From the NCBI GenBank assembly GCA_902569105.1, contig CACFTE010000001.1, positions 1 through 64,000 on the forward strand: a stretch of 64,000 nt of DNA, written 5' to 3'. Made by a program: the position numbers and the translations under genes. Within the stretch, counting starts at the first letter, position 1; each line of letters begins with the position of its first letter. The notes under the pieces are model-generated. The model saw only the letters and a program-made list of their open reading frames with translations. It had not been told where the DNA came from and did not search any database. Below are positions 1-64,000 of the stretch, piece after piece. This DNA is from an uncultured Pelagibacteraceae bacterium. Lineage in GTDB: Bacteria; Pseudomonadota; Alphaproteobacteria; Pelagibacterales; Pelagibacteraceae.

Positions 1-1
1 T

Positions 2-937
2 CCTATAACGGATGAGGTATTTTATAAAGCACTCGAGTCAGAGGCGGTGATATTGGGTGCTGTAGGTGGTCCTAAATGGGATAATGTTGAGTTTTCAAAA
101 AAACCAGAAAGAGCATTATTAAAATTAAGAAAAGAATTGAAGCTTTTTGCAAATTTAAGACCTGCAATTTGCTTTGAACAATTGGTCGAAGCATCAACAC
201 TTAAACCTGAAATAGTTTCAGGACTAGATATTATGATAGTAAGAGAGCTTACAGGAGGAATTTACTTTGGAGAGCCACGAGGAATTAAACCGATTGATAA
301 TGGAGAAAGAAAAGGAATTAATACTCATACATATACATCAAGTGAAATTCAGAGAGTTGCAAGAGTGGCTTTTGATTTAGCAAAAAAAAGACAAAATAAA
401 GTAACATCCTGTGAAAAATCAAATGTAATGGAAGCAGGATTACTTTGGAGAGAAGAAGTTCAAGATTTGCATAACAAAGAATTTAAAGATGTAAAACTTG
501 ATCACATGTTAGCTGATAATTGCGCAATGCAACTATTAAGAAATCCAAAACAATTTGATGTGATAGTTACAGATAATTTATTTGGTGATATGCTATCAGA
601 CCAAGCTTCTATGTTAACAGGATCTCTAGGACTTTTACCATCGGCCTCTCTAGGCGCTAAGAATAAAGAGGGTCAAATGAGAGCTATGTATGAACCTATT
701 CATGGATCTGCTCCTGATATAGCAGGAAAAGGTATTGCAAATCCTATAGCAACTATCTTAAGTTTTGCTATGGCGTTAAGATATTCTCTTGATCTAGATA
801 AAGAGGCAAATGCACTTGAGAAAGCGGTCCAGGATGTATTGAATGACGGTTTAAGAACAAAAGATATAATTTCTAAAGGAAAAAAAGAAGTATCCACATC
901 TCAAATGGGTGATGCGATAATTTCAAAATTGCAATAA
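2..937 (+). CDS. leuB: 3-isopropylmalate dehydrogenase, 5'-truncated by window edge
   Basis: Catalyses oxidative decarboxylation of 3-isopropylmalate in leucine biosynthesis (NAD-dependent, cytosolic). The reading frame is open from base 2, and the residues before the GTG at 47 ([15 protein letters not shown]) continue the family, so the true start lies upstream of the window. Visible family motifs are GAVGGPKWD near the 5' end, the substrate/metal segment [15 protein letters not shown] and the NAD-binding [20 protein letters not shown]. About 310 of the usual ~360 residues are present. It precedes dmdC by 26 nt on the same strand and may be cotranscribed with the DMSP genes. Confidence 0.96.
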
Positions 938-963
938 TTATTCATTTATTTTAAGGTCCTCAA

Positions 964-2727
964 ATGCCAAATTATACTGCACCAGTAGAAGACATGATGT
1001 TTCTTTTTGATAAGTTAAGAAATAATAAAAACTATAATGAATTAGAAAAATATAAAGAAGTCAATTCAGAGCTTGTAAAAAATATATTAGATGAAGCAGC
1101 CAAAATAAATCAAAATATAATTTTACCACTTGCTAAAATAGGGGACGAAAACCCAACTGTTTTTGAAAATGGTGTTGTAAGAACACCACCAGGATACAAA
1201 GAGGCTTATACAAAATTTATAGAGGATGGGTGGACCTCTTTATCTTGTGATCCTAAGTATGGTGGCCAAGGAATGCCAAAGACAGTAAGTGCATTTTTTG
1301 ATGAAATGCTATCTTCAGCAAGTTTGTCATTTAAATTATACAGCGAACTAAGTATTGGCGCTTACAATTGTATTAATCATCATGCTACAGAAGAAATTAA
1401 AAATAAATATTTACCTAAGATGGTTGAGGGTAAATGGAGTGGAACTATGTGTTTGACAGAACCTGTATGTGGCACAGATTTAGGTTTACTCAAAACAAAG
1501 GCCGAAGAACAAGCTGATGGAACTTACAAATTAAATGGTCAAAAAATATTTATTACATCTGGTGATCATGATTTGACTGAAAATATTATCCATCTTGTTA
1601 TTGCAAGAGCAACTGACTCACCAAAAGGAACTAAAGGTATAAGTTTATTTTTAGTTCCAAAGTTTAAAGTAAACAATGATGGCTCATTAGGACAAAGAAA
1701 TGGAATCTCAACTGGATCTATTGAAAGCAAGATGGGTATAAAAGGATCAGCAACATGTGTCCTAAATTTTGATGATGCTGAAGGATATATGGTTGGTCCA
1801 AAAAATAAGGGCTTAAATTCTATGTTTACAATGATGAACCTAGAGAGGATTGTTGTTGGAATACAAGGACTAGGGATTTCTGAAATAGCTTACCAAAATT
1901 CTTTAAGCTATGCCAAAGAAAGAAAACAAGGCAAAACAAATAATAGTAAATCAACAAATGGCGCAGATATAATAATTGAACATGCTGATATAAGAAGATC
2001 ACTTCTTAATATGAAATCTATAATTGAAGGTGAGAGAGCACTTTGTTTTTGGCTGTCACAACAAACTGAAGTGAGCTTATATCACAGTGATGAAACAATT
2101 AGAAAAGAAGCATCTGATTTTGTGTCTTTAATGACACCAGTAGTAAAAACGATGTTCACTGATTTAGGAATGGAAATTACAAGTGATGCAATGCAAGTTT
2201 ATGGTGGATATGGATATACCAAAGATCAAGGCATTGAGCAGCTCTATAGAGATAATAGAATAACTCCAATTTACGAAGGAACAAATTCTGTGCAAGCGCT
2301 TGATTTAGTTTTTAGAAAATTAGTTAATAAAAATGGTGATGTGATTGATAAATATTTGAACATGATTAAAAACGATTTTAATAAAACTGACGAAAAAATT
2401 AAACCATTCGTAGATGATTTTAATAATGGTTTAGATCTTTTAAATAAATTCACTATTTGGATGAAGGACAAGCTTAATAATTCAAAAGACGACGTAAGTG
2501 CTGCATGCAATGATTATTTGAAAGCTCTGGGTTTTGTTTCTATCGCTCATTCTTGGATAAAAGTATTAGAAGTATGCTTTAAAGATTATGATAATAATAA
2601 AACGTTTTATGAAGATAAAATCCAAACTGCTAAATTTTATTTCAAAAGAGTGTTACCTAGAGCAGAAAATCACTTTAAAACGGCAACAACTGGAAGTGAT
2701 TATATAATGAACTTTAAATTTAATTAA
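964..2727 (+). CDS. dmdC: Methylmercaptopropionyl-CoA dehydrogenase (acyl-CoA dehydrogenase family)
   Basis: FAD-dependent acyl-CoA dehydrogenase of 587 residues. In the DMSP demethylation pathway DmdC oxidises 3-methylmercaptopropionyl-CoA to methylthioacryloyl-CoA. Visible are the acyl-CoA dehydrogenase signature MCLTEPVCGTDLG (residues 162-174), the flavin-domain motif QVYGGYGYT (about 411) and YEGTN with the expected catalytic Glu at 438. The C-terminal extension beyond ~440 is typical of the long DmdC/AcdA-like subfamily rather than of short-chain enzymes. A weak Shine-Dalgarno (AAGG) lies before the ATG. The substrate cannot be read from sequence alone; it rests on tandem placement with dmdB (1-nt gap) and dmdA. 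Confidence 0.9.
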   Translation: MPNYTAPVEDMMFLFDKLRNNKNYNELEKYKEVNSELVKNILDEAAKINQNIILPLAKIGDENPTVFENGVVRTPPGYKEAYTKFIEDGWTSLSCDPKYGGQGMPKTVSAFFDEMLSSASLSFKLYSELSIGAYNCINHHATEEIKNKYLPKMVEGKWSGTMCLTEPVCGTDLGLLKTKAEEQADGTYKLNGQKIFITSGDHDLTENIIHLVIARATDSPKGTKGISLFLVPKFKVNNDGSLGQRNGISTGSIESKMGIKGSATCVLNFDDAEGYMVGPKNKGLNSMFTMMNLERIVVGIQGLGISEIAYQNSLSYAKERKQGKTNNSKSTNGADIIIEHADIRRSLLNMKSIIEGERALCFWLSQQTEVSLYHSDETIRKEASDFVSLMTPVVKTMFTDLGMEITSDAMQVYGGYGYTKDQGIEQLYRDNRITPIYEGTNSVQALDLVFRKLVNKNGDVIDKYLNMIKNDFNKTDEKIKPFVDDFNNGLDLLNKFTIWMKDKLNNSKDDVSAACNDYLKALGFVSIAHSWIKVLEVCFKDYDNNKTFYEDKIQTAKFYFKRVLPRAENHFKTATTGSDYIMNFKFN

Positions 2728-2728
2728 A

Positions 2729-4357
2729 ATGAATAATTACGAGACAAATCTAGGAAAAAATAATGCAAATTTTATTCCTTTAACTCCACTAAGTTTTTTA
2801 GAGAGAGCAAAAGATATTTATCCAAATTACGAAGCTCTTGTTTATGAAACCAGAAGTTATAATTGGACAGAGGTATACAAAAGATGCATCAAGTTTGCAA
2901 GTGCCCTAGAAAAAATTGGAGTTCGAAAGGGAGATACTGTTTCAGTGATGGCGTTTAATACTCCTGAAATTTTTGAAGCACATTACTCCATACCAATGAC
3001 TGGGGCAGTTTTAAATACAATTAATGTAAGACTAGATGCAAAAACAGTCTCTTATATTCTTAACCATAGTGAAGCCAAAGTATTTATTGTTGATAGACAG
3101 CTGCATTCTATTATTGAAAAAGCACTCACAACAGTTGAAAAGAAACCAATTATTATTGATATTCAAGATGATTTTGCAGATCAATCATTGTTAAAAAAAA
3201 TAGGTGAACACGAATATGAAAGTTTTTTAAAATCTGGAGATGAAAATTATGTTTGGAGAAGACCAAAAGATGAATGGGATGCAATTTCATTAAATTACAC
3301 CTCAGGTACTACTGGAAATCCTAAGGGAGTAGTTTATCATCATAGAGGATCGTATCTTATGTCTACTGGAAGTGCTGTCGCGTGGAACATGCCAAACAGA
3401 TTAAATTTCTTAACTGTAGTTCCTATGTTTCATTGTAATGGATGGGGTTACCCATGGACAATACCAATGCTAAATGGAAAAACTGTTTGTTTAAGAGCGA
3501 TAGATATTAAAAAAATATTTGAATTAATTGAGAGATATAAAATCACCCATTTTGGTGGAGCGCCTATAGTATTAAATATGATTACTGGAGCTTCTCAATC
3601 TGATCAAAAAAAATTAAATCATAAAGTTCATGTTCTTACAGCTGGAGCTCCTCCACCTAGTATAATATTTAAAAAAATGAGAGCATTAGGTTTTGAAGTT
3701 ATGCATGTTTATGGATTAACAGAAACATATGGTCATATTACTCAATGCGCATGGAACGATGAGTGGAATTCATTTGATGAAGATAAACAAAACGAAATTA
3801 AAGCGAGACAAGGTGTGAGATACCCAAACACTGAGGATGCAATGGTTATAGATCCAGAAACTATGAAGCCAGTCCCTAAGGATGGCAAATCAATGGGTGA
3901 AATCATGATTAGGGGAAATATTGTTATGAAAGGTTATTTCAAAGATAAAGAAGCTACAGAAAAAGCAATGGCAAATGGGTGGTTCCATTCTGGAGATTTA
4001 GCCGTAATGCATCCTGATGGTTACATAAAAATACAAGACAGGTCAAAAGATATAATTATTTCTGGTGGTGAAAATATTTCTTCCATTGAAATAGAAAATA
4101 CATTAGCTAAACATCCTGCAGTTTCTATTGCTGCAGTAGTTGCAAAATCTGATGAAAAATGGGGGGAAGTACCTTGTGCTTTTATTGAAAAAGTAAAAGA
4201 TAAAGAAGTATCCGAAAAAGAATTAATAGATTTTTGTAAAGAGACATTAGCTGGGTTTAAAGTTCCAAAAAAAATTGACTTTCGTGAATTACCAAAAACA
4301 TCCACAGGTAAAATCCAAAAATTTGAATTAAGAAAAATTGCTAAGGATTTAAATTAA
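2729..4357 (+). CDS. dmdB: 3-methylmercaptopropionate-CoA ligase (acyl-CoA synthetase)
   Basis: ATP-dependent acyl-CoA ligase (ANL superfamily) of 542 residues. DmdB activates methylmercaptopropionate, the product of DmdA, with CoA. Adenylation motifs are in the normal order: YTSGTTGNPKG (about 190), YGLTETYG (about 328), GWFHSGD (about 417), and the C-terminal PKTSTGKIQK with the catalytic Lys near 529. It lies between dmdC (1 nt upstream) and dmdA (directly abutting), which points to translational coupling. Medium-chain fatty acids are the main alternative substrates for this family; the context favours MMPA. Confidence 0.91.
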   Translation: MNNYETNLGKNNANFIPLTPLSFLERAKDIYPNYEALVYETRSYNWTEVYKRCIKFASALEKIGVRKGDTVSVMAFNTPEIFEAHYSIPMTGAVLNTINVRLDAKTVSYILNHSEAKVFIVDRQLHSIIEKALTTVEKKPIIIDIQDDFADQSLLKKIGEHEYESFLKSGDENYVWRRPKDEWDAISLNYTSGTTGNPKGVVYHHRGSYLMSTGSAVAWNMPNRLNFLTVVPMFHCNGWGYPWTIPMLNGKTVCLRAIDIKKIFELIERYKITHFGGAPIVLNMITGASQSDQKKLNHKVHVLTAGAPPPSIIFKKMRALGFEVMHVYGLTETYGHITQCAWNDEWNSFDEDKQNEIKARQGVRYPNTEDAMVIDPETMKPVPKDGKSMGEIMIRGNIVMKGYFKDKEATEKAMANGWFHSGDLAVMHPDGYIKIQDRSKDIIISGGENISSIEIENTLAKHPAVSIAAVVAKSDEKWGEVPCAFIEKVKDKEVSEKELIDFCKETLAGFKVPKKIDFRELPKTSTGKIQKFELRKIAKDLN

Positions 4358-5467
4358 ATGAAAACCTTTTCTATTGCAAAATCAAGAAGGTTAAGAAGCA
4401 CACCTTATACTTCAAGAATCGAAAAGCAAGGCGTTACAGCTTATACATCGTATAATCATATGCTTTTACCAGCGGCTTTTGGATCCTTAGAGGATTCTTA
4501 TCATCATTTAAAAAAAAATGTTCAGATTTGGGATGTTGCTGGTGAAAGGCAAGTAGAAATTACAGGAAGAGACTCAGCAAAATTAGTTCAAATAATGACT
4601 TGTCGAGATTTATCAAAATCTAAAGATGGAAGATGTTATTACTGTCCAATAATAGATGATGATGCTGGGATAATAAATGACCCTGTTGTTTTGAGACTTA
4701 GTAAAGATCGATGGTGGATATCAATTGCAGACTCCGATGTGATTTTATTTGCAAAGGGTTTAGCTATCGGTAATAAATTTGAAGTAAAAATATTTGAACC
4801 AAACGTAGATATTATGGCTGTACAAGGACCGAAGTCATTTCCATTAATGGAAAAAGTTTTCGGAGAAAAAATAACTAAATTAAAATTTTTTGGTTTTGAT
4901 TACTTTGACTTTAAAGGTACACAGCATTTAATTGCGCGATCAGGATGGTCTAAACAGGGTGGTTATGAAATTTATGTTGAGAACACTAAATCTGGATTGG
5001 AACTTTATGATCATTTATTTGAAATTGGTAAAGAATTTGATGTAAAACCAGGATGTCCAAATCTCATTGAAAGAATAGAAAGTGGACTGTTATCATATGG
5101 AAATGATATGGATCTTTACGATAACCCATTTGAGTGTGGATTTGATAAATATGTAAATTTGGATTCTGACGTAACTTTTTTAGGTAAAGAAAAATTGAAA
5201 AAGATAAAGTCAGAAGGAATTAATAGAAAGTTAGTGGGTCTTATTATTGATGCGAATGAAATTAGCATGACAAAGTCTTTAGAAGTTAAAGATGTAAATA
5301 ACAGCATAATTGGCGAAATGAGATCTGCGTGCTTCTCACCATATTTTAATAAAGTTATTGGAATTGCTATGATTAATAAGCCATTTTACACACCATCTCA
5401 AAATGTGAAAGTTGATATAAATGGTAATATTTACAATGGAAAAGTTTGTGATTTACCATTCATTTAG
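4358..5467 (+). CDS. dmdA: Dimethylsulfoniopropionate demethylase
   Basis: Transfers a methyl group from DMSP to tetrahydrofolate, giving methylmercaptopropionate and 5-methyl-THF; a GcvT-fold cytosolic enzyme. The 369-residue length equals that of Pelagibacter DmdA as I remember it. Long stretches are the same or nearly so, for example [20 protein letters not shown] near the N terminus, [34 protein letters not shown] and [18 protein letters not shown]. The start codon abuts the dmdB stop (TAAATG). Glycine-cleavage T proteins are the usual confusion, but these segments are DmdA-specific. No riboswitch or promoter is evident inside the dmd block. Confidence 0.97.
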
Positions 5468-5487
5468 TATAACATCACTGAATTACC

Positions 5488-6483
5488 ATGAATATTTGTA
5501 TTGTAGGAGCGACAGGAAACGTTGGTAGAAAAATTTTAGAGGTTCTAGATAAAAAAAATTTTTCTTTTGATCAACTCTATTTAGTTGCTTCTGAAAAAAG
5601 TGTTGGAAAAAAAATTCTCTTTAAAAAAAATGAATACATAGTGTCTAATTTAGAAGATTTTGATTTTTCTAAATGTGATATTACATTTTTCTCAGCAGGT
5701 GGAAAAATAGCAGAAAAATTTGCAGTAAAAGCAGCAAAACATTCAATTGTAATTGATAATTCAAGTTTTTTTAGAATGGACCCGGATGTCCCATTAATTG
5801 TTCCACAAGTAAATTCTGGCGATCTTAAAAATATGAAAAAAAATATAATTGCAAATGCAAACTGCTCAACTATTCAAATGGTAATAGCTTTAAAACCATT
5901 GCATGAGATTTTCAAGATTAAAAGAATAATTGTTTCTACTTATCAATCTGTTTCAGGAGCTGGAAAAGAGCCAATGGATGAACTAATAGAACAAACAAAA
6001 CTTGCTTTAGATAACGAAAAAATTAGTTCTAAAAATTTTACAAAACAAATTGCTTTTAATGCAATACCTCATATTGATGTATTTTCAAATGATGGTTATA
6101 CAAAAGAAGAAATGAAAATGATTTATGAGACAAAAAAAATATTGGATAAAGAAATAAATGTAACAGCAACTTGTGTAAGAGTTCCAGTGTTAGTTTCCCA
6201 CGCTGAGTCAGTAAATATAGAATTTGAAAAAGAATTTACTTTAGAAAAAGTAGTAGATTTGTTGAAAAGTGCTGAAGGCTGTACAGTTGTAAGTGAGCAA
6301 AAAGATGGAGGATATGTAACACAGCTTGAAGCAGAAGGTAAAGATGATACTTTTATCTCTAGAATTAGGAAAGATAATACAAATGAAAAAGCCTTAAATC
6401 TTTGGATAGTATCTGATAATTTGCTAAGAGGTGCGGCTCTAAACGCTGTAGAAATAGCAGAGGCTTATATTAAAACAAAGTAA
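5488..6483 (+). CDS. asd: Aspartate-semialdehyde dehydrogenase
   Basis: NADPH-dependent reduction of aspartyl phosphate to aspartate semialdehyde, the branch point to lysine/DAP, threonine and methionine. The 331 residues show the N-terminal nucleotide-binding loop GATGNVGRKI, the active-site motif NANCST with the catalytic Cys at 126, and HAESVNIEFE in the dimerisation domain. It starts 20 nt after dmdA, and its stop overlaps the sdhC start by 1 nt (TAATG). It also supplies homoserine for MetX, encoded further on. Confidence 0.95.
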   Translation: MNICIVGATGNVGRKILEVLDKKNFSFDQLYLVASEKSVGKKILFKKNEYIVSNLEDFDFSKCDITFFSAGGKIAEKFAVKAAKHSIVIDNSSFFRMDPDVPLIVPQVNSGDLKNMKKNIIANANCSTIQMVIALKPLHEIFKIKRIIVSTYQSVSGAGKEPMDELIEQTKLALDNEKISSKNFTKQIAFNAIPHIDVFSNDGYTKEEMKMIYETKKILDKEINVTATCVRVPVLVSHAESVNIEFEKEFTLEKVVDLLKSAEGCTVVSEQKDGGYVTQLEAEGKDDTFISRIRKDNTNEKALNLWIVSDNLLRGAALNAVEIAEAYIKTK

Positions 6484-6863
6484 TGAGTAACAATCCATTA
6501 TCACCTCATATACAAATATACAATTGGCATATATCATCTTTAGTTTCTATTTCCCATAGAATAACTGGAATAATTAATTTTTTAACTCTATTTTTGGTTT
6601 GTTTTTGGATATGGACATTACTATTGAGCAATGAAAGTTATGAAATTGTATTTAATTTCTTCAATTCAATTTTTGGTAAATTTTTTGTTATTGGTTTTGT
6701 ATGGTCCTACTCTTTCCAAATACTCAGCGAAATTAGACACTGGTTTTGGGACTTGGGTTATGGTTTTGAATTAAAAACTTCTAAGATAACTGGAGTTTTA
6801 GTTATTTTGGGTTCAATAATAATTACAATAGTTTTGTATTCTATAAGGGGATTATTAGTTTAA
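6483..6863 (+). CDS. sdhC: Succinate dehydrogenase cytochrome b556-type subunit SdhC
   Basis: Membrane anchor of complex II with three hydrophobic helices, 126 residues. The N-terminal LSPHIQIYNW and SISHRITGII are typical of SdhC; Ser22 and Arg26 occupy the quinone-site positions (E. coli Ser27 and Arg31). In helix 2 the family motif HxxxGIRH is replaced by QILSEIRH, so the usual axial heme-b histidine (E. coli His84) is Gln79 here. It overlaps asd and sdhD by one base each. The substitution is discussed in the findings. Confidence 0.93.
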   Translation: MSNNPLSPHIQIYNWHISSLVSISHRITGIINFLTLFLVCFWIWTLLLSNESYEIVFNFFNSIFGKFFVIGFVWSYSFQILSEIRHWFWDLGYGFELKTSKITGVLVILGSIIITIVLYSIRGLLV

Positions 6864-7186
6864 TGTTAAGTGCTACAAAAAAATGGATATTGATAAAATT
6901 GAGCTCAGTATTAATGGTCCCTTTCATGATATGGTTTTTACTTAAGTTTGTATCTATCTACGATAGTGACCAAAAAAATATACTAGAATTTTTCTCAAAT
7001 CCACTAACTACTGTGTTTTTTTCTATATTTATCTTCGTTTCTTTCTTCAATTTTGCATTAAATATTAGTGAAATATTTGAGGATTATATTAATAGTGAAA
7101 AAACAAGAAAATTTGCCAACATGATGGTTTATTTGTCATCTTTAATTATTCCTATTATTACCTTAATTACACTAAACAAAATATAA
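6863..7186 (+). CDS. sdhD: Succinate dehydrogenase membrane anchor SdhD
   Basis: Second membrane anchor of complex II, 107 residues with three hydrophobic helices. It is recognised from position between sdhC and sdhA and from a helix-2 end (NISEIFEDYI) corresponding to the family motif ending in (E/T)DYV, which includes the quinone-site Tyr. The family's heme-ligating His (HAxxG motif, E. coli His71) aligns with Asn, and the whole protein contains no histidine. The start overlaps the sdhC stop by 1 nt. Confidence 0.88.
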   Translation: MLSATKKWILIKLSSVLMVPFMIWFLLKFVSIYDSDQKNILEFFSNPLTTVFFSIFIFVSFFNFALNISEIFEDYINSEKTRKFANMMVYLSSLIIPIITLITLNKI

Positions 7187-7189
7187 AAT

Positions 7190-8965
7190 ATGAAATCCTA
7201 CAAAATAATTGATCACAATTACGATGTTGTAGTTTTAGGCGCTGGAGGCTCAGGACTTAGAGCTGCTGTTGGTCTCAGCGAGGCTGGTTTAAAAACTGCT
7301 TGTATTTCTAAAGTTTTTCCAACAAGGAGTCATACCTCTGCTGCTCAAGGTGGAATTTCTGCAGCTTTAGGAAATATGGGCGAAGATGACTGGCGTTGGC
7401 ACATGTATGATACTGTTAAAGGATCAGATTGGCTTGGAGATCAAGATTCAATAGAATACTTATGCAAAGAAGCACCTAGAGCAGTACTTGAATTAGAGCA
7501 ATATGGTGTCCCATTTAGCAGAACAGAAGACGGAAAAATTTATCAACGGCCTTTTGGGGGAATGACGAAAAATTATGGAAACGGAACTGTGCAACGAACT
7601 TGTGCAGCAGCAGATAGAACTGGTCATGCAATTCTTCATACACTTTATGGTCAAGCATTAAAACATAACACTGAATTTTTTATTGAGTATTTTGCTTTAG
7701 ATCTTTTGATGAAAGATGGTCAGTGCAAAGGTTTAATTGCTTGGAATCTAAATGATGGAACTTTACACCGCTTTAGATCTCATATTACTATTATTGCTAC
7801 TGGTGGATATGGAAAAGTTTATTATTCCGCAACATCTGCACATACTTGTACTGGAGATGGAAATGCTATGGTTTTAAGAGCAGGTCTTCCACTACAAGAT
7901 ATGGAATTTGTACAATTTCATCCAACAGGAATTTATGGCCATGGAACACTGATTTCAGAGGGAGTGAGAGGCGAAGGTGGGTATCTTTTAAATTCAAAGG
8001 GTGAGAGATTTATGGAGAAATATGCTCCTAAGGCGAAAGACTTAGCTTCAAGAGATGTTGTAAGTAGATCAATTGCCATTGAAATTAATGAAGGTAGAGG
8101 AGTTGGTAAAGAAAAAGACCATGTTCATTTACACTTAAATCATTTAGATCCTAAAGTAATTGATGAAAGGTTACCTGGCATTGCTGAGTCATCAAGGTTG
8201 TTTGCAAACGTTGACGTAACTAAAGAACCAATTCCTGTTGTTCCAACCGTACACTACAATATGGGTGGAATACCAACAAATTATAAAGCTGAAGTTTTGA
8301 CAGTAAATGGTTCACAGAAAACAGTTCCAGGATTAATGGCAATTGGTGAGGCTGCGTGCGTTTCTGTCCATGGTGCAAATAGATTAGGATCAAATTCATT
8401 AATAGATTTGGTTGTCTTTGGTAGAGCTGCTGCAAAAAGAGCCTCAGAGTTAGTTAAATCAGGAATGCCCCATGAAGATATTTCAAATTCTGAAACTGAA
8501 AAATGTTTGGAAAGATTTGATAATTTAAGAAATGGAAATGGAGATAACAGAACAGCAGATTTAAGGATCTCAATGCAAAAAACTATGCAATCAAAATGTG
8601 CAGTTTTTAGAACAGAAAAAACCTTAAAAGAGGGAGTTGATGAAATCAGAAAACCTTTTGAGGGTATCGATAATATAAACGTTAAAGATAAGTCACTTAT
8701 TTTTAACACTGATTTAGTAGAAACCTTAGAATTTGATAATCTAATACGACAGGCAATTACCACAATGGATTCTGCATATAACAGAAAAGAAAGCAGAGGT
8801 GCTCATGCTAGAGAAGACTTTCCAAACAGAGATGATCAACAATATATGAAACATACATTATCGTGGTGCGAGGGAAGCAAATCAAAAATTGCTTATAGAG
8901 ATGTTCATAAATCAACCTTAACAAATGAAGTGCAGTACTTTCCACCACAAGAAAGAATTTATTAA
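7190..8965 (+). CDS. sdhA: Succinate dehydrogenase flavoprotein subunit
   Basis: Oxidises succinate to fumarate with covalently bound FAD, on the cytosolic face of complex II. The 591 residues show the dinucleotide-binding [16 protein letters not shown] near the N terminus, [17 protein letters not shown] with the flavinylated His at about 48, the substrate-site [11 protein letters not shown], and the C-terminal FAD contact [16 protein letters not shown]. It lies 3 nt after sdhD and overlaps sdhB by 1 nt. Nothing about the catalytic subunit looks unusual. Confidence 0.98.
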
Positions 8966-9738
8966 TGGTTCAAATAAACCTTCCAAAAAACTCAAAAATT
9001 CAACAAGGACATTATTATAAAGATAAAACTGGATCACAGAATATTAGAAAAGTAAATATTTATAGATGGGATCCTGCAACAGGAGAAAATCCTAGAATAG
9101 ACACCTATGAAGTTGATATGGATAACTGTCCATCAAAAGTTCTTGATTTACTAAATAAAATTAAGAATGAAATTGATCCTTCAATTGCTTATAGAAGGTC
9201 ATGTGCACATGGAGTTTGTGGATCATGTGCGATGAATATGGATGGAAAAAATGGTCTAGCTTGTACAAAACCCCATGCAGAAATTAAAGGAGATATAAAT
9301 ATTTATCCTTTACCTCATTTGAAAGTTTTAAAAGACCTTATTGGAGATTTAAGTACACTTTATAAACAATATGAGTCAGTTCAGCCTTGGTTAAAAACTA
9401 CAAAAATAATAGATGATACCGAACATCACCAAACTAAAGAGGATAGATCGAAGTTAGACGGTTTATATGAATGTATAATGTGTGCGTGTTGTTCAACATC
9501 ATGTCCTAGCTATTGGTGGAATGGAGATAAATATTTAGGACCTGCGGTTCTATTACAAGCATATAGATGGATTGTTGATAGTAGGGATGAGGATAGAAAA
9601 GAAAGACTCAAAAAAGTTGCAGATGAATTGAAGCTATACAGATGTCATACAATTATGAACTGTACAAACGCATGTCCTAAAGGTTTAAATCCAGCAAAAG
9701 CTATCGCTTCAATTAAAAAAATGCTTGCAACTAGCTGA
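8965..9738 (+). CDS. sdhB: Succinate dehydrogenase iron-sulfur subunit
   Basis: Carries electrons from SdhA-FAD to the quinone site through three Fe-S clusters; 257 residues. The [2Fe-2S] ligands are in [18 protein letters not shown] and the following ACTKP; the [4Fe-4S] and [3Fe-4S] ligands are in [13 protein letters not shown] and in [17 protein letters not shown]. Cluster ligands appear complete, so the electron path to quinone should be intact even though the anchors lack heme ligands. Confidence 0.98.
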
Positions 9739-9759
9739 TTATATAATTAAATAATTTCA

Positions 9760-11253
9760 ATGAATTTAATACAACATTACATTAATGGTAAAGTTGTTTC
9801 GGGAGACTCCAAAAGAAAAGGTAAAGTTTTTAATCCTGCAACAGGAAGCCAAGAGTCAGAGGTTATATTAGGATCAAAATCTGATTTAGACAAAGCTGTT
9901 GAACATGCAAAAAAAGCCTTCTTGTCTTGGTCATCAAAGCCACCAATTCAAAGAGCAAGAATAATTTTTAAATATAAAGAATTAATTGAAAAAAACTCAG
10001 ATGAATTAACTAAACTTATAGTTTCAGAACATGGCAAAGTATATGATGATGCAAAAGGTTCACTCACAAGAGGTTTAGAAGTAGTAGAATTTGCTTGTGG
10101 AATTCCACAAATGCTAAAAGGTGAATTTACAGAGAATGTTGGAACTGAGATTGATAGTTGGTCGATTAGACAGCCTTTAGGAGTTTGTGCTGGAATTACT
10201 CCTTTTAATTTTCCAGCCATGGTTCCAATGTGGATGTTCCCGATGGCTATAGCATGTGGAAATACCTTTATACTAAAACCCTCTGAAAAAGATCCATCTT
10301 GTTCAATTAGATTAGCCGAATTATTTACGGAAGCTGGATTACCAGAAGGAGTTTTAAATGTAGTAAATGGAGATAAAGAAGTTGTAGACTCAATATTAAC
10401 TAATAAAGATATTCAAGCTGTTAGTTTTGTTGGATCAACTCCTATCGCAAAATATATTTATGAGACAGCAGCAAAAAATGAAAAAAGAGTTCAAGCATTA
10501 GGAGGAGCTAAAAATCACTGTGTTGTAATGCCGGACTGTGATCTAGACCAAGCCGTAAATGGATTAATGGGTGCTGCCTATGGTTCTGCTGGTGAGAGAT
10601 GTATGGCTCAATCCGTTGCTGTAGCTGTAGGTAATGTTGGGGATAAACTTGTTAATGAATTATCAAAAAAAGTCGAAGCATTAAAAATTGGACCAGGCAT
10701 GGATAAAAACTCAGAGATGGGTCCGTTAGTAACCAAAGAACATTTGGAAAAAGTAAAAGGTTATGTTGATCTTGGAGTAAAAGAAGGGGCTAATTTAGTT
10801 GTAGATGGTAGAAATATTAAACTTCAAGGTTATGAAAATGGTTTTTATATAGGTGGATGTTTGTTTGATAACGTAAAAAAAAATATGAGAATTTATAAAG
10901 AGGAAATTTTTGGACCAGTTTTATCTGTAGTCAGAGCTAAGGATTTTGATGAGGCCACACAACTGATAAATGACCATGAATTTGGAAATGGTACAAGTAT
11001 TTATACTAGAGATGGAGATGTAGGTAGAACTTTTGCAAGCAAAATTAAAGTTGGCATGGTTGGAATAAATATTCCTATCCCTGTGCCAGTTGCCTTTCAT
11101 AGCTTTGGTGGTTGGAAAAGATCATTATTTGGAGACCAGCATATGCATGGTCCTGAAGGAGTAAGATTTTATACAAAATTAAAAACAATAACTTCAAGAT
11201 GGCCCTCTGGCGTTAGATCTAACCCAGAATTTGTAATGCCTACAATGAAGTAA
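9760..11253 (+). CDS. mmsA: Methylmalonate-semialdehyde dehydrogenase (CoA-acylating)
   Basis: Converts methylmalonate semialdehyde to propionyl-CoA, or malonate semialdehyde to acetyl-CoA; used in valine, beta-alanine and 3-hydroxypropionate/acrylate catabolism. The 497 residues carry the MmsA-type SIRQPLGVCAGITPFNFPAM, the catalytic Cys281 in GSAGERCMAQ, and the C-terminal HSFGGWKRSLFGD. It lies between sdhB and mdh. Its position near dmdCBA fits a role in draining three-carbon products from DMSP or acrylate, but that is inference. Confidence 0.94.
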   Translation: MNLIQHYINGKVVSGDSKRKGKVFNPATGSQESEVILGSKSDLDKAVEHAKKAFLSWSSKPPIQRARIIFKYKELIEKNSDELTKLIVSEHGKVYDDAKGSLTRGLEVVEFACGIPQMLKGEFTENVGTEIDSWSIRQPLGVCAGITPFNFPAMVPMWMFPMAIACGNTFILKPSEKDPSCSIRLAELFTEAGLPEGVLNVVNGDKEVVDSILTNKDIQAVSFVGSTPIAKYIYETAAKNEKRVQALGGAKNHCVVMPDCDLDQAVNGLMGAAYGSAGERCMAQSVAVAVGNVGDKLVNELSKKVEALKIGPGMDKNSEMGPLVTKEHLEKVKGYVDLGVKEGANLVVDGRNIKLQGYENGFYIGGCLFDNVKKNMRIYKEEIFGPVLSVVRAKDFDEATQLINDHEFGNGTSIYTRDGDVGRTFASKIKVGMVGINIPIPVPVAFHSFGGWKRSLFGDQHMHGPEGVRFYTKLKTITSRWPSGVRSNPEFVMPTMK

Positions 11254-12231
<978 letters not shown>

Positions 12232-13392
12232 ATGAATATTCACGAGCATCAAGCAAAACAGATTTTAAAAAAATATGGTGCTGCTGTGCCAAACGGAGTT
12301 TTTGGTTTCTCATCCGAGGAAATTGTCGAAAAAGCTAAAAAACTAAATACAGAAAAATATGTTCTGAAAGCTCAAATCCATGCTGGCGGAAGAGGAAAAG
12401 CTGGAGGGGTTAAAATACTAGATAATATTGAAGATTTAAGCTTAGCTTCAAAGGAAATGTTGGGGAAAGTTTTGATTACACATCAAACTGGACCTACTGG
12501 GAAGGAAGTAAAAAGATTATATGTTGAAGAATCTTCAAATATAAAAAAAGAGTTTTATCTTTCTTGTTTAGTTGACCGTGCGAGCTCGAAGATAGCATTC
12601 ATATCAAGTGATCAAGGGGGAATGGATATTGAAGAAGTTGCAAAATCAAATCCAGAAAAAATTATAACTACAAAAGTAGATTTAATTGATGAAATAAAAG
12701 AGGAAGATTGTAAAAAAATAATTAAAATATTTAATTTAGACGAAAAAACATCTCTGCAAGGAATTAAATTAATAAAATCTATATATAAAATGTTTATTTC
12801 TACAGATGCAAATTTAGTTGAGATTAATCCATTAATTTTAACAGAAGAAAATGATTTACTTTGTCTAGATGCTAAAATGAATTTTGATGATAATTCAATA
12901 TTTAGACATCCAGAAATTTTAGAATTAAGAGATTTAAACGAAGAAGATCCAGCAGAGATAGAAGCAAGTAATTATGATTTGGCATACATAAAATTAGATG
13001 GAAGTATTGGATGCATGGTGAACGGAGCTGGTTTAGCTATGGCAACAATGGATATTATTAAGTTATATGGAGAAGAGCCTGCAAATTTTTTAGATGTTGG
13101 TGGTGGAGCATCAAAAGAAAAAGTTTCTGCTGCATTTAAAATTATTCTTTCAGACAAAAATGTTAAAGGAATATTAATTAATATATTTGGTGGTATCATG
13201 AGATGTGATGTTCTTGCCCAAGGAGTTGTCGATGCTGCAAAAGAAATAAAAATCGATGTACCGTTAGTTGTAAGGTTAGCGGGAACTAATTTTTTAGAAG
13301 GAAAAAAAATTTTGGATAATTCAGGTTTAGAAATAATTTCAGCTTCAGATTTATCCGACGCAGCAGAAAAAATTGTTAAGGAAATTAAATAA
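12232..13392 (+). CDS. sucC: Succinyl-CoA synthetase beta subunit (ADP-forming)
   Basis: Beta subunit of succinyl-CoA synthetase, which makes ATP or GTP from succinyl-CoA; 386 residues. It begins with the typical [16 protein letters not shown], has the ATP-grasp segment [14 protein letters not shown], the metal-site EINPL, and the C-terminal [13 protein letters not shown] and [13 protein letters not shown]. It starts directly after the mdh stop and shares 1 nt with sucD (TAATG). Confidence 0.98.
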
Positions 13393-14267
13393 TGTCAGTT
13401 TTAGTCAACAAAGATACAAAGGTAATATGCCAAGGATTTACAGGTTCGCATGGCACCTTTCATTCTGAGCAATCTATTAAATATGGAACCAATCTTGTAG
13501 GAGGTGTTACTCCAAAAAAAGGAGGTCAAACACATTTGGAAAGACCAGTCTTTAACACTGTACAAGAAGCAAAGAATGAAACAGGAGCAAACGCAACTAT
13601 GATTTATGTTCCTGCAAAATTTGCAGCAGCTGCAATCATCGAGGCAATAGATGCTTCTATGGAGCTAATTGTTTGTATAACTGAAGGAATACCAATTTTA
13701 GATATGCTCAAGGTTAAGCAGAAATTATCGGGATCTAATTCCCGATTAATAGGACCCAACTGTCCTGGTATTATAACTCCAGATGAATGTAAAATTGGAA
13801 TAATGCCTGGAAATATTCATAAAAAAGGATCAGTAGGAATAGTTTCAAGATCAGGAACTTTAACTTATGAAGCTGTAGCTCAAACAACAGCAAACGGTTT
13901 GGGTCAATCAACCTGCATAGGTATTGGTGGAGACCCTATTAATGGAACAAATTTTATCGATTGTTTAGATTTATTTTTGAATGATCCTGAAACTGAGTCC
14001 ATTTTAATGATAGGTGAAATTGGTGGAACAGCAGAAGAAGAAGCCTCTGATTTTATTAAAAATCATAAAATTAAAAAAACAATGGTTGGTTTTATTGCGG
14101 GAGTTACTGCTCCACCAGGTCGAAGAATGGGTCATGCAGGTGCCATAATATCAGGAGGAAAAGGCGGCGCTTCAGAAAAAATAAAAACGATGGAAGATGC
14201 TGGTATTACAATTGCAAAATCACCAGCAGATATCGGAAAAACTCTGTTAAACAAATTGTCTAATTGA
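13392..14267 (+). CDS. sucD: Succinyl-CoA synthetase alpha subunit
   Basis: CoA-binding subunit that forms the phosphohistidine intermediate; 291 residues. It shows the CoA-binding [29 protein letters not shown], and the phosphorylated His248 in [17 protein letters not shown]. Cotranscription with sucC is near certain from the 1-nt overlap. A promoter for sucA begins within its last codons (14264). Confidence 0.98.
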
Positions 14268-14292
14268 AATATTTAAATATCATCAATATAAT
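14264..14292 (+). promoter_or_regulatory. Promoter of sucA, predicted leaderless start
   Basis: TTGAAA (14264-14269) and a consensus TATAAT (14287-14292) are separated by exactly 17 nt. The -10 ends 8 nt before the sucA ATG, so initiation about 7 nt downstream would place the 5' end at or next to the start codon. No Shine-Dalgarno is seen. The -35 overlaps the sucD stop codon. Confidence 0.6.
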
Positions 14293-14300
14293 AACTGAAA

Positions 14301-17198
14301 ATGAGTATTTCCAGCAATCGTAAACTCGAAGAGACTTCGTTTTTAAGTAAGTCAAATAGTACTTTTATAGAACAGATGTATCTTAAGTATCTTAATAAAG
14401 ATGCGAACTTATCAGCTGAATGGAAAACTTATTTTGAAAAATTAAATGAGGAAACTTCTGTAGCTATCAAAGAGCTAGAGGGACCGTCTTGGGGTAAAAA
14501 AACAAAATTTAAATCTGAACAACTAGAAAGTATAGTTTTAGAAAATAAAAACAATGGCTTTAGTAAAAATGAAAATTATAATACTGCAGATTTTAAAGAG
14601 GCAAGCAATGAATCTATAAAAGCAATTGCTTTAATAAGAGCTTATAGAATAAGAGGTCACCTTCTTGCTAAATTAGATCCATTGGGCCTGTCTTCAACAG
14701 AATATTTAGATGAGTTGCATCCAGATTTTTATGGTTTTAAAAAAGAAAGTTACGATAAGCCAATTTTTTTAAATGGTACAATAAATAAAAACTATTCTTC
14801 AATTAAAGAAATATTATCATTTTTGAGAAAAACTTATTGTGGATCGGTTGGATATGAATTTATGCATCTTTCTGATCCGATAGAAAGAAAATGGTTCAGA
14901 GATAGAATTGAATTAGATGAAAAAGGAATTTCTTTTACAAAAAACGGAAAATTAGCAATCCTTAATAAGTTGATTCAAGCAGAGGGATTTGAAAAATACT
15001 TAGCAAAAAAATATGTTGGCACTAAAAGATTTGGTTTAGATGGTGGCGAGTCCTTAATCCCAGCTTTAGAGCAAATTATTAAAGTAGGAGGGCAGTATTC
15101 AGTTAAAGAGGTAAAAATAGGAATGCCTCATAGAGGAAGGCTAAATGTTTTGGCTAACCTTTTACAAAAGTCTTACAAAAGAATATTCAATGAATTTGCA
15201 GGTGAATATGGAGAAATTGATAAAGATAGTACTGGTGATGTGAAATATCATTTGGGAGCTTCATCAGATAGAGAATTTGATGGAAATTCAGTTCATATCA
15301 GTCTAACTGATAACCCTTCACATTTAGAGGCGGTTAATCCAGTTGTTCTAGGCCAAACAAGAGCTAAACAATTTTTTCATAAAGATCAAAAAAGAAAAAA
15401 AGTAATTCCAGTTTTATTGCATGGTGATGCTGCTTTTGCTGGACAAGGTATTGTGGCTGAATGTTTTGCCATGTCAGGATTACCAGGTCACAATACTGGT
15501 GGCACAATTCATATAATTGTTAATAACCAAATTGGTTTTACAACCAGTCCAAGATTTGCAAGATCTTCACCTTATCCTTCAGATGTAGCAAAAATGGTTG
15601 AAGCCCCTATTTTACATGTAAACGCAGACGACCCAGAGGCAGTAGTATATTGTGCAAGAATCGCAACAGAATTTAGACTTCAATTTAATAGAGATGTTGT
15701 AATAGATTTAATTTGTTACAGAAGATTTGGACATAATGAGGGAGATGAGCCGTCTTTTACACAACCTCTAATGTATAAAAAAATTAGATCTCATAAATCA
15801 AGCCTAACTCTTTATGGTGAAAAATTAGTAAATGAAAATACAATTACAAACGACGAATTTGAAAAACAAAAAACTGAATTTAAAAATTTATTAGATCAAC
15901 AGTTTCAAACTGCAAAAGACTATAAGCCAAAAATTGAATGGTTTGAAGGAACTTGGACAAGATACAAACCTCAAAAAGGAAAAGATATAAGAGGAGTTAG
16001 TGGCTTTGACACTAAAGAATTAACTGCAATTTCAGAAAAAATTCATACGTTAGATGAAAAATTGAGTGTACATAAAACAATAACAAAAATTTTTGCAAAT
16101 AGACGTAAATCAGTCCTTGAAGGAAAAAATATAGATTGGTCAACTGCGGAAGCTCTTGCTTTTGGATCACTTTTGAAAAAAGGGAATCCAGTAAGATTGG
16201 TTGGTCAGGATACAGGACGGGGAACCTTTAGTCAAAGGCACTCAGTTTTAAGAAACCAAATCGATAACAGCAGATATATTCCTTTAAATAATATTTCTAA
16301 TGATCAAAAAAATTTTGAAGTCGTTGATAGTTTATTGTCTGAATTTGCAGTATTAGGTTTTGAGTATGGTTATAGTTTAGTCGAACCTGAAACATTGGTT
16401 CTATGGGAAGCACAGTTTGGAGATTTTGCAAATGGTGCTCAGGTTATTATTGATCAATTCATCGCTTCTGGAGAGAGAAAATGGTCACGTGCATCAGGAC
16501 TAGTTTTACTTTTGCCCCACGGGTATGAAGGTCAAGGGCCCGAACACTCTTCTGCTAGATTAGAAAGATTTTTACAATTATGTGCAAAAGATAATTTACA
16601 AATTATGAATATAACAACTCCCGCTAATTACTTTCATGCCTTAAGACGACAAATTACAAGAGATTTCAGAAAACCTTTGGTAATAATGACACCAAAATCT
16701 TTATTAAGGCACAAGCATTGTGTTTCGAACTTAGAAGATTTTAGCAAAACAAATTCATTTCATAGAATTTTATGGGATCATGCGCTTGATTCAAAGTATG
16801 GATTTATAAAACTTAAAAATGCTAAAGATATAAATAAAGTAATTATATGTTCGGGTAAGGTTTACTTTGATTTACTAGAAGAAAGAGAAAAAACAAAAAG
16901 AAATGATGTGTTGTTACTTAGAATTGAACAACTTTATCCTTTTCCAGCAAAATCTTTAGCAAAAGAATTAAAACCATACATTAAAAATGCTAAGTTTTAT
17001 TGGTGTCAAGAGGAACCAAAGAATATGGGTGGATGGTTTTTTGTAAGAGATTATATTGATTGGACATTAGATTATATAAAAGCTAAGAATAATAAAATTT
17101 CTTACATTGGAAGAGAATTTGCTTCAACACCTGCAACAGGTTATGCTAAAAGACATTTAGCACAACAGAAAGAAATTATAAACGAGGTATTTAGATAA
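14301..17198 (+). CDS. sucA: 2-oxoglutarate dehydrogenase E1 component
   Basis: Thiamine-diphosphate enzyme that decarboxylates 2-oxoglutarate and passes the succinyl group to SucB; 965 residues, normal for E1o. Evidence includes the N-terminal E2-interaction helix ([13 protein letters not shown]), [15 protein letters not shown], the ThDP fold [13 protein letters not shown]...NNQIGFT, and [21 protein letters not shown] in the transketolase-like domain. A 33-nt gap with its own promoter separates it from sucD; sucB follows after 1 nt. Confidence 0.98.
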
Positions 17199-17199
17199 A

Positions 17200-18504
17200 A
17201 TGAGTGAAGAAATAGTCGTTCCGGTTTTAGGCGAAAGTATTACAGAGGCTACTGTTTCAAAATGGTTAAAGACCGCAGGAGAAAATGTAAAGGCAGATGA
17301 GCCAATTGTAGAACTAGAGACCGATAAGGTTAACCTTGAAGTTCCATCTCCAGTAAATGGAGTTTTATCTAATATTAAAACAAAAGAAGGAGAAACAGTA
17401 AAAGTTGGAGCATTATTAGGTGTAGTCACAGAGGGAGAAAGCAAAGATACTAAGGAAATTAAAAAAATTGAGCCTGAGCAAAAAATTGAAAAAGAAGCTA
17501 AAAAAATATTAGAAGAAAAGTCAAATGTAGTTAATTTTGAAAAAAATAAATCTGTAGAACCAAAAATTTTTGATGAAAATAAAGGTGAAGAACCTTTAAT
17601 CTTAACAAATGAAATTAAAAAAATGGAAACACCAAGTCCAAATAGTAATTTAAATTTATCACCAGCAGTTAGAAAAATTGTTAAAGATAAAAATATTGAT
17701 ATCTCAAAGGTGGATGGCACTGGTAGAGAGGGTAGGATTTTAAAAGGTGATTTAATAAATTTAATGTCTTCAAAACCTTCTCCTAATCAAAGAAAATTAA
17801 AAAAGGGTCAAGAAGAACGTGTAAAAATGACAAGACTTAGACAAACAATCGCTACAAGATTAAAGGAGGCGCAAAATTCAGCAGCAATGCTAACAACATT
17901 TAATGAAGTTGATATGAGCGCAATAATACAAATGAGAAAAGATAATCAGGAAGATTTTCAAAAATCATTTGGAATAAAATTGGGATTTATGTCATTTTTT
18001 GTAAAAGCATGTGTATTAGGATTAAGACTCTACCCAAGCATTAACGCTGAAGTAGATAATGATCATATAATTTATAAAAATTATTATAACATTAGTTTTG
18101 CAGTAGGAACTGAAAAAGGGTTAGTAGTTCCAGTTTTAAAAGATGCAGATGAATTATCTTTTGCTGATATAGAAAAAAACATTAAAGCTATTTCAGAAAA
18201 AGCTAAGGATGGAAATTTAACTATTGAAGATCTTCAAGGAGGGACTTTTACAATAAGTAATGGAGGAGTTTATGGATCTATGCTTTCAACACCTATACTA
18301 AATCCCCCACAATCTGGAGTGCTAGGTATGCACAATATTATCGAAAGACCAATAGCTGTTAATGGTAAAATAGAAATTAGGCCAGTTATGTATCTTGCAT
18401 TATCTTATGATCATAGAATTATTGATGGAAAAGACTCAGTTTCATTTCTAAAAACAGTTAAAGAAAATTTGGAGGATCCAAGAAGGTTATTTCTAAATAT
18501 ATAA
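17200..18504 (+). CDS. sucB: 2-oxoglutarate dehydrogenase E2 component (dihydrolipoyl succinyltransferase)
   Basis: Core acyltransferase of the 2-oxoglutarate dehydrogenase complex, 434 residues. One lipoyl domain (residues 1-80) has lipoyl-Lys43 in [12 protein letters not shown] charged, Lys/Glu-rich linker follows, then an E3/E1-binding domain around 148-190 ([13 protein letters not shown]...[11 protein letters not shown]) and the catalytic domain ending in [16 protein letters not shown] with the active-site His. Confidence 0.97.
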
Positions 18505-18506
18505 AT

Positions 18507-19907
18507 ATGTCAGAAAAATTTGATGCAGTTGTAATAGGTGGTGGTCCAGGAGGTTATGTTTGTGCAATTAGACTAGCTCAACTTGGAAAAAAAACAGCTT
18601 GCATAGAGTCAAGAGGATCTCTAGGTGGCACATGTTTAAATGTAGGATGTATTCCTTCAAAAAGTCTATTAAATTTGTCTGAAAATTTTCATAAGGCAAA
18701 AAACTTTGATAAAATTGGAATTGAGTTAGGCTCTTTAAAACTTAATCTTCCAAAGATGATGAAAAATAAAGAAAAAGCAGTAACAGTTTTAACTAAAGGT
18801 ATCGAGTTTTTATTTAAAAAAAATAAAGTTACCTATTTTAAAGGAATAGGTTCAATCATAGGAAATAATCAAATATCTTTGAAATCTGCTGATAATAAAG
18901 AAGAGAAGATAGAGACAAAAAATATTATTATAGCAACAGGTTCTGATCCAGTATCTCTGCCTGGTATTAAGTTTGATGAAGAAAAAATAGTTTCATCTAC
19001 GGGGGCACTTTCATTAAAAGAGGTTCCTAAAAAATTGGTCGTAGTTGGTGGTGGATATATTGGTCTTGAAATGGGATCAGTTTGGTCAAGACTTGGATCT
19101 GAAGTTCAAGTTGTTGAATTTCTTGATCACATAACGCCTGGCATGGATAAAGAAATATCTAATGAATTTCAAAAATTATTGAAGAAACAAGGAATAAATT
19201 TTAACTTAAAATTAAAAGTTGAGTCAATTTCAAAAAATAATAATGGAGTTACAGTAAATACGACTGATGAAAATGGTAATAAAAATAAATTTGATTGTGA
19301 TGTAGTTCTTGTTTCAGTTGGTAGAAAACCTAATACTAGCAATTTAAGCTTAGATAAAGTTGGAGTTGAAAAAGATAAAAAAGGTAGAATTAAAGTAAAT
19401 AATAATTTTCAAACAAATATTAAAAATATATTTGCGATCGGTGATGTCATTGAGGGTCCAATGTTAGCTCATAAAGCTGAAGAGGAAGGAATAGCAGTAG
19501 CAGAGATCATTGCTGGACAGTCTGGTCATGTAAATTATGATACAATACCAGGGGTAATTTATACATCGCCAGAAGTGGCATCTATCGGTAAAACAGAAGA
19601 ACAGCTCAAAGAAAAAAAAGTAGATTATAAAGTAGGAAAATTTCCTTTCATGGCAAACTCAAGAGCAAAAGCAATTGATGAACCAGAGGGTTTTGTTAAA
19701 ATATTAGCAGATTCTAAAACTGATAGAGTTCTTGGAGTGCATATGATTGGCCCTCATGCCGGTGAACTCATTGCAGAAATGTCTGTTGCTATGGAATTTG
19801 GTGCGAGTTCTGAGGATATAGCGCGAACTTGTCATGCTCATCCTACTTTCTCAGAAGCTGTAAAAGAAGCAGCATTATCAGTTGATAAACGACAGATCCA
19901 TTCTTAG
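18507..19907 (+). CDS. lpdA: Dihydrolipoyl dehydrogenase (E3)
   Basis: Flavoprotein that reoxidises dihydrolipoamide in 2-oxoacid dehydrogenase complexes with NAD; 466 residues. Present are the FAD loop VIGGGPGGYVCAIRLA, the redox-active disulfide in GGTCLNVGCIPSKSLL, the NAD loop VVGGGYIGLEMGSVW, and the C-terminal catalytic HAHPTFSEAVKEA. It ends the long plus-strand metabolic directon and probably serves 2-oxoglutarate dehydrogenase; sharing with other complexes cannot be excluded. Confidence 0.97.
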   Translation: MSEKFDAVVIGGGPGGYVCAIRLAQLGKKTACIESRGSLGGTCLNVGCIPSKSLLNLSENFHKAKNFDKIGIELGSLKLNLPKMMKNKEKAVTVLTKGIEFLFKKNKVTYFKGIGSIIGNNQISLKSADNKEEKIETKNIIIATGSDPVSLPGIKFDEEKIVSSTGALSLKEVPKKLVVVGGGYIGLEMGSVWSRLGSEVQVVEFLDHITPGMDKEISNEFQKLLKKQGINFNLKLKVESISKNNNGVTVNTTDENGNKNKFDCDVVLVSVGRKPNTSNLSLDKVGVEKDKKGRIKVNNNFQTNIKNIFAIGDVIEGPMLAHKAEEEGIAVAEIIAGQSGHVNYDTIPGVIYTSPEVASIGKTEEQLKEKKVDYKVGKFPFMANSRAKAIDEPEGFVKILADSKTDRVLGVHMIGPHAGELIAEMSVAMEFGASSEDIARTCHAHPTFSEAVKEAALSVDKRQIHS

Positions 19908-19945
19908 TCTTCTTAATTAATTACATTTATTATAATTTAAAATGA

Positions 19946-19951
19946 TATAAT
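19946..19951 (+). promoter_or_regulatory. Extended -10 element, predicted leaderless start
   Basis: TATAAT at 19946-19951 preceded by TG at 19943-19944 (TGnTATAAT) is a consensus extended -10. It ends 8 nt before the ATG at 19960, so the transcript should start at or within 1-2 nt of the start codon. There is no Shine-Dalgarno and no strong -35. Confidence 0.5.
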
Positions 19952-19959
19952 CTCTAATA

Positions 19960-20280
19960 ATGGCTAGAATTAAAAAATCAAAAGATAATTTCTTTGTAAG
20001 GTTCTGGAATGGACAACTTTCTCTTCCAATGTCCTATTGGGGCGTTGGTGTAGGCATCGGAATGCTTTATACGTTTCTAGTATTGATTATCATACTAGGT
20101 CTTGGAATGAGCGACGATGCGATGTGGGGTTTTGTAATTCCATTTCAAATTTATACTGTTGTTGGAATTTGGAGATCATCTGACAAATATAAAGGACCTA
20201 AATTTTGGGCAATACTAGCAAAAATAGCTGTTGTGTTAGGAATAATTTCTAATTTTGCTTCAATGTTAACTGGCTATTAA
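19960..20280 (+). CDS. Small integral membrane protein, unknown function
   Basis: 106 residues; I do not recognise the family. After a basic N terminus (MARIKKSKD) come aromatic residues and about three hydrophobic segments (roughly 28-50, 55-70 and 84-104) joined by a charged loop (WRSSDKYKGPKFWA). The pattern suggests an inner-membrane protein with the N terminus inside. It is monocistronic: it has its own extended -10 and a strong bidirectional terminator follows at 20324. Coding is supported by the clean frame, promoter and terminator. It may be a clade-specific protein. Confidence 0.75.
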   Translation: MARIKKSKDNFFVRFWNGQLSLPMSYWGVGVGIGMLYTFLVLIIILGLGMSDDAMWGFVIPFQIYTVVGIWRSSDKYKGPKFWAILAKIAVVLGIISNFASMLTGY

Positions 20281-20323
20281 TTTTAAATTATAGTTTTATT
20301 TTAAAACATATAATTTTTTATTA

Positions 20324-20344
20324 GCCCCTCAATTAATGAGGGGC
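20324..20344. terminator. Bidirectional hairpin terminator
   Basis: Perfect 8-bp inverted repeat GCCCCTCA / TGAGGGGC with a 5-nt loop. On the plus strand it is followed by AATGTTTTATTT; on the minus strand by TAATAAAAAATT. It lies between the converging genes at 19960 and 20358 and is the most GC-rich hairpin I noticed in the noncoding DNA of this window. Confidence 0.8.
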
Positions 20345-20357
20345 AATGTTTTATTTA

Positions 20358-20483
20358 TTAATAATCGTAACAGTAAGTTGTACAGCTATTACCATAACAG
20401 CTGGTAGTACAATAAGAATATCCCGCTATAGCATTTCCACTTAGCAATGTAAGGATACCCAGCATAAGTCCTATTTTTTTCAT
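20358..20483 (-). CDS. Exported Cys/Tyr-rich microprotein, unknown function
   Basis: 41 residues. The start at 20483 is chosen because a full AAAGGAGG Shine-Dalgarno sits just before the ATG; upstream in-frame codons look non-coding. Residues 1-20 form a signal peptide (MKKIGLMLGILTLLSGNAIA) with a signal peptidase I-like AIA end. The mature part is only about 21 residues, rich in Tyr, Thr and Ser, with four cysteines spaced CX3CX4CX3C. No lipobox is seen. The spacing suggests two disulfides or metal binding. It faces the bidirectional terminator at 20324 and is divergent from the gene at 20621. Confidence 0.75.
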   Translation of the reverse strand: MKKIGLMLGILTLLSGNAIAGYSYCTTSCYGNSCTTYCYDY

Positions 20484-20552
20484 TTTTCCTCCTTTGTTAA
20501 AAATAAGATAATCATGCTTAAAAATATTTGTATGTGAAAAGCGATAGTAAAT

Positions 20553-20593
20553 ATTGGACAAATCCACAATTATATAGATTTTATTTGTCCAAT
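20553..20593. repeat. Perfect 11-bp dyad in a divergent intergenic region
   Basis: ATTGGACAAAT (20553-20563) is repeated as its exact inverse complement ATTTGTCCAAT (20583-20593) around a 19-nt spacer. It sits between the divergent microprotein (start 20483) and the gene at 20621. It could be an operator for a dimeric regulator. As a plus-strand hairpin followed by T5 it could instead be a weak terminator. Confidence 0.6.
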
Positions 20594-20620
20594 TTTTCAG
20601 TTAGAATTTCTTATATAAAA

Positions 20621-21082
20621 ATGGCAAAGCTAAGAGAAATTTCATCTATAGAACACGGGCTAACAGAAGCTATAAAAAATCTTAAATCAAAAGTAATTGA
20701 GGAAGTAACAGGAAAAAGCGAGTCTTTTTTGAGAAAGTGCAGTGATCCAGATTTAGACCAACAGCTAGACCACAGAGATGCTGTAAAAATTGATAAAGCA
20801 TGTGTTCAAAAAGGTTTAACACCTTATCTATTAAGAGCACATGAATATATTATTCAAAAAGAGCTTAAAAACGTTGTAACCGACCAAAAAGACTTAAATG
20901 AACTTTTAACAAAATTTACTATTTTACATGGTCAATTACTATCTGTTATTAATTCTGCAAAAAGTAGTAGCGGTCATAAAGGAGAACAAATTTCATCAGT
21001 TGAAAAAAAGGATATTTTTGAAGCTTTTGAGGCACTAGAAAATAAAATCCACAAAATTAAAACAACAATTGAAAGCAGTTAA
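20621..21082 (+). CDS. Putative helix-turn-helix-type protein, unknown function
   Basis: 153 residues from the ATG at 20621; the frame is open further upstream, but that stretch runs through the dyad and looks non-coding. The segment around residues 20-60 (LKSKVIEEVTGKSESFLRKC, then SDPDLDQQLDHRDAVKIDKA) resembles small HTH proteins related to phage CII-type regulators, where a Ser/Leu-Arg helix is followed by SDPD; I regard this as a weak resemblance. The C-terminal half is helical and charged, possibly coiled coil. It overlaps the next gene (PrsW-like) by 1 nt, so an operon is likely. It may regulate the locus through the dyad at 20553. Confidence 0.7.
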   Translation: MAKLREISSIEHGLTEAIKNLKSKVIEEVTGKSESFLRKCSDPDLDQQLDHRDAVKIDKACVQKGLTPYLLRAHEYIIQKELKNVVTDQKDLNELLTKFTILHGQLLSVINSAKSSSGHKGEQISSVEKKDIFEAFEALENKIHKIKTTIESS

Positions 21083-21765
21083 TGTCGCTTCTTCTAGTAA
21101 CAATTCTGCCATCAATCTTAATAGTTCTTTTCTTTGTTAAGTCAGATAAATTTAAAGAACCAAATAAAGAAATCATAAAAGTTTTTTTTCTGGGAATTTT
21201 AATCACAATTCCAGCTTATTTTTTAAACACATATCTAAGTGAAATTTGGTATACTACAAATGCCAGCGAAGGACTTATCTCATCATTTCTTACAGCAGCA
21301 CCAGTAGAAGAAGGTTTAAAATTATCAGTTTTGTATTTCTTTGTTTATAAAATGAAAGATTTCAATGAGCCTATAGATGGTATTGTTTATGGGGTAACCG
21401 TATCACTTGGTTTTGCAACTTTGGAAAATATTTATTATGTTTATCTTTTAGCAGATTACTTTGAAACAACTTCTATGGCACTTGCTATTTTAAGATCTTT
21501 TTCTGCAATACCTGCCCACGCTATTTTTGGAGTATTTATGGGTTATTTCTTTATGAAATACGCATTTATAAAAAAGGGTGATAATTTAATTTTTGCATTT
21601 GTAATACCTTTTGTTTTACATGGTTGTTACAATTTATTTGCGTCCTCAAATTTTATAATTTCACTAATATTGATATTAATTGCATGGATTGTAGCTTTAA
21701 GAATGTTTTCGAGACTAAAAAAAACTCAAAAGACAAAACGAAGAGAATATGAAAAAAAGTTATAA
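21082..21765 (+). CDS. PrsW-family intramembrane metalloprotease
   Basis: 227-residue polytopic membrane protein with about seven hydrophobic segments and a basic C-terminal tail (RLKKTQKTKRREYEKKL). The family's conserved polar residues inside membrane segments are present: Glu76-Glu77 in APVEEGLKLS, Glu115-Asn116 in FATLENIYYV, His146 in PAHAIFG and His180 in LHGCYN. Relatives include the site-1 protease PrsW, which cuts the anti-sigma factor RsiW in Bacillus. No anti-sigma factor is visible here. It overlaps the downstream channel gene by 17 nt, implying coupled expression; the substrate is unknown. Confidence 0.87.
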   Translation: MSLLLVTILPSILIVLFFVKSDKFKEPNKEIIKVFFLGILITIPAYFLNTYLSEIWYTTNASEGLISSFLTAAPVEEGLKLSVLYFFVYKMKDFNEPIDGIVYGVTVSLGFATLENIYYVYLLADYFETTSMALAILRSFSAIPAHAIFGVFMGYFFMKYAFIKKGDNLIFAFVIPFVLHGCYNLFASSNFIISLILILIAWIVALRMFSRLKKTQKTKRREYEKKL

Positions 21766-23314
21766 ACTAAAAAATTATTTAAAGAAATTATTTTTAGTTT
21801 TACTTTTGATTTCCTTTCAAAATATTACTTTTTCTGAGGAAAATTTTTATGAGGAAGATGAAATTGTTGCCTGTTCCAATTTTTATGATGCTGTAAAAAA
21901 TAGCAGCAACCCTAGAGTGAAAAACCTTTTTCCTAGATATTTATATAATGATTTTGGTTTTAAAATAAAAATCTTCGATAATGACGGTGAATGGACAGCA
22001 TTTAGAGATGAATATGGAAATATTAAAATTGGTGAGGTTTACTCTTATAAGGCGCTAGACCTCATAAAGCCAGAAGATAGCATTGTAAATATTAATGGGG
22101 AAAAACTTGAAACTTTAGATCAGTTTTATTCTATAGCATATTCTGAAGAGGTAGAAATACTTAGACTTGATTTGTTAAATCAAAATGGAGAATCTTATCA
22201 AGCAACAATAGAGTCACATAATAACGGTTATTCATTTATTGATTATAGTTTAGAGGATATTTATATCTCAGATATAGATATTAAAAAGGGTACAACAACA
22301 TTTACCCTAAGGGAGTCTTTTCAATTTAATTTTGATTTAGAAAATAATGATAATGAAAATTTACATCCATTACATGCGCTTGCAAAAAAATATCTTATCG
22401 ATACTAAAGATGAAGATAATCCTTTCATTCATGTTTGTAAACCAACAATAAAGGAATTTAAATATTCAGGATTAGTAGATCCATTAGACAACGATACTTT
22501 AAGTTTAGTAAAATCTGATCAAGATTTAATTCAAAACTCATACAAGATCACCCCTTACCTCGCGCCATTTAATAGTTATGACAATGTAAGAGTTTCAAAT
22601 AAGAGGATAAGTGTTCAAACCGTTAGAAATCAGTTTAATCTAAGATCCTTTCCATTTGATAAACAAACTATTAAGTATCAAATAGGAAACGGTACATATG
22701 AAGTTGATAATATATTGTTTTGGTCACAAGCGTTTACAATAAAAACTTTAAATGACTTTATGAAACTTGACGATATTTCAGGATGGAAAAAAAATAAATA
22801 TGATATCAAAAGAATTTTACATCGAGACACAGTTGATGTAGTGGGTCAATATAGAGATGGAATAAGTATTGAAATAGAGTTAGAGAGGAAACATGGATAT
22901 TATATTTTTAAAGTAATTTTACCAATTATTTTAATTTTATCAGTATGCTGGTCTGTAGTTTGGGTTGATCCAAGAGAATTAGAGGCAAGATTAACAATAA
23001 CTATTGTTTGTTTACTATCATTAATTGCATACAATTTTGTGATTGATGCTGAATTACCAAAACTGGAGTATCTCACAGTTTTAGATTGGATAGTTTTAAT
23101 TTCTTATTTTTATGCAACTGTGCCTAACTTTTTGAGTATAATTTCGTTTAGACTTCAAAAAACAAATTTGAAATTAAGTAATCAACTTGAAATAGTTAGC
23201 AAAAGGTATGGACTTTCCTCTTATGTTTTAAGTATTTTTATAATTGTTTGGATAAATGCGTTTTCAAATCCTGATAACTCAAGTAGCCTTATAAGTTGGA
23301 TGGTTCCTTATTAG
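21749..23314 (+). CDS. Pentameric ligand-gated ion channel (Cys-loop-like) with N-terminal PDZ-like domain
   Basis: 521 residues. A signal peptide covers residues 1-29. Residues ~70-156 look like a PDZ domain (KPEDSIVNINGEKLETLDQF followed by paired strands). An extracellular ligand-binding domain (~230-383) holds the hallmark loop FNLRSFPFDKQ (297-306) without flanking disulfide Cys, as in other bacterial members. Four TM helices follow: M1 384-405 with the conserved Pro392, M2 ~412-433 beginning RELEARLTIT, M3 ~442-468 and M4 ~488-507. The M1-M2 region recalls ELIC/GLIC-type channels, and the acidic residue at the start of M2 suggests cation selectivity. It is 17 nt inside the PrsW gene. 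Ligand and partner are unknown. Confidence 0.88.
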   Translation: MKKSYKLKNYLKKLFLVLLLISFQNITFSEENFYEEDEIVACSNFYDAVKNSSNPRVKNLFPRYLYNDFGFKIKIFDNDGEWTAFRDEYGNIKIGEVYSYKALDLIKPEDSIVNINGEKLETLDQFYSIAYSEEVEILRLDLLNQNGESYQATIESHNNGYSFIDYSLEDIYISDIDIKKGTTTFTLRESFQFNFDLENNDNENLHPLHALAKKYLIDTKDEDNPFIHVCKPTIKEFKYSGLVDPLDNDTLSLVKSDQDLIQNSYKITPYLAPFNSYDNVRVSNKRISVQTVRNQFNLRSFPFDKQTIKYQIGNGTYEVDNILFWSQAFTIKTLNDFMKLDDISGWKKNKYDIKRILHRDTVDVVGQYRDGISIEIELERKHGYYIFKVILPIILILSVCWSVVWVDPRELEARLTITIVCLLSLIAYNFVIDAELPKLEYLTVLDWIVLISYFYATVPNFLSIISFRLQKTNLKLSNQLEIVSKRYGLSSYVLSIFIIVWINAFSNPDNSSSLISWMVPY

Positions 23315-23421
23315 TAAAAAATATATTGAACGTAAGTATAAATTACGAAAATGCTTCAACAATGTTTTCTTGGATGACAGGCTAGAAATATAATTGTCCA
23401 ATTTAATAAATCTTATTTCAC

Positions 23422-23460
23422 ATGAAATTTAAAAAAGTAAATCTTATATTAATTCTGTAA
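23422..23460 (+). other. Possible 12-codon leader peptide ORF
   Basis: An ATG opens 12 codons (MKFKKVNLILIL) ending in TAA at 23458-23460. The stop lies in the 5' arm of the hairpin at 23454. There is no clear Shine-Dalgarno. It may be a regulatory uORF for the 47-residue protein, a decayed signal peptide, or chance. Confidence 0.25.
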
Positions 23461-23478
23461 GGCAAAAAGCTTTACAGA
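23454..23478 (+). promoter_or_regulatory. Hairpin overlapping the ribosome-binding region of the 47-aa gene
   Basis: TCTGTAA (23454-23460) and its exact inverse complement TTACAGA (23472-23478) flank an 11-nt loop. The 3' arm runs into AGAAAGGA, the Shine-Dalgarno of the ATG at 23490, so folding could restrict ribosome access. The 5' arm contains the stop codon of a 12-codon ORF. Confidence 0.4.
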
Positions 23479-23489
23479 AAGGATAAAAG

Positions 23490-23633
23490 ATGACTTTGAA
23501 GCAATACTTAATAGCTGGTGTAATAGAGCAAGCTATAGTTCTAGGAGTGATTTTACCAGCTACAGGATGGTGGTTTAGCTTTTTTGCTCTAACTGCTGTT
23601 TGGAACTTAGTTGCTGGTGGATTTGGCAAGTAA
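23490..23633 (+). CDS. Small hydrophobic membrane protein, unknown function
   Basis: 47 residues: MTLKQYLIAG, then two hydrophobic stretches (about 6-24 and 28-45) split by the turn PATGWW, ending in GGFGK. AGAAAGGA gives a fair Shine-Dalgarno 6-7 nt before the ATG. A hairpin precedes it and a stable stem-loop follows at 23655, giving it the layout of a self-contained small transcript. I do not recognise a family. Coding is inferred from signals and hydrophobic pattern only. Confidence 0.55.
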   Translation: MTLKQYLIAGVIEQAIVLGVILPATGWWFSFFALTAVWNLVAGGFGK

Positions 23634-23654
23634 CTATGTGTGGTTTAAAAAGAT

Positions 23655-23684
23655 AGATCTGGGAGAAATACAGCTCCCAGGTCT
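23655..23684 (+). terminator. Stem-loop after the 47-aa gene, probable terminator
   Basis: AGATCTGGGAG pairs with CTCCCAGGTCT (11 bp with one G-U pair) around an 8-nt loop. The downstream U-run is poor (AAAATATTAATTT), so termination efficiency is doubtful; it may protect an mRNA 3' end. Together with the rest of 23315-23749 I see only the small ORFs, the hairpins and a TTGTCCAATTT copy at 23394. Confidence 0.5.
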
Positions 23685-23749
23685 AAAATATTAATTTATA
23701 ACTCTTTGTTTTTATATATTCTTGACAATTAAAGAATCGCCTAAAATTA

Positions 23750-25708
23750 ATGAAAATACCTGTTTTATTACCCAACATATTTGATCATCCTTTTACGTAT
23801 GAGTCAGATAAAAAGATTGAAGTTGGCAAATACGTATTGGTTCCATTTGGAAAAACAGATGCTATAGGCGTAGTATGGGATCAATTCGAAAAAGAAAAAA
23901 ATAACAAAAAGTTTAAAGTAAAAAAAATAAAAAAAATATTTAATGTCAATAAACTCAATGAAAATTCTATAAAATTTTTAAACTGGTTTTCAGAATATAA
24001 TATTGTGCCAAAGGGTATGGCTTTAAAGCTTCATTTATTAAGCAGTGAAGCAATAGAAGATTTAAAAGAAAAGGAATATCTGAAATTTAATGAAAAACTA
24101 CAATCCAATAAATATGAATTAAGTAAAGAACAAAATGATGCATACAAAGATTTAATTCAAAAGGATCATAAATTTAGAACACATGTACTTCAAGGAACAA
24201 CAGGATCAGGTAAAACAATAGTATACTTTAATGCAATTAAGAAAAAAATTGAGCAAGGACATCAGGCATTAATTTTATTGCCTGAAATAGGTTTAACAAA
24301 TGATTTTGAAAAAAAATTTATAGATTTTTTTGGTTTTAGACCTGCTATTTGGCATTCATCTGTAACAAAAAAAAATAAAAAAATTATCTGGAGTGGACTA
24401 GCTTCTAATAAAATTAAAGTAGTTATTGGTGCTAGATCAGCTTTATTCTTACCATTTAAAAATTTAGGATTAATAACGGTCGATGAAGAGCACGATCAAT
24501 CATATAAACAAGATGAAGGAGTTATTTATAATGCTCGTGATATGGCAATTTCGAGAGCAAAGTTTGAGAATTTACCTATCAATCTGATAAGTGCAGTTCC
24601 TTCTGTAGAAACGTACAATAACATCAAACTAAAAAAATATGAATACTCAAGAATATTGAATAGATATAAAGATGCTAATTTACCAGATCATGAGATCATT
24701 GATTTAAAAAAATATAGTTTAGAAAAACAAAAATGGATTTCTCCAAAAACAATTGAAAAAGTAAAATCCCATCTGGATAAAGGAGATCAGGTTTTGTTTT
24801 TTTTAAATAGAAGAGGATTTTCTCCTTTTGTATTATGCAAAAAGTGTATCAATGTTTTTTCCTGTCCTAATTGTTCAATAAATCTTGTCTATCACAAAAA
24901 AAATAATCAAATGCTCTGTCACTATTGCGGACATAAAACAGGGATGGATAGAAATTGTGTTGATGGAAAAAAATGTGATTTAGCTTTTTCTGGTCCAGGA
25001 GTTGAAAAAATATCAGAGGAAGTAGAATCTATTTTCTCAGAATATAAATCAGTAATTTTTTCTAGTGATACAATGAATAAAAAATCATCTATAAAAATTT
25101 TGGATGATATAATTGGAAATAAAATTAATATACTTATCGGAACTCAAATGGTTTCTAAAGGATTTCATTTTCCCAATTTAAATTGCGTTGTTGTTTTAGA
25201 TATTGACTTAACATCCCAAGGACATGATTTACGTGCGGCAGAAAAAAATTTGCAATTATACCACCAACTTTCTGGTAGAGCAGGTAGAGCTGGAAAACCT
25301 GCTAAAGTTTATTTTCAAACTTATAATATGAACTCAGATGTAATTTCTCAAATTACTGATGAAGATCCATTTTTATTTTTAGATAAAGAATTAATCCTAA
25401 GAAAAAACTACTCACTGCCACCATTTGAAAGATTTATAGGTATAATAATTACATCACCAGACGAGGATAAATTAAAAAAAGAGTCATTTGTAATACAAGA
25501 AAAATTAAACAAAAATTTAAATTGTAAAGTTCTTGGACCTGTAGAGGCTCCAATATTTAAAATTAACAAGAATTATAGAAACAGAATTTTAATAAGATCT
25601 AAAAAGGAAATGAATATTCAAAAAAAATTGTCTGAAATTCTAAAGATCCATAAGTCTACAAGTGGAATAAAACTAATAGTTGATGTTGACCCAATTAGCT
25701 TCAATTAG
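23750..25708 (+). CDS. priA: Primosomal protein N' (replication restart helicase PriA)
   Basis: DEAH-type 3'-5' helicase that reloads the replisome at stalled forks; 652 residues. It has the PriA DNA-binding N terminus (VLLPNIFDHPFTYES), Walker A GTTGSGKT, the DEEHD box, paired zinc-binding cysteines from ~367 (CKKC, CPNC, CHYC), and the C-terminal helicase motif LSGRAGRAGKP. The last zinc pair is CVDGKKC instead of the usual CPxC. A TTGACA at 23722 could be a -35 but no well-spaced -10 is apparent. It lies 105 nt before the ATP synthase genes. Confidence 0.95.
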   Translation: MKIPVLLPNIFDHPFTYESDKKIEVGKYVLVPFGKTDAIGVVWDQFEKEKNNKKFKVKKIKKIFNVNKLNENSIKFLNWFSEYNIVPKGMALKLHLLSSEAIEDLKEKEYLKFNEKLQSNKYELSKEQNDAYKDLIQKDHKFRTHVLQGTTGSGKTIVYFNAIKKKIEQGHQALILLPEIGLTNDFEKKFIDFFGFRPAIWHSSVTKKNKKIIWSGLASNKIKVVIGARSALFLPFKNLGLITVDEEHDQSYKQDEGVIYNARDMAISRAKFENLPINLISAVPSVETYNNIKLKKYEYSRILNRYKDANLPDHEIIDLKKYSLEKQKWISPKTIEKVKSHLDKGDQVLFFLNRRGFSPFVLCKKCINVFSCPNCSINLVYHKKNNQMLCHYCGHKTGMDRNCVDGKKCDLAFSGPGVEKISEEVESIFSEYKSVIFSSDTMNKKSSIKILDDIIGNKINILIGTQMVSKGFHFPNLNCVVVLDIDLTSQGHDLRAAEKNLQLYHQLSGRAGRAGKPAKVYFQTYNMNSDVISQITDEDPFLFLDKELILRKNYSLPPFERFIGIIITSPDEDKLKKESFVIQEKLNKNLNCKVLGPVEAPIFKINKNYRNRILIRSKKEMNIQKKLSEILKIHKSTSGIKLIVDVDPISFN

Positions 25709-25743
25709 CCCTATAAAATAAACCTTTTTTTAGATTCTGTAAC

Positions 25744-25772
25744 TTGAACAGAATAATTTCGTATGGTATTTA
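25744..25772 (+). promoter_or_regulatory. Promoter of the F1 ATP synthase operon
   Basis: TTGAAC (25744-25749), a 17-nt spacer, then TATTTA (25767-25772) preceded by TG (extended -10). Initiation near 25779 leaves a leader of about 35 nt containing TAAGGA, the Shine-Dalgarno for the TTG start at 25814. Unlike several other promoters here, this one yields a conventional leader. Confidence 0.55.
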
Positions 25773-25813
25773 ATCGGCAATTTTAAATAATTCTTAAGAA
25801 AATAAGGAATACA

Positions 25814-26368
25814 TTGACTGATCAAAAAGTAACATTTGCAAGCACAAATAGTTATTCACAAGCATTATATGAGCTTGGAAATGAAGCTGGCTCATTAAGT
25901 GAGATAGAGAACCAAGCTTTAGCTATCCTTGAATTAGTTTCAGAAAATGAAGAAGTTAAAAGCTTTATAAAAAATCCAACAAATAAAATTGAACAACAAG
26001 CAGCTGCCTTTGATTTAATTTCAGACAAATTAAATTTAAATAAGTTATTAAAAACATTTTTAAATTTTGTAATTACAAAAAGACGTCTCTTTTATATAGA
26101 GAAGATAATTGAGGACTTCATAGATACTTGTTCGAAGAATAGGGGTGAAATAAAAGCAGAACTTTCATCATCTAAAGAATTAAATGAAACAGAAATATTA
26201 AAAATAAAAGATGAATTAGCATCTAATTTTGGTGCAAATATAAAATTAAACTATAAATACGATCCAAGTTTAATAGGTGGTTTAATCATAAAAGTTGAAA
26301 GTACTATGATTGACACATCTATAAAGAGTAAATTAAAACAACTAGAAACAAAAATGTTAGAGGCATAA
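25814..26368 (+). CDS. atpH: ATP synthase F1 delta subunit
   Basis: Stator subunit linking F1 to the peripheral stalk, 184 residues. The start is TTG; TAAGGA lies 5 nt upstream and no better ATG exists before the conserved YSQALYEL segment, so TTG is accepted. The C-terminal DPSLIGGLIIKVESTMIDTSIKSKL is typical of AtpH. It opens the alphaproteobacterial atpHAGDC order and abuts atpA. The F0 genes are not in this window. Confidence 0.94.
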   Translation: MTDQKVTFASTNSYSQALYELGNEAGSLSEIENQALAILELVSENEEVKSFIKNPTNKIEQQAAAFDLISDKLNLNKLLKTFLNFVITKRRLFYIEKIIEDFIDTCSKNRGEIKAELSSSKELNETEILKIKDELASNFGANIKLNYKYDPSLIGGLIIKVESTMIDTSIKSKLKQLETKMLEA

Positions 26369-27901
26369 ATGGAAATAAATCCTTCAGAAGTTACAAAGAT
26401 ATTAAAAGAACAGATAAAAAACTTTGGAGACAAAGCAGAAGTATCAGAGGTTGGACAAGTGCTATCAGTAGGTGATGGTATTGCAAGAATTTACGGATTA
26501 AACAATGTTCAAGCTGGAGAGATGGTGGAATTTTCTGATGGATCTAAAGGAATGGCTCTAAACTTGGAAAGTGACAACGTTGGTGTTGTAATATTTGGAG
26601 ATGATAGAGCTGTTAAAGAAGGAGACACAGTAAAAAGAACAGGAGCAATTGTTGATACTCCTGTTGGAAAAGAATTATTGGGAAGAGTTGTTGATGGATT
26701 GGGAAATCCTATAGATGGCAAAGGTGCTTTGGATAAAGGCATAAAAAGAAGCAGAGTAGAGATTAAGGCACCAGGAATCATTCCAAGAAAATCAGTAAGT
26801 GAACCAATGCAAACAGGTTTGAAATCAATTGACAGTCTAGTTCCTATTGGAAGAGGTCAAAGAGAATTAATTATTGGAGATAGACAAACTGGAAAAACAG
26901 CAGTTGCGATTGACGCAATTATTAATCAAAAAAAAATAAACGAGTCAGGTGATGAAAAACAAAAATTATATTGTGTATACGTTGCAATAGGTCAGAAAAG
27001 ATCAACAGTAAGACAAATAGAAAAAACGTTACAAGAAGCTGGTGCAATGGAGTATACCACAATTGTTGCTGCAACTGCATCAGATGCTGCACCTCTTCAA
27101 TTTTTAGCGCCATATACTGGATGTGCAATGGGGGAATATTTTAGAGATAATGGAATGCACGCGCTTATAATCTATGATGACCTTTCAAAACAAGCAGTTG
27201 CATATAGACAAATGTCACTCTTGCTAAGAAGACCACCAGGAAGGGAAGCTTATCCAGGAGATGTATTTTATCTTCATAGTAGATTGCTTGAAAGAGCTGC
27301 AAAATTGAGCGATGAACATGGCGGTGGATCACTTACAGCACTTCCAATTATTGAGACTCAAGGAGGTGACGTTTCTGCTTTTATTCCAACAAACGTAATT
27401 TCAATTACTGATGGTCAGATATTCTTAGAAACTGAACTTTTTAACCAAGGAATAAGACCTGCTATTAACGTCGGTTTATCAGTATCTAGAGTTGGTTCTT
27501 CAGCACAAACTAAAGCAATGAAAAAAGTTTCAGGTTCAATGAAACTTGAGCTAGCCCAATACAGAGAGATGGCTGCATTTGCTCAGTTTGGCTCAGATTT
27601 AGATGCATCTACTCAGAAACTGTTAAATAGAGGTTCAAAATTAACAGAACTTCTCAAACAAAGACAATATTCACCAATGACAGTTGCTGAACAGGTGATT
27701 TCAGTATTTTGCGGTGTAAAAGGTCATTTAGACGATATTGAGTTAAAAGATATAGCAAATTTTGAGTCTAAAATTGTCGAAAAATGTAAATCAGAAAAAC
27801 CAGAAATAATTAATTCAATCAATGCCTCTGGAAAATTAGAGGAAGATAGTGAAAAAGCACTTACTGAATTGATTGTTGAACTTAAAAAAAACTTAAATTA
27901 A
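26369..27901 (+). CDS. atpA: ATP synthase F1 alpha subunit
   Basis: Non-catalytic nucleotide-binding subunit of F1, 510 residues. It shows the delta-binding N terminus [16 protein letters not shown], Walker [10 protein letters not shown], and the family signature [17 protein letters not shown] with the arginine finger. It directly follows the atpH stop and is 6 nt from atpG. Confidence 0.98.
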
Positions 27902-27907
27902 TAAAAT

Positions 27908-30203
<2,296 letters not shown>

Positions 30204-30204
<1 letters not shown>

Positions 30205-30602
30205 TGAGTGAACAGTTTAATTTAGAAATTGTTAGTCCTGAAAAATCTTTTCTAAAAAAAGATAATGTTACAGAAGTAATTGTACCAGCATTTGAAGGTG
30301 AAATGGGAATTTTGAAAGACCATATTTCAATTATTTCATTTTTAAAACCTGGTATTATAAAAATTATCTCAAGTAATGAAGAAAATAGCTATTATGTAGA
30401 TGATGGAATAGTAGAATTTAAAAATAATACTCTTTCTATTTTAACTAGCAATATTTTTGATATTAAAAATTCTGATAAATCTAAAATTCAAGATATGATT
30501 AAGCAAGCAGAAAAGGATCTTGTCGGGGAAAAACTTGATGACCAAAAAAGATTTATTATTTCGCAGAAAGTTGAAGTATTAAAATCTTTAAGTATAAATT
30601 AG
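30204..30602 (+). CDS. atpC: ATP synthase F1 epsilon subunit
   Basis: Rotor subunit that couples to the c-ring and modulates hydrolysis; 132 residues. The beta-sandwich domain shows FNLEIVSPEKSFLKKDNVTE and VPAFEGEMGILKDH; the C-terminal helical hairpin is present. The last 15 nt overlap the convergent rppH gene, leaving no room for a conventional terminator. Confidence 0.94.
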
Positions 30603-31067
30603 TTGATTTAATTCTTTTTTAATTTTTTCATACACATGAAGCTTAAACTCAACTACTTTATCTGTAATATTTTCATGATTGATCCATTTCCATTCCAAGA
30701 ATTCAGGTTTTTTAGTCTTTAGATTGATTTCGTTGTCTTCACCTAAAAATCTCATAATGTACCATTTTTGGGTTTGTCCTTTAAATCTTCCTCTCCAAAT
30801 AATACCCAGTAGATTATCTGGTAAATTGTATGTTGTTTCATCTTTAACTTCTTGAATTAGTTTTACAGTTTTTATGCTTGTCTCTTCATTTAATTCTCTA
30901 TAAGCAGCCTCTAAAGGACTCTCCCCTTCATCTATACCGCCTTGTGGCATTTGCCAAAAGTCATTTGGATTATCGATTCTTTTAGCAACAAATATTTGAT
31001 TTTTTTTATTCAATAATGCCACTCCAACACCTTTCCTAAGTGGTAAACTATTAAATTTCTTATCCAT
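30588..31067 (-). CDS. rppH: RNA pyrophosphohydrolase (Nudix)
   Basis: Removes pyrophosphate from 5'-triphosphorylated RNA to begin mRNA decay; an Ap4A hydrolase activity is also known in this family (NudH/IalA). The 159 residues match RppH length and have YRKGVG-like LPLRKGVGVALL, FWQMPQGGIDEGES and the Nudix core YRELNEETS. The canonical Gly near the end of the Nudix box is Ser here. It overlaps ctpA by 8 nt and atpC tail-to-tail by 15 nt. Confidence 0.92.
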   Translation of the reverse strand: MDKKFNSLPLRKGVGVALLNKKNQIFVAKRIDNPNDFWQMPQGGIDEGESPLEAAYRELNEETSIKTVKLIQEVKDETTYNLPDNLLGIIWRGRFKGQTQKWYIMRFLGEDNEINLKTKKPEFLEWKWINHENITDKVVEFKLHVYEKIKKELNQLIYT

Positions 31068-32199
31068 TAAGCAATTTCAGTGCAAACTCTAATTGATTGT
31101 CAGTGTCAGTATCAATTCTAAATTCATCTGAACTTTCAGTTACAAAGATATCTGGACTAACTCCAACTTCAGAAATCGAATCTCCTGATGGAAGATAATA
31201 TTTTGAAACTGTTAATCTAATAGCCCCATTATTTCTTAGAGGTATTATTGATTGGACTGATCCTTTACCATAAGAGCTTTCTCCTAGAATTATTGCTCTT
31301 TTGTGATCTTTTAAAGCACCCGCAACTATTTCAGAAGCTGATGCAGACCCATAATTTATTAGGACTAACAAAGTATCTCCACTAATTAAGTCACCCTTTT
31401 TTGCGAACCATTTTCTGTTATCTGTTTTTTTTTTACTTTTTGTGGAAACTATTTCACCATTATCTAAAAAAAAGTCTGTAATTCTAATTGCTTGATTTAA
31501 TAATCCTCCAGGATTATTTCGTAAATCTAAAATATATTTATTTATTTTTTTATTTTTTTTGAAATCTTTAACAATATCTTCAAGTTGATCTGAGCTGTTA
31601 TCGTTAAAAGATGTTAATCTTACATATCCTATATTATTGTCCAGTACTTTTGATTTAACTGATTTAATTTCAATAATTTCACGAATAATATTAAAAGTTA
31701 GAGCCTTTCTAACGCCAATTCTTCTTACTGTAATTTCAATTTCACTACCGACTGGACCTCTCATTAAATCAACAGCTTCGGATAAAGTTTTTCCTTGTAC
31801 TTGTATGCCATCAATTTTAACAATATAGTCTCCAGCCTTGACTCCAACTGCTTCTGCGGGAGAGCCATCTATCGGAGAAATTACTTTTACCACTCCTGCT
31901 TCCATACCTACCTCAATACCCAATCCACCAAACTCGCCTTTAGTTTCTGTTTGCATTTCTTTAAGCATTTCAGGAGACATATATGAGGAATATGGATCTA
32001 ATGATTGCAATACACCGTTGATTGCAGCATCCATCGCATCACTTTGATTTACATCTTCTACATATTCCTTATTTATTTTTTCCAAAACCTCACTGAATAA
32101 ATCAATTTTTTTATAAATATCTGTATCGTTTGCTAGTAAGATTTTACAGTTAAATAAAGTAAATATTAAAAAAAAAATTATAGATGACATTTTTTTCAT
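31060..32199 (-). CDS. ctpA: Carboxy-terminal processing protease (S41 peptidase)
   Basis: Periplasmic Ser/Lys protease that trims C termini of envelope proteins; 379 residues. A signal peptide occupies the N terminus (MSSIIFFLIFTLFNC...), followed by a PDZ domain (VISPIDGSPAEAVGVKAGDY...) and the S41 catalytic core NYGSASASEIVAGALKDH and ILGESSYGKGSVQ with the Ser and Lys. It lies in the rplU-to-rppH directon, overlapping rsfS by 4 nt. Confidence 0.94.
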   Translation of the reverse strand: MKKMSSIIFFLIFTLFNCKILLANDTDIYKKIDLFSEVLEKINKEYVEDVNQSDAMDAAINGVLQSLDPYSSYMSPEMLKEMQTETKGEFGGLGIEVGMEAGVVKVISPIDGSPAEAVGVKAGDYIVKIDGIQVQGKTLSEAVDLMRGPVGSEIEITVRRIGVRKALTFNIIREIIEIKSVKSKVLDNNIGYVRLTSFNDNSSDQLEDIVKDFKKNKKINKYILDLRNNPGGLLNQAIRITDFFLDNGEIVSTKSKKKTDNRKWFAKKGDLISGDTLLVLINYGSASASEIVAGALKDHKRAIILGESSYGKGSVQSIIPLRNNGAIRLTVSKYYLPSGDSISEVGVSPDIFVTESSDEFRIDTDTDNQLEFALKLLNG

Positions 32200-32546
32200 A
32201 TTATTACTCTTTCTTTTGGAATCAGTTCAGACCACATTTTTTCGAGCTCATAAAATTTTCTTTTTTCAGGATTAAAGATGTGTATAACCAAGTCTATACC
32301 ATCTACTAACTTCCAATCGGAAGAATCTTTTCCTTCAATTTTACAATTAGTAATACCATTATTTTTTAGCTCCTCATAAACTTGTTCTGATAGAGCCTGG
32401 ATATGTCTAGACGAAGTTCCACTAGCAATTATCATATAGTCGGCAATCGAAGATTTACCTTCAAGGTCTATAGAAACGATATCAAGAGCTTTATTGGAGT
32501 CTAATTTTTTGATTATTTTATCTTTTAAATCTAAAGATTTATCCAT
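32196..32546 (-). CDS. rsfS: Ribosomal silencing factor RsfS
   Basis: Binds L14 and blocks subunit joining during starvation; 116 residues. Characteristic segments are ADYMIIASGTSSRHIQALS, KIEGKDSSDWKLVDGIDLVI and HIFNPEKRKFYELEKMW. The nadD-rsfS order is conserved across many bacteria. An 18-nt spacer separates it from nadD. Confidence 0.94.
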   Translation of the reverse strand: MDKSLDLKDKIIKKLDSNKALDIVSIDLEGKSSIADYMIIASGTSSRHIQALSEQVYEELKNNGITNCKIEGKDSSDWKLVDGIDLVIHIFNPEKRKFYELEKMWSELIPKERVII

Positions 32547-32563
32547 TAATTACAAACACAGTA

Positions 32564-33088
32564 TCAAATTTTTCTTAATTGAGAAGATGAAATATTCACT
32601 TTTTTAGAATTAATAAATTTAAGTTTTTGATTATCTATTTGTTTAAAAGCTAATGATTTCAAAGCTTTAGATTTGTAAGGATATCTATCAAACACAAGTA
32701 TATTGCACTTTTTAGAAATATTTCTCCAATTCTTCCATTTATGAAAAGTTATTAAATTATCAGCGCCTATAATTAAATATAATTCTGTATTTTTAAATTT
32801 TTTTTTTAAATAATTCAAAAGATCATATGTTTTATTTGATTTGGTAAACTTCTCAAAATAATTAACCTTAATAAATTTATATTTTTTGGTAAATCTTTTA
32901 GAGGCTTTAATTCTTTGCTGAAGTTTAGTATTACTTATTTCTTTAAATGGATTTTTCTTGGTTATTGCCCAAATTATCTTTACTAAATTGAATTTTTTTT
33001 TTGCTTGTTTTGATATTTCTAAATGACCTAAGTGACAAGGATCAAAAGTCCCACCTAGAATTCCAATTCTTTTTATGTTCTTAATCAA
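32564..33088 (-). CDS. nadD: Nicotinate-nucleotide adenylyltransferase
   Basis: Forms nicotinate adenine dinucleotide in NAD synthesis. The 174 residues start with the nucleotidyl-transferase signature GILGGTFDPCHLGHLEI and include YLIIGADNLITFHKWKNW. The C terminus is short: the ISSSQLRK motif (SSSxIR type) falls at the very end, so the usual final helix is missing or truncated, giving a slightly short family member. One nucleotide separates it from proA. Confidence 0.92.
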   Translation of the reverse strand: MIKNIKRIGILGGTFDPCHLGHLEISKQAKKKFNLVKIIWAITKKNPFKEISNTKLQQRIKASKRFTKKYKFIKVNYFEKFTKSNKTYDLLNYLKKKFKNTELYLIIGADNLITFHKWKNWRNISKKCNILVFDRYPYKSKALKSLAFKQIDNQKLKFINSKKVNISSSQLRKI

Positions 33089-33089
33089 T

Positions 33090-34340
33090 TTATTTTCTTA
33101 TTTGACCTTTACCATAAACTTCGTATTTATAACTTACAAGCTGGCCTAAGCCCACAGGTCCTCTTGGAGGTAAGTTATTTGTTGATATACCGACTTCCGC
33201 TCCGAAGCCAAACTCTCCGCCATCTGCAAATTGAGTTGAAGAATTATGAATTCCTATTGAACTTTTGATATTTTTTAAAAAATAATCCGCCGCTTTTTTA
33301 TCATCTGTAATGATAGCGTCAGTATGCATTGTTCCAAATAGATTAATATGTTTAACAGCTTCATCTAAGTTTCTTACTACTTTTGCAGAAATATTTGATG
33401 ATAAGTATTCCGTAGACCAACTTTTATTATTTGCTAAATTAGATTTGCCATCAAATAATTTTTTTATAGTTTTATCTGCAAAAATATTACATCCTTTTTT
33501 TTGTAAATTTTTTAAAACAGGATTAATAAATTTTTTAGCAATACTTTGGTGAAATAAAACTGTTTCCGTTGCTCCACATATACTTGTATTTCTCATTTTT
33601 GCATTTTCTAAAATCTTTATTGCCATTTTCAATTTTGCTTTTTTATCTATAAAGGTATGACAAATTCCTTCCAAGTGTCCTATGTATGGGACCGTAGATA
33701 ATTCATCTACTTTTTTAACTAATGATTTACCACCTCTTGGAACTATTAAATCAATATAACCTTTCATTTTGGAAAGTAATTTATCTACTATTTTTCTATT
33801 TTTTGAGTTAATGAATTGTACGTAATTTTGATCAACTCCACAATTTTTTAAAGATAATCTAAATAAATTTGAAATAATTTTATTGGTATTAAACGCTTCT
33901 GATCCACCTCTTAAAATAACTGCATTTCCTGATTTAAAACATAGACTAGCAATATCTGAAGTTACATTTGGTCTACTCTCATAAATTACAGCTATTACCC
34001 CAATTGGAACTGTAACTTTTTTTAAAATTAACCCATTTGGCCTTTTCCATTTTTCGAGAATCTTATTAGTAGGGTCTTTTATTCTAATAATTTGATTTAT
34101 TGATTTAATAATATTATTTATTTTTTTTTCATCTATCTCTAGTCTTTTAATCAAATTCTCTTTTAATTTTTTTTTCTTAGCGAATTTTATATCTTTATGA
34201 TTTTCTTTTATAATTTTTTTTTTATTTTTTTTTAATAAGCTTGAAAATTTTATTAATACTCTATTTTTTTTGGTTGTATTAACTTTGCTATCAAAAGCTG
34301 TTCTAGAGTTTTTTGTAATTTTTTTAAGATTTAATGTCAT
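33090..34340 (-). CDS. proA: Glutamate-5-semialdehyde dehydrogenase
   Basis: Second enzyme of proline biosynthesis, reducing gamma-glutamyl phosphate. Key parts are VPIGVIAVIYESRPNVTSDI, NAVILRGGSEA, the active-site NTSICGATETVLFH and the C-terminal FGAEVGISTNNLPPRGPVG. I place the start at 34340 (MTLNLKK), just after the proB stop, behind a GGTGGAAG Shine-Dalgarno; a longer version would add seven residues inside proB. The N-terminal region is very Lys-rich with T10 tracts on the plus strand. Confidence 0.95.
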   Translation of the reverse strand: MTLNLKKITKNSRTAFDSKVNTTKKNRVLIKFSSLLKKNKKKIIKENHKDIKFAKKKKLKENLIKRLEIDEKKINNIIKSINQIIRIKDPTNKILEKWKRPNGLILKKVTVPIGVIAVIYESRPNVTSDIASLCFKSGNAVILRGGSEAFNTNKIISNLFRLSLKNCGVDQNYVQFINSKNRKIVDKLLSKMKGYIDLIVPRGGKSLVKKVDELSTVPYIGHLEGICHTFIDKKAKLKMAIKILENAKMRNTSICGATETVLFHQSIAKKFINPVLKNLQKKGCNIFADKTIKKLFDGKSNLANNKSWSTEYLSSNISAKVVRNLDEAVKHINLFGTMHTDAIITDDKKAADYFLKNIKSSIGIHNSSTQFADGGEFGFGAEVGISTNNLPPRGPVGLGQLVSYKYEVYGKGQIRK

Positions 34341-34341
34341 A

Positions 34342-35448
34342 TTACACTTCCACCATATCATCTTTATGAATAACTTCAGATTTAGATATATATCCTAAAA
34401 TTTCACTTATTTTGCTAGAGTGATGACCTTTTATTCTTAGAATTTCATCAGAGTTAAATGAACTTAGTCCTCTTGCATGCTCATTCATATGCTTATCTAA
34501 AATTTTAACATGGTCTCCCTTATTAAATTTTCCATTTATACTTTTAATTCCTGCTGCAAGAAGACTTTTCCCTTTTTTTAAAGCTTGGACAGCCCCCTCA
34601 TCAATAATTAACTCTCCTTTCGGAGAAATTGAACTAATTATCCATTTCTTTCTGGCATCTAATTTTGAAACTTTCGGCAAAAACCAAGTACAGTTATTAT
34701 TTTTTATTATATTTTTTATAGGTCTATTTATTAAACCATTTGCAATAGACATGTAACAACCAGATATTTGACAGATTTTTGCAGCTTCAATTTTTGTTTT
34801 CATTCCACCAGTACCATGTTCACTTATACTTTTGGAAATATAGTTTTCTATATTATTATTTATTTCTTTAACATTGTTTATAAGTTTTGCGTTTTTATTT
34901 AATTTTGGATTCTTGTCAAATAAACCATCTACATCTGATAGCAATATTAAACAGTCCGAGCCAGAAATTTGGGCAACACGGGAAGCTAATCTGTCATTGT
35001 CCCCATATTTTATTTCAGAGGTGGCGATACTATCGTTTTCGTTTACTAAAGGAATGAATCCAAGATTAAATAGATTATCAAATGTTCGTTTTGCATTTAT
35101 TGCTCTTCTTCTTATTTCAGTGTCCTCTAATGTTAAAAGAATTTGAGAAAGGTTTAACTTTGATTTTTTAAATATCTCATTAAAAAGGTTCATAAGTTCA
35201 ATTTGACCGATAGATGCAACAGCTTGACTCTTATCAAGTTTTAAATTTTTTTTACTAATATCGAGTTTTTTACAACCTAAGGCTATAGCACCTGAGCTAA
35301 CTATAATTACTCTTTTTTTATTTTTAATTAAGTCTTTTATATCTTTTGCAAAATCTAATAACCATTTTTTTCTTATATTTTTCTTATCATCAATTAATAA
35401 AGAGGAGCCTATTTTTATAACTATTTGTTTCGAATTATTTAAATACAT
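34342..35448 (-). CDS. proB: Glutamate 5-kinase
   Basis: First committed step of proline synthesis; 368 residues including a C-terminal PUA domain (ELIIDEGAVQALKKGKSLL...). Amino-acid kinase motifs are IKIGSSLL, VSSGAIALG, NDSIATSEIKYGDNDRLA and GTGGMKTKIEAA. Feedback inhibition by proline is typical of the family. Its start overlaps obgE by 14 nt, and it lies directly upstream of proA. Confidence 0.96.
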   Translation of the reverse strand: MYLNNSKQIVIKIGSSLLIDDKKNIRKKWLLDFAKDIKDLIKNKKRVIIVSSGAIALGCKKLDISKKNLKLDKSQAVASIGQIELMNLFNEIFKKSKLNLSQILLTLEDTEIRRRAINAKRTFDNLFNLGFIPLVNENDSIATSEIKYGDNDRLASRVAQISGSDCLILLSDVDGLFDKNPKLNKNAKLINNVKEINNNIENYISKSISEHGTGGMKTKIEAAKICQISGCYMSIANGLINRPIKNIIKNNNCTWFLPKVSKLDARKKWIISSISPKGELIIDEGAVQALKKGKSLLAAGIKSINGKFNKGDHVKILDKHMNEHARGLSSFNSDEILRIKGHHSSKISEILGYISKSEVIHKDDMVEV

Positions 35449-36421
35449 ATCCCAATAAACTTGATTTAATTTTTGAAATTAGCTTTTTATCTGTATTAGA
35501 TAAAATACTAACCTTTTTCTTTATTTTTCCTTCGAAAAATTTTATTTTTTCTTTTAAATCATTTTTCTCAATTAAATCTACTTTATTAAATACAACAATC
35601 TCTGTTTTTTTAACTAAATCATTACTGTATTTTTTTAATTCTTTTCTTATTTGCTTATAAGATTTGATCAAGTCTTCTTCAGTCACATCAATCATATGTA
35701 ATAAAATTTTACATCTTTCGATATGTTTAAGAAATTTAATTCCTAAGCCAACACCTTCATGTGCCCCTTCAATTAATCCGGGAATATCTGCTAAAGTTAT
35801 TTCTTTATCGTCATAAACAGCTACTCCTAAATTTGGATTAAGGGTTGTAAATTTATAGTTCGCAATCTTTGGATTTGCACTTGTTATAGCAGAGAGAAGT
35901 GTTGACTTACCTGCATTCGGTAAGCCAATTATTCCTATATCTGCAATTGTTTTCAATTGTAACCAAATCCAAAATTCTTCACCTTTTGTACCTTTCGTAA
36001 ATTTTCTTGGAGCTCTATTTGTTGAAGATTTAAATCTTGTGTTTCCTAGACCACCTTTGCCACCTATCGCAGCAACATACTCCTCATGTTCTTTTTTAAA
36101 ATCAAATATAAGTGTTTTATTATCTTCTTCGAAAACTTGTGTTCCTATAGGAACTTTTAAAATTAGATCTTCTCCACCACGTCCAGTCCGATTTTGGCCT
36201 TTTCCATCCTCACCTCTTTTTGCTTTGAAATGTTGTTGATATCTATAATCAATAAGAGTATTTAAATTTCTTTCTGATTTAAATATAACAGAACCACCCT
36301 TGCCACCATCTCCTCCATCAGGCCCTCCAAATTCTATAAACTTTTCTCTTCTAAAACTTGGAGATCCAGAGCCTCCGTTACCTGCTTTAATAAATATCTT
36401 TACCTGGTCTAGGAATTTCAT
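35435..36421 (-). CDS. obgE: Obg family GTPase (ribosome assembly)
   Basis: Essential GTPase in 50S maturation and stress control; 328 residues. The glycine-rich Obg domain (GGSGSPSFRREKFIEFGGPD) is followed by the G domain with GLPNAGKSTLL (G1), DIPGLIEGAHEGVGLG (G3) and NKVDL (G4). The C-terminal extension found in some Obg proteins is absent. It is 35 nt from rpmA in the conserved rplU-rpmA-obgE block. Confidence 0.96.
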   Translation of the reverse strand: MKFLDQVKIFIKAGNGGSGSPSFRREKFIEFGGPDGGDGGKGGSVIFKSERNLNTLIDYRYQQHFKAKRGEDGKGQNRTGRGGEDLILKVPIGTQVFEEDNKTLIFDFKKEHEEYVAAIGGKGGLGNTRFKSSTNRAPRKFTKGTKGEEFWIWLQLKTIADIGIIGLPNAGKSTLLSAITSANPKIANYKFTTLNPNLGVAVYDDKEITLADIPGLIEGAHEGVGLGIKFLKHIERCKILLHMIDVTEEDLIKSYKQIRKELKKYSNDLVKKTEIVVFNKVDLIEKNDLKEKIKFFEGKIKKKVSILSNTDKKLISKIKSSLLGYVFK

Positions 36422-36456
36422 AATACAACCTTTTTACTTAATTTGTTGTAGGTAAA

Positions 36457-36711
36457 TTAATTGGGTTTTACAGATACGAAGGTTCTGTCTGATTTAGATT
36501 TTTTAAACTCAACTTTTCCTTTTATTAAAGAGAAAATCGAATGATCTTTGCCCATTCCTACATGCTCTCCAGGAAAAATTTTAGTTCCTCTTTGTCTTAC
36601 AATAATGTTTCCAGGGTTCACAAGCTGGCCTCCATATTTTTTTACTCCTAGTCGTCTACCAGCACTATCTCTACCATTACGTGACGATCCACCTGCTTTT
36701 TTTGTTGCCAT
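36457..36711 (-). CDS. rpmA: 50S ribosomal protein L27
   Basis: 84 residues with the standard N terminus [20 protein letters not shown] near the peptidyl-transferase centre and [21 protein letters not shown]. No Firmicutes-type N-terminal leader is present. It lies 3 nt after rplU. Confidence 0.98.
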
Positions 36712-36714
36712 AAT

Positions 36715-37077
36715 TTACTTTGTTTTTGCTTTCTCTTTAGATGCTTCAGCAAAAATACCACCATCTTTATTAAATATTTTGTTAATTTTAATTAATGAGT
36801 ATTGTTGTCTATGACCGTTTTTTCTTCTTGAATTTTGTCTTCTTCGTTTTTTAAAAACAAGAACTGTTCTATTTTTTCCATTTTTAACAAGTTGAGCCTC
36901 TACCTTAGCTCCTTTGATAAAAGGTGCACCAACTTCAAGACTATTGTCATCTCCATAAGCTAAAACATCGTTGAACTCAATTTTATCTTTACCATGCTTT
37001 AATCTTTCGATTTTAAGAATATCGCTAGCTTGAACTTTATATTGTTTTCCACCTGTTTGAATTACTGCAAAAGTCAT
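36715..37077 (-). CDS. rplU: 50S ribosomal protein L21
   Basis: 120 residues from MTFAVIQTGGKQYKVQ. The start at 37077 is preferred because an upstream in-frame TTG (37095) lies inside the -10 hexamer of the gene's own promoter and so would precede the transcript. Core motifs are KIERL, VGAPFIKGAKVEAQ and KKRRRQNSRRKNGHRQQYS. A C-terminal Lys/Glu-rich tail makes it about 15 residues longer than the common L21. Confidence 0.95.
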   Translation of the reverse strand: MTFAVIQTGGKQYKVQASDILKIERLKHGKDKIEFNDVLAYGDDNSLEVGAPFIKGAKVEAQLVKNGKNRTVLVFKKRRRQNSRRKNGHRQQYSLIKINKIFNKDGGIFAEASKEKAKTK

Positions 37078-37093
37078 AATTAATTTTTTTAGC

Positions 37094-37121
37094 AATATAG
37101 ATCGAGAACTTACTTAGTCAA
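37094..37121 (-). promoter_or_regulatory. Promoter of rplU-rpmA-obgE directon
   Basis: On the minus strand TTGACT (37121-37116), a 16-nt spacer and TATATT (37099-37094). Initiation about 7 nt downstream gives a leader of roughly 9 nt before the rplU ATG at 37077. It also rules out the TTG at 37095 as start codon. Confidence 0.6.
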
Positions 37122-37131
37122 GTTATATAAC

Positions 37132-37893
37132 TTAAAAATTATCCTTTAATTCCCTCAATTTTGTAAAGGTTTCGATTGCATCCCCAGAATTTATACCTAA
37201 TTGATTTTGAATCTCTGTATTATCTGACCTTAAAAAAATATTACATTCAAGCTCTTCCCCAAGTGTTGAGGGAATTGTTGGTTCACCATTTTTAATTTTT
37301 TCTGATATTTTTTTAATTTTATTTATTAGTTTTAAGTTTTTCTTATCAATACTTAAACAAAAATCTGAATTATTTTTAGTATATTCATGACCACAATATA
37401 TTTTAGTATTTCTTGGGAATTTTTTTAATTTATTTAATGAATTAAACATTTGATTATAAGTCCCCTCAAATATCCTTCCACAACCCAAAGAGAACAACGT
37501 ATCTCCTGTAAAAAGTGCATTTATCTCTTTTACATAAATCGATATATGTCCTGAAGTATGCCCAGGGATATGCATTATCTCACAGTTGAATAATTCATTT
37601 TTCCATTTTTGATTATTTTTCAATTTAATATCAATATTTGGTATCCTATATTCATCCTTTTCGTAACCTGCAATTTTACAATTGTATTTTTTTTTTAATT
37701 TTGAATTCCCACCCACATGATCAAAGTGATGATGCGTATTTAAAATATAATTTAGTTTTAAATTATTTTTTTTAATTTCATTTATTATAGGATCGGCTTC
37801 ACTCGGATCTATTACAGCTGCAATTAGTGTATTTTCATTATAAATAATATAAGAATAATTATCGGATAGACACTTAAGTATTATAACTTTCAT
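37132..37893 (-). CDS. gloB: Hydroxyacylglutathione hydrolase (glyoxalase II)
   Basis: Hydrolyses S-lactoylglutathione in methylglyoxal detoxification; metallo-beta-lactamase fold, 253 residues. The zinc-binding motif THHHFDHVGGN, then IPGHTSGHIS, LFTGDTLFSLGCGRIFEG and CGHEYT are diagnostic. The start directly follows the metW stop (coordinates 37893/37894), so it is probably the third gene of the metX transcript. Confidence 0.94.
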   Translation of the reverse strand: MKVIILKCLSDNYSYIIYNENTLIAAVIDPSEADPIINEIKKNNLKLNYILNTHHHFDHVGGNSKLKKKYNCKIAGYEKDEYRIPNIDIKLKNNQKWKNELFNCEIMHIPGHTSGHISIYVKEINALFTGDTLFSLGCGRIFEGTYNQMFNSLNKLKKFPRNTKIYCGHEYTKNNSDFCLSIDKKNLKLINKIKKISEKIKNGEPTIPSTLGEELECNIFLRSDNTEIQNQLGINSGDAIETFTKLRELKDNF

Positions 37894-38490
37894 TTATTTC
37901 TCAATTAAAAAAATTCCTAAATCAGAAAAAAAATTTCTTGTACTTAGATTATTTTTTGAAATGTTTAAAACTCTTTCTTTGCTTAAAGCCAGTGATTTAA
38001 TGAAGTTAATATTTTTGTTGTCGCAAAAATTAGAGAAGTCTTTAATTGTACACATATGTAAATTTGGTGTATTATACCACTTATGGGGCAATGTTTCTGT
38101 AATGGGCATAGTTCCTTTAAAAAGAAGATTTAATCTTACTCTCCAATGACCAAAATTTGGTATAGTAACAATTGCCTTTTTACCAACTCTTAATAACTCA
38201 TCTAAAACTTTTTCTGGATTAAGAAAAGCTTGTAATGTTTGACTTAGAATTACAAAATCAAATGATGAATCTGGAAATTGAAATAAATCTTTCTCGGCAT
38301 CTCCTTCTATTACAATTAAACCTTTGGATATACACTTTTGAACATTGGTTTTTGAAATTTCTATACCCCTAATATTATTGCTGATGTTATTTAAAATGAA
38401 ACTCATTAATTCTCCATCCCCACAACCAACATCCAGAATCCTAGAATTTTTTTCTATCAAATCTGCAATTATTCTAAATTCCTTTTTCAT
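37894..38490 (-). CDS. metW: Methionine biosynthesis protein MetW
   Basis: 198-residue SAM-dependent methyltransferase-fold protein. Motif I is DVGCGDGELMSFI, followed by GIEISKTNVQKCI and later FVILSQTLQAF and TIPNFGHWRVR; the last is typical of MetW. MetW is encoded beside metX in proteobacteria and is needed with it for homoserine acylation in some species. It overlaps metX by 17 nt. Confidence 0.94.
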   Translation of the reverse strand: MKKEFRIIADLIEKNSRILDVGCGDGELMSFILNNISNNIRGIEISKTNVQKCISKGLIVIEGDAEKDLFQFPDSSFDFVILSQTLQAFLNPEKVLDELLRVGKKAIVTIPNFGHWRVRLNLLFKGTMPITETLPHKWYNTPNLHMCTIKDFSNFCDNKNINFIKSLALSKERVLNISKNNLSTRNFFSDLGIFLIEK

Positions 38491-39607
38491 TTAATCTTTC
38501 ATATGATTTATTTAAAAAATTTCCTAAAGCTTGTAGAAAATCTGAAACATTCAATAAAAATGAGTCATGACCTTTATCTGAGTCAATTTCAACATAACCA
38601 ACATCCGCCCCAATTGAATTTAGTGCTATTACTATTTCTTTATTTTCAGAAGATGGATAAAGCCAATCTGAAGTAAACGAAATTATGAAAAATTTTGTTT
38701 TACTTTTTTCAAAAGCTTTAGAAAGATTTCCACCAAATTTTTTATTCAAGTCAAAATAATCCATGGCTCTTGTAATATATAAATAACTATTTGCATCAAA
38801 TCTATCTACAAAAACTGAACCCTGATGTCTTAAATAACTCTCAATTTGAAAATCAGCATCAAAACTAAATTTTAAATCATCTCTTTCTTGTAACTTCCTT
38901 CCAAATTTTTCCTGTAATGCATTTTTAGACAAATACGTAATATGTGCAGCCATTCTTGCAACCGATAAACCTTTATCCGGGGAAGAATTGGTTTCCTCAT
39001 ATTTTCCATTTTTCCAATTAGCATCAGCCATAATAGCTTGTCTTCCAAGCTCATTAAGTCCAATATTCTGTGCAGAGTGATTAGAAGTACAGGCTATAGG
39101 CACAGCAGTTTGTGCAGCATCAGGATAATTGGCAACAAATTGTAAGACTTGCATTCCACCCATAGATCCGCCGGTTACGCAAAATAATTTTTCAATTTCA
39201 AAATGTTTAAGTAAAAAATATTGAGCATTTACCATATCATTAATAGTAATAACTGGAAAATCATTCCCATATGATTTTCCAGTTTTTGGGTTTAGACTGC
39301 TTGGGCCGAATGATCCCATACAACCGCCCAAAACATTAGCACAAATTACAAAATACTTATTTGTATCAATTGCCTTTCCGCTACCTACTGCATATTTCCA
39401 CCAACCATCCTTTTTGGTTATTGGATTTATATTTGATACAAATTGATCACCAGTTAAAGCATGAAAAACTAAAATAGCGTTATCTTTTTTTGAGTTTAAT
39501 TTACCATAAGTTTCGTAAGCGATTGGAAAATCAGAAATAGTCTGACCACAGTCAAGCTTAAGCTGTTCTTTTACAATTAATTTTTTTATATTATCAAATT
39601 TACTCAT
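38474..39607 (-). CDS. metX: Homoserine O-acyltransferase MetX
   Basis: Acylates homoserine (acetyl-CoA or succinyl-CoA) at the entry to methionine synthesis; alpha/beta-hydrolase fold, 377 residues. Family marks are IAYETYGKLN, VFHALTGDQFVSN, the nucleophile elbow VTGGSMGGMQVLQF and the C-terminal catalytic DSDKGHDSFLL. Whether acetyl or succinyl is used cannot be settled by eye. A SAM-II riboswitch with its own promoter lies upstream, so it should be repressed when SAM is plentiful; metW and probably gloB follow in the same transcript. Confidence 0.95.
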   Translation of the reverse strand: MSKFDNIKKLIVKEQLKLDCGQTISDFPIAYETYGKLNSKKDNAILVFHALTGDQFVSNINPITKKDGWWKYAVGSGKAIDTNKYFVICANVLGGCMGSFGPSSLNPKTGKSYGNDFPVITINDMVNAQYFLLKHFEIEKLFCVTGGSMGGMQVLQFVANYPDAAQTAVPIACTSNHSAQNIGLNELGRQAIMADANWKNGKYEETNSSPDKGLSVARMAAHITYLSKNALQEKFGRKLQERDDLKFSFDADFQIESYLRHQGSVFVDRFDANSYLYITRAMDYFDLNKKFGGNLSKAFEKSKTKFFIISFTSDWLYPSSENKEIVIALNSIGADVGYVEIDSDKGHDSFLLNVSDFLQALGNFLNKSYERLNEKGI

Positions 39608-39640
39608 ATTTGTTTGATTTATGAATTGTGAGGAAAAAAA

Positions 39641-39691
39641 CTATTTTAGCGGTTTTTTTATGGCGCTCGCAATTCAGATAAATCAGCGCTC
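39641..39691 (-). ncRNA. SAM-II riboswitch upstream of metX
   Basis: On the minus strand the leader reads GCGCTGATTTA, then TTGCGAGCGC, an A-rich ATAAAAAAA and GCTAAAATAG. These match, in order, the conserved blocks of the alphaproteobacterial SAM-II class (H-type pseudoknot): P1 GCGCU/AGCGC, the UUGC block, AUAAA, and GCUAAA. The aptamer ends 33 nt before the metX ATG. The upstream promoter would start transcription right at its 5' end. SAM binding is expected to hide the translation start region. Confidence 0.88.
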
Positions 39692-39695
39692 AAAA

Positions 39696-39724
39696 TTACT
39701 ACTAAATACAAATTTATATGTCAA
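39696..39724 (-). promoter_or_regulatory. Promoter of the SAM-II/metX transcript
   Basis: Consensus TTGACA (39724-39719 on the minus strand), a 17-nt spacer and TAGTAA (39701-39696). The predicted start site, about 39689-39690, coincides with the first base pairs of the riboswitch P1 stem. Confidence 0.6.
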
Positions 39725-39763
39725 ACATAAAAATATATTCCTGTTAAATATTTATTTTTTTAA

Positions 39764-39769
39764 TATAAG
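39764..39769 (+). promoter_or_regulatory. -10 element of hisC, predicted leaderless start
   Basis: TATAAG ends 8 nt before the hisC ATG at 39778, the same spacing as at sucA. No Shine-Dalgarno is seen and the -35 is poor, so this is a weaker example. Confidence 0.4.
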
Positions 39770-39777
39770 CTTTAAAA

Positions 39778-40863
39778 ATGAGCGTTCCAAAATTTAAAAA
39801 TATAAATATTAAAGCTTATAAACCTGGCAAATCCAGAATAGATAAGAAAAAAAAGTATATAAAATTGTCAGCAAACGAATCTTCTTTAGGAGTAAGCGCA
39901 AGTGTTAAAAAAATTTTTAATAATAAAAATTTAATTATAAACAGATATCCAGATAGCAAATCAAAAATCTTGAGAAAGGCAATTTCTAAAGAAACTAAAT
40001 GTGATTTTGATAAAATAATTTGCGGCGCTGGATCAGATGAAATTATACAGATGATTTGTCAACTCTATTTAAACAAAAATGATGAAGTTATTTTACCGGA
40101 GTACAGCTTTTTAATGTACAGAATTTATTCAAAAATTGTTGGCGCAAAAATTTTATTTTCTAAAGAAATAAATTATAAAGTATCAGTAGAAAATATTCTT
40201 AAGAAAGTAACTAAAAAAACAAAAATAGTATTCATCGCAAACCCAAATAATCCAACAGGTACTTATTTGAATAAATCTGAATTATTGTTTTTAAGAAAAA
40301 AATTAAATAAAAATATTCTTTTAGTAATTGATGATGCTTATCATGAATATAATATAAAAGCAGATTATATATCGGGTTTAGATTTATTCAAGAGATCAAA
40401 AAATGTATTTATTCTTAGAACATTTTCTAAGCTTTATGGACTGGCATCTTTAAGGATTGGCTGGGGATATGGGGATAGAAAAATTATAAATGCTTTATAC
40501 AAGATTAAACCACCTTTTAATGTAAATTTTTTGGCAGAACTCTGCGCAACCGAAGCTATTTCTGATAAAAAATTCGTAAAAAAATCTATTAAACATAACG
40601 TCATTTGGGGAAAAAAGATCAAAAAATTATTCTTAAAGTATAATGTTACTTCAAATGAAGTTGTAAGTAATTTTTTATTATTAAATTTTAACAAATGTAA
40701 AATTTCATCCAAATTATTTATGAAACAACTTTTAAATAACCAAGTTATTGCGAGAACTATGGAGGAGTATAAAATAAAAAATTGCCTAAGATTAAGTATT
40801 GGAAATTCATCAGAAAACAAGTATCTACTTAAAGTTGTAAAAAAAATATTTAAAAATGTTTAA
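39778..40863 (+). CDS. hisC: Histidinol-phosphate aminotransferase-family enzyme
   Basis: PLP-dependent class I/II aminotransferase of 361 residues. Evidence includes SANESSLGVS, CGAGSDEIIQ, the substrate/cofactor NPNNPTGTYL, DDAYHEY, and the PLP-lysine motif RTFSKLYGLASLRIGWGYG. It overlaps the tyrA homologue by 8 nt; this pairing is common in alphaproteobacteria and suggests that the enzyme also or mainly transaminates aromatic precursors. Confidence 0.92.
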   Translation: MSVPKFKNINIKAYKPGKSRIDKKKKYIKLSANESSLGVSASVKKIFNNKNLIINRYPDSKSKILRKAISKETKCDFDKIICGAGSDEIIQMICQLYLNKNDEVILPEYSFLMYRIYSKIVGAKILFSKEINYKVSVENILKKVTKKTKIVFIANPNNPTGTYLNKSELLFLRKKLNKNILLVIDDAYHEYNIKADYISGLDLFKRSKNVFILRTFSKLYGLASLRIGWGYGDRKIINALYKIKPPFNVNFLAELCATEAISDKKFVKKSIKHNVIWGKKIKKLFLKYNVTSNEVVSNFLLLNFNKCKISSKLFMKQLLNNQVIARTMEEYKIKNCLRLSIGNSSENKYLLKVVKKIFKNV

Positions 40864-41755
40864 AAATATTCTAATCATCGGATGCGGTATGATTGGGTCT
40901 TCTATTCTTAGAGGGGTCATTAGTCAAAAATTGTGTAAGTCCGTATATGTGTTTGAAAAAAATATTAATTACCAAAAGCAAATAAAAAAAATAAATAAAA
41001 AAATAATTTTAATCAAAGAGCTTGACGAAAAAATAAAAGATATAGATTTGTTGGTAATTTCAACACCAATGAGTGAATACAAAAACATAATTAATAATTT
41101 AAATAAATATTTGACTAATAAAACCTTAATTACAGATGTTGGTTCAACCAGAGTAAACGTTGCAAAATTAATTAAACAAAAATTATCAAAAAAATTAAAT
41201 TGGATAATGAGTCACCCTATATCTGGCTCTGAAGCTAGTGGGCCAAAATATGGAAGTAAAAATCTATTTAAAAATAAGTGGTGTATTTTGACAAAAACCA
41301 ATAAGAACAAATTACTAGAAAAAAAATTATTCAATTTTTGGCAAAAATTAGGTTCTAAAGTTTTATTTATGCACGAAAACGAGCATGATAGAATATTCTC
41401 AGTAACAAGTCATTTGCCACACTTGGTTGCATTTAACCTAATAAAAACTGCTCAAGATTTTCAAAAATTACATAAAAAAAATATAATTAAATATAGCGCA
41501 GGTGGCTTAAGAGATTTTTCAAGAATAGCGGCATCTAACGAAATAATGTGGAGAGATGTATTTTTTAATAATAGTAAAAATATTTCTAAGATAATAGATT
41601 TATTTATTAAAAATTTAGAAAATTTCAAAACAGATATAAATAAAAAAAGAAATTCCTTATTGCTTGAGAAGCTAAAAAAATCAAAACAAGTAAGAGAACA
41701 AATATTATTATTAAAACAAGATATAAGTAAACCGGATTTTGGTAGAGAAAATTAA
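40856..41755 (+). CDS. tyrA: Prephenate/arogenate dehydrogenase
   Basis: NAD(P)-dependent oxidative decarboxylation in tyrosine synthesis; 299 residues. The Rossmann motif GCGMIGSSILRGV opens the protein; STPMSEY, DVGSTRVNV, SHPISGSEASGPKYG and SVTSHLPHLVAF are the TyrA catalytic-domain segments. Substrate preference (prephenate or arogenate) cannot be decided. Its stop codon shares the TTAA tetramer with the stop of the convergent NlpC/P60 gene. Confidence 0.93.
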   Translation: MFKNILIIGCGMIGSSILRGVISQKLCKSVYVFEKNINYQKQIKKINKKIILIKELDEKIKDIDLLVISTPMSEYKNIINNLNKYLTNKTLITDVGSTRVNVAKLIKQKLSKKLNWIMSHPISGSEASGPKYGSKNLFKNKWCILTKTNKNKLLEKKLFNFWQKLGSKVLFMHENEHDRIFSVTSHLPHLVAFNLIKTAQDFQKLHKKNIIKYSAGGLRDFSRIAASNEIMWRDVFFNNSKNISKIIDLFIKNLENFKTDINKKRNSLLLEKLKKSKQVREQILLLKQDISKPDFGREN

Positions 41756-42510
41756 ATACTAAATATTTTTTTTACTTTTAATTTTGCTGATTTCTCAATT
41801 CTTTTTATTGTTTTTTGTATGGACATTACAACCACTTTTTTCTTTGGTCCATAGGCATGAATTAGATTATTGGAATTAATACATACAGCAACGTGTCCTT
41901 TCCAAAAAATTATATCACCTTTTTTAAATTTTTTTTTTATTATAATTCCTTTTTTTTGTTTTATCTGTTCTATTGTATCTCTTGGAAAAAATTTATTGTT
42001 ATATTTATAATAAACTTGAATAAGTGCAGAACAATCAATACCGTGAAAAGTTTTTCCACCCCATTTATATGGACAATTTATAAATAATTTTAAAATTTTA
42101 ACAAAGTTTTTATCCCTAAATGAATTTAAACGAACGTCGTTCAATTTTATCCATTGATTTTTTTCAAACATAATAAAATTTTTTTCTTTTTTAATTATTT
42201 CTAATTCACTTCCAAAGGGTAGAAATTTATTTGATAATCTTTTCTTTTTTTCATATGGACCAAAATAAATTTGTGATTTAAGAATTTTAATTTTATGAGT
42301 TGGTTTAAATACTTTTTTTGTTTTTATTTTTTTACTAATATACCCAATATAGTTATCATAAAGATTCTTTACTTTATAAAAATTTTTATTTTTAGAAAGT
42401 ATTTTAAATTTTTCACCATATGTTATTTGTGAGCTTACCTTAGAATTATTATTTGGTTTTTCTAATACATCTACGAGCAATGATTTATTAAAGAAATTAT
42501 TTTGCACCAA
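41752..42510 (-). CDS. NlpC/P60 family cell-wall peptidase with SH3-like domains, no signal peptide
   Basis: 252 residues. Residues ~8-60 and ~72-127 look like two bacterial SH3-type modules; the NlpC/P60 catalytic domain follows with Cys160 (FHGIDCSALIQ), His206 (FWKGHVAVC) and His218 (NLIHAYG). The N terminus (MVQNNFFNKSLLVDVLEKPN) has no signal peptide or lipobox, so it should be cytosolic. The arrangement resembles the gamma-D-Glu-diamino-acid peptidase YkfC. The 14-nt overlap with the AmpG gene supports a role in degrading imported muropeptides. Confidence 0.88.
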   Translation of the reverse strand: MVQNNFFNKSLLVDVLEKPNNNSKVSSQITYGEKFKILSKNKNFYKVKNLYDNYIGYISKKIKTKKVFKPTHKIKILKSQIYFGPYEKKKRLSNKFLPFGSELEIIKKEKNFIMFEKNQWIKLNDVRLNSFRDKNFVKILKLFINCPYKWGGKTFHGIDCSALIQVYYKYNNKFFPRDTIEQIKQKKGIIIKKKFKKGDIIFWKGHVAVCINSNNLIHAYGPKKKVVVMSIQKTIKRIEKSAKLKVKKIFSI

Positions 42511-43885
42511 TTTTTATTTTTTTTCTTATAAACCATAAGCAAACTAATGAGGGTATTACCATTAAAGTTGTTATGATAAAAAATGTACCCCAGTCGCCAT
42601 TCAACCAATCAACCAAAGCACCCGAAGATGATGCTAGAGTAGTTCTTCCAGCAGTACCAATTGAGGCAAGAAGAGCATATTGTGTTGCAGTGTATGTTCG
42701 ATCAACTAATAACGATATAAAAGCTACGAATGCGACTGTAGCAAATGCAGCAGATATGTCGTCAGCTATTACAGCTAATGCAAATAACCACTCAGATTTT
42801 CCTGACCAAGCAAGTACAGCAAATAAGAGATTTGTTGCTGCCATAAAACCACCTGCCACAAACATTGTTTTAATTGTTCCCGCTCTCATAGCAAAAATTC
42901 CACCAAGTAAAGTAAATACTACAGTTGTAATCCAGCCTAATGTTTTGGAGTAAATCGCTATCTCACCCTTTGAAAATCCAACTTCTTTATAAAATACAAT
43001 TGACATCCTTCCAAGAAATGCCTCTCCAATTTTGAATAAAAACACAAAACCTAAAATACCAACTGCGATCGAAAATCCATTTTTTTTAAAAAAACTTATT
43101 ATTGGTCCACCAATAGTTCCAGTAATGTATGCAATTAAAGAGGTGAAAGGATTTCTTGATCCAAGTCTACTCTGTATCATTTTATCAGTTTCTTTTTGCT
43201 TAATCTGTCTGTCAGTTTTAAGTGGCTCATTTACAAACATTAGAGCGATGTTCATTAAAATTACAACAACACCTAAAACCAAAAATGTGGTCTGCCAATA
43301 ATCTTCTATGCCTAAATTTTCAAAATATTCTGCTGTAAATAGAGCTATTACACCTCCTAATTTGTATCCAGTCCACCATCCCACTACTGCCATGGCTGCT
43401 CCCGCAGCCATTGCTTTTCCTTCATTTACATTAATTTGTTCAATTCTTAATGCATCTACGGTTATATCTTGGGTTGCTGAAGCTATTGCAATAACCAATC
43501 CTACACCAATTAATAATGCTAAATTTTGTGTTGGATTGATTAAACTCCAAACAAAAAGACTAATTAAAATTATAATTTGCATTAAAACTATCCATCCTCT
43601 TCTATGTCCTAACTTTCTTGTTAAAAATGGAATTTGGATTCTGTCAATTATTGGTGCCCACAAATAATTAAATGCATAAACACCAAATATTAATCCTGCC
43701 CATCCAATAGTAGATCTGCTTAATCCTTCTTCTTTTAACCATAGGCTCAAACTACTAGCAATTAATACCCACGGAAATCCGCTTATTGCTCCCAAAAGCA
43801 ATATTCTTAACATCCTTATATCTTTGTATACTAATATAGATTGGCTCCAGCTTTGTTTTTTTTCTAACATCAATATCTTCTCCAA
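42497..43885 (-). CDS. ampG: AmpG-like muropeptide permease (MFS)
   Basis: 462-residue major facilitator with about 12 to 14 hydrophobic helices. The N-terminal half matches AmpG: LLLGAISGFPWVLIASSLSL, LSRSTIGWAGLIFGVYAF, NYLWAPIIDR, LGHRRGWIVLMQ and ASATQDITVDALR. AmpG imports GlcNAc-anhydroMurNAc peptides for recycling. Neighbours are a cytosolic NlpC/P60 peptidase (14-nt overlap) and trkH (16-nt overlap). Other MFS substrates remain possible, but the motifs are close to AmpG. Confidence 0.87.
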   Translation of the reverse strand: MEKILMLEKKQSWSQSILVYKDIRMLRILLLGAISGFPWVLIASSLSLWLKEEGLSRSTIGWAGLIFGVYAFNYLWAPIIDRIQIPFLTRKLGHRRGWIVLMQIIILISLFVWSLINPTQNLALLIGVGLVIAIASATQDITVDALRIEQINVNEGKAMAAGAAMAVVGWWTGYKLGGVIALFTAEYFENLGIEDYWQTTFLVLGVVVILMNIALMFVNEPLKTDRQIKQKETDKMIQSRLGSRNPFTSLIAYITGTIGGPIISFFKKNGFSIAVGILGFVFLFKIGEAFLGRMSIVFYKEVGFSKGEIAIYSKTLGWITTVVFTLLGGIFAMRAGTIKTMFVAGGFMAATNLLFAVLAWSGKSEWLFALAVIADDISAAFATVAFVAFISLLVDRTYTATQYALLASIGTAGRTTLASSSGALVDWLNGDWGTFFIITTLMVIPSLVCLWFIRKKIKIGAK

Positions 43886-45318
43886 AATGAAGGAATAAAT
43901 AATACTATTATAGCAAATAGTTCTAGTCTACCTAAAATCATTCCGAGACTTAAAACCCATTTAGAAAAATCAGGCAATAAAGAAAAGTTTCCATTAGGTC
44001 CTATTATTCCCCCTAGACCAGGACCTACGTTCGATATAGCTGTAGCAGCACCTGAAATAGAAGTAATGAAGTCTAATCCACTAATTGACAAAAGTGCAGT
44101 AATAAAGAAAAAAATAATTATATATAAAAAGACGAAAGATATTATTGATGAAATAAACTTTTCATTCAATACACTATCCCCATATTTTAATACAAATACT
44201 CCTCGAGGATAAATATACTTTTTCAATTGCATTACAAAAAACTTATAAAGAATATGAATTCTAAATATTTTCAATCCACAAGCAGTTGAACCTGCACAAC
44301 CTCCTATAAACATTAATACTAAGAAAAAAATAATTGGAAATCCCCCCCAATCACTATAATTGGCAGTTACATATCCTGTACCTGTAAGAATAGATACAAC
44401 ATTAAATATAACTTGCCTAAATAAAAAATTGTCTGATTCATAATTTTTGAATACTAAAAAAATGAAAATTATAACTACTGAAATAATAATAGTTTTAATA
44501 AAAAAATTAATTTGAGCATCTTGGTAAAATATCTTTTTATCTCCATTAAGATATTTTATATAAGCAATGAATGGAATGCTACCAAGTATAATAAAAATTA
44601 TGGCATTAATTTCAATTAAGGCACTATTAAAATAACCAATAGACTCATTATAATTTGAAAATCCACCGGTTGCTATTGTTGTCATAGAATGTGTTAAACT
44701 ATCGAAATAGTTCATACCAAATAACTTATAAAATACAGCACAAGTAAATGTTAATAATGAATAAATGATAATTAGTCTTAAAGAAACTTCTTTAGATTTA
44801 GGTAATATTTTTTCTGCGTTATCATTTGAAGAAATTTTAAATAATTGCATTCCTCCAATATTCATAATTGGCATTAACGTAATTGCCATAAGTATTATCC
44901 CTATTCCCCCAAGCCACTGAAGTATTGCTCTCCATAAGAGAATCGCTTTTGGAGCATTATCAATATCAGTAAGAATAGTTGATCCAGTTGTAGTAATTCC
45001 AGACATACTCTCAAAAAATGCATCTGTAAAACTTAAACTTAGTTTTGAAAAAATAAATGGTAATGAACCAAATACTGCAATCGACAACCATGATAGGGCA
45101 GTTAAAATAAATGCTTGAGGTAAATCAATATTTCTGTCGTGATCTAAATTAGATAAGAAGAACAATACTCCAAAAACTATCGTAATAATTGATGCAGATA
45201 CAAAACCCGAATCTAGCTCACTATATATTAGCTGAATTATTAAGGGTATTAACATAAATACCCCTAAAACAATCTGAAGAATACCAAGTGTATAAAAAAC
45301 AGTTTTATAATTGTACAT
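43870..45318 (-). CDS. trkH: Trk-type potassium uptake channel subunit TrkH
   Basis: 482-residue membrane protein with repeated M-P-M modules. Four selectivity-filter segments are visible, GITTTGST, IATGGFSN, TGTGYVT and GCAGSTACGLK, as expected for TrkH/KtrB. The usual cytosolic NAD-binding partner TrkA is not in this window. It is the first gene of a three-gene minus-strand run with ampG and the NlpC/P60 gene. Confidence 0.95.
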   Translation of the reverse strand: MYNYKTVFYTLGILQIVLGVFMLIPLIIQLIYSELDSGFVSASIITIVFGVLFFLSNLDHDRNIDLPQAFILTALSWLSIAVFGSLPFIFSKLSLSFTDAFFESMSGITTTGSTILTDIDNAPKAILLWRAILQWLGGIGIILMAITLMPIMNIGGMQLFKISSNDNAEKILPKSKEVSLRLIIIYSLLTFTCAVFYKLFGMNYFDSLTHSMTTIATGGFSNYNESIGYFNSALIEINAIIFIILGSIPFIAYIKYLNGDKKIFYQDAQINFFIKTIIISVVIIFIFLVFKNYESDNFLFRQVIFNVVSILTGTGYVTANYSDWGGFPIIFFLVLMFIGGCAGSTACGLKIFRIHILYKFFVMQLKKYIYPRGVFVLKYGDSVLNEKFISSIISFVFLYIIIFFFITALLSISGLDFITSISGAATAISNVGPGLGGIIGPNGNFSLLPDFSKWVLSLGMILGRLELFAIIVLFIPSFWRRY

Positions 45319-45327
45319 TTTGCATGG

Positions 45328-45355
45328 ACATTATTTTATGGTAAATAAATTTCAA
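45328..45355 (-). promoter_or_regulatory. Possible promoter of trkH
   Basis: On the minus strand TTGAAA (45355-45350), a 16-nt spacer and TAATGT (45333-45328), ending 9 nt before the trkH start codon. The -10 is imperfect. Confidence 0.3.
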
Positions 45356-45397
45356 CATTTTAACAATCAATAAAACTGTTAAAATATCTAGAAAAAC

Positions 45398-46975
45398 ATG
45401 AAACCATCTATAGATAAAACTATAATTGATAAAACAAATGCTTGGCCATTCGTAGAAGCTAAAAAGATTCTTAAAGAAAGAAAAGAATATATAGACAAAA
45501 AAAATAAAATTGTTTTACAAACAGGTTATGGACCGAGCGGCTTGCCTCACATAGGTACTTTCGGAGAAGTAGCTAGAACATCAATGATTGTTAACGCACT
45601 TAATCAATTAACTGAAATTCCTAAAGAGATAATAACTTTTTCAGATGATATGGATGGGTTAAGAAAAGTTCCAGATAATGTTCCAAATAGAGATCTACTT
45701 GAAAAAAATTTAAATAAACCACTTACATCAGTTCCAGATCCATTTAATAAGTTCAGAAGCTTTGGTGAACATAATAACGAAATGTTAAAAAATTTTCTTA
45801 ATCAATTTGGATTTAAGTATACATTTAAAAGTTCTACTGATCTTTATTCCTCTGGAAAGTTTAACGATACTCTAAAATTAATTCTTCAAAATTATCAAGG
45901 AATAATGGATATTATTATTCCAACACTTGGAAAAGTTAGACAAAAAACATATTCACCATTTTTGCCAGTTTGTCCAGACACTGGTAAAGTTTTAGAAATA
46001 CCAGTAATTGAAATTGATCAAAATAATTCAAAAATTATTTTTGATAATAATGGTTCAAAATTGGAAAAAAGTGTTCTAAATGGAGAATGTAAACTTCAAT
46101 GGAAAGTAGATTGGGCTATGAGATGGTATGCATTAGATGTAGATTTTGAAATGTATGGTAAAGATCTAATTGAGAGTGCAATACTATCAACCAAAATAAT
46201 AAATTTACTAGGAAAAAAAAACCCCTCGGGATTTGCATATGAATTATTTTTAGATGAAAAAGGTGAAAAAATTTCAAAATCAAAAGGTAATGGAATAACA
46301 ATCAATCAATGGCTAGAGTTTGCTTCACCTGAAAGCTTATCTCTTTTTATGTATCAAAATCCAAAAAGAGCTAAAAAACTTTATAAAGAAATTGTCCCAA
46401 AAGCTGTTGATGAATATCTAGATTTTATAGATAAATCAAAAAATCAAGAAACAAAACAACTGATTTTAAATCCTGTTTGGCATGTACATAATGGAAAAGT
46501 ACCAAAAGAGGAAATGATAATGACATTTTCTATGCTTTTAAATCTTGTTGATACAAGTAACGCAAATTCAAAAGATCTACTTTGGAAATTTGTAAAAAAA
46601 TATAAACCCAATATTAAAGAGGAAAACTTTCCTATTTTTGATAAGTTAGTTGAATACTCCATAAAGTTTTTTAATGAAGTAATAAGAGAAAGAAAAAAAT
46701 ATAAAAAACCAAATGTGGAAGAAAAAAAAGCACTAGAACAATTAATAAATGTTTTAGCAGAGTGTAATGATAAAATGTTACCAGAGGAAATACAGACAAA
46801 AATTTATTCTGTTGGAAAAGAGAATGGATATAAAGACAATTTAAGAGATTGGTTTAAATTAATTTATGAGGTTGTATTCGGAGATGAAAACGGACCAAGA
46901 TTAGGTGTCTTTATAAGTTTTTTTGGTATCCAAGAAACAAAAGAACTTATCTCAGAAAAAATACAAAATGTTTGA
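45398..46975 (+). CDS. lysS: Lysyl-tRNA synthetase, class I
   Basis: 525 residues. This is the class I enzyme common in alphaproteobacteria and archaea, not the usual bacterial class II LysRS: it has GPSGLPHIGTFGE (HIGH box), SDDMDGLRKVP and GEKISKSKGNGI (KMSKS box), plus the C-terminal anticodon-binding helices. Its last 8 nt overlap the pyrD start. Confidence 0.96.
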   Translation: MKPSIDKTIIDKTNAWPFVEAKKILKERKEYIDKKNKIVLQTGYGPSGLPHIGTFGEVARTSMIVNALNQLTEIPKEIITFSDDMDGLRKVPDNVPNRDLLEKNLNKPLTSVPDPFNKFRSFGEHNNEMLKNFLNQFGFKYTFKSSTDLYSSGKFNDTLKLILQNYQGIMDIIIPTLGKVRQKTYSPFLPVCPDTGKVLEIPVIEIDQNNSKIIFDNNGSKLEKSVLNGECKLQWKVDWAMRWYALDVDFEMYGKDLIESAILSTKIINLLGKKNPSGFAYELFLDEKGEKISKSKGNGITINQWLEFASPESLSLFMYQNPKRAKKLYKEIVPKAVDEYLDFIDKSKNQETKQLILNPVWHVHNGKVPKEEMIMTFSMLLNLVDTSNANSKDLLWKFVKKYKPNIKEENFPIFDKLVEYSIKFFNEVIRERKKYKKPNVEEKKALEQLINVLAECNDKMLPEEIQTKIYSVGKENGYKDNLRDWFKLIYEVVFGDENGPRLGVFISFFGIQETKELISEKIQNV

Positions 46976-48002
46976 AAAAATAAGATCTTTAATATTTAAA
47001 TTTGACCCTGAAACAGCTCACGAGTTTGCTATTAAAGCATTAAAAACCAAAGTGGTACCAGTGAAGATTAAAAATTATGACAACTTAAAAGTAAAGTTTT
47101 TGGATAAAGAAATACCAAATCCCATTGGTATAGCTGCTGGTTTTGATAAAAATGCTGAGGTATATAATTCATTATTTAAGTTGGGATTTGCTTTTGTTGA
47201 AGTTGGCACTATCACTCCTGAACCACAATTTGGCAATCCAAAACCAAGAGTGTTTAGACTTGAAGAGGATCAAGCCTTAATTAATAGACTTGGTTTTAAT
47301 AATGTTGGATCCGAAAAAGCTGCAAGTAATATTCTTAGTGACTCCCCAAAAGGTTTATTAGGAATTAATATTGGTCCCAATAAAGACACAAAAAATAGAG
47401 TAGATGATTATTTAAAATGTTTTAATAATTTTAATAATTTATGTGATTATATTACAATAAATATATCATCTCCAAATACTGAAAATTTAAGAAGTTTTCA
47501 TAATCCTAAAGAATTAGAAGAATTGTTAAATGCAATAAATGAGGAAAAAATTAAAATAAATTCTTGCACAAATATTGCAGTAAAAATTGCACCAGATCTA
47601 CAACTGAAAGATTTAGATTTTATAGGAAATACCCTTTTAAATAATAATATAAAAATTGTTATAATTTCAAATACATCAGATAAAACTAGAGATAGTTTAA
47701 AAAATATCAGCAAATTTGAAAAAGGTGGATTATCTGGCAAGCCAATAGAACAAAAATCAAATTTAATAATAAAAGAATTTTATAAAATTTTTAAAAATAA
47801 AATTAAGATAATAGGAGTGGGAGGAGTTGACTCAGGAAAAAGCGCATACGAAAAGTTTATTTCAGGAGCAAGCTATATTCAATTATATACTGGCATGGTT
47901 TATCAGGGACCAAATATAGTAAATAAAATTTCTGAAGAATTAAATGCTATTTTAAGTTCAGAAGGGGTTAAAAATATTGATGAAATAGTGGGGTCAAATT
48001 AA
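46968..48002 (+). CDS. pyrD: Dihydroorotate dehydrogenase (quinone), class 2
   Basis: Membrane-associated FMN enzyme of pyrimidine synthesis that uses quinone; 344 residues from the ATG at 46968 (MFEKIRSLIFKFDPETAHEF). This start gives the standard class 2 N-terminal helices; a longer frame exists inside lysS but has no family match. Motifs are NPIGIAAGFDKNAEVY, FVEVGTITPEPQFGNPKPR, NISSPNTENLR and GVGGVDSGKSAYEK. Confidence 0.95.
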   Translation: MFEKIRSLIFKFDPETAHEFAIKALKTKVVPVKIKNYDNLKVKFLDKEIPNPIGIAAGFDKNAEVYNSLFKLGFAFVEVGTITPEPQFGNPKPRVFRLEEDQALINRLGFNNVGSEKAASNILSDSPKGLLGINIGPNKDTKNRVDDYLKCFNNFNNLCDYITINISSPNTENLRSFHNPKELEELLNAINEEKIKINSCTNIAVKIAPDLQLKDLDFIGNTLLNNNIKIVIISNTSDKTRDSLKNISKFEKGGLSGKPIEQKSNLIIKEFYKIFKNKIKIIGVGGVDSGKSAYEKFISGASYIQLYTGMVYQGPNIVNKISEELNAILSSEGVKNIDEIVGSN

Positions 48003-48010
48003 ATATAAAC

Positions 48011-48039
48011 TTGACTGAAATCTATAGCTGAAATATACC
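48011..48039 (+). promoter_or_regulatory. Promoter of rpmB
   Basis: TTGACT (48011-48016), 17-nt spacer, TATACC (48034-48039). Initiation near 48046 leaves about 7 nt before the ATG at 48053. Confidence 0.55.
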
Positions 48040-48052
48040 TCTCAAAATTATT

Positions 48053-48334
48053 ATGTCTAAAAAATGCGAACTCACGGGAAAAATACCTCTTAAAGGTCAT
48101 AATGTTAGCCATGCTAACAATAAGACAAAGAGAAGATTTTTGCCAAATTTAAAGAGAGTTAGATTTAAAAGTGAGTCTTTAAATAAGTCACTTAAGTTAA
48201 CCGTTTCAAATGCGGGAATGAGGACCGTAGATAAAAAAGGAAGTTTTGATCAATTCTTAATTTCAGCAAAACAAAAAAATTTATCTTCACGACTAAAAAA
48301 AATTAAAAAAATTCTTTTGGCTAAAACTGCTTAA
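48053..48334 (+). CDS. rpmB: 50S ribosomal protein L28
   Basis: 93 residues, with the typical N terminus [32 protein letters not shown]-like pattern (Cys-only zinc ligands not complete) and [17 protein letters not shown] in the centre. It has its own short-leader promoter, and the promoter of the next gene lies inside its 3' end. Confidence 0.97.
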
Positions 48335-48345
48335 TTTTATATATT
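48317..48345 (+). promoter_or_regulatory. Promoter of the queuosine-precursor transporter gene, predicted leaderless
   Basis: TTGGCT (48317-48322, inside the rpmB 3' end), exact 17-nt spacer, TATATT (48340-48345), then 8 nt to the ATG at 48354. No Shine-Dalgarno is visible. Confidence 0.5.
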
Positions 48346-48353
48346 TAATTTAG

Positions 48354-48902
48354 ATGAATAAGACAGTTTTGTTTCTATCTATAATTATGGGAGCTGTTGT
48401 GTTGGCCTCTAATTACTTAGTTCAGTTTCCAGTTCATTACAATGGATTATCTGAAATACTGACATATGGTGCATTTACTTATCCAATTGCTTTTTTAATT
48501 ACAGATCTTGCTAATAGATCTTTTGGAAAAGAAGTTGCTAAAAAAGTTGTTTATTTTGGTTTTTTTATCGGAATTTTATTTACACTTTTTTTCTCAACAA
48601 ATTTTTCAGATCTGATTTCAATAAGAATCGCCATTGGTTCTGGTACAGCGTTTATAGTTTCACAAAGAATAGATGTTTTTGTATTTGACAAACTAAGAAA
48701 TAATTACTGGTTTATACCACCACTAGCATCTTCAATAAATGGATCAGTAATTGATACGTTTTTGTTCTTCTCAATTGCTTTCTACGCAACCGGCATACCT
48801 TGGTTCACACTAGCGCTAGGAGATTTAGCAGTTAAACTAATTATAGCCTTATTAATGCTAGTACCATTCAGATTATTGTTGAAAACTTTTAGGCCGATTT
48901 AA
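48354..48902 (+). CDS. Queuosine precursor transporter (YhhQ/VUT family)
   Basis: 182-residue membrane protein with about six helices. YTYPIAF-like FTYPIAFLITDLANRSFGKE, the IGSGTAFIVSQRIDVFVFDK segment and SSINGSVIDTFLFFSIAF are characteristic of the DUF165/VUT family, whose E. coli member YhhQ imports queuosine precursors (preQ0/preQ1). Uptake would replace de novo synthesis, which fits a reduced genome. It ends 1 nt from the convergent ureohydrolase gene. Confidence 0.88.
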   Translation: MNKTVLFLSIIMGAVVLASNYLVQFPVHYNGLSEILTYGAFTYPIAFLITDLANRSFGKEVAKKVVYFGFFIGILFTLFFSTNFSDLISIRIAIGSGTAFIVSQRIDVFVFDKLRNNYWFIPPLASSINGSVIDTFLFFSIAFYATGIPWFTLALGDLAVKLIIALLMLVPFRLLLKTFRPI

Positions 48903-48903
48903 A

Positions 48904-49782
48904 TTATTTAAGTAAAAATTTATAAGATAAGATTTTATATACAAGCTTTGCAACTAAAAAGTTATAACTATTAAACCCTTTAATTGGTGCCAATTCATTA
49001 ACATCTGCACCAACTATTTTTGAATTTTTACAAGCGATTTTTATTATTTCTAAAGCTTCGTCCCAAAATATTCCACCTGGTTCCGGAGTTCCAGTAGCAG
49101 GCATAATGCTGGAGTCAAATCCATCAACATCAAATGTAATATAAACATCTTTATTTTTTATTTGTTTTTTAAATTTTTTTAAATCCCATTTTTTTTTATC
49201 TTTAGCCCAATAAATACTTATTCTTTTTTTATTTTTTTTTAAAATAGGAATTTCTTCTGCAGATATATTTCTTATTCCAAATGATACTACAGATATATTT
49301 TTATAATCTATACATCTTTTTATTGCAGAAGCATGTGAAAATTTTTCACCAGCATAACTTTCTCTTAAATCTGCATGTGCATCAAAGTGTAAAAGTGTAA
49401 GTTTTTTATATTTTCTAATAAAGGGTTTGATACAACCAGGTGTGATAGAGTGTTCACCACCAAGAGTAATTGGAAATAGTTTATTATCTAAAATTTTTTG
49501 ATTTATCTCAGCTATTTGATTAATAGCTTTTTTTATGTTCTTACTAATTTTAAATGGTTTTAATGTCTTAATACCAATTTTTCTAAATGGTTCACATTTC
49601 AGTTCCTCATCATATAATTCAACTTGATGTGAAGCTTTTATTATTTCTTTGGGTCCATTTTTAGTACCACCACCATAACTTACAGTTTTTTCTAATCCAA
49701 AAGGGATTACAATTGCCTTTTCTTTAAAATTAAATTTATTATCAATTCCCAAAAAACCTTGTTTGTTAGTTAAATAATTCAA
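48904..49782 (-). CDS. speB: Ureohydrolase, agmatinase family
   Basis: Mn-dependent hydrolase of a guanidino group; agmatinase converts agmatine to putrescine and urea. Metal ligands are visible in GGEHSITPG, LLHFDAHADLR and DVDGFDSS, and PATGTPEPGG is agmatinase-like. The start is uncertain: an open frame reaches 49860 but would overlap the upstream gene by 74 nt, so I prefer the TTG at 49782 just after its stop (GFLGI then aligns near the family N terminus). It forms a cassette with the deoxyhypusine-synthase-like and ornithine decarboxylase genes, so a modified substrate is possible. Confidence 0.85.
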   Translation of the reverse strand: MNYLTNKQGFLGIDNKFNFKEKAIVIPFGLEKTVSYGGGTKNGPKEIIKASHQVELYDEELKCEPFRKIGIKTLKPFKISKNIKKAINQIAEINQKILDNKLFPITLGGEHSITPGCIKPFIRKYKKLTLLHFDAHADLRESYAGEKFSHASAIKRCIDYKNISVVSFGIRNISAEEIPILKKNKKRISIYWAKDKKKWDLKKFKKQIKNKDVYITFDVDGFDSSIMPATGTPEPGGIFWDEALEIIKIACKNSKIVGADVNELAPIKGFNSYNFLVAKLVYKILSYKFLLK

Positions 49783-49786
49783 TCTA

Positions 49787-50830
49787 CTACCCAAAAATTT
49801 TCGAAAAGTTCTTTCTTTCTCTGTTTTTCCATTCTGCGTTATGATAAGCATCACTTGCAATTAGTGGAAGAACACTGGTTGCTTCTGCAAAAACCATTTG
49901 CTCTTTTGTGACATCTACTTTACCCCAAGAGCTCGCTTCTTTTAGGGTAGAACTGCTACATGCTCCATCTCTTGAATCAGCAACTGTAATTTGAACAGCA
50001 TATTTATGCATATCGACATTTTTACCCAATAGCTCGGCACATATTACGGTGTCTTGAATAAAATTTTTTGGGACACCACCACCAATCATAAATAGACCTG
50101 AGCCTTTTGATCTAATTTTAATTTCTGTTAACTCTCTAAATTCTCTTATTGAGTCTATTGTCATATGTTTATTTGGATTTCTTTCTTGATGCATTACCAA
50201 ACCAAATCCCGCGCTAGAGTCTGTAAATGCAGGACAAAATATTGGAACGTTATTATCGTATGCAACTTCTATTAAAGAATCTTTTTTCTTTGCATTTTTC
50301 TTTAAATACTTTCCCATTTCATGAATAAATTCTCTTGAGGTATAGCTCCTAGGCTCTAAACCATCTGCTATTTCACCTATTATTTTGTCACACATTTGAA
50401 GCTCATCTTCGTCAATATAAGTGTCATAAATTCTATCTATATAGTTATCTCTTAGCTCAGTATCATTTTGAAATTGTGAGCCTTGATAATGTTTAAAGCC
50501 TAAGGCCTCAAAAAAATCCATATCAATTATAGATGCCCCAGTTGCGACTATTGCATCTACCATATTATATTTAACCATATCTCTATAAATATGCATACAT
50601 CCAGCCGCTGATGTTGACCCCGCTAAAGTTAAAAAAATTGTACAATCTTTATCTTTTAACATTTCATTGTATATTTTTGCTGCATTTGCTGTTTCTCTTG
50701 AGGCAAATGACATTTTTTCCATTGAAGAAATAATCTTTCTAGAGTCGAAAGAAGTTATATCTATATGTTCGACTGGTTTGCTAAGAAATTCCTTTTTACT
50801 ATTATGACCTGGATTTTTATTATTAGACAT
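49787..50830 (-). CDS. Deoxyhypusine synthase-like protein
   Basis: 347 residues of the deoxyhypusine synthase fold (NAD-dependent transfer of an aminobutyl group). Segments are FLTLAGSTSAAGCMHIYRDM, DAIVATGASIIDMDFFEALG, PIFCPAFTDSSAGFGLVMH, GGGVPKNFIQ, and EASSWGKV, whose Lys304 aligns with the catalytic lysine of eukaryotic enzymes. Bacteria lack the eIF5A acceptor, so the likely role is homospermidine-type polyamine synthesis or another aminobutyl transfer. It directly follows the ornithine decarboxylase gene (no gap) and precedes the ureohydrolase. Confidence 0.88.
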   Translation of the reverse strand: MSNNKNPGHNSKKEFLSKPVEHIDITSFDSRKIISSMEKMSFASRETANAAKIYNEMLKDKDCTIFLTLAGSTSAAGCMHIYRDMVKYNMVDAIVATGASIIDMDFFEALGFKHYQGSQFQNDTELRDNYIDRIYDTYIDEDELQMCDKIIGEIADGLEPRSYTSREFIHEMGKYLKKNAKKKDSLIEVAYDNNVPIFCPAFTDSSAGFGLVMHQERNPNKHMTIDSIREFRELTEIKIRSKGSGLFMIGGGVPKNFIQDTVICAELLGKNVDMHKYAVQITVADSRDGACSSSTLKEASSWGKVDVTKEQMVFAEATSVLPLIASDAYHNAEWKNRERKNFSKIFG

Positions 50831-52009
50831 TTATGCAACAAGAAACTGACTTTTAGTTTCCTGACTATATAATGACATTATAGGGCTATCTTCAACTTCA
50901 TAAATTTCGTCAGAGAAAAAACCATTAAATTGTGTTCTAAATGTTAAACCGTACGCACCAAGTTGCCCTAACTCAATATAATCGTTTTCCTTAATATTAT
51001 TTGGTAACAAGAAAGGGCCTTTCATGTAATCCATACTATCACAAGTCGGTCCATAGAAATCAAATGATGTTAATTTTTTTGAAATAACTCTTCCATTTGT
51101 TATCAGTCTTGCCGGAAAAACAATGTTTGGAACTCCAGCATCAAAAAGAGTTCCATAAGTTCCATCGTTTATATAAAGTTTTTGTTTCTTTCTCAGATTA
51201 ACTCTAACAATTGTTGAACCACTTTCTGCAACTATAGCTCTACCTGGTTCGCATAAAATTTTAGGCATTTTCTCTAATTTGAGTTTTGCTAAACTATTTT
51301 TTATCTCTTCAAAATAACTTTCAATAGATTGTGGAACTAAATCAGGATAAATAGTTGGGAATCCTCCACCAACATTAATATAATCAGGAATTATTTTAGT
51401 TCGTTTAATAATATTTCCAATTTCAGATATACCTTTAGCATATGATATTGGGTGCATACATTGTGAACCAACATGAAAACTTAAGCCAATTTTTTTTGAA
51501 TTTGCTTTTGCTAACCTTAATAATCCCATTGCTTCTGATGTAAGAGCTCCAAATTTTTTTGATAAATCTATTTCAGCATGTTCGTTTGAAACAGCTACTC
51601 TAACAAATAAATTCAAATCTTTTGCATTATTAGTACTTTCTAAAATTTTGATTAACTCTTCTTTTGTGTCCAATGAAAAATCTTTGACACCATATTTGAA
51701 ATATGCTTCTTTTATACTTTCTCTACTTTTCACTGTATGCATGTAACTGCAATATAAATTTGGATCTAATTGTTTGATCGTTTTAATTTCTTCTATTGAA
51801 GCAACATCAAAATACTTGATTCCACTTTGTATAATTGTTTTTAAAACTTCTTTATTTGGATTTGTCTTTACGGCATAAAGAATTTTACCTGGAAATTTTT
51901 CTTGAAAAAATTTAGATGCTGCTTGTATAGATTTTTTTCTTATACAATAAATCGGTTTATCAGGTTGTAGTTGACTAACTAACTCGTCAACCGTTTTAAA
52001 TTTTTTCAT
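50831..52009 (-). CDS. Ornithine decarboxylase, alanine-racemase fold (group IV)
   Basis: PLP enzyme converting ornithine (possibly also lysine) to putrescine; 392 residues. PLP-Lys48 lies in LYAVKTNPNKEVL; other marks are SFHVGSQCMHP, NVGGGFPTIYP, CEPGRAIVA and GPTCDSMDYM with Cys323 at the second subunit's active site. A GGGGAG Shine-Dalgarno precedes the ATG, and a terminator-like hairpin stands in the leader. Diaminopimelate and arginine decarboxylases share the fold, but length and motifs fit ODC. Confidence 0.9.
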   Translation of the reverse strand: MKKFKTVDELVSQLQPDKPIYCIRKKSIQAASKFFQEKFPGKILYAVKTNPNKEVLKTIIQSGIKYFDVASIEEIKTIKQLDPNLYCSYMHTVKSRESIKEAYFKYGVKDFSLDTKEELIKILESTNNAKDLNLFVRVAVSNEHAEIDLSKKFGALTSEAMGLLRLAKANSKKIGLSFHVGSQCMHPISYAKGISEIGNIIKRTKIIPDYINVGGGFPTIYPDLVPQSIESYFEEIKNSLAKLKLEKMPKILCEPGRAIVAESGSTIVRVNLRKKQKLYINDGTYGTLFDAGVPNIVFPARLITNGRVISKKLTSFDFYGPTCDSMDYMKGPFLLPNNIKENDYIELGQLGAYGLTFRTQFNGFFSDEIYEVEDSPIMSLYSQETKSQFLVA

Positions 52010-52045
52010 ATCTTGCTCCCCAAAAAAAATTTAACAAAAAAAATA

Positions 52046-52062
52046 CGCATATCAGCTATGCG
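52046..52062 (-). promoter_or_regulatory. Terminator-like hairpin in the ornithine decarboxylase leader
   Basis: On the minus strand CGCATA pairs with TATGCG around a 5-nt loop, followed at once by TATTTTTTTTG and a second T8 tract. It lies 36 nt upstream of the decarboxylase ATG, with no minus-strand gene behind it that would need terminating. Attenuation, or a short palindromic operator, are the options. Confidence 0.4.
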
Positions 52063-52121
52063 AATTATCAATAACCGACCATTTATGAGATATATTGAGC
52101 AATGTAAAGTTAAATCTTCTC

Positions 52122-52151
52122 TTGAATTTAATTTTATCCACCCCATATAGT
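52122..52151 (+). promoter_or_regulatory. Promoter of regA, predicted leaderless start
   Basis: TTGAAT (52122-52127), 18-nt spacer, TATAGT (52146-52151). An ATG at 52153 lies too close to be transcribed; the next in-frame ATG at 52159 is 7 nt after the -10, and this decides the chosen start. Confidence 0.5.
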
Positions 52152-52158
52152 TATGCAC

Positions 52159-52716
52159 ATGGACGTAGAAATGAAAAAAATAACTGATTTTGACAATAAA
52201 AACTTGCTTTTGGTAGACGATGATAATCCATTTAGAGAGAGATTAGCTAGAGCTATGGAGAAAAAAGGTTTTGAAGTTTCACAAGCAGAAAGTGTAAAAA
52301 AAGGCATAGAATCAGTAAAACAATCTTGTCCAGGTTTCGCAGTTGTAGATCTGAGACTTGGTGATGGAAATGGACTAGAGGTTGTAAAAGAAATTAAAAA
52401 ATTAGGCCCCGAAAGTAGAGTTATAATGTTAACAGGGTATGGAAATATTCCTACAGCTGTAGCAGCAGTTAAAGACGGTGCAATTGATTATTTAGCAAAA
52501 CCTGCGGATGCTGAAGACGTAGAAAAAGCATTATTAGCCGAACCAAATAAAAAAGCATCACCACCTGAAAACCCAATGTCTGCTGACAGAGTAAAATGGG
52601 AACATATTCATAGAGTTTTTGAACTGTGCAACAGAAATGTATCCGAAACAGCAAGAAGACTAAAGATGCACAGAAGAACTCTGCAAAGAATTCTATCCAA
52701 AAGATCGCCTAAATAA
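52159..52716 (+). CDS. regA: Response regulator of the RegA/PrrA/ActR family
   Basis: Redox-responsive regulator in alphaproteobacteria. 185 residues from the ATG at 52159, chosen from the promoter; an ATG two codons earlier is possible. The receiver domain has LLVDDDNPF, FAVVDLRLGDGNG with the phospho-acceptor Asp, and the switch residues MLTGYG and YLAKPAD. A short linker leads to the Fis-type DNA-binding helix-turn-helix (NVSETARRLKMHRRTLQRIL). The partner kinase RegB is not in this window. The 3' end overlaps the convergent bioY by 8 nt. Confidence 0.93.
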   Translation: MDVEMKKITDFDNKNLLLVDDDNPFRERLARAMEKKGFEVSQAESVKKGIESVKQSCPGFAVVDLRLGDGNGLEVVKEIKKLGPESRVIMLTGYGNIPTAVAAVKDGAIDYLAKPADAEDVEKALLAEPNKKASPPENPMSADRVKWEHIHRVFELCNRNVSETARRLKMHRRTLQRILSKRSPK

Positions 52717-53257
52717 TTTTTCTAACTTTTAATAATTTTTCTGTTGATATAGCTAGAATTGCAATTTTGAATATTTCAGCTAATACAAAATTTTTAATAC
52801 CCCAAACATATGCCACTTCCCAACCAGCCAAATAAGCCAACCAAGGTACACCCGTTAAGTATATTGCAAATATAGCTAATGAAATTAGTGAAAATTTTAT
52901 AAATATATTTTTATTTAAATTTACGAAACCCGCTATAAACACTGAGGTTATAAATCCAATTAAATAACCACCTGTTGGTCCAACCATATAACTTATCCCT
53001 ATACCTTTTTCAGGTGTACCTGCAAAAACTGGGAGTCCTATTGCGCCTTCAAATAAATATAAAAAAATGGTAGCTAATCCTAATTTCCATCCTAAGCTTA
53101 TACCGATCAATACAACTACAAATGTCTGCATAGTCATAGGTACTGGATAAAAAGGAACTTTTATTTTAGCTGAAATAGTTAAAAGCAAAGTTGCGAAAAT
53201 AACTATTATAATTTTCTTTAAAATATTAAGTGATTCTATTTTTTTTACTAATTCCAT
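52709..53257 (-). CDS. bioY: Biotin transporter BioY (ECF S component)
   Basis: Integral membrane biotin-binding protein, 182 residues from MELVKKIESLN; a TTG 15 nt earlier overlaps the -10 and is rejected. Hallmarks are KVPFYPVPMTMQTFVVVL, FEGAIGLPVFAGTPEKG, YMVGPTGGYLIGF and YLTGVPWLAYLAGW. No ECF ATPase genes (bioM/bioN) are nearby; it may share energising modules or act alone. It suggests dependence on external biotin. Confidence 0.95.
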   Translation of the reverse strand: MELVKKIESLNILKKIIIVIFATLLLTISAKIKVPFYPVPMTMQTFVVVLIGISLGWKLGLATIFLYLFEGAIGLPVFAGTPEKGIGISYMVGPTGGYLIGFITSVFIAGFVNLNKNIFIKFSLISLAIFAIYLTGVPWLAYLAGWEVAYVWGIKNFVLAEIFKIAILAISTEKLLKVRKII

Positions 53258-53263
53258 ACTTAA

Positions 53264-53292
53264 ATAATACAAGGTTTTGAATAATCTTACAA
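53264..53292 (-). promoter_or_regulatory. Promoter of bioY, predicted leaderless start
   Basis: On the minus strand TTGTAA (53292-53287), exact 17-nt spacer, TATTAT (53269-53264), then 6 nt to the ATG at 53257. No Shine-Dalgarno. Confidence 0.5.
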
Positions 53293-53362
53293 ATATATCT
53301 TAATAAAGTCTTTGATCCTTAGATATATAGTATAATTATTGTAAACTTATTAATACTTCAAT

Positions 53363-56140
53363 ATGTCAAAAATTAAAAAAACAGACCATTATTATTTGAT
53401 TGACGGCTCTGGCTATATTTTTAGAGCATATTACGCTTTACCTCCTTTAACAAGAAAAAGTGATGGTTTACCTGTTGGCGCGGTAAGTGGTTTTTGCAAT
53501 ATGTTATTTAAATTATTAGAAGATGCTAAATCAGAGGTTAATAAAGAAAGACCAACACACTTTGCAGTAATTTTTGACTCAGCAAGAAAAAATTTTAGAA
53601 ATGAAATTTATACAGACTATAAAGCAAATAGAGCAGATGCACCAGATGATCTAATCCCTCAATTTGATTACATTAGAAAATCAGTTCTTGCATTTAATTT
53701 ACCATCAATTGAACAATTAAATTATGAGGCAGATGATTTAATTGCAACTTATGTTGATCAGATTAATAAAATTGGCGCTAAAGCAACAATAGTTTCCTCA
53801 GATAAAGATCTTTTGCAGCTTCATGGAAAAAATATAAGAATTTTTGATCCAATGAAAAACAAATTTTTAGGACTTGAAGATATTAAGCAAAAGTTTGGAG
53901 TTAAACCTGAAAAAATAATAGATGTTCAATCGCTAGCTGGCGATACAAGTGATAATGTCCCAGGAGTTCCAGGAATTGGAATAAAAACAGCCTCTGAATT
54001 AATAAATACATTTGGAACTCTTGAAAATCTTCTGAAAAATGCTCATACAATTAAACAAAATAAACGGAGAGAAACTCTTCAAGAAAATAAAGATAAAGCA
54101 TTAATTAGTAAAAAACTTGTAACTTTAAAAAAAGATGTTCCAGTGAAAGACAATTTAAATGACTTTATTTTAAAGGATGTAGACAAAGATAAGCTTTATT
54201 CATTTTTAAGAGAAATGGAGTTTAATAGATTGTTAAGTTCAGCTATTTCAATTTATGGCGATGTTGGTTTCGAAGACAGTAAAAAGGAAAAAATAAAAAA
54301 TAAAATCAATGATGATAAAATATCTAAAAATAAATATTTTTTATTTAAAGATGAAAATGAAGTTGAAAATTGGTTAAAAGAAGCAGATGAAGTTGGAGAA
54401 TTTGCAATTGATACAGAAACAACATCTTTAGATGCTCATCAAGCAGATCTAGTAGGTATTTCTCTTTGTTACAAGCCGGGCCATTCGGGTTATATTCCTT
54501 TAAAACATGTATCTGGAAAAAACTTAGATTCAGAAAAAATTTTAAAAATTTTAAAACCTTATTTAGAAGATAAAAGTATCAAAAAAATTGGACAGAATAT
54601 AAAATTTGATTACATAATTTTCTATAAAAGAGGAATTAAAATTAATTCGTTAGAAGATACAATGCTGATGTCATATGTTTTAGATGCAGGCAGAAATAGA
54701 CATAATTTAGATATTCTTGCAGAAATTCACCTTCAACACAAAAATATTTCATTTAAAGATGTTGTTGGAACTGGAAAGAAGCAATTAAACTTTAGTGAGG
54801 TAGATATAGAAACCGCAAAAGATTATGCAGCCGAAGATACAGATATTACTTTAAGACTTTATAAACTTTTTTATCAAAATTTAAGGTCTGAAAAATTACT
54901 TCAAATTTATGAAAATTTTGAAAAACCAATGGTGGAGATTTTAGCTAAAATGGAAATTAATGGCGTTAAAATAGATAAAAATTTTCTAGCAAAACTATCA
55001 AGTAGATTTAGTAAAAAAATAGATCATTTAGAAAAAGATATTTTTAAGATAACCAAAACAAAATTTAACATTGGTTCCACTAAACAATTAGGTGAAATAT
55101 TATACAATCAACTAAAAATCGCTTCACTTAAAAAAACAAAAAAGGGAAGTTTTGCCACTAGTGCTTCAGTTTTAGAGGATTTAGCTTTTAAGGGGCACGA
55201 GCTTCCAAAATTAATCTTAGATTGGAGACAACTTACGAAATTAAAAAATACTTACTCAGACTCACTACAGGAGCACCTGAATCCAAACACAAAAAGAATT
55301 CATACTTCTTTTTTATTAGCAGCTACCACAACGGGAAGATTAGCATCTAGTGATCCAAACTTACAAAATATTCCTATTAAATCAGAAGATGGCAAAGAAA
55401 TAAGAAAGTCATTCATAGCTGAAAGAGGATTTTCTCTAATTTCTGCAGATTATAATCAAATAGAAATGAGAATTTTGGCAGAGATAGCAGATGTTAAAGA
55501 GTTAAAAAAAGCATTTATAAACAATGAAGATATTCACTCGATAACTGCAAGCCAAGTATTTAATAAAAAAATTAAAGAAATTGATAAAGATATGAGAAGA
55601 AAAGCAAAGGCTATAAATTTTGGAATTATTTATGGTATTTCTCAGTACGGTTTAGCAAAGCAAATTGGAGTTTCAAACGTAGAAGCTGAGGATTTTTTAA
55701 ATTCTTACTTTATCAAGTTTCCAGAAATAAAAGACTATATGAATGAGACAATAAAGTTTTGTAGAAAAAGTGGATATGTAAATAATATATTTGGCAGAAG
55801 AACTCATTTGAATGGAATTAACGATAAAAATTATAATGTAAGAAATTTTCAAGAAAGAGCCGCAATTAATGCACCAATCCAGGGTTCTGCATCAGAAATA
55901 ATGCGGTTAGCGATGATGAGGCTAAATACTAAATTTTCAGAATACAAGAGTGCAAATATAAAAATTTTGCTCCAAATACATGACGAATTAATATTTGAAG
56001 TTAAATCATCAAATTTAAAAGAAATGTCTAAAATAATTGCTGAGGTTATGAATGGAGTTGAGTCAAGCGAACATCACAAGTTTACAGTGCCACTCTTAAT
56101 AGATTTGAATATAGGAGAAAATTGGGGCATGTTACACTAA
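53363..56140 (+). CDS. polA: DNA polymerase I
   Basis: Gap filling and primer removal in replication and repair; 925 residues with all three domains. The 5' nuclease domain is at 1-~300 (IFDSARKNFRNEIYTDYKAN, DNVPGVPGIGIKTA). The 3'-5' exonuclease follows with EFAIDTETTSLDA. The family A polymerase has motif A DYNQIEMRILAEIAD, motif B RRKAKAINFGIIYGIS and motif C QIHDELIFEV. A TATAAT at 53331 may be its -10, about 26 nt before the ATG. Confidence 0.98.
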   Translation: MSKIKKTDHYYLIDGSGYIFRAYYALPPLTRKSDGLPVGAVSGFCNMLFKLLEDAKSEVNKERPTHFAVIFDSARKNFRNEIYTDYKANRADAPDDLIPQFDYIRKSVLAFNLPSIEQLNYEADDLIATYVDQINKIGAKATIVSSDKDLLQLHGKNIRIFDPMKNKFLGLEDIKQKFGVKPEKIIDVQSLAGDTSDNVPGVPGIGIKTASELINTFGTLENLLKNAHTIKQNKRRETLQENKDKALISKKLVTLKKDVPVKDNLNDFILKDVDKDKLYSFLREMEFNRLLSSAISIYGDVGFEDSKKEKIKNKINDDKISKNKYFLFKDENEVENWLKEADEVGEFAIDTETTSLDAHQADLVGISLCYKPGHSGYIPLKHVSGKNLDSEKILKILKPYLEDKSIKKIGQNIKFDYIIFYKRGIKINSLEDTMLMSYVLDAGRNRHNLDILAEIHLQHKNISFKDVVGTGKKQLNFSEVDIETAKDYAAEDTDITLRLYKLFYQNLRSEKLLQIYENFEKPMVEILAKMEINGVKIDKNFLAKLSSRFSKKIDHLEKDIFKITKTKFNIGSTKQLGEILYNQLKIASLKKTKKGSFATSASVLEDLAFKGHELPKLILDWRQLTKLKNTYSDSLQEHLNPNTKRIHTSFLLAATTTGRLASSDPNLQNIPIKSEDGKEIRKSFIAERGFSLISADYNQIEMRILAEIADVKELKKAFINNEDIHSITASQVFNKKIKEIDKDMRRKAKAINFGIIYGISQYGLAKQIGVSNVEAEDFLNSYFIKFPEIKDYMNETIKFCRKSGYVNNIFGRRTHLNGINDKNYNVRNFQERAAINAPIQGSASEIMRLAMMRLNTKFSEYKSANIKILLQIHDELIFEVKSSNLKEMSKIIAEVMNGVESSEHHKFTVPLLIDLNIGENWGMLH

Positions 56141-56179
56141 TTAACTAATATTGCCCTATTTAGAACAATTTAGTATTTT

Positions 56180-56185
56180 TATAAC
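56180..56185 (+). promoter_or_regulatory. -10 element of chvI, possible leaderless start
   Basis: TATAAC ends 6 nt before the chvI ATG at 56192. The -35 is not convincing. Confidence 0.35.
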
Positions 56186-56191
56186 TGATTT

Positions 56192-56893
56192 ATGAAACAG
56201 ACTATTGCATTAGTTGACGATGATAGAAATATTTTAACAAGCATAAGTATTGCTCTAGAAAAAGAGGGATTTAATGTCCAAACATATCTAGATGGTGAAA
56301 GTGCTTATATAGGCATAACTAGGACACCTCCTAATCTTGCAGTAATTGATGTTAAAATGCCTAAAATGGATGGAGAAGAACTTTTAAGAAAAATAAGAAA
56401 AAAAACTTCATTACCAGTGATTTTATTAACATCTAAAGATGAGGAAGTGGATGAACTTCTTGGATTAAAATTAGGAGCAGATGATTTTATTAAAAAATCA
56501 GGAGGATTTTCAATTAAAGTTTTGATTGAAAGAATAAGGGTTCAACTTAGAAAAAAAGAGACTACCAATATTGATGAAAATAAAAATATTATTTCTCATG
56601 GAAAGTTAAGATTAGATCCTTCACAATTGGAGTGCGAATGGAATGGAAAGCAATTGCCAGAAAAGTTAACGACCACTGAATTTTTAATTGTGAAAGAATT
56701 AGCAAAAAGGCCTGGAATAATTAAAGAAAGATCTCAATTAATGGATATAGCTTATAGGGAAGATACTGATATTGAGGATAGAACGATAGATAGCCATATC
56801 AAAAGAATAAGAAAAAAATTTAAAAAAATAGATAATAATTTTTCTGCTATAGAAACTCGTTATGGAAGTGGCTATAGATGGAATGTTAGTTAA
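56192..56893 (+). CDS. chvI: OmpR-type response regulator ChvI
   Basis: 233 residues: receiver domain (IALVDDDRNILTS, phospho-Asp in LAVIDVKMPKMDG, LLTSKD, LGADDFIKK) and winged-helix domain (LTTTEFLIVKELAKRPG...DRTIDSHIKRIRKKF...GSGYRWN). The ADDFIKKSGGFSIKVL segment and tandem placement with the kinase point to ChvI, the acid/envelope-stress regulator of alphaproteobacteria. Its last base overlaps the kinase start. Confidence 0.92.
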   Translation: MKQTIALVDDDRNILTSISIALEKEGFNVQTYLDGESAYIGITRTPPNLAVIDVKMPKMDGEELLRKIRKKTSLPVILLTSKDEEVDELLGLKLGADDFIKKSGGFSIKVLIERIRVQLRKKETTNIDENKNIISHGKLRLDPSQLECEWNGKQLPEKLTTTEFLIVKELAKRPGIIKERSQLMDIAYREDTDIEDRTIDSHIKRIRKKFKKIDNNFSAIETRYGSGYRWNVS

Positions 56894-58428
56894 TGCTAGG
56901 TTATTTCTTAAAAAATCTTTCAATATTAAGAAAATTTTTATTCATAAATTTTTTAATATTTATAGTAATTGGTCTTATAACAATTTTATATTTAAATAGC
57001 GTTCAGCCTAATTTAATAAAAGCAAAGCAATCAAAACATATTGAAATTTTAAATAACACTATTGGACATTTTAATAGATTAAACATTGGATTTAATGAGG
57101 ACGAAATAAGAAACTTTTTATTTTCTACTAGGTTTTTATTTCAAAATTTAGATAGAGTTACAATATTTGATAATGAATTTAATTTGATTGGTGATACTGA
57201 TACCTTAGATTTAGACCCAAGATCTTTCGGACAAACTTCAGAGATTATTCAAATGGATAATCTTAATGAGCAAACTATAGATAATGATAACAAACAATCA
57301 AAAAAGAATGAGACTAAAGTATTTACATTAAATAAAAGAGTTGAAAATTATGCTTTATCAAATGAAATTGGAAAACCTTTTACTTTCTTAGAGGAAACTT
57401 ATAATCAATTTATTTTAGTAACTATAAAAAACGTTTCAAAGGATAGTGGTAACATAGGCTATATTGCAATTAGTGAAAATTCACTTGATATTAAAGCCGC
57501 TATAGAGGAAAGAAAAAACTTTATCTTAAGAACCGCAATCTTAGTTGCAATTGTTATTCTAATTTTTTCAATAGTTCTTAACAGATATTTTCTTAAACCT
57601 ATTAAAAATTTGGTTGACTATACAAAAATAATTAAATCTAAAAGTAAAAAGCAGACAAAAATAGAACAGATAAAAAATAGGAATGATGAGCTCGGTATTT
57701 TATCAAAATCTCTAGATGAAATGACTAAGGAGTTAAATAATAGAGTAAAAGCAACTGAAAATTTTTCAACAGATTTAGTACATGAAATTAGAAACCCTCT
57801 TGCTTCACTTAAAAGTGCTTCGGAAATAATTTCAGATACTACTGATAAAGAAAAGCAGGAAAAACTCTTAAAAATTATGACACATGATGTATCAAGGATT
57901 GACAGATTAATAACTGATTATTCCCAAATATTAAAAGATGAATCAGCAATTTCATCTGAACAAATGGAGGATTTAGATCTAAAACCGATTATTGAGTCTG
58001 TTGTAGATGATTTCAATAATATTTATATCGAGAAAAAAAATATTAATATTAAATTAAATACTTCAGGTTCTGAGAATTATTTTATAAAAGGCATTAGTAA
58101 TAGAGTTGAGCAAATCATTGCGAATTTGTTAGATAATGCTGTTTCCTTCAGTAAAAAAAACTCAATAGTCTCTGTAGATTTATTAGATAATAAAAATCAT
58201 ACCATTTTAAAAGTTGCTGACCAAGGAGAAGGATTTAGGGAGTCTGATATAAAAAAAGTATTTGATAGATTTTATAGTAATAGGCCTGAAAATTTTGGAG
58301 AACATTCTGGATTGGGTCTTAATATTGTTAAAAATTTAGTAGAAATACACAATGGTGAAATCTATGCTTCAAATAGTCCTAAGGGTGGAGCAGTTATTGA
58401 AATAAAATTCCCAAAAAATTATAACTAA
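56893..58428 (+). CDS. chvG: Sensor histidine kinase ChvG
   Basis: 511 residues. TM1 ~13-31 and TM2 ~211-230 bracket a periplasmic sensor domain with the alphaproteobacterial stimulus-sensing pattern (DRVTIFDNEFNLIGDTD, LDPRSFG). HAMP follows, then the HisKA box with His297 (TDLVHEIRNPLASLKSA) and the ATPase domain (QIIANLLDNAVSF, DQGEGF, HSGLGLNIV). It partners with ChvI. Confidence 0.92.
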   Translation: MLGYFLKNLSILRKFLFINFLIFIVIGLITILYLNSVQPNLIKAKQSKHIEILNNTIGHFNRLNIGFNEDEIRNFLFSTRFLFQNLDRVTIFDNEFNLIGDTDTLDLDPRSFGQTSEIIQMDNLNEQTIDNDNKQSKKNETKVFTLNKRVENYALSNEIGKPFTFLEETYNQFILVTIKNVSKDSGNIGYIAISENSLDIKAAIEERKNFILRTAILVAIVILIFSIVLNRYFLKPIKNLVDYTKIIKSKSKKQTKIEQIKNRNDELGILSKSLDEMTKELNNRVKATENFSTDLVHEIRNPLASLKSASEIISDTTDKEKQEKLLKIMTHDVSRIDRLITDYSQILKDESAISSEQMEDLDLKPIIESVVDDFNNIYIEKKNINIKLNTSGSENYFIKGISNRVEQIIANLLDNAVSFSKKNSIVSVDLLDNKNHTILKVADQGEGFRESDIKKVFDRFYSNRPENFGEHSGLGLNIVKNLVEIHNGEIYASNSPKGGAVIEIKFPKNYN

Positions 58429-58431
58429 AAG

Positions 58432-58460
58432 TTGATAATTTAATTTAAAGCTGATAAATC
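58432..58460 (+). promoter_or_regulatory. Promoter of ahcY, predicted leaderless start
   Basis: TTGATA (58432-58437), exact 17-nt spacer, TAAATC (58455-58460), then 7 nt to the ATG at 58468. The 40-nt gap after chvG holds nothing else I recognise; no SAH or SAM aptamer is apparent. Confidence 0.45.
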
Positions 58461-58467
58461 CGGCGTC

Positions 58468-59754
58468 ATGGAAGATTTTAAAGTAAAAGATATAAAGCAA
58501 GCTGAATTCGGTAGAAAAGAAATTTCAATTGCTGAAACCGAAATGCCCGGTTTGATGGCATTAAGAAAAGAATACAAAGGAAAAAAACCTCTTAAAGGTG
58601 CAAAAATTGTCGGCTGTCTTCATATGACAATACAAACAGCTGTTTTAATTGAGACTCTGGTAGAGTTAGGTGCAGAGGTAAGATGGTCATCTTGTAATAT
58701 ATTTTCCACACAAGACCATGCGGCAGCAGCAATTGCAAAAGCAGGAATTCCTGTTTTTGCTTGGAAGGGTGAAACAGAAGAAGAATATTGGTGGTGTGTA
58801 AAACAAACTATTGAAGGAAAAAAAGATTGGAAGCCAAACATGATACTGGATGATGGAGGCGATCTTACTGCTCTAATGCATAAAGAATATAAAGAATTAC
58901 TCAAGGATATTAAAGGACTTTCAGAGGAGACTACCACAGGTGTTTTGGCACTTAAAAAAATGGAGAGTGAAGGTAAGCTAATGGTTCCAGCAATCAATGT
59001 TAACGACTCTGTTACTAAATCAAAATTTGATAATTTATATGGTTGCAGAGAGAGCTTAGTTGATGGAATTAAAAGGGCAACAGATGTTATGATGTCAGGT
59101 AAAGTTGCGATAGTTGCAGGGTTTGGAGATGTAGGTAAAGGGAGCGCAGCTTCTCTAAGACAATCAGGTGCAAGGGTGATGATTACTGAAACAGATCCTA
59201 TTTGTGCTTTGCAGGCAGCAATGGAAGGTTATGAGGTTGTAACTATGGATGATATGATTGGACAGGCTGACATTGTGGTAACAGCAACTGGAAACAAAGA
59301 TATAGTAACAGCGGATCACATGAGAGAAATGAAGGATAGAGCAATTTTGTGTAATATTGGTCATTTTGATAACGAAATACAAGTAGATGCTTTGAAAAAT
59401 TATAAATGGGATGAAATAAAACCTCAAGTTCACGAAATAACCTTACCAAGTAAAAAAAGAATAATCTTATTAGCAGAAGGAAGATTGGTAAATTTAGGAT
59501 GTGCAACAGGCCACCCAAGCTTTGTAATGAGCGCTTCGTTTACAAATCAAACAATTGCGCAAATTGAATTGTGGAATAATTCTGACAACTACGAGAATAA
59601 AGTGTATGTTCTACCAAAAAAACTTGACGAAAAAGTTGCCATGCTTCACCTTGAGAAAGTTGGAGCTAAACTAACAAAACTTTCAAAAGATCAAGCAGAG
59701 TATATAGGTGTATCAGAACAAGGACCATACAAACCAGAAGCATATCGTTACTAA
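58468..59754 (+). CDS. ahcY: Adenosylhomocysteinase
   Basis: NAD-dependent hydrolysis of S-adenosylhomocysteine to homocysteine and adenosine, relieving product inhibition of methyltransferases; 428 residues. Motifs: [43 protein letters not shown], the NAD loop [16 protein letters not shown], and NIGHFDNEI. The C terminus ends in the typical KPEAYRY. The tsaE frame begins within its last 47 nt. Confidence 0.97.
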
Positions 59755-60214
59755 AAGTAACAATATTGATATTTCAAATCATAAAAGTTTATTAGAAGTA
59801 ACAAAAAAAATATCAAAATTTATTAGGCAAGGGGACAACCTTTATTTAACAGGTGAATTAGGGGTTGGCAAAACAACATTTGCAAAATCTATAATTAATG
59901 ATTTACAGTATAAAAATAATATCAATAAAACAGAAGTATTAAGCCCTACGTTTAGTATTTTGAATGAATATCAAATTAATAATTTAAATGTAAAGCATTA
60001 TGATTTGTATAGAATAAGACAAGAAGAGGAGCTAGCTAATCTTAGCTTATTTGAAGAGAAAGATGCTATAAATATTATTGAGTGGCCTGAAATACTTAAG
60101 TCATATAAAATTAAAAATATTAAATTCGACTTTAAATACTCTTCAAACTATAAAAATAGAAATCTTGTAATTTCATCTAATTATAAAAATGAGATTGTTG
60201 ATGAATTTAAATAA
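59708..60214 (+). CDS. tsaE: tRNA threonylcarbamoyladenosine biosynthesis ATPase TsaE
   Basis: ATPase partner of TsaB/TsaD in t6A37 tRNA modification. P-loop [15 protein letters not shown] (about 48-62), [10 protein letters not shown], and HYDLYRI with the Walker B-like segment and IIEWPE. No in-frame ATG exists before the P-loop; the GTG at 59708 inside ahcY gives 168 residues, about a dozen more than usual, so a non-canonical start (for example ATT) after the ahcY stop is also possible. tsaE-amgK-murU is a recurring alphaproteobacterial order. Confidence 0.9.
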
Positions 60215-61151
60215 ATATAAATTGTTAGCCGGCGATGCTTCTCATAGGCAATTTTATAGATCATCAGAAAATTCAATTATTGTTTATTCAAAAAAAAATA
60301 AATATTCAAATCTATTAGTATATGAAGCAATAAATAGATGCCTTGATAAAAATAGAATTAAAGTACCAAAATTAAAAAAACAGTTTTATAGCAAAAATTA
60401 TATAGAGATAGAAGATTTAGGAAATAACTCGATCTTTAAAATATTAAAAAACAAAAAAAAGAAAAATAATACCTATCTCCAAATCATTAAACTGCTAAAA
60501 TTACTTCAAAAAATTCAGACAAAATCAATAACAACTTTTAGAGGAAAAAAATATAAAATACCAAAATACACTAAATTAAAATTATTAAATGAGGCCAACC
60601 TTTTTTTACAGTGGTATTTTCCTAGAGTGTATAAAAATAAAAATATAAAGAACGTAAAAAAAAAAATTGGATACGTTTTCGAGAAACTTCATAGCAAATT
60701 AAAAATTAAAAAAAAAGTTTTTGTTCATAGAGACTTTCATATTTCAAATATGATGTTTTATAAAAAGAAAATTTATTTAATTGATAGTCAAGATGCAGTT
60801 TACGGAAATATTGCCTACGATTTAGCTTCGTTAATTGATGATGTAAGGTTAAAAACATCAATAAAACAAAAAGATATAATATTTAAAATGTTTATGAATT
60901 TAAATAGATCTATAGATAAAAACAAACTTAGGAATGATTTTGAAATTTTATCAGTTTTAAGAAATTTAAAAATTATAGGAATATTTACTAGATTAGCTAT
61001 ACGTGATGGAAAAAAAAAATATTTAAAAATGATCCCCTATGCTTGGAAAATGATTGAACAAAGAATCTCAGGAAATATTATTTTTAAAGATTTAGAACAA
61101 AACCTAAATAAATATATAAATAAAAAAAATAGATTAAAAAAATGGAAATAA
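60189..61151 (+). CDS. amgK: N-acetylmuramate/N-acetylglucosamine kinase AmgK-like (APH fold)
   Basis: 320 residues of the aminoglycoside phosphotransferase fold. LAGDASHRQFYR opens the kinase, and FVHRDFHISNMMFYKKKIYL plus IDSQDAVYGNIAYDLASLID give the Brenner and DFG-equivalent motifs. In the recycling bypass AmgK makes MurNAc-1-phosphate, the substrate of MurU, which is encoded directly after it with a 10-nt overlap. The start may instead be the ATG at 60201. The middle is Lys-rich. Choline kinase-like roles are the alternative. Confidence 0.86.
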   Translation: MRLLMNLNKYKLLAGDASHRQFYRSSENSIIVYSKKNKYSNLLVYEAINRCLDKNRIKVPKLKKQFYSKNYIEIEDLGNNSIFKILKNKKKKNNTYLQIIKLLKLLQKIQTKSITTFRGKKYKIPKYTKLKLLNEANLFLQWYFPRVYKNKNIKNVKKKIGYVFEKLHSKLKIKKKVFVHRDFHISNMMFYKKKIYLIDSQDAVYGNIAYDLASLIDDVRLKTSIKQKDIIFKMFMNLNRSIDKNKLRNDFEILSVLRNLKIIGIFTRLAIRDGKKKYLKMIPYAWKMIEQRISGNIIFKDLEQNLNKYINKKNRLKKWK

Positions 61152-61825
61152 ATACTGCTTTAATTTTATGTGCAGGATATGGAAAAAGATTAAATCCCAT
61201 AACATTAAGTAAACCAAAACCTCTGATTGAGATAAATAGTACAACACTTCTACAAAATACTTTGAACCTAATTAATTTACTCGGAATAAGAAATATTTTA
61301 ATTAATTCATTTTATTTAAGTGATAAAATCGAAAATTATGTTTCTAGTTCTAATTTAAACTTAAAAGTAATTAACGATGGAAAGTATATTTTAGATACTG
61401 GTGGAGGTATTTTAAACTTAATTCAAAACTCAAACCAAAATAATTTTATAGTTTTTAATCCTGATACAATATGGAATCAAAAATATGTAAAAGAAATTCA
61501 AAATATGGAAAAATTTTATTTCGATAATAATATTAAAAATATCTTACTTGTAGTAGAAAAAAAAATGAGCTTTGATAAAAGGATGAATGGTGATTTTTCT
61601 TTAAAAAAAAATATTTTAAGTAAATCACATGATAAAGATTTTATATTTACCGGATGCCAAATTTTAAACAAAACTATTTTTAAAAAATATAGTGTTGAAA
61701 ATTTTTCTATGAATAAAATATGGCAAGAAATGATTGCAAAAAAAAACCTTTATGGATATAAAAGTGAAGAAAAATTCACTCATTTGACTGATATAGAAAT
61801 TTATAAGAAAATTAATATAATTTAA
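61142..61825 (+). CDS. murU: N-acetylmuramate-1-phosphate uridylyltransferase MurU-like
   Basis: 227-residue sugar-nucleotidyltransferase. The NTP-binding motif LCAGYGKRLNPITLSKPKPL is at the N terminus; DTGGGILNL and FIVFNPDTIWNQ hold the metal and sugar sites. With AmgK it would form UDP-MurNAc from recycled MurNAc. General mannose- or glucose-1-phosphate nucleotidyltransferase activity is the alternative, but gene order favours MurU. It overlaps the convergent gpmA by 14 nt. Confidence 0.86.
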   Translation: MEINTALILCAGYGKRLNPITLSKPKPLIEINSTTLLQNTLNLINLLGIRNILINSFYLSDKIENYVSSSNLNLKVINDGKYILDTGGGILNLIQNSNQNNFIVFNPDTIWNQKYVKEIQNMEKFYFDNNIKNILLVVEKKMSFDKRMNGDFSLKKNILSKSHDKDFIFTGCQILNKTIFKKYSVENFSMNKIWQEMIAKKNLYGYKSEEKFTHLTDIEIYKKINII

Positions 61826-62525
61826 TCAAATCTTTTGCTCGAGAGGGATCAAGATATTTTGCTTTTTTAACTTTATTATTTTCTAGAGTAATTAAAAGAG
61901 GATTTCCAGTTGGAATTTCCAATTTTGAAATCATCTCATTGTCTAAATTAAATAAATATTTACAAAGTGCTCTAATAGAATTTCCATGTGCAGTAATTAA
62001 TATATTTTTATCTAAATTTTTTTCTATGTTTTTAGTATAATACTTAATAACTCTTTCGTAAGTATCTTTTAATGACTCAGTATCAGGCAATTTTTCCCTA
62101 GGTATATCATTATAAGTTTCAATATTTAATGGATGATATGGATTATTTTTGCTTAATGGCTTAGGAGAAATATCCCAAGATCTTCTAAACTTAAAAATTT
62201 TATCCTCACCATATTTTTTTTTCATATCATTCTTGTTTAATCCAGTAAGCTCACCATAATGTCTTTCATTAAGTTCCCAGGCTTTCAACATTTTTTCATT
62301 TTTTACTCTTATAGTATTTAATATTAGCTTAAGAGTATTAAGAGCTCTTTTTTGATATGAGGAATAAAAATAACCAATTTCAATATTTAAATCTTTAATT
62401 AATTCACCAGCTTTACATGCCTCTAATTTACCATTTGCTGTAAGATCTACATCTACCCATCCAGTAAATCTATTTTGCAAGTTCCATTCGCTTTGTCCAT
62501 GTCTAACTAATATTAAATGACTCAT
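61812..62525 (-). CDS. gpmA: 2,3-bisphosphoglycerate-dependent phosphoglycerate mutase
   Basis: Interconverts 3- and 2-phosphoglycerate; 237 residues. LVRHGQSEWNLQNRFTGWVD holds the catalytic His, with AWELNERHYGELTGLNK, KLPDTESLKDTYERVI and ITAHGNSIRAL (second catalytic His). The dPGM length and the GELTGLNK segment separate it from other histidine phosphatases. It is divergent from the VanZ-like gene with overlapping promoter space. Confidence 0.95.
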   Translation of the reverse strand: MSHLILVRHGQSEWNLQNRFTGWVDVDLTANGKLEACKAGELIKDLNIEIGYFYSSYQKRALNTLKLILNTIRVKNEKMLKAWELNERHYGELTGLNKNDMKKKYGEDKIFKFRRSWDISPKPLSKNNPYHPLNIETYNDIPREKLPDTESLKDTYERVIKYYTKNIEKNLDKNILITAHGNSIRALCKYLFNLDNEMISKLEIPTGNPLLITLENNKVKKAKYLDPSRAKDLIKLY

Positions 62526-62545
62526 TGCTTATTTTTATTTATAAG
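62517..62545 (+). promoter_or_regulatory. Possible promoter of the VanZ-like gene, leaderless
   Basis: ATGACT (62517-62522), exact 17-nt spacer, TATAAG (62540-62545), then 6 nt to the ATG at 62552. The -35 lies across the gpmA start codon, so divergent transcription would interfere. Confidence 0.35.
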
Positions 62546-62551
62546 ATTTAT

Positions 62552-62920
62552 ATGAAAATAACAAAAATTTTTTTTCATTTAATTAACTTGGCATTCTTAA
62601 TATTATATCTTTATCCAGGAAGTATACTGGGTTTTTTATTATATGGTAATTTTAGTAAACAACCACAAGTTACTCCAGATTTTATTTTATCATCTAACCA
62701 TGTTTATGCATTTATAGTTTTAACCTTATTTGGCCTAATTACACATAGAAATAAAAAAAATATAATTATTTATTTTATTTTTATATCTATCTTTTTAGAG
62801 TTATTTCATCTACTTATCCCAAACAGGTCATTTCAATTTGGTGACTTATTTGGTAATATTATAGGAGTATTAATATCTTTTTTAATATTAAAAATTTATA
62901 ATTATTTGGAGAAAAAATGA
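62552..62920 (+). CDS. VanZ-like small membrane protein
   Basis: 122 residues from MKITKIFFHLIN; an upstream TTG in frame overlaps gpmA and lies before the predicted transcript start. Four hydrophobic segments; the SSNHVYAFIVLTLFGL and LELFHLLIPNRSFQFGDLFGNIIGVLISF segments have the VanZ-like pattern (His in helix 2, then RxFxxGD near helix 4). The family's biochemical role is unclear; some members give teicoplanin resistance. Its stop overlaps the next start (ATGA). Confidence 0.8.
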   Translation: MKITKIFFHLINLAFLILYLYPGSILGFLLYGNFSKQPQVTPDFILSSNHVYAFIVLTLFGLITHRNKKNIIIYFIFISIFLELFHLLIPNRSFQFGDLFGNIIGVLISFLILKIYNYLEKK

Positions 62921-63225
62921 GTTCGTTTGATGAAAGGGAAAAAGGCTTTGAAAAAAAATTTGCACACGATGAGGAACTGCAATTTAAAATAAGTGCTAGA
63001 AAAAATAAATATTTAGGAGAATGGGCTTCAAAAATACTAGGCTATAAGGACGAAAAAGAAAAAGAGTATATCCAATCTGTTATAAAGGCTGACTTTGCAG
63101 AAGTAGGTGATAACGATGTTTTTAGAAAATTGAAAGAGGATTTAAAAGATCATAATATTTCTGATGAAGAGATAAGGAAAAATATGGATGAGCTTAATGA
63201 AAAAGCAAAGTCTGATTTTAAGTAG
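62917..63225 (+). CDS. F1-ATPase inhibitor zeta subunit-like protein (DUF1476)
   Basis: 102 residues: FDEREKGFEKKFAHDEEL followed by ARKNKYLGEWASKILG and a four-helix bundle of charged helices. This is the DUF1476 family, whose Paracoccus denitrificans member is the zeta subunit that inserts its N terminus into F1 and blocks hydrolysis. GGAGAAAAAATG provides a Shine-Dalgarno. It is unlinked from atpHAGDC (33 kb apart). Confidence 0.9.
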   Translation: MSSFDEREKGFEKKFAHDEELQFKISARKNKYLGEWASKILGYKDEKEKEYIQSVIKADFAEVGDNDVFRKLKEDLKDHNISDEEIRKNMDELNEKAKSDFK

Positions 63226-63718
63226 TTTTGTAATTATAATTTTATTTTTTATTCCATATTCTTATAGTAATGAAAAAAATGTAATTAAAGGTAAAGCTGT
63301 TGTGCTGGATGGTGATACAATAAAGATAAAAGGAGAAAAAATTCGCTTTAGTGGAATTGATGCACCAGAAAGTTATTTTAGAGGTAAAAAACAAACTTGT
63401 ATTGAAGAAAATAAAAAAGTTTTTTGTGGTCAAATATCTAAAGAAAAATTGATAGAAAAAATTGGAAATAATTCTCTGAATTGTAAAATAGAAAAAAATA
63501 AAGACAAATATAAAAGATCAGTAGGTGAGTGTTTTATAAAAGAGGAAAGTCTCTCTATTTTTATGGTAAGAAATGGTTATGCTTTTGATTGGCCTTTTTA
63601 TTCAAAAGGGAAATTTGCCGATGATCAAGAATATGCGAAGAAAAATAAATTAGGCATTTGGAATATGAAATTTGAATATCCATGGATATGGAAAAAAAAA
63701 ATTAGAGAAATTAAATGA
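63188..63718 (+). CDS. Secreted thermonuclease-like protein (SNase fold)
   Basis: 176 residues. The start at 63188 is supported by AAGGAAA 9-14 nt upstream, although it overlaps the previous gene by 38 nt; an ATG three codons later is possible. A signal peptide (~1-27, LILSSFVIIILFFIPYSYS) precedes the SNase domain: VVLDGDTIKIKGEKIRFSG, then IDAPE, the arginine/glutamate segment KYKRSVGECF, and AFDWPFYSK. It is probably a periplasmic or extracellular nuclease, useful for phosphorus scavenging. Substrate is not proven. Confidence 0.87.
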   Translation: MSLMKKQSLILSSFVIIILFFIPYSYSNEKNVIKGKAVVLDGDTIKIKGEKIRFSGIDAPESYFRGKKQTCIEENKKVFCGQISKEKLIEKIGNNSLNCKIEKNKDKYKRSVGECFIKEESLSIFMVRNGYAFDWPFYSKGKFADDQEYAKKNKLGIWNMKFEYPWIWKKKIREIK

Positions 63719-64000
63719 AACAATTAATTTTGATTGTTTTTTTTTTAATCTCAGCCTGTTCATCTATTCCAAAAAATACAGCTGATGGATGTTCTATATT
63801 TTCAGAGAGATATCTTTGGTATAAACATGCAAAAAAAACTGAGAGAAAATGGGGCACACCTATTAGCTTACAGTTAGCAATTATTAAAATGGAGTCTGAT
63901 TTTGATTGGTTAGCAAAGCCTCCACGTAATAAGCTTTTTAAAGTAATCCCGTATAAAAGAAAATCAAGCTCTTTAGGTTATTCTCAGGCAGTGAAGGGCA
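63715..64000 (+). CDS. Lipoprotein, probable lytic transglycosylase, 3'-truncated by window edge
   Basis: 95 codons are present. The start overlaps the nuclease stop (ATGA). The N terminus MKQLILIVFFLISACSS has a lipobox with Cys15. The segment ERKWGTPISLQLAIIKMESDF is typical of SLT-type transglycosylases, with a Glu in the expected catalytic position (AIIKMESDFDW), and later SSLGYSQA matches the following substrate-site motif. The C-terminal part is outside the window, so the family call is provisional. Confidence 0.75.
   Translation, partial: MKQLILIVFFLISACSSIPKNTADGCSIFSERYLWYKHAKKTERKWGTPISLQLAIIKMESDFDWLAKPPRNKLFKVIPYKRKSSSLGYSQAVKG

Follow-up and report, generated by a model that had tools for sequence, protein, structure and literature searches.

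Loss of axial heme ligands and pocket glycines points to a heme-free succinate dehydrogenase in Pelagibacter and its sister genera

Results

The window, a stretch of 64,000 nucleotides of contig CACFTE010000001.1 (assembly GCA_902569105.1) from an uncultured Pelagibacteraceae bacterium, holds an intact sdhCDAB operon at positions 6483-9738, flanked by asd (5488-6483) and a gene for methylmalonate-semialdehyde dehydrogenase (9760-11253). All four genes lie on the forward strand. The genes for the two membrane anchors occupy exactly the positions assigned to them in the preliminary description of this DNA: sdhC at 6483-6863 (126 amino acids; TIGR02970, 118.3 bits against a cut-off of 52.3; Pfam Sdh_cyt), with cytochrome b556 subunit as its annotated family name, and sdhD at 6863-7186 (107 amino acids; TIGR02968, 55.8 bits against 41.8). 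They are followed by sdhA for the flavoprotein subunit (7190-8965; 591 amino acids; TIGR01816, 950.9 bits against 727.35) and sdhB for the iron-sulfur subunit (8965-9738; 257 amino acids; NF004616, 354.2 bits against 228), the product of which carries the quinone-site Trp-Trp and His motifs when aligned to vertebrate SDHB. The start codons of sdhC and sdhD each overlap the stop codon of the preceding gene; such TAATG overlaps (asd/sdhC at 6480-6485, sdhC/sdhD at 6861-6865) are expected in a streamlined genome. Just upstream of asd and the operon, at 2729-5467, lies a DMSP demethylase gene (NF009133, 566.7 bits against 410) with an acyl-CoA synthetase gene ahead of it.

The composition of the operon is that of a type C enzyme, with SdhA and SdhB of the succinate dehydrogenase families and two three-helix anchors, of which the SdhD model matches E. 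coli SdhD. A type D fumarate reductase was rejected, as the flavoprotein stays below the respective cut-offs (TIGR01176, 535.4 against 932.7 bits; NF006686, 545.2 against 854) and passes that of the sdhA_forward model. The source genome (G000; 1.04 Mb) is 84% complete, and a profile search of this incomplete sequence did not find a second SdhC/SdhD pair. In nearly all other genomes searched sdhCD is likewise single-copy, with one match each, and a second, heme-bearing sdhCD was rejected on these grounds. Two TIGR02970 matches apiece, not one, were seen in G256, G313, G325, G198 and G283.

Heme b of type C enzymes has one axial ligand in each anchor, SdhC His84 and SdhD His71 in E. coli. In the window these positions hold SdhC Gln79 (CAA, 6717-6719) and SdhD Asn63 (AAT, 7049-7051), so that both axial histidines are replaced. 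The preliminary description had placed the two substitutions by eye, and four approaches confirm this placement. Gln79 aligns without gaps with the axial histidine of vertebrate SDHC, and in relatives the same SdhC column swaps between His, Gln and Tyr in a continuous series while the flanking motif stays. For SdhD, the family profile aligns to chain D of 1NEK with no gap over 101 residues (E 1.7e-6), and the AlphaFold model (pLDDT 91.7) superposes with residues 3-107 on E. coli SdhD 11-115 (105 aligned residues, Z 12.9, rmsd 1.9 Å). The constant offset of 8 in this superposition puts Asn63 at His71, Lys12 at Arg20 and Asn67 at Gly75. For SdhC, AlphaFold run on the sequence alone gave a poor model (pLDDT 75.5, pTM 0.38), for which unrelated helical proteins outranked E. 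coli SdhC (Z 4.3) in structure comparison; it was left out of the analysis. As had been noticed before, the translated SdhD has no histidine at all among its 107 residues; SdhC has four (positions 9, 16, 25 and 86).

To follow these positions beyond the window, whole genomes were searched (60 from relatives, 298 from the order and 144 from the class); the retrievable loci and 80 more from the named genome collection provided the SdhC and SdhD sequences. Positions in relatives are given below in E. coli numbering. Genus g1 of our coding, which we take to be Pelagibacter, has Gln at SdhC84 in all 62 members with a readable site, and its 61 members read at SdhD71 carry Phe (52), Tyr (8) or Asn (1). 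The axial histidines are thus lost genus-wide and not in one odd genome, and a sequencing error was rejected because the relatives share the loss. Asn63 of the window is itself unusual, since most relatives have Phe or Tyr there. Basal SAR11 genera keep both histidines, g5, g6, g7 and g10 are all bis-His, and the two sister genera of Pelagibacter are intermediate: g8 combines His at SdhC84 with Phe at SdhD71, and g9 has Gln or His at the former and Phe at the latter. Throughout the clade of Pelagibacter, g8 and g9, SdhD lacks any histidine in 99 of 134 members. Among other Alphaproteobacteria the SdhC histidine is kept in 66 of 70. Two Pelagibacter-type loci (L235 and L239) have His at SdhD71 together with SdhC Gln84 and Glu88, either by reversion or by retention. 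No additional members of the orders of G395 and G376 turned up in searches around these two genomes.

One glycine stands four residues after each axial histidine, SdhC Gly88 and SdhD Gly75. In the window the former is Glu83 (GAA, 6729-6731) and the latter Asn67 (7061-7063). All 134 clade members have Glu at SdhC88, including those of g8 with their retained SdhC histidine, and all bis-His sequences have Gly. We compared the two glycines in 302 SdhC/SdhD pairs, a sample in which close relatives and some duplicate genomes are counted. A pocket glycine is replaced in 164 of 164 pairs that lack an axial histidine versus 2 of 138 bis-His pairs; the remaining 136 have both glycines, and the two exceptions carry Ser at the SdhD position. 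Glu at either glycine never co-occurs with two axial histidines (0 of 138). On a tree of 160 SdhA sequences the loss state must have changed at least 11 times and the glycine state 10 times; the well-supported branches provide only five independent pairs, with four to five in agreement and none in disagreement (sign test, p 0.06-0.13).

Other residues around the former heme have changed as well. The propionate-binding SdhD Arg20 is Lys12 in the window (AAA, 6896-6898), and 131 of the 134 clade members share this Lys, whereas all 13 bis-His Pelagibacteraceae have Arg. In these 13 SdhD position 23 is always Ala, in the sequences that lost the histidines mostly Ser or Gly; position 19 shifts from Gln to mostly Leu or Ile, and both changed at the same time as the other pocket residues.

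The quinone site is preserved. SdhC Ser22, His25 and Arg26 (6546-6560; E. coli Ser27, His30 and Arg31) comprise quinone-site and former heme-side residues; Ser22 and Arg26 are invariant in the sample, and three of the 134 clade members have Thr instead of His25. SdhD Asp74-Tyr75 (7082-7087; E. coli Asp82-Tyr83) is invariant as well, and with the Trp-Trp and His motifs of SdhB the set of type C quinone-site residues is complete, in line with what had been stated for the anchors. SdhC His86 (6738-6740) is kept in 134 of 134 clade members; its E. coli counterpart, His91, contacts a propionate and SdhB and is no iron ligand (PMC3290573). Both anchor genes are under purifying selection, with a median dN/dS in the clade of 0.09 for sdhC and 0.13 for sdhD, and pseudogene decay was rejected on account of these low values.

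Discussion

The complex II of this SAR11 clade is very probably devoid of heme by nature, yet still able to reduce ubiquinone. This was also the reading of the preliminary description, and, judged from sequence, it is well supported by the graded loss of the ligands, the joint loss of the pocket glycines and a Glu that mirrors the one of yeast, and further by the kept quinone-site residues, the purifying selection and the single sdhCD. The enzyme would be the ordinary succinate:ubiquinone oxidoreductase of the TCA cycle of the Pelagibacteraceae cell, from which heme b has been lost. Electrons from succinate would pass FAD and three iron-sulfur clusters and then reach ubiquinone directly, at the preserved quinone site. 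Larger side chains would close the former space of the porphyrin between SdhC and SdhD, and SdhC Glu83 and SdhD Lys12 would form a salt bridge in place of the heme-propionate link between the anchors. Such a route is compatible with E. coli Sdh, where the heme lies off the direct electron path to the quinone and where, as cited in PMC3290573, a heme-free variant sustains growth on succinate (PMC3290573).

The closest precedent is the complex II of Saccharomyces cerevisiae, the cryo-EM structure of which contains no heme (PMC13066397; PDB 9QDL/9QDM). There, Tyr108 stands in for the SdhD-side histidine and Glu112 for a glycine, with a bond from Glu112 to Arg97 of Sdh3 substituting the heme-propionate bond (PMC13066397). 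Glu112 lies four residues past the axial site and thus corresponds to SdhD Gly75. The two propionates of the E. coli heme are bound by SdhC Arg31 and SdhD Arg20, which are equivalent under the pseudo-two-fold axis (PMC3290573), so that Glu at SdhC88 should face SdhD position 20. From the alignment and this pseudo-symmetry we propose that SdhC Glu83 and SdhD Lys12 form a bridge that mirrors the one of yeast. Both enzymes share the type C architecture, the quinone site, a replaced SdhD-type axial histidine and a Glu for a pocket glycine, a residue that in SAR11 may likewise stand in for the propionate. However, yeast has this Glu on the SdhD side and keeps the SdhC-side histidine, whereas SAR11 has it on the SdhC side and Pelagibacter has lost both histidines; the N-terminal extensions of the fungal subunits are absent in SAR11, and heme absence is proven for yeast and predicted for SAR11. 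We consider it likely that heme was lost stepwise across the clade, in convergence with yeast on a Glu for a pocket glycine in the opposite subunit, and that the glycines mark several such losses within the Alphaproteobacteria.

A likely order of events can be read from the SdhA tree, in which many inner branches are weakly supported. The bis-His lineages are basal, g10 keeps both histidines, and the Glu88 clade (g1, g8 and g9) follows. Starting from a bis-His ancestor, SdhC Gly88 would have changed to Glu alongside the loss of the SdhD histidine at the base of the clade of Pelagibacter and its two sister genera, and the idle SdhC histidine would later have been replaced by Gln at least twice. 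One origin of Gln84 lies at the base of g1 and a separate one inside g9, in which L103 and L105 retain His. The presence of Glu88 in g8, yet with the SdhC histidine in place, suggests that the pocket was closed before the second histidine was lost. SdhD71 varies between Phe, Tyr, Asn and His, and one or two base changes separate the codons in use (TTT/TTC, TAT/TAC, AAT and CAC).

Why the heme was lost is a separate question. An adaptation to iron scarcity, rather than relaxed constraint combined with genome streamlining, seems unlikely to us as the cause: the clade is marine and the basal genera keep both ligands, but the iron saved would amount to about 1 of the 10 iron atoms of the complex, complete Pelagibacter genomes retain ferrochelatase and the cytochrome b of bc1, habitat and phylogeny are confounded, and further alphaproteobacterial lineages show similar losses. 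The iron-saving motive, suggested in the preliminary description, is neither supported nor refuted. Relaxed constraint on a dispensable cofactor fits the data equally well, and its loss under streamlining explains them without any iron saving. Lost heme synthesis was rejected as a cause, given the ferrochelatase and bc1 cytochrome b of three complete genus-mates; in the genome of the window, an 84%-complete draft, ferrochelatase was not found.

It is improbable that heme b is still bound in the clade through SdhC His86 or His25, or in a five-coordinate or weakly held form. Both histidines persist, His86 without exception in the clade, and E. coli Sdh can keep its heme when one axial ligand is mutated; the loss of one histidine is therefore no proof, and the intermediate genera are less certain than Pelagibacter. 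Nevertheless, the E. coli counterparts of the two residues, His91 and His30, touch a propionate and the pyrrole face and make no contact with the iron (PMC3290573). His25 is dispensed with in the three clade members that have Thr, most SdhD sequences of the clade offer no histidine on the other side, and the Glu buried at the pocket glycine is found in every member. The retention of His86 can be explained without heme, as its E. coli counterpart takes part in a hydrogen-bond network with SdhB His207. That the anchors have decayed or changed their job and no longer serve quinone reduction is most improbable, for although they diverge fast and a lone SdhD query reaches E. coli SdhD only at E 1.2, the quinone-site residues of three subunits are kept, the operon is intact with all families above their cut-offs, dN/dS is low and the modeled SdhD fold is canonical.

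By descent and by its quinone site the SAR11 enzyme belongs with type C, as has been argued for yeast (PMC13066397). It shares families, fold, operon order and quinone-site residues with E. coli SdhCDAB (1NEK), but wild-type E. coli holds heme b between its two axial histidines, ligands that Pelagibacter lacks. The engineered heme-free E. coli variant, as cited in PMC3290573, shows that the heme is dispensable; that variant is artificial and less stable, whereas the pocket changes in SAR11 look compensatory. E. coli FrdABCD also has a heme-free two-subunit anchor (PMC3290573), yet it is a menaquinol:fumarate reductase with other anchor and flavoprotein families. The complex II of Tetrahymena and Perkinsus has membrane anchors without heme b (PMC13066397), as we infer for SAR11, but these protist enzymes are divergent; that of Tetrahymena has a reduced SDHC and SDHD ringed by extra subunits, and a heme C in SDHTT1 (PMC10060162). 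In the searchable open-licence literature we found a recent eukaryotic precedent for a heme-free complex II, and neither a bacterial one nor an earlier report on the succinate dehydrogenase of SAR11 or Pelagibacter and its heme.

The role of the heme in complex II has long been argued. SAR11 provides a natural series of related and partly cultured bacteria, with two axial histidines, with one histidine and an altered pocket, or with none, and strains on either side can be compared, making the question directly testable. SAR11 cells are among the most abundant in the ocean, and if our reading is true a whole clade of them respires via a heme-free complex II. The name cytochrome b556 would in that case be wrong for the enzyme of a dominant ocean lineage, and a heme-free subdivision of bacterial type C would be needed, as has been proposed for yeast. 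The pocket-glycine rule would then also serve to recognize heme-free complex II from sequence.

Further variation was seen outside the clade. Six genomes of four other alphaproteobacterial lineages (L150, L151, L152, L164, L267 and L269) carry Glu at the SdhD glycine and Tyr at SdhC84, i.e., the yeast arrangement, and likely represent independent heme-free enzymes. Two incomplete genomes of family f125 (L303 and L304) have Gln at the SdhC axial site, Ala at one pocket glycine and a kept SdhD histidine, possibly another loss. In the other family of the order (f2), genera g2 and g4 (L015, L036, L038-L045, L047-L050 and relatives) combine Tyr at the SdhC axial site and Cys or Ser at the pocket glycine with a kept SdhD His and Gly; their sister genus g3 is bis-His. 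Finally, some streamlined Alphaproteobacteria (L147, L151, L152, L156 and L157), among them ones with both axial histidines, have Tyr or Lys in place of the histidine of the IRH motif (E. coli SdhC His91, the propionate and SdhB contact).

Follow-up and report, generated by a model that had tools for sequence, protein, structure and literature searches.

A gapless set of three genes on the forward strand of a SAR11 (Pelagibacteraceae) genome is predicted to encode a CII/CP76-like regulator (153 aa), a PrsW-family membrane protease (227 aa) and a pentameric ligand-gated ion channel (pLGIC) subunit with an additional PDZ domain (521 aa), and the linkage between channel and PrsW is real, recurring in other genomes of the order. 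The repeated set of PDZ channel, protease and regulator points to an undescribed envelope-sensing system. We propose, with a probability of roughly 40%, that the channel is a cation channel whose PDZ domain senses the C-termini of periplasmic peptides, coupled to the protease and the regulator. SAR11 are the ocean's most abundant bacteria, and the channel is a relative of the receptor channels of nerve cells; to our knowledge, what bacteria use Cys-loop-type channels for is still unsettled. pLGIC genes in Pelagibacter have been mentioned in passing (PMC4795631), and the open-access literature yielded no PDZ-pLGIC, no link of PrsW or a caspase to a pLGIC and nothing relevant on ligand-gated channels of SAR11.

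The window, i.e., the whole 64,000-nucleotide stretch analysed here, belongs to a 1.04 Mb genome that is 84% complete. The operon lies between what we take to be lpd and priA (gene names from our reading of the open reading frames), and its features are as follows.

20621 to 21082, forward strand: 153-aa CII/CP76-like protein, putatively a DNA-binding regulator, encoded by the operon's first gene (PF06892 and PHROG matches)
21082 to 21765, forward strand: PrsW-family intramembrane protease, 227 aa (PF13367 match, invariant residues)
21749 to 23314, forward strand: predicted 521-aa subunit of a pentameric ligand-gated ion channel with a PDZ domain (profiles, phmmer, AlphaFold2, fold comparison)
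21749 to 21835, forward strand: predicted signal peptide, residues 1-29 (hydrophobic N-terminal helix in sequence and model)
21836 to 21901, forward strand: N-terminal helix of the ectodomain, residues 30-51, with the conserved C42 (model; alignment to pLGICs from about residue 33)
21869 to 22783, forward strand: part of the ectodomain, about residues 41-345, that lineages appear to have exchanged (third-position identity to locus L014)
21920 to 22216, forward strand: predicted PDZ domain, residues 58-156, with a GLGF-like loop, DFGF, at 68-71 (profile, model, fold comparison)
22649 to 22666, forward strand: Pro-loop FPFDKQ, residues 301-306 (P302 and D304 invariant in 44 of 44 channels)
22979 to 23047, forward strand: predicted M2 pore helix, residues 411-433, with E412 at -2' (model; E412 in 42 of 44 channels, L423 in all 44)

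The stop codon of the regulator overlaps the PrsW start by 1 nt (TAATG) and the PrsW gene overlaps that of the channel by 17 nt (21749-21765), and a translationally coupled operon is the best explanation for the three genes. The original prediction described a PrsW gene and a 521-residue channel gene with this 17 nt overlap; both reading frames were recovered at these coordinates, and the third gene of the operon, the upstream CII-like regulator, had been overlooked. No Rfam match was found in 19800-24000, promoter-like sites did not exceed chance (17 seen, 22.5 expected), and terminator-like hairpins (two seen, 1.2 expected) were given no weight.

By sequence comparison, the channel is a divergent member of the pLGICs. 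A single-sequence phmmer search retrieved ELIC, GLIC and GABA-A chains (E down to 6.6e-16, for ELIC) over residues 291-464 only, and profile searches matched TIGR00860 (E 8e-15) and NF033918 (E 5e-28), with scores under the curated cut-offs of PF02931/PF02932, NF033918 and TIGR00860, which reflects database thresholds and not a biological feature. The AlphaFold2 model, built from 44 relatives (mean pLDDT 86.6, pTM 0.78), has the pLGIC architecture, i.e., a ligand-binding beta-sandwich and a membrane domain of four helices (382-405, 411-433, 444-472 and 474-506). Foldseek aligned it with pLGIC structures at E values down to 4.8e-19, ELIC being the best match and DeCLIC among the matches, and superposition on pLGIC chains covered about 330 residues between positions 33 and 504 with Z 26-27 (for 7qnb_B, VIA Z 26.9, rmsd 2.9 Å, 327 residues). 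The Cys-loop-type identity, the FPFDKQ loop and the four transmembrane helices that had been read from the sequence alone are all confirmed. P302 and D304 of the Pro-loop and the pre-M1 arginine R380 occur in all 44 channels. We take E412 to be the counterpart of the -2' glutamate of the cation-selective GLIC (aligned by eye and from general knowledge), and given its retention in 42 of the 44 relatives, a cation-selective pore is likely.

Several lines of evidence support the identification of the extra domain as PDZ. Pfam PDZ models gave no match to the window channel alone and matched up to 15 of the 44 channel relatives (best E 7e-6). A profile of residues 30-172 found the PDZ domains of RseP/S2P, HtrA, SpoIVB, GRIP1 and PSD-95 (E down to 9e-8), the matches listed being PDZ proteins. 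The same residues, modelled separately (pLDDT 85.2), superimposed on PDZ structures (DegS, CtpB, HtrA2 and others) with Z 9-11 and an rmsd of mostly 2.2-3 Å over about 85 residues. Of 36 PDZ-type channels, 35 have G70 in the GLGF-like carboxylate-binding loop, and in 34 the next residue is F, I or L. The PDZ-like domain had been placed at about 70-156; the fold stands, as it is predicted by AlphaFold2 and recognised by both profile and fold comparison, and the boundaries are better drawn at about 58-156. An extra domain is likewise present as foreseen, but probably not as an N-terminal addition: pLGIC chains match the full model from residue 33 on, and the PDZ-less short channels retain both C42 and C230, so the PDZ domain has probably been inserted behind the N-terminal helix, ahead of strand 1 of the ligand-binding domain. 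C42 and C230 are found together in 41 of the 44 channels (the other three have neither) and may pair. The short PDZ-less channels occur at the same loci as the long ones, and thus PDZ is not essential to every version of the channel.

The protease matches PF13367 over the cut-off (E 2.9e-36) and NF033739 under the equivalog cut-off (E 5e-42; 143.9 bits against 225 bits). E76, E77, K80, E115, H146 and H180, i.e., the EExxK and FAxxE motifs and two histidines, are invariant in 17 homologues, in agreement with the earlier description of a PrsW-family protein with all conserved polar residues. A PDB sequence search with PrsW returned no match, and no sigma or anti-sigma gene was recognised in the operon or cassette. 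The regulator reaches 25.9 bits against a cut-off of 26 for PF06892 (E 1e-5), a family matched by 17 of 21 of its relatives (E up to 0.1, best 3.4e-7), and also matches the PHROG CII-like activator (E 2.7e-4). A CII-like gene is present at most PDZ-channel loci, several of them without PrsW, and upstream of the channel also in G710/G787, which belong to another alphaproteobacterial family.

Among 150 relatives, 12 carry the channel and 15 carry PrsW. In a sample of 397 genomes of the order the channel clade occurs in 31, PrsW in 47 and both in 24, i.e., PrsW is found in 24 of the 31 genomes with the channel clade versus 23 of the 366 without (Fisher's exact p = 1.5e-19, a value that ignores shared ancestry). 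All 24 genomes with both genes have them on one contig, at most about 7 kb apart, and in 19 no more than one gene intervenes. PrsW may come first, the channel may come first or the two may be convergent, and by their flanking genes the loci fall into several genomic contexts (contigs are short in some cases). Mapping adjacency to a channel as a label on the PrsW tree requires at least nine changes on well supported branches. The co-occurrence survey thus extends the pairing across Pelagibacterales, beyond chance in one strain. The more distant non-PDZ channels of the order have PrsW in only one of 12 genomes, and three PDZ-channel loci (G093, G104 and G101) have no listed protease nearby. A further 385 genomes of the class and 214 of the phylum yielded more distant pLGICs, and the flanks examined, which were short for the phylum genomes, contained no PrsW.

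At loci without PrsW, or with PrsW only at a distance, the protease is often a secreted trypsin-like or caspase protein instead. Several channel loci carry a trypsin-like protease (PF13365), and some also a caspase (PF00656) or CHAT (PF12770) domain; such a secreted protease is absent from the window's own locus. The recurring theme is therefore a PDZ channel with a protease and a regulator. In two SAR11 relatives (L142:2464-5207 and L131:1216-6070), secreted-looking caspase/CHAT and trypsin-like proteases adjoin PDZ channels and the CII-like gene. Another partner is a putative Tat-exported flavin amine oxidase (PF01593, with a twin-arginine-like N-terminus), found in seven loci (L127, L128, L129, L130, L135, L136 and L143) and in all seven beside a second, short channel without PDZ. 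Together with the amine gating of ELIC, this arrangement hints that the ligand of the short channel could be an amine. PrsW had correctly been named as a partner of the channel, while the trypsin and caspase alternatives, the amine oxidase and the exchangeable ectodomain (see below) had escaped attention.

Other arrangements were also seen. At L202:5741-10286 and L208:5573-9710, in what looks like a replacement of the channel module, PrsW and a CII-like gene enclose two membrane proteins of about 280 aa, neither of which matches Pfam, and a secreted Sel1-like protein. Non-PDZ channels lie directly 3' of a TRAP-type (DctP)-like binding-protein gene at L066:5204-7598, L067:5326-7639 and L068:6922-9310. 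A secreted protein of about 203 aa that matches no Pfam family turns up repeatedly, either between PrsW and the channel or close by (L014:9379-9990, L125:5211-5822), and in several genomes a TerB-like gene and coiled-coil membrane proteins are found near PrsW, with or without the channel (L051:5788-8997, L217:3055-5868, L062:81-1691).

In comparisons with close relatives, the regulator has a dN/dS of 0.02, PrsW of 0.09 and the channel of 0.17-0.24, supporting purifying selection on all three genes. Against the more distant G042 and G019, the regulator and PrsW are about 79-85% identical and the channel 33-37%; this drop is owing to the ectodomain, which shares 18-31% identity across the relatives compared, while M1-M3 are conserved (70-89%). 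The comparison with L014 localises the change. From channel codon 41 to codon 360, the two sequences agree at 88-100% of third positions, against mostly 45-85% in the rest of the gene and in the neighbouring genes, and synonymous differences rise from 0.02-0.10 to about 0.4-0.6 at residue 346. This is what an ectodomain exchange between lineages would leave, in one clear pair. SAR11 recombines widely, and thus the pair is no proof of selection for exchange. The ectodomain appears to be a fast-changing, exchangeable module on a constant pore.

We envisage the peptide-sensing cation channel to act as follows. Envelope damage or the partner proteases would release peptides into the periplasm, where the PDZ domain would bind their C-termini; this binding, alone or together with a small ligand at the classical site, would gate cation influx. 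PrsW might trim or degrade the channel or another membrane partner and so set or end the signal, and the CII-like protein, in the cytoplasm, might tune how strongly these genes, or a small regulon, are transcribed. The operon would then be an ionotropic counterpart of the DegS/RseP envelope-stress circuit. We favour this reading based on the PDZ fold, the GLGF-like glycine (35 of 36), the glutamate at -2' (42 of 44), the PrsW linkage (24 of 31, against one of 12 for the non-PDZ channels), the varied gene orders and contexts, the trypsin, caspase and CHAT domains at other loci, the low dN/dS and the overlaps of 17 nt and 1 nt. Against it stand the three PDZ-channel loci with no listed protease nearby, the lack at the window's own locus of a secreted protease that could produce ligands for the PDZ, and the short channels at the same loci that do without PDZ. 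PrsW in Pelagibacterales also adjoins unrelated membrane proteins, and its substrate may therefore be something other than the channel. A signalling unit of this general kind had been foreseen; its linked protease and PDZ channel are well supported, and we infer the peptide sensing and the control of the channel by PrsW. More tentatively, and on balance we would not expect it to hold in full, the operon may represent a SAR11 ionotropic sensor of envelope proteolysis, in which peptide C-termini produced by the adjoining PrsW, trypsin-like or caspase proteases gate or modulate the channel through PDZ, and ectodomain specificity is diversified by allele exchange on a constant pore. A recurrent operon of channel, PDZ, membrane protease and regulator suggests a testable cellular role in very abundant bacteria; it may show how receptors of a family known mainly from synapses come to sense peptides, and may also be a case of natural ectodomain exchange on one pore.

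The alternative that survives best, although we deem it unlikely, is a small-molecule chemoreceptor that a solute would gate, most plausibly an amine as for ELIC; PDZ and PrsW would then do no more than hold the receptor in place, help it assemble or control its turnover. Both phmmer and Foldseek rank ELIC chains first among the matches of the channel, ELIC is opened by primary amines (PMC3119659), seven loci have the amine oxidase beside the short channel, and a chemoreceptor role has been proposed for bacterial pLGICs from operons with PBP-II or Cache genes (PMC549065). However, the window locus has no amine oxidase, and solute sensing alone leaves the links to PrsW, trypsin and caspase and the conserved PDZ loop unexplained.

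We are more doubtful of a conflict or cell-death module, in which PrsW, trypsin, caspase or CHAT proteins would activate the channel as a membrane-depolarising effector upon infection or attack, with the CII-like gene as regulator. Caspase, CHAT and trypsin domains do occur at channel loci (those of caspase and trypsin at L142 match PADLOC weakly), polymorphic toxins use PrsW and caspases as processing peptidases (PMC3482391), and both the patchy occurrence and the fast ectodomain exchange would fit. Yet the three window proteins have no PADLOC match at E 0.01, no relatives were found in viral contigs (two scans with few peptide patterns each) or plasmids (protein search), the trypsin-like and caspase proteins look secreted, and the pore is strongly constrained with its gating features intact.

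Less probable again is that PrsW cleaves the channel itself in or near the membrane, leading to inactivation, remodelling or release of the ectodomain, with PDZ only a scaffold. The adjacent genes overlap by 17 nt, both products would reside in the membrane, and cleavage of RsiW in Bacillus begins with PrsW (PMC10202637). Against this, 23 of the 397 genomes have PrsW without the channel and channels exist without PrsW. A chance neighbourhood in a hotspot of accessory genes, without a functional link, suggested by the accessory genes near the set, which differ between relatives, and by the other partners of PrsW and the CII-like gene, is very hard to reconcile with two genes kept close in 24 of 24 genomes in several contexts and orders, with at least nine label changes on well supported PrsW-tree branches, and with the translational overlap and non-PDZ channels mostly without PrsW.

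Returning to the PDZ channel with its protease and regulator, parts of this set have counterparts in known systems. ELIC, GLIC and sTeLIC share with the window channel the ligand-binding domain, the FPFD of the Pro-loop and the four helices (and GLIC the glutamate at -2' of M2), but they have no PDZ, and the papers searched report no PrsW, caspase or CII-like partner for them. DeCLIC is likewise a bacterial pLGIC with an extra periplasmic domain (PMC9897478), which there consists of two jelly-roll lobes before the ectodomain, whereas the window channel has one PDZ domain, which seems to sit as an insert behind its first helix. An earlier survey describes bacterial pLGICs with PBP or Cache partners, their sensory domains being either fused to the channel or encoded next to it (Tasneem et al. 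2004, PMC549065), and the DctP-linked non-PDZ channels resemble the PBP-linked pLGICs of that survey, which mentions neither PDZ nor protease (0 times each). The polymorphic-toxin PrsW and caspase-like peptidases process partner proteins (PMC3482391) and are of kinds also found at the channel loci; unlike in those systems, there is no toxin domain and the partner of the peptidase is an ion channel. With PrsW/RsiW/sigma-W of Bacillus subtilis the operon has the PF13367 membrane protease in common, but no sigma or anti-sigma gene is recognised and the score is under the NCBI PrsW equivalog cut-off. In DegS and RseP of the sigma-E envelope response, as proposed here, a periplasmic PDZ is coupled to regulated membrane proteolysis, and the PDZ of DegS superimposes on the predicted window PDZ with a Z of about 10; there, the PDZ is on the protease, whereas in the window operon it is on an ion channel.
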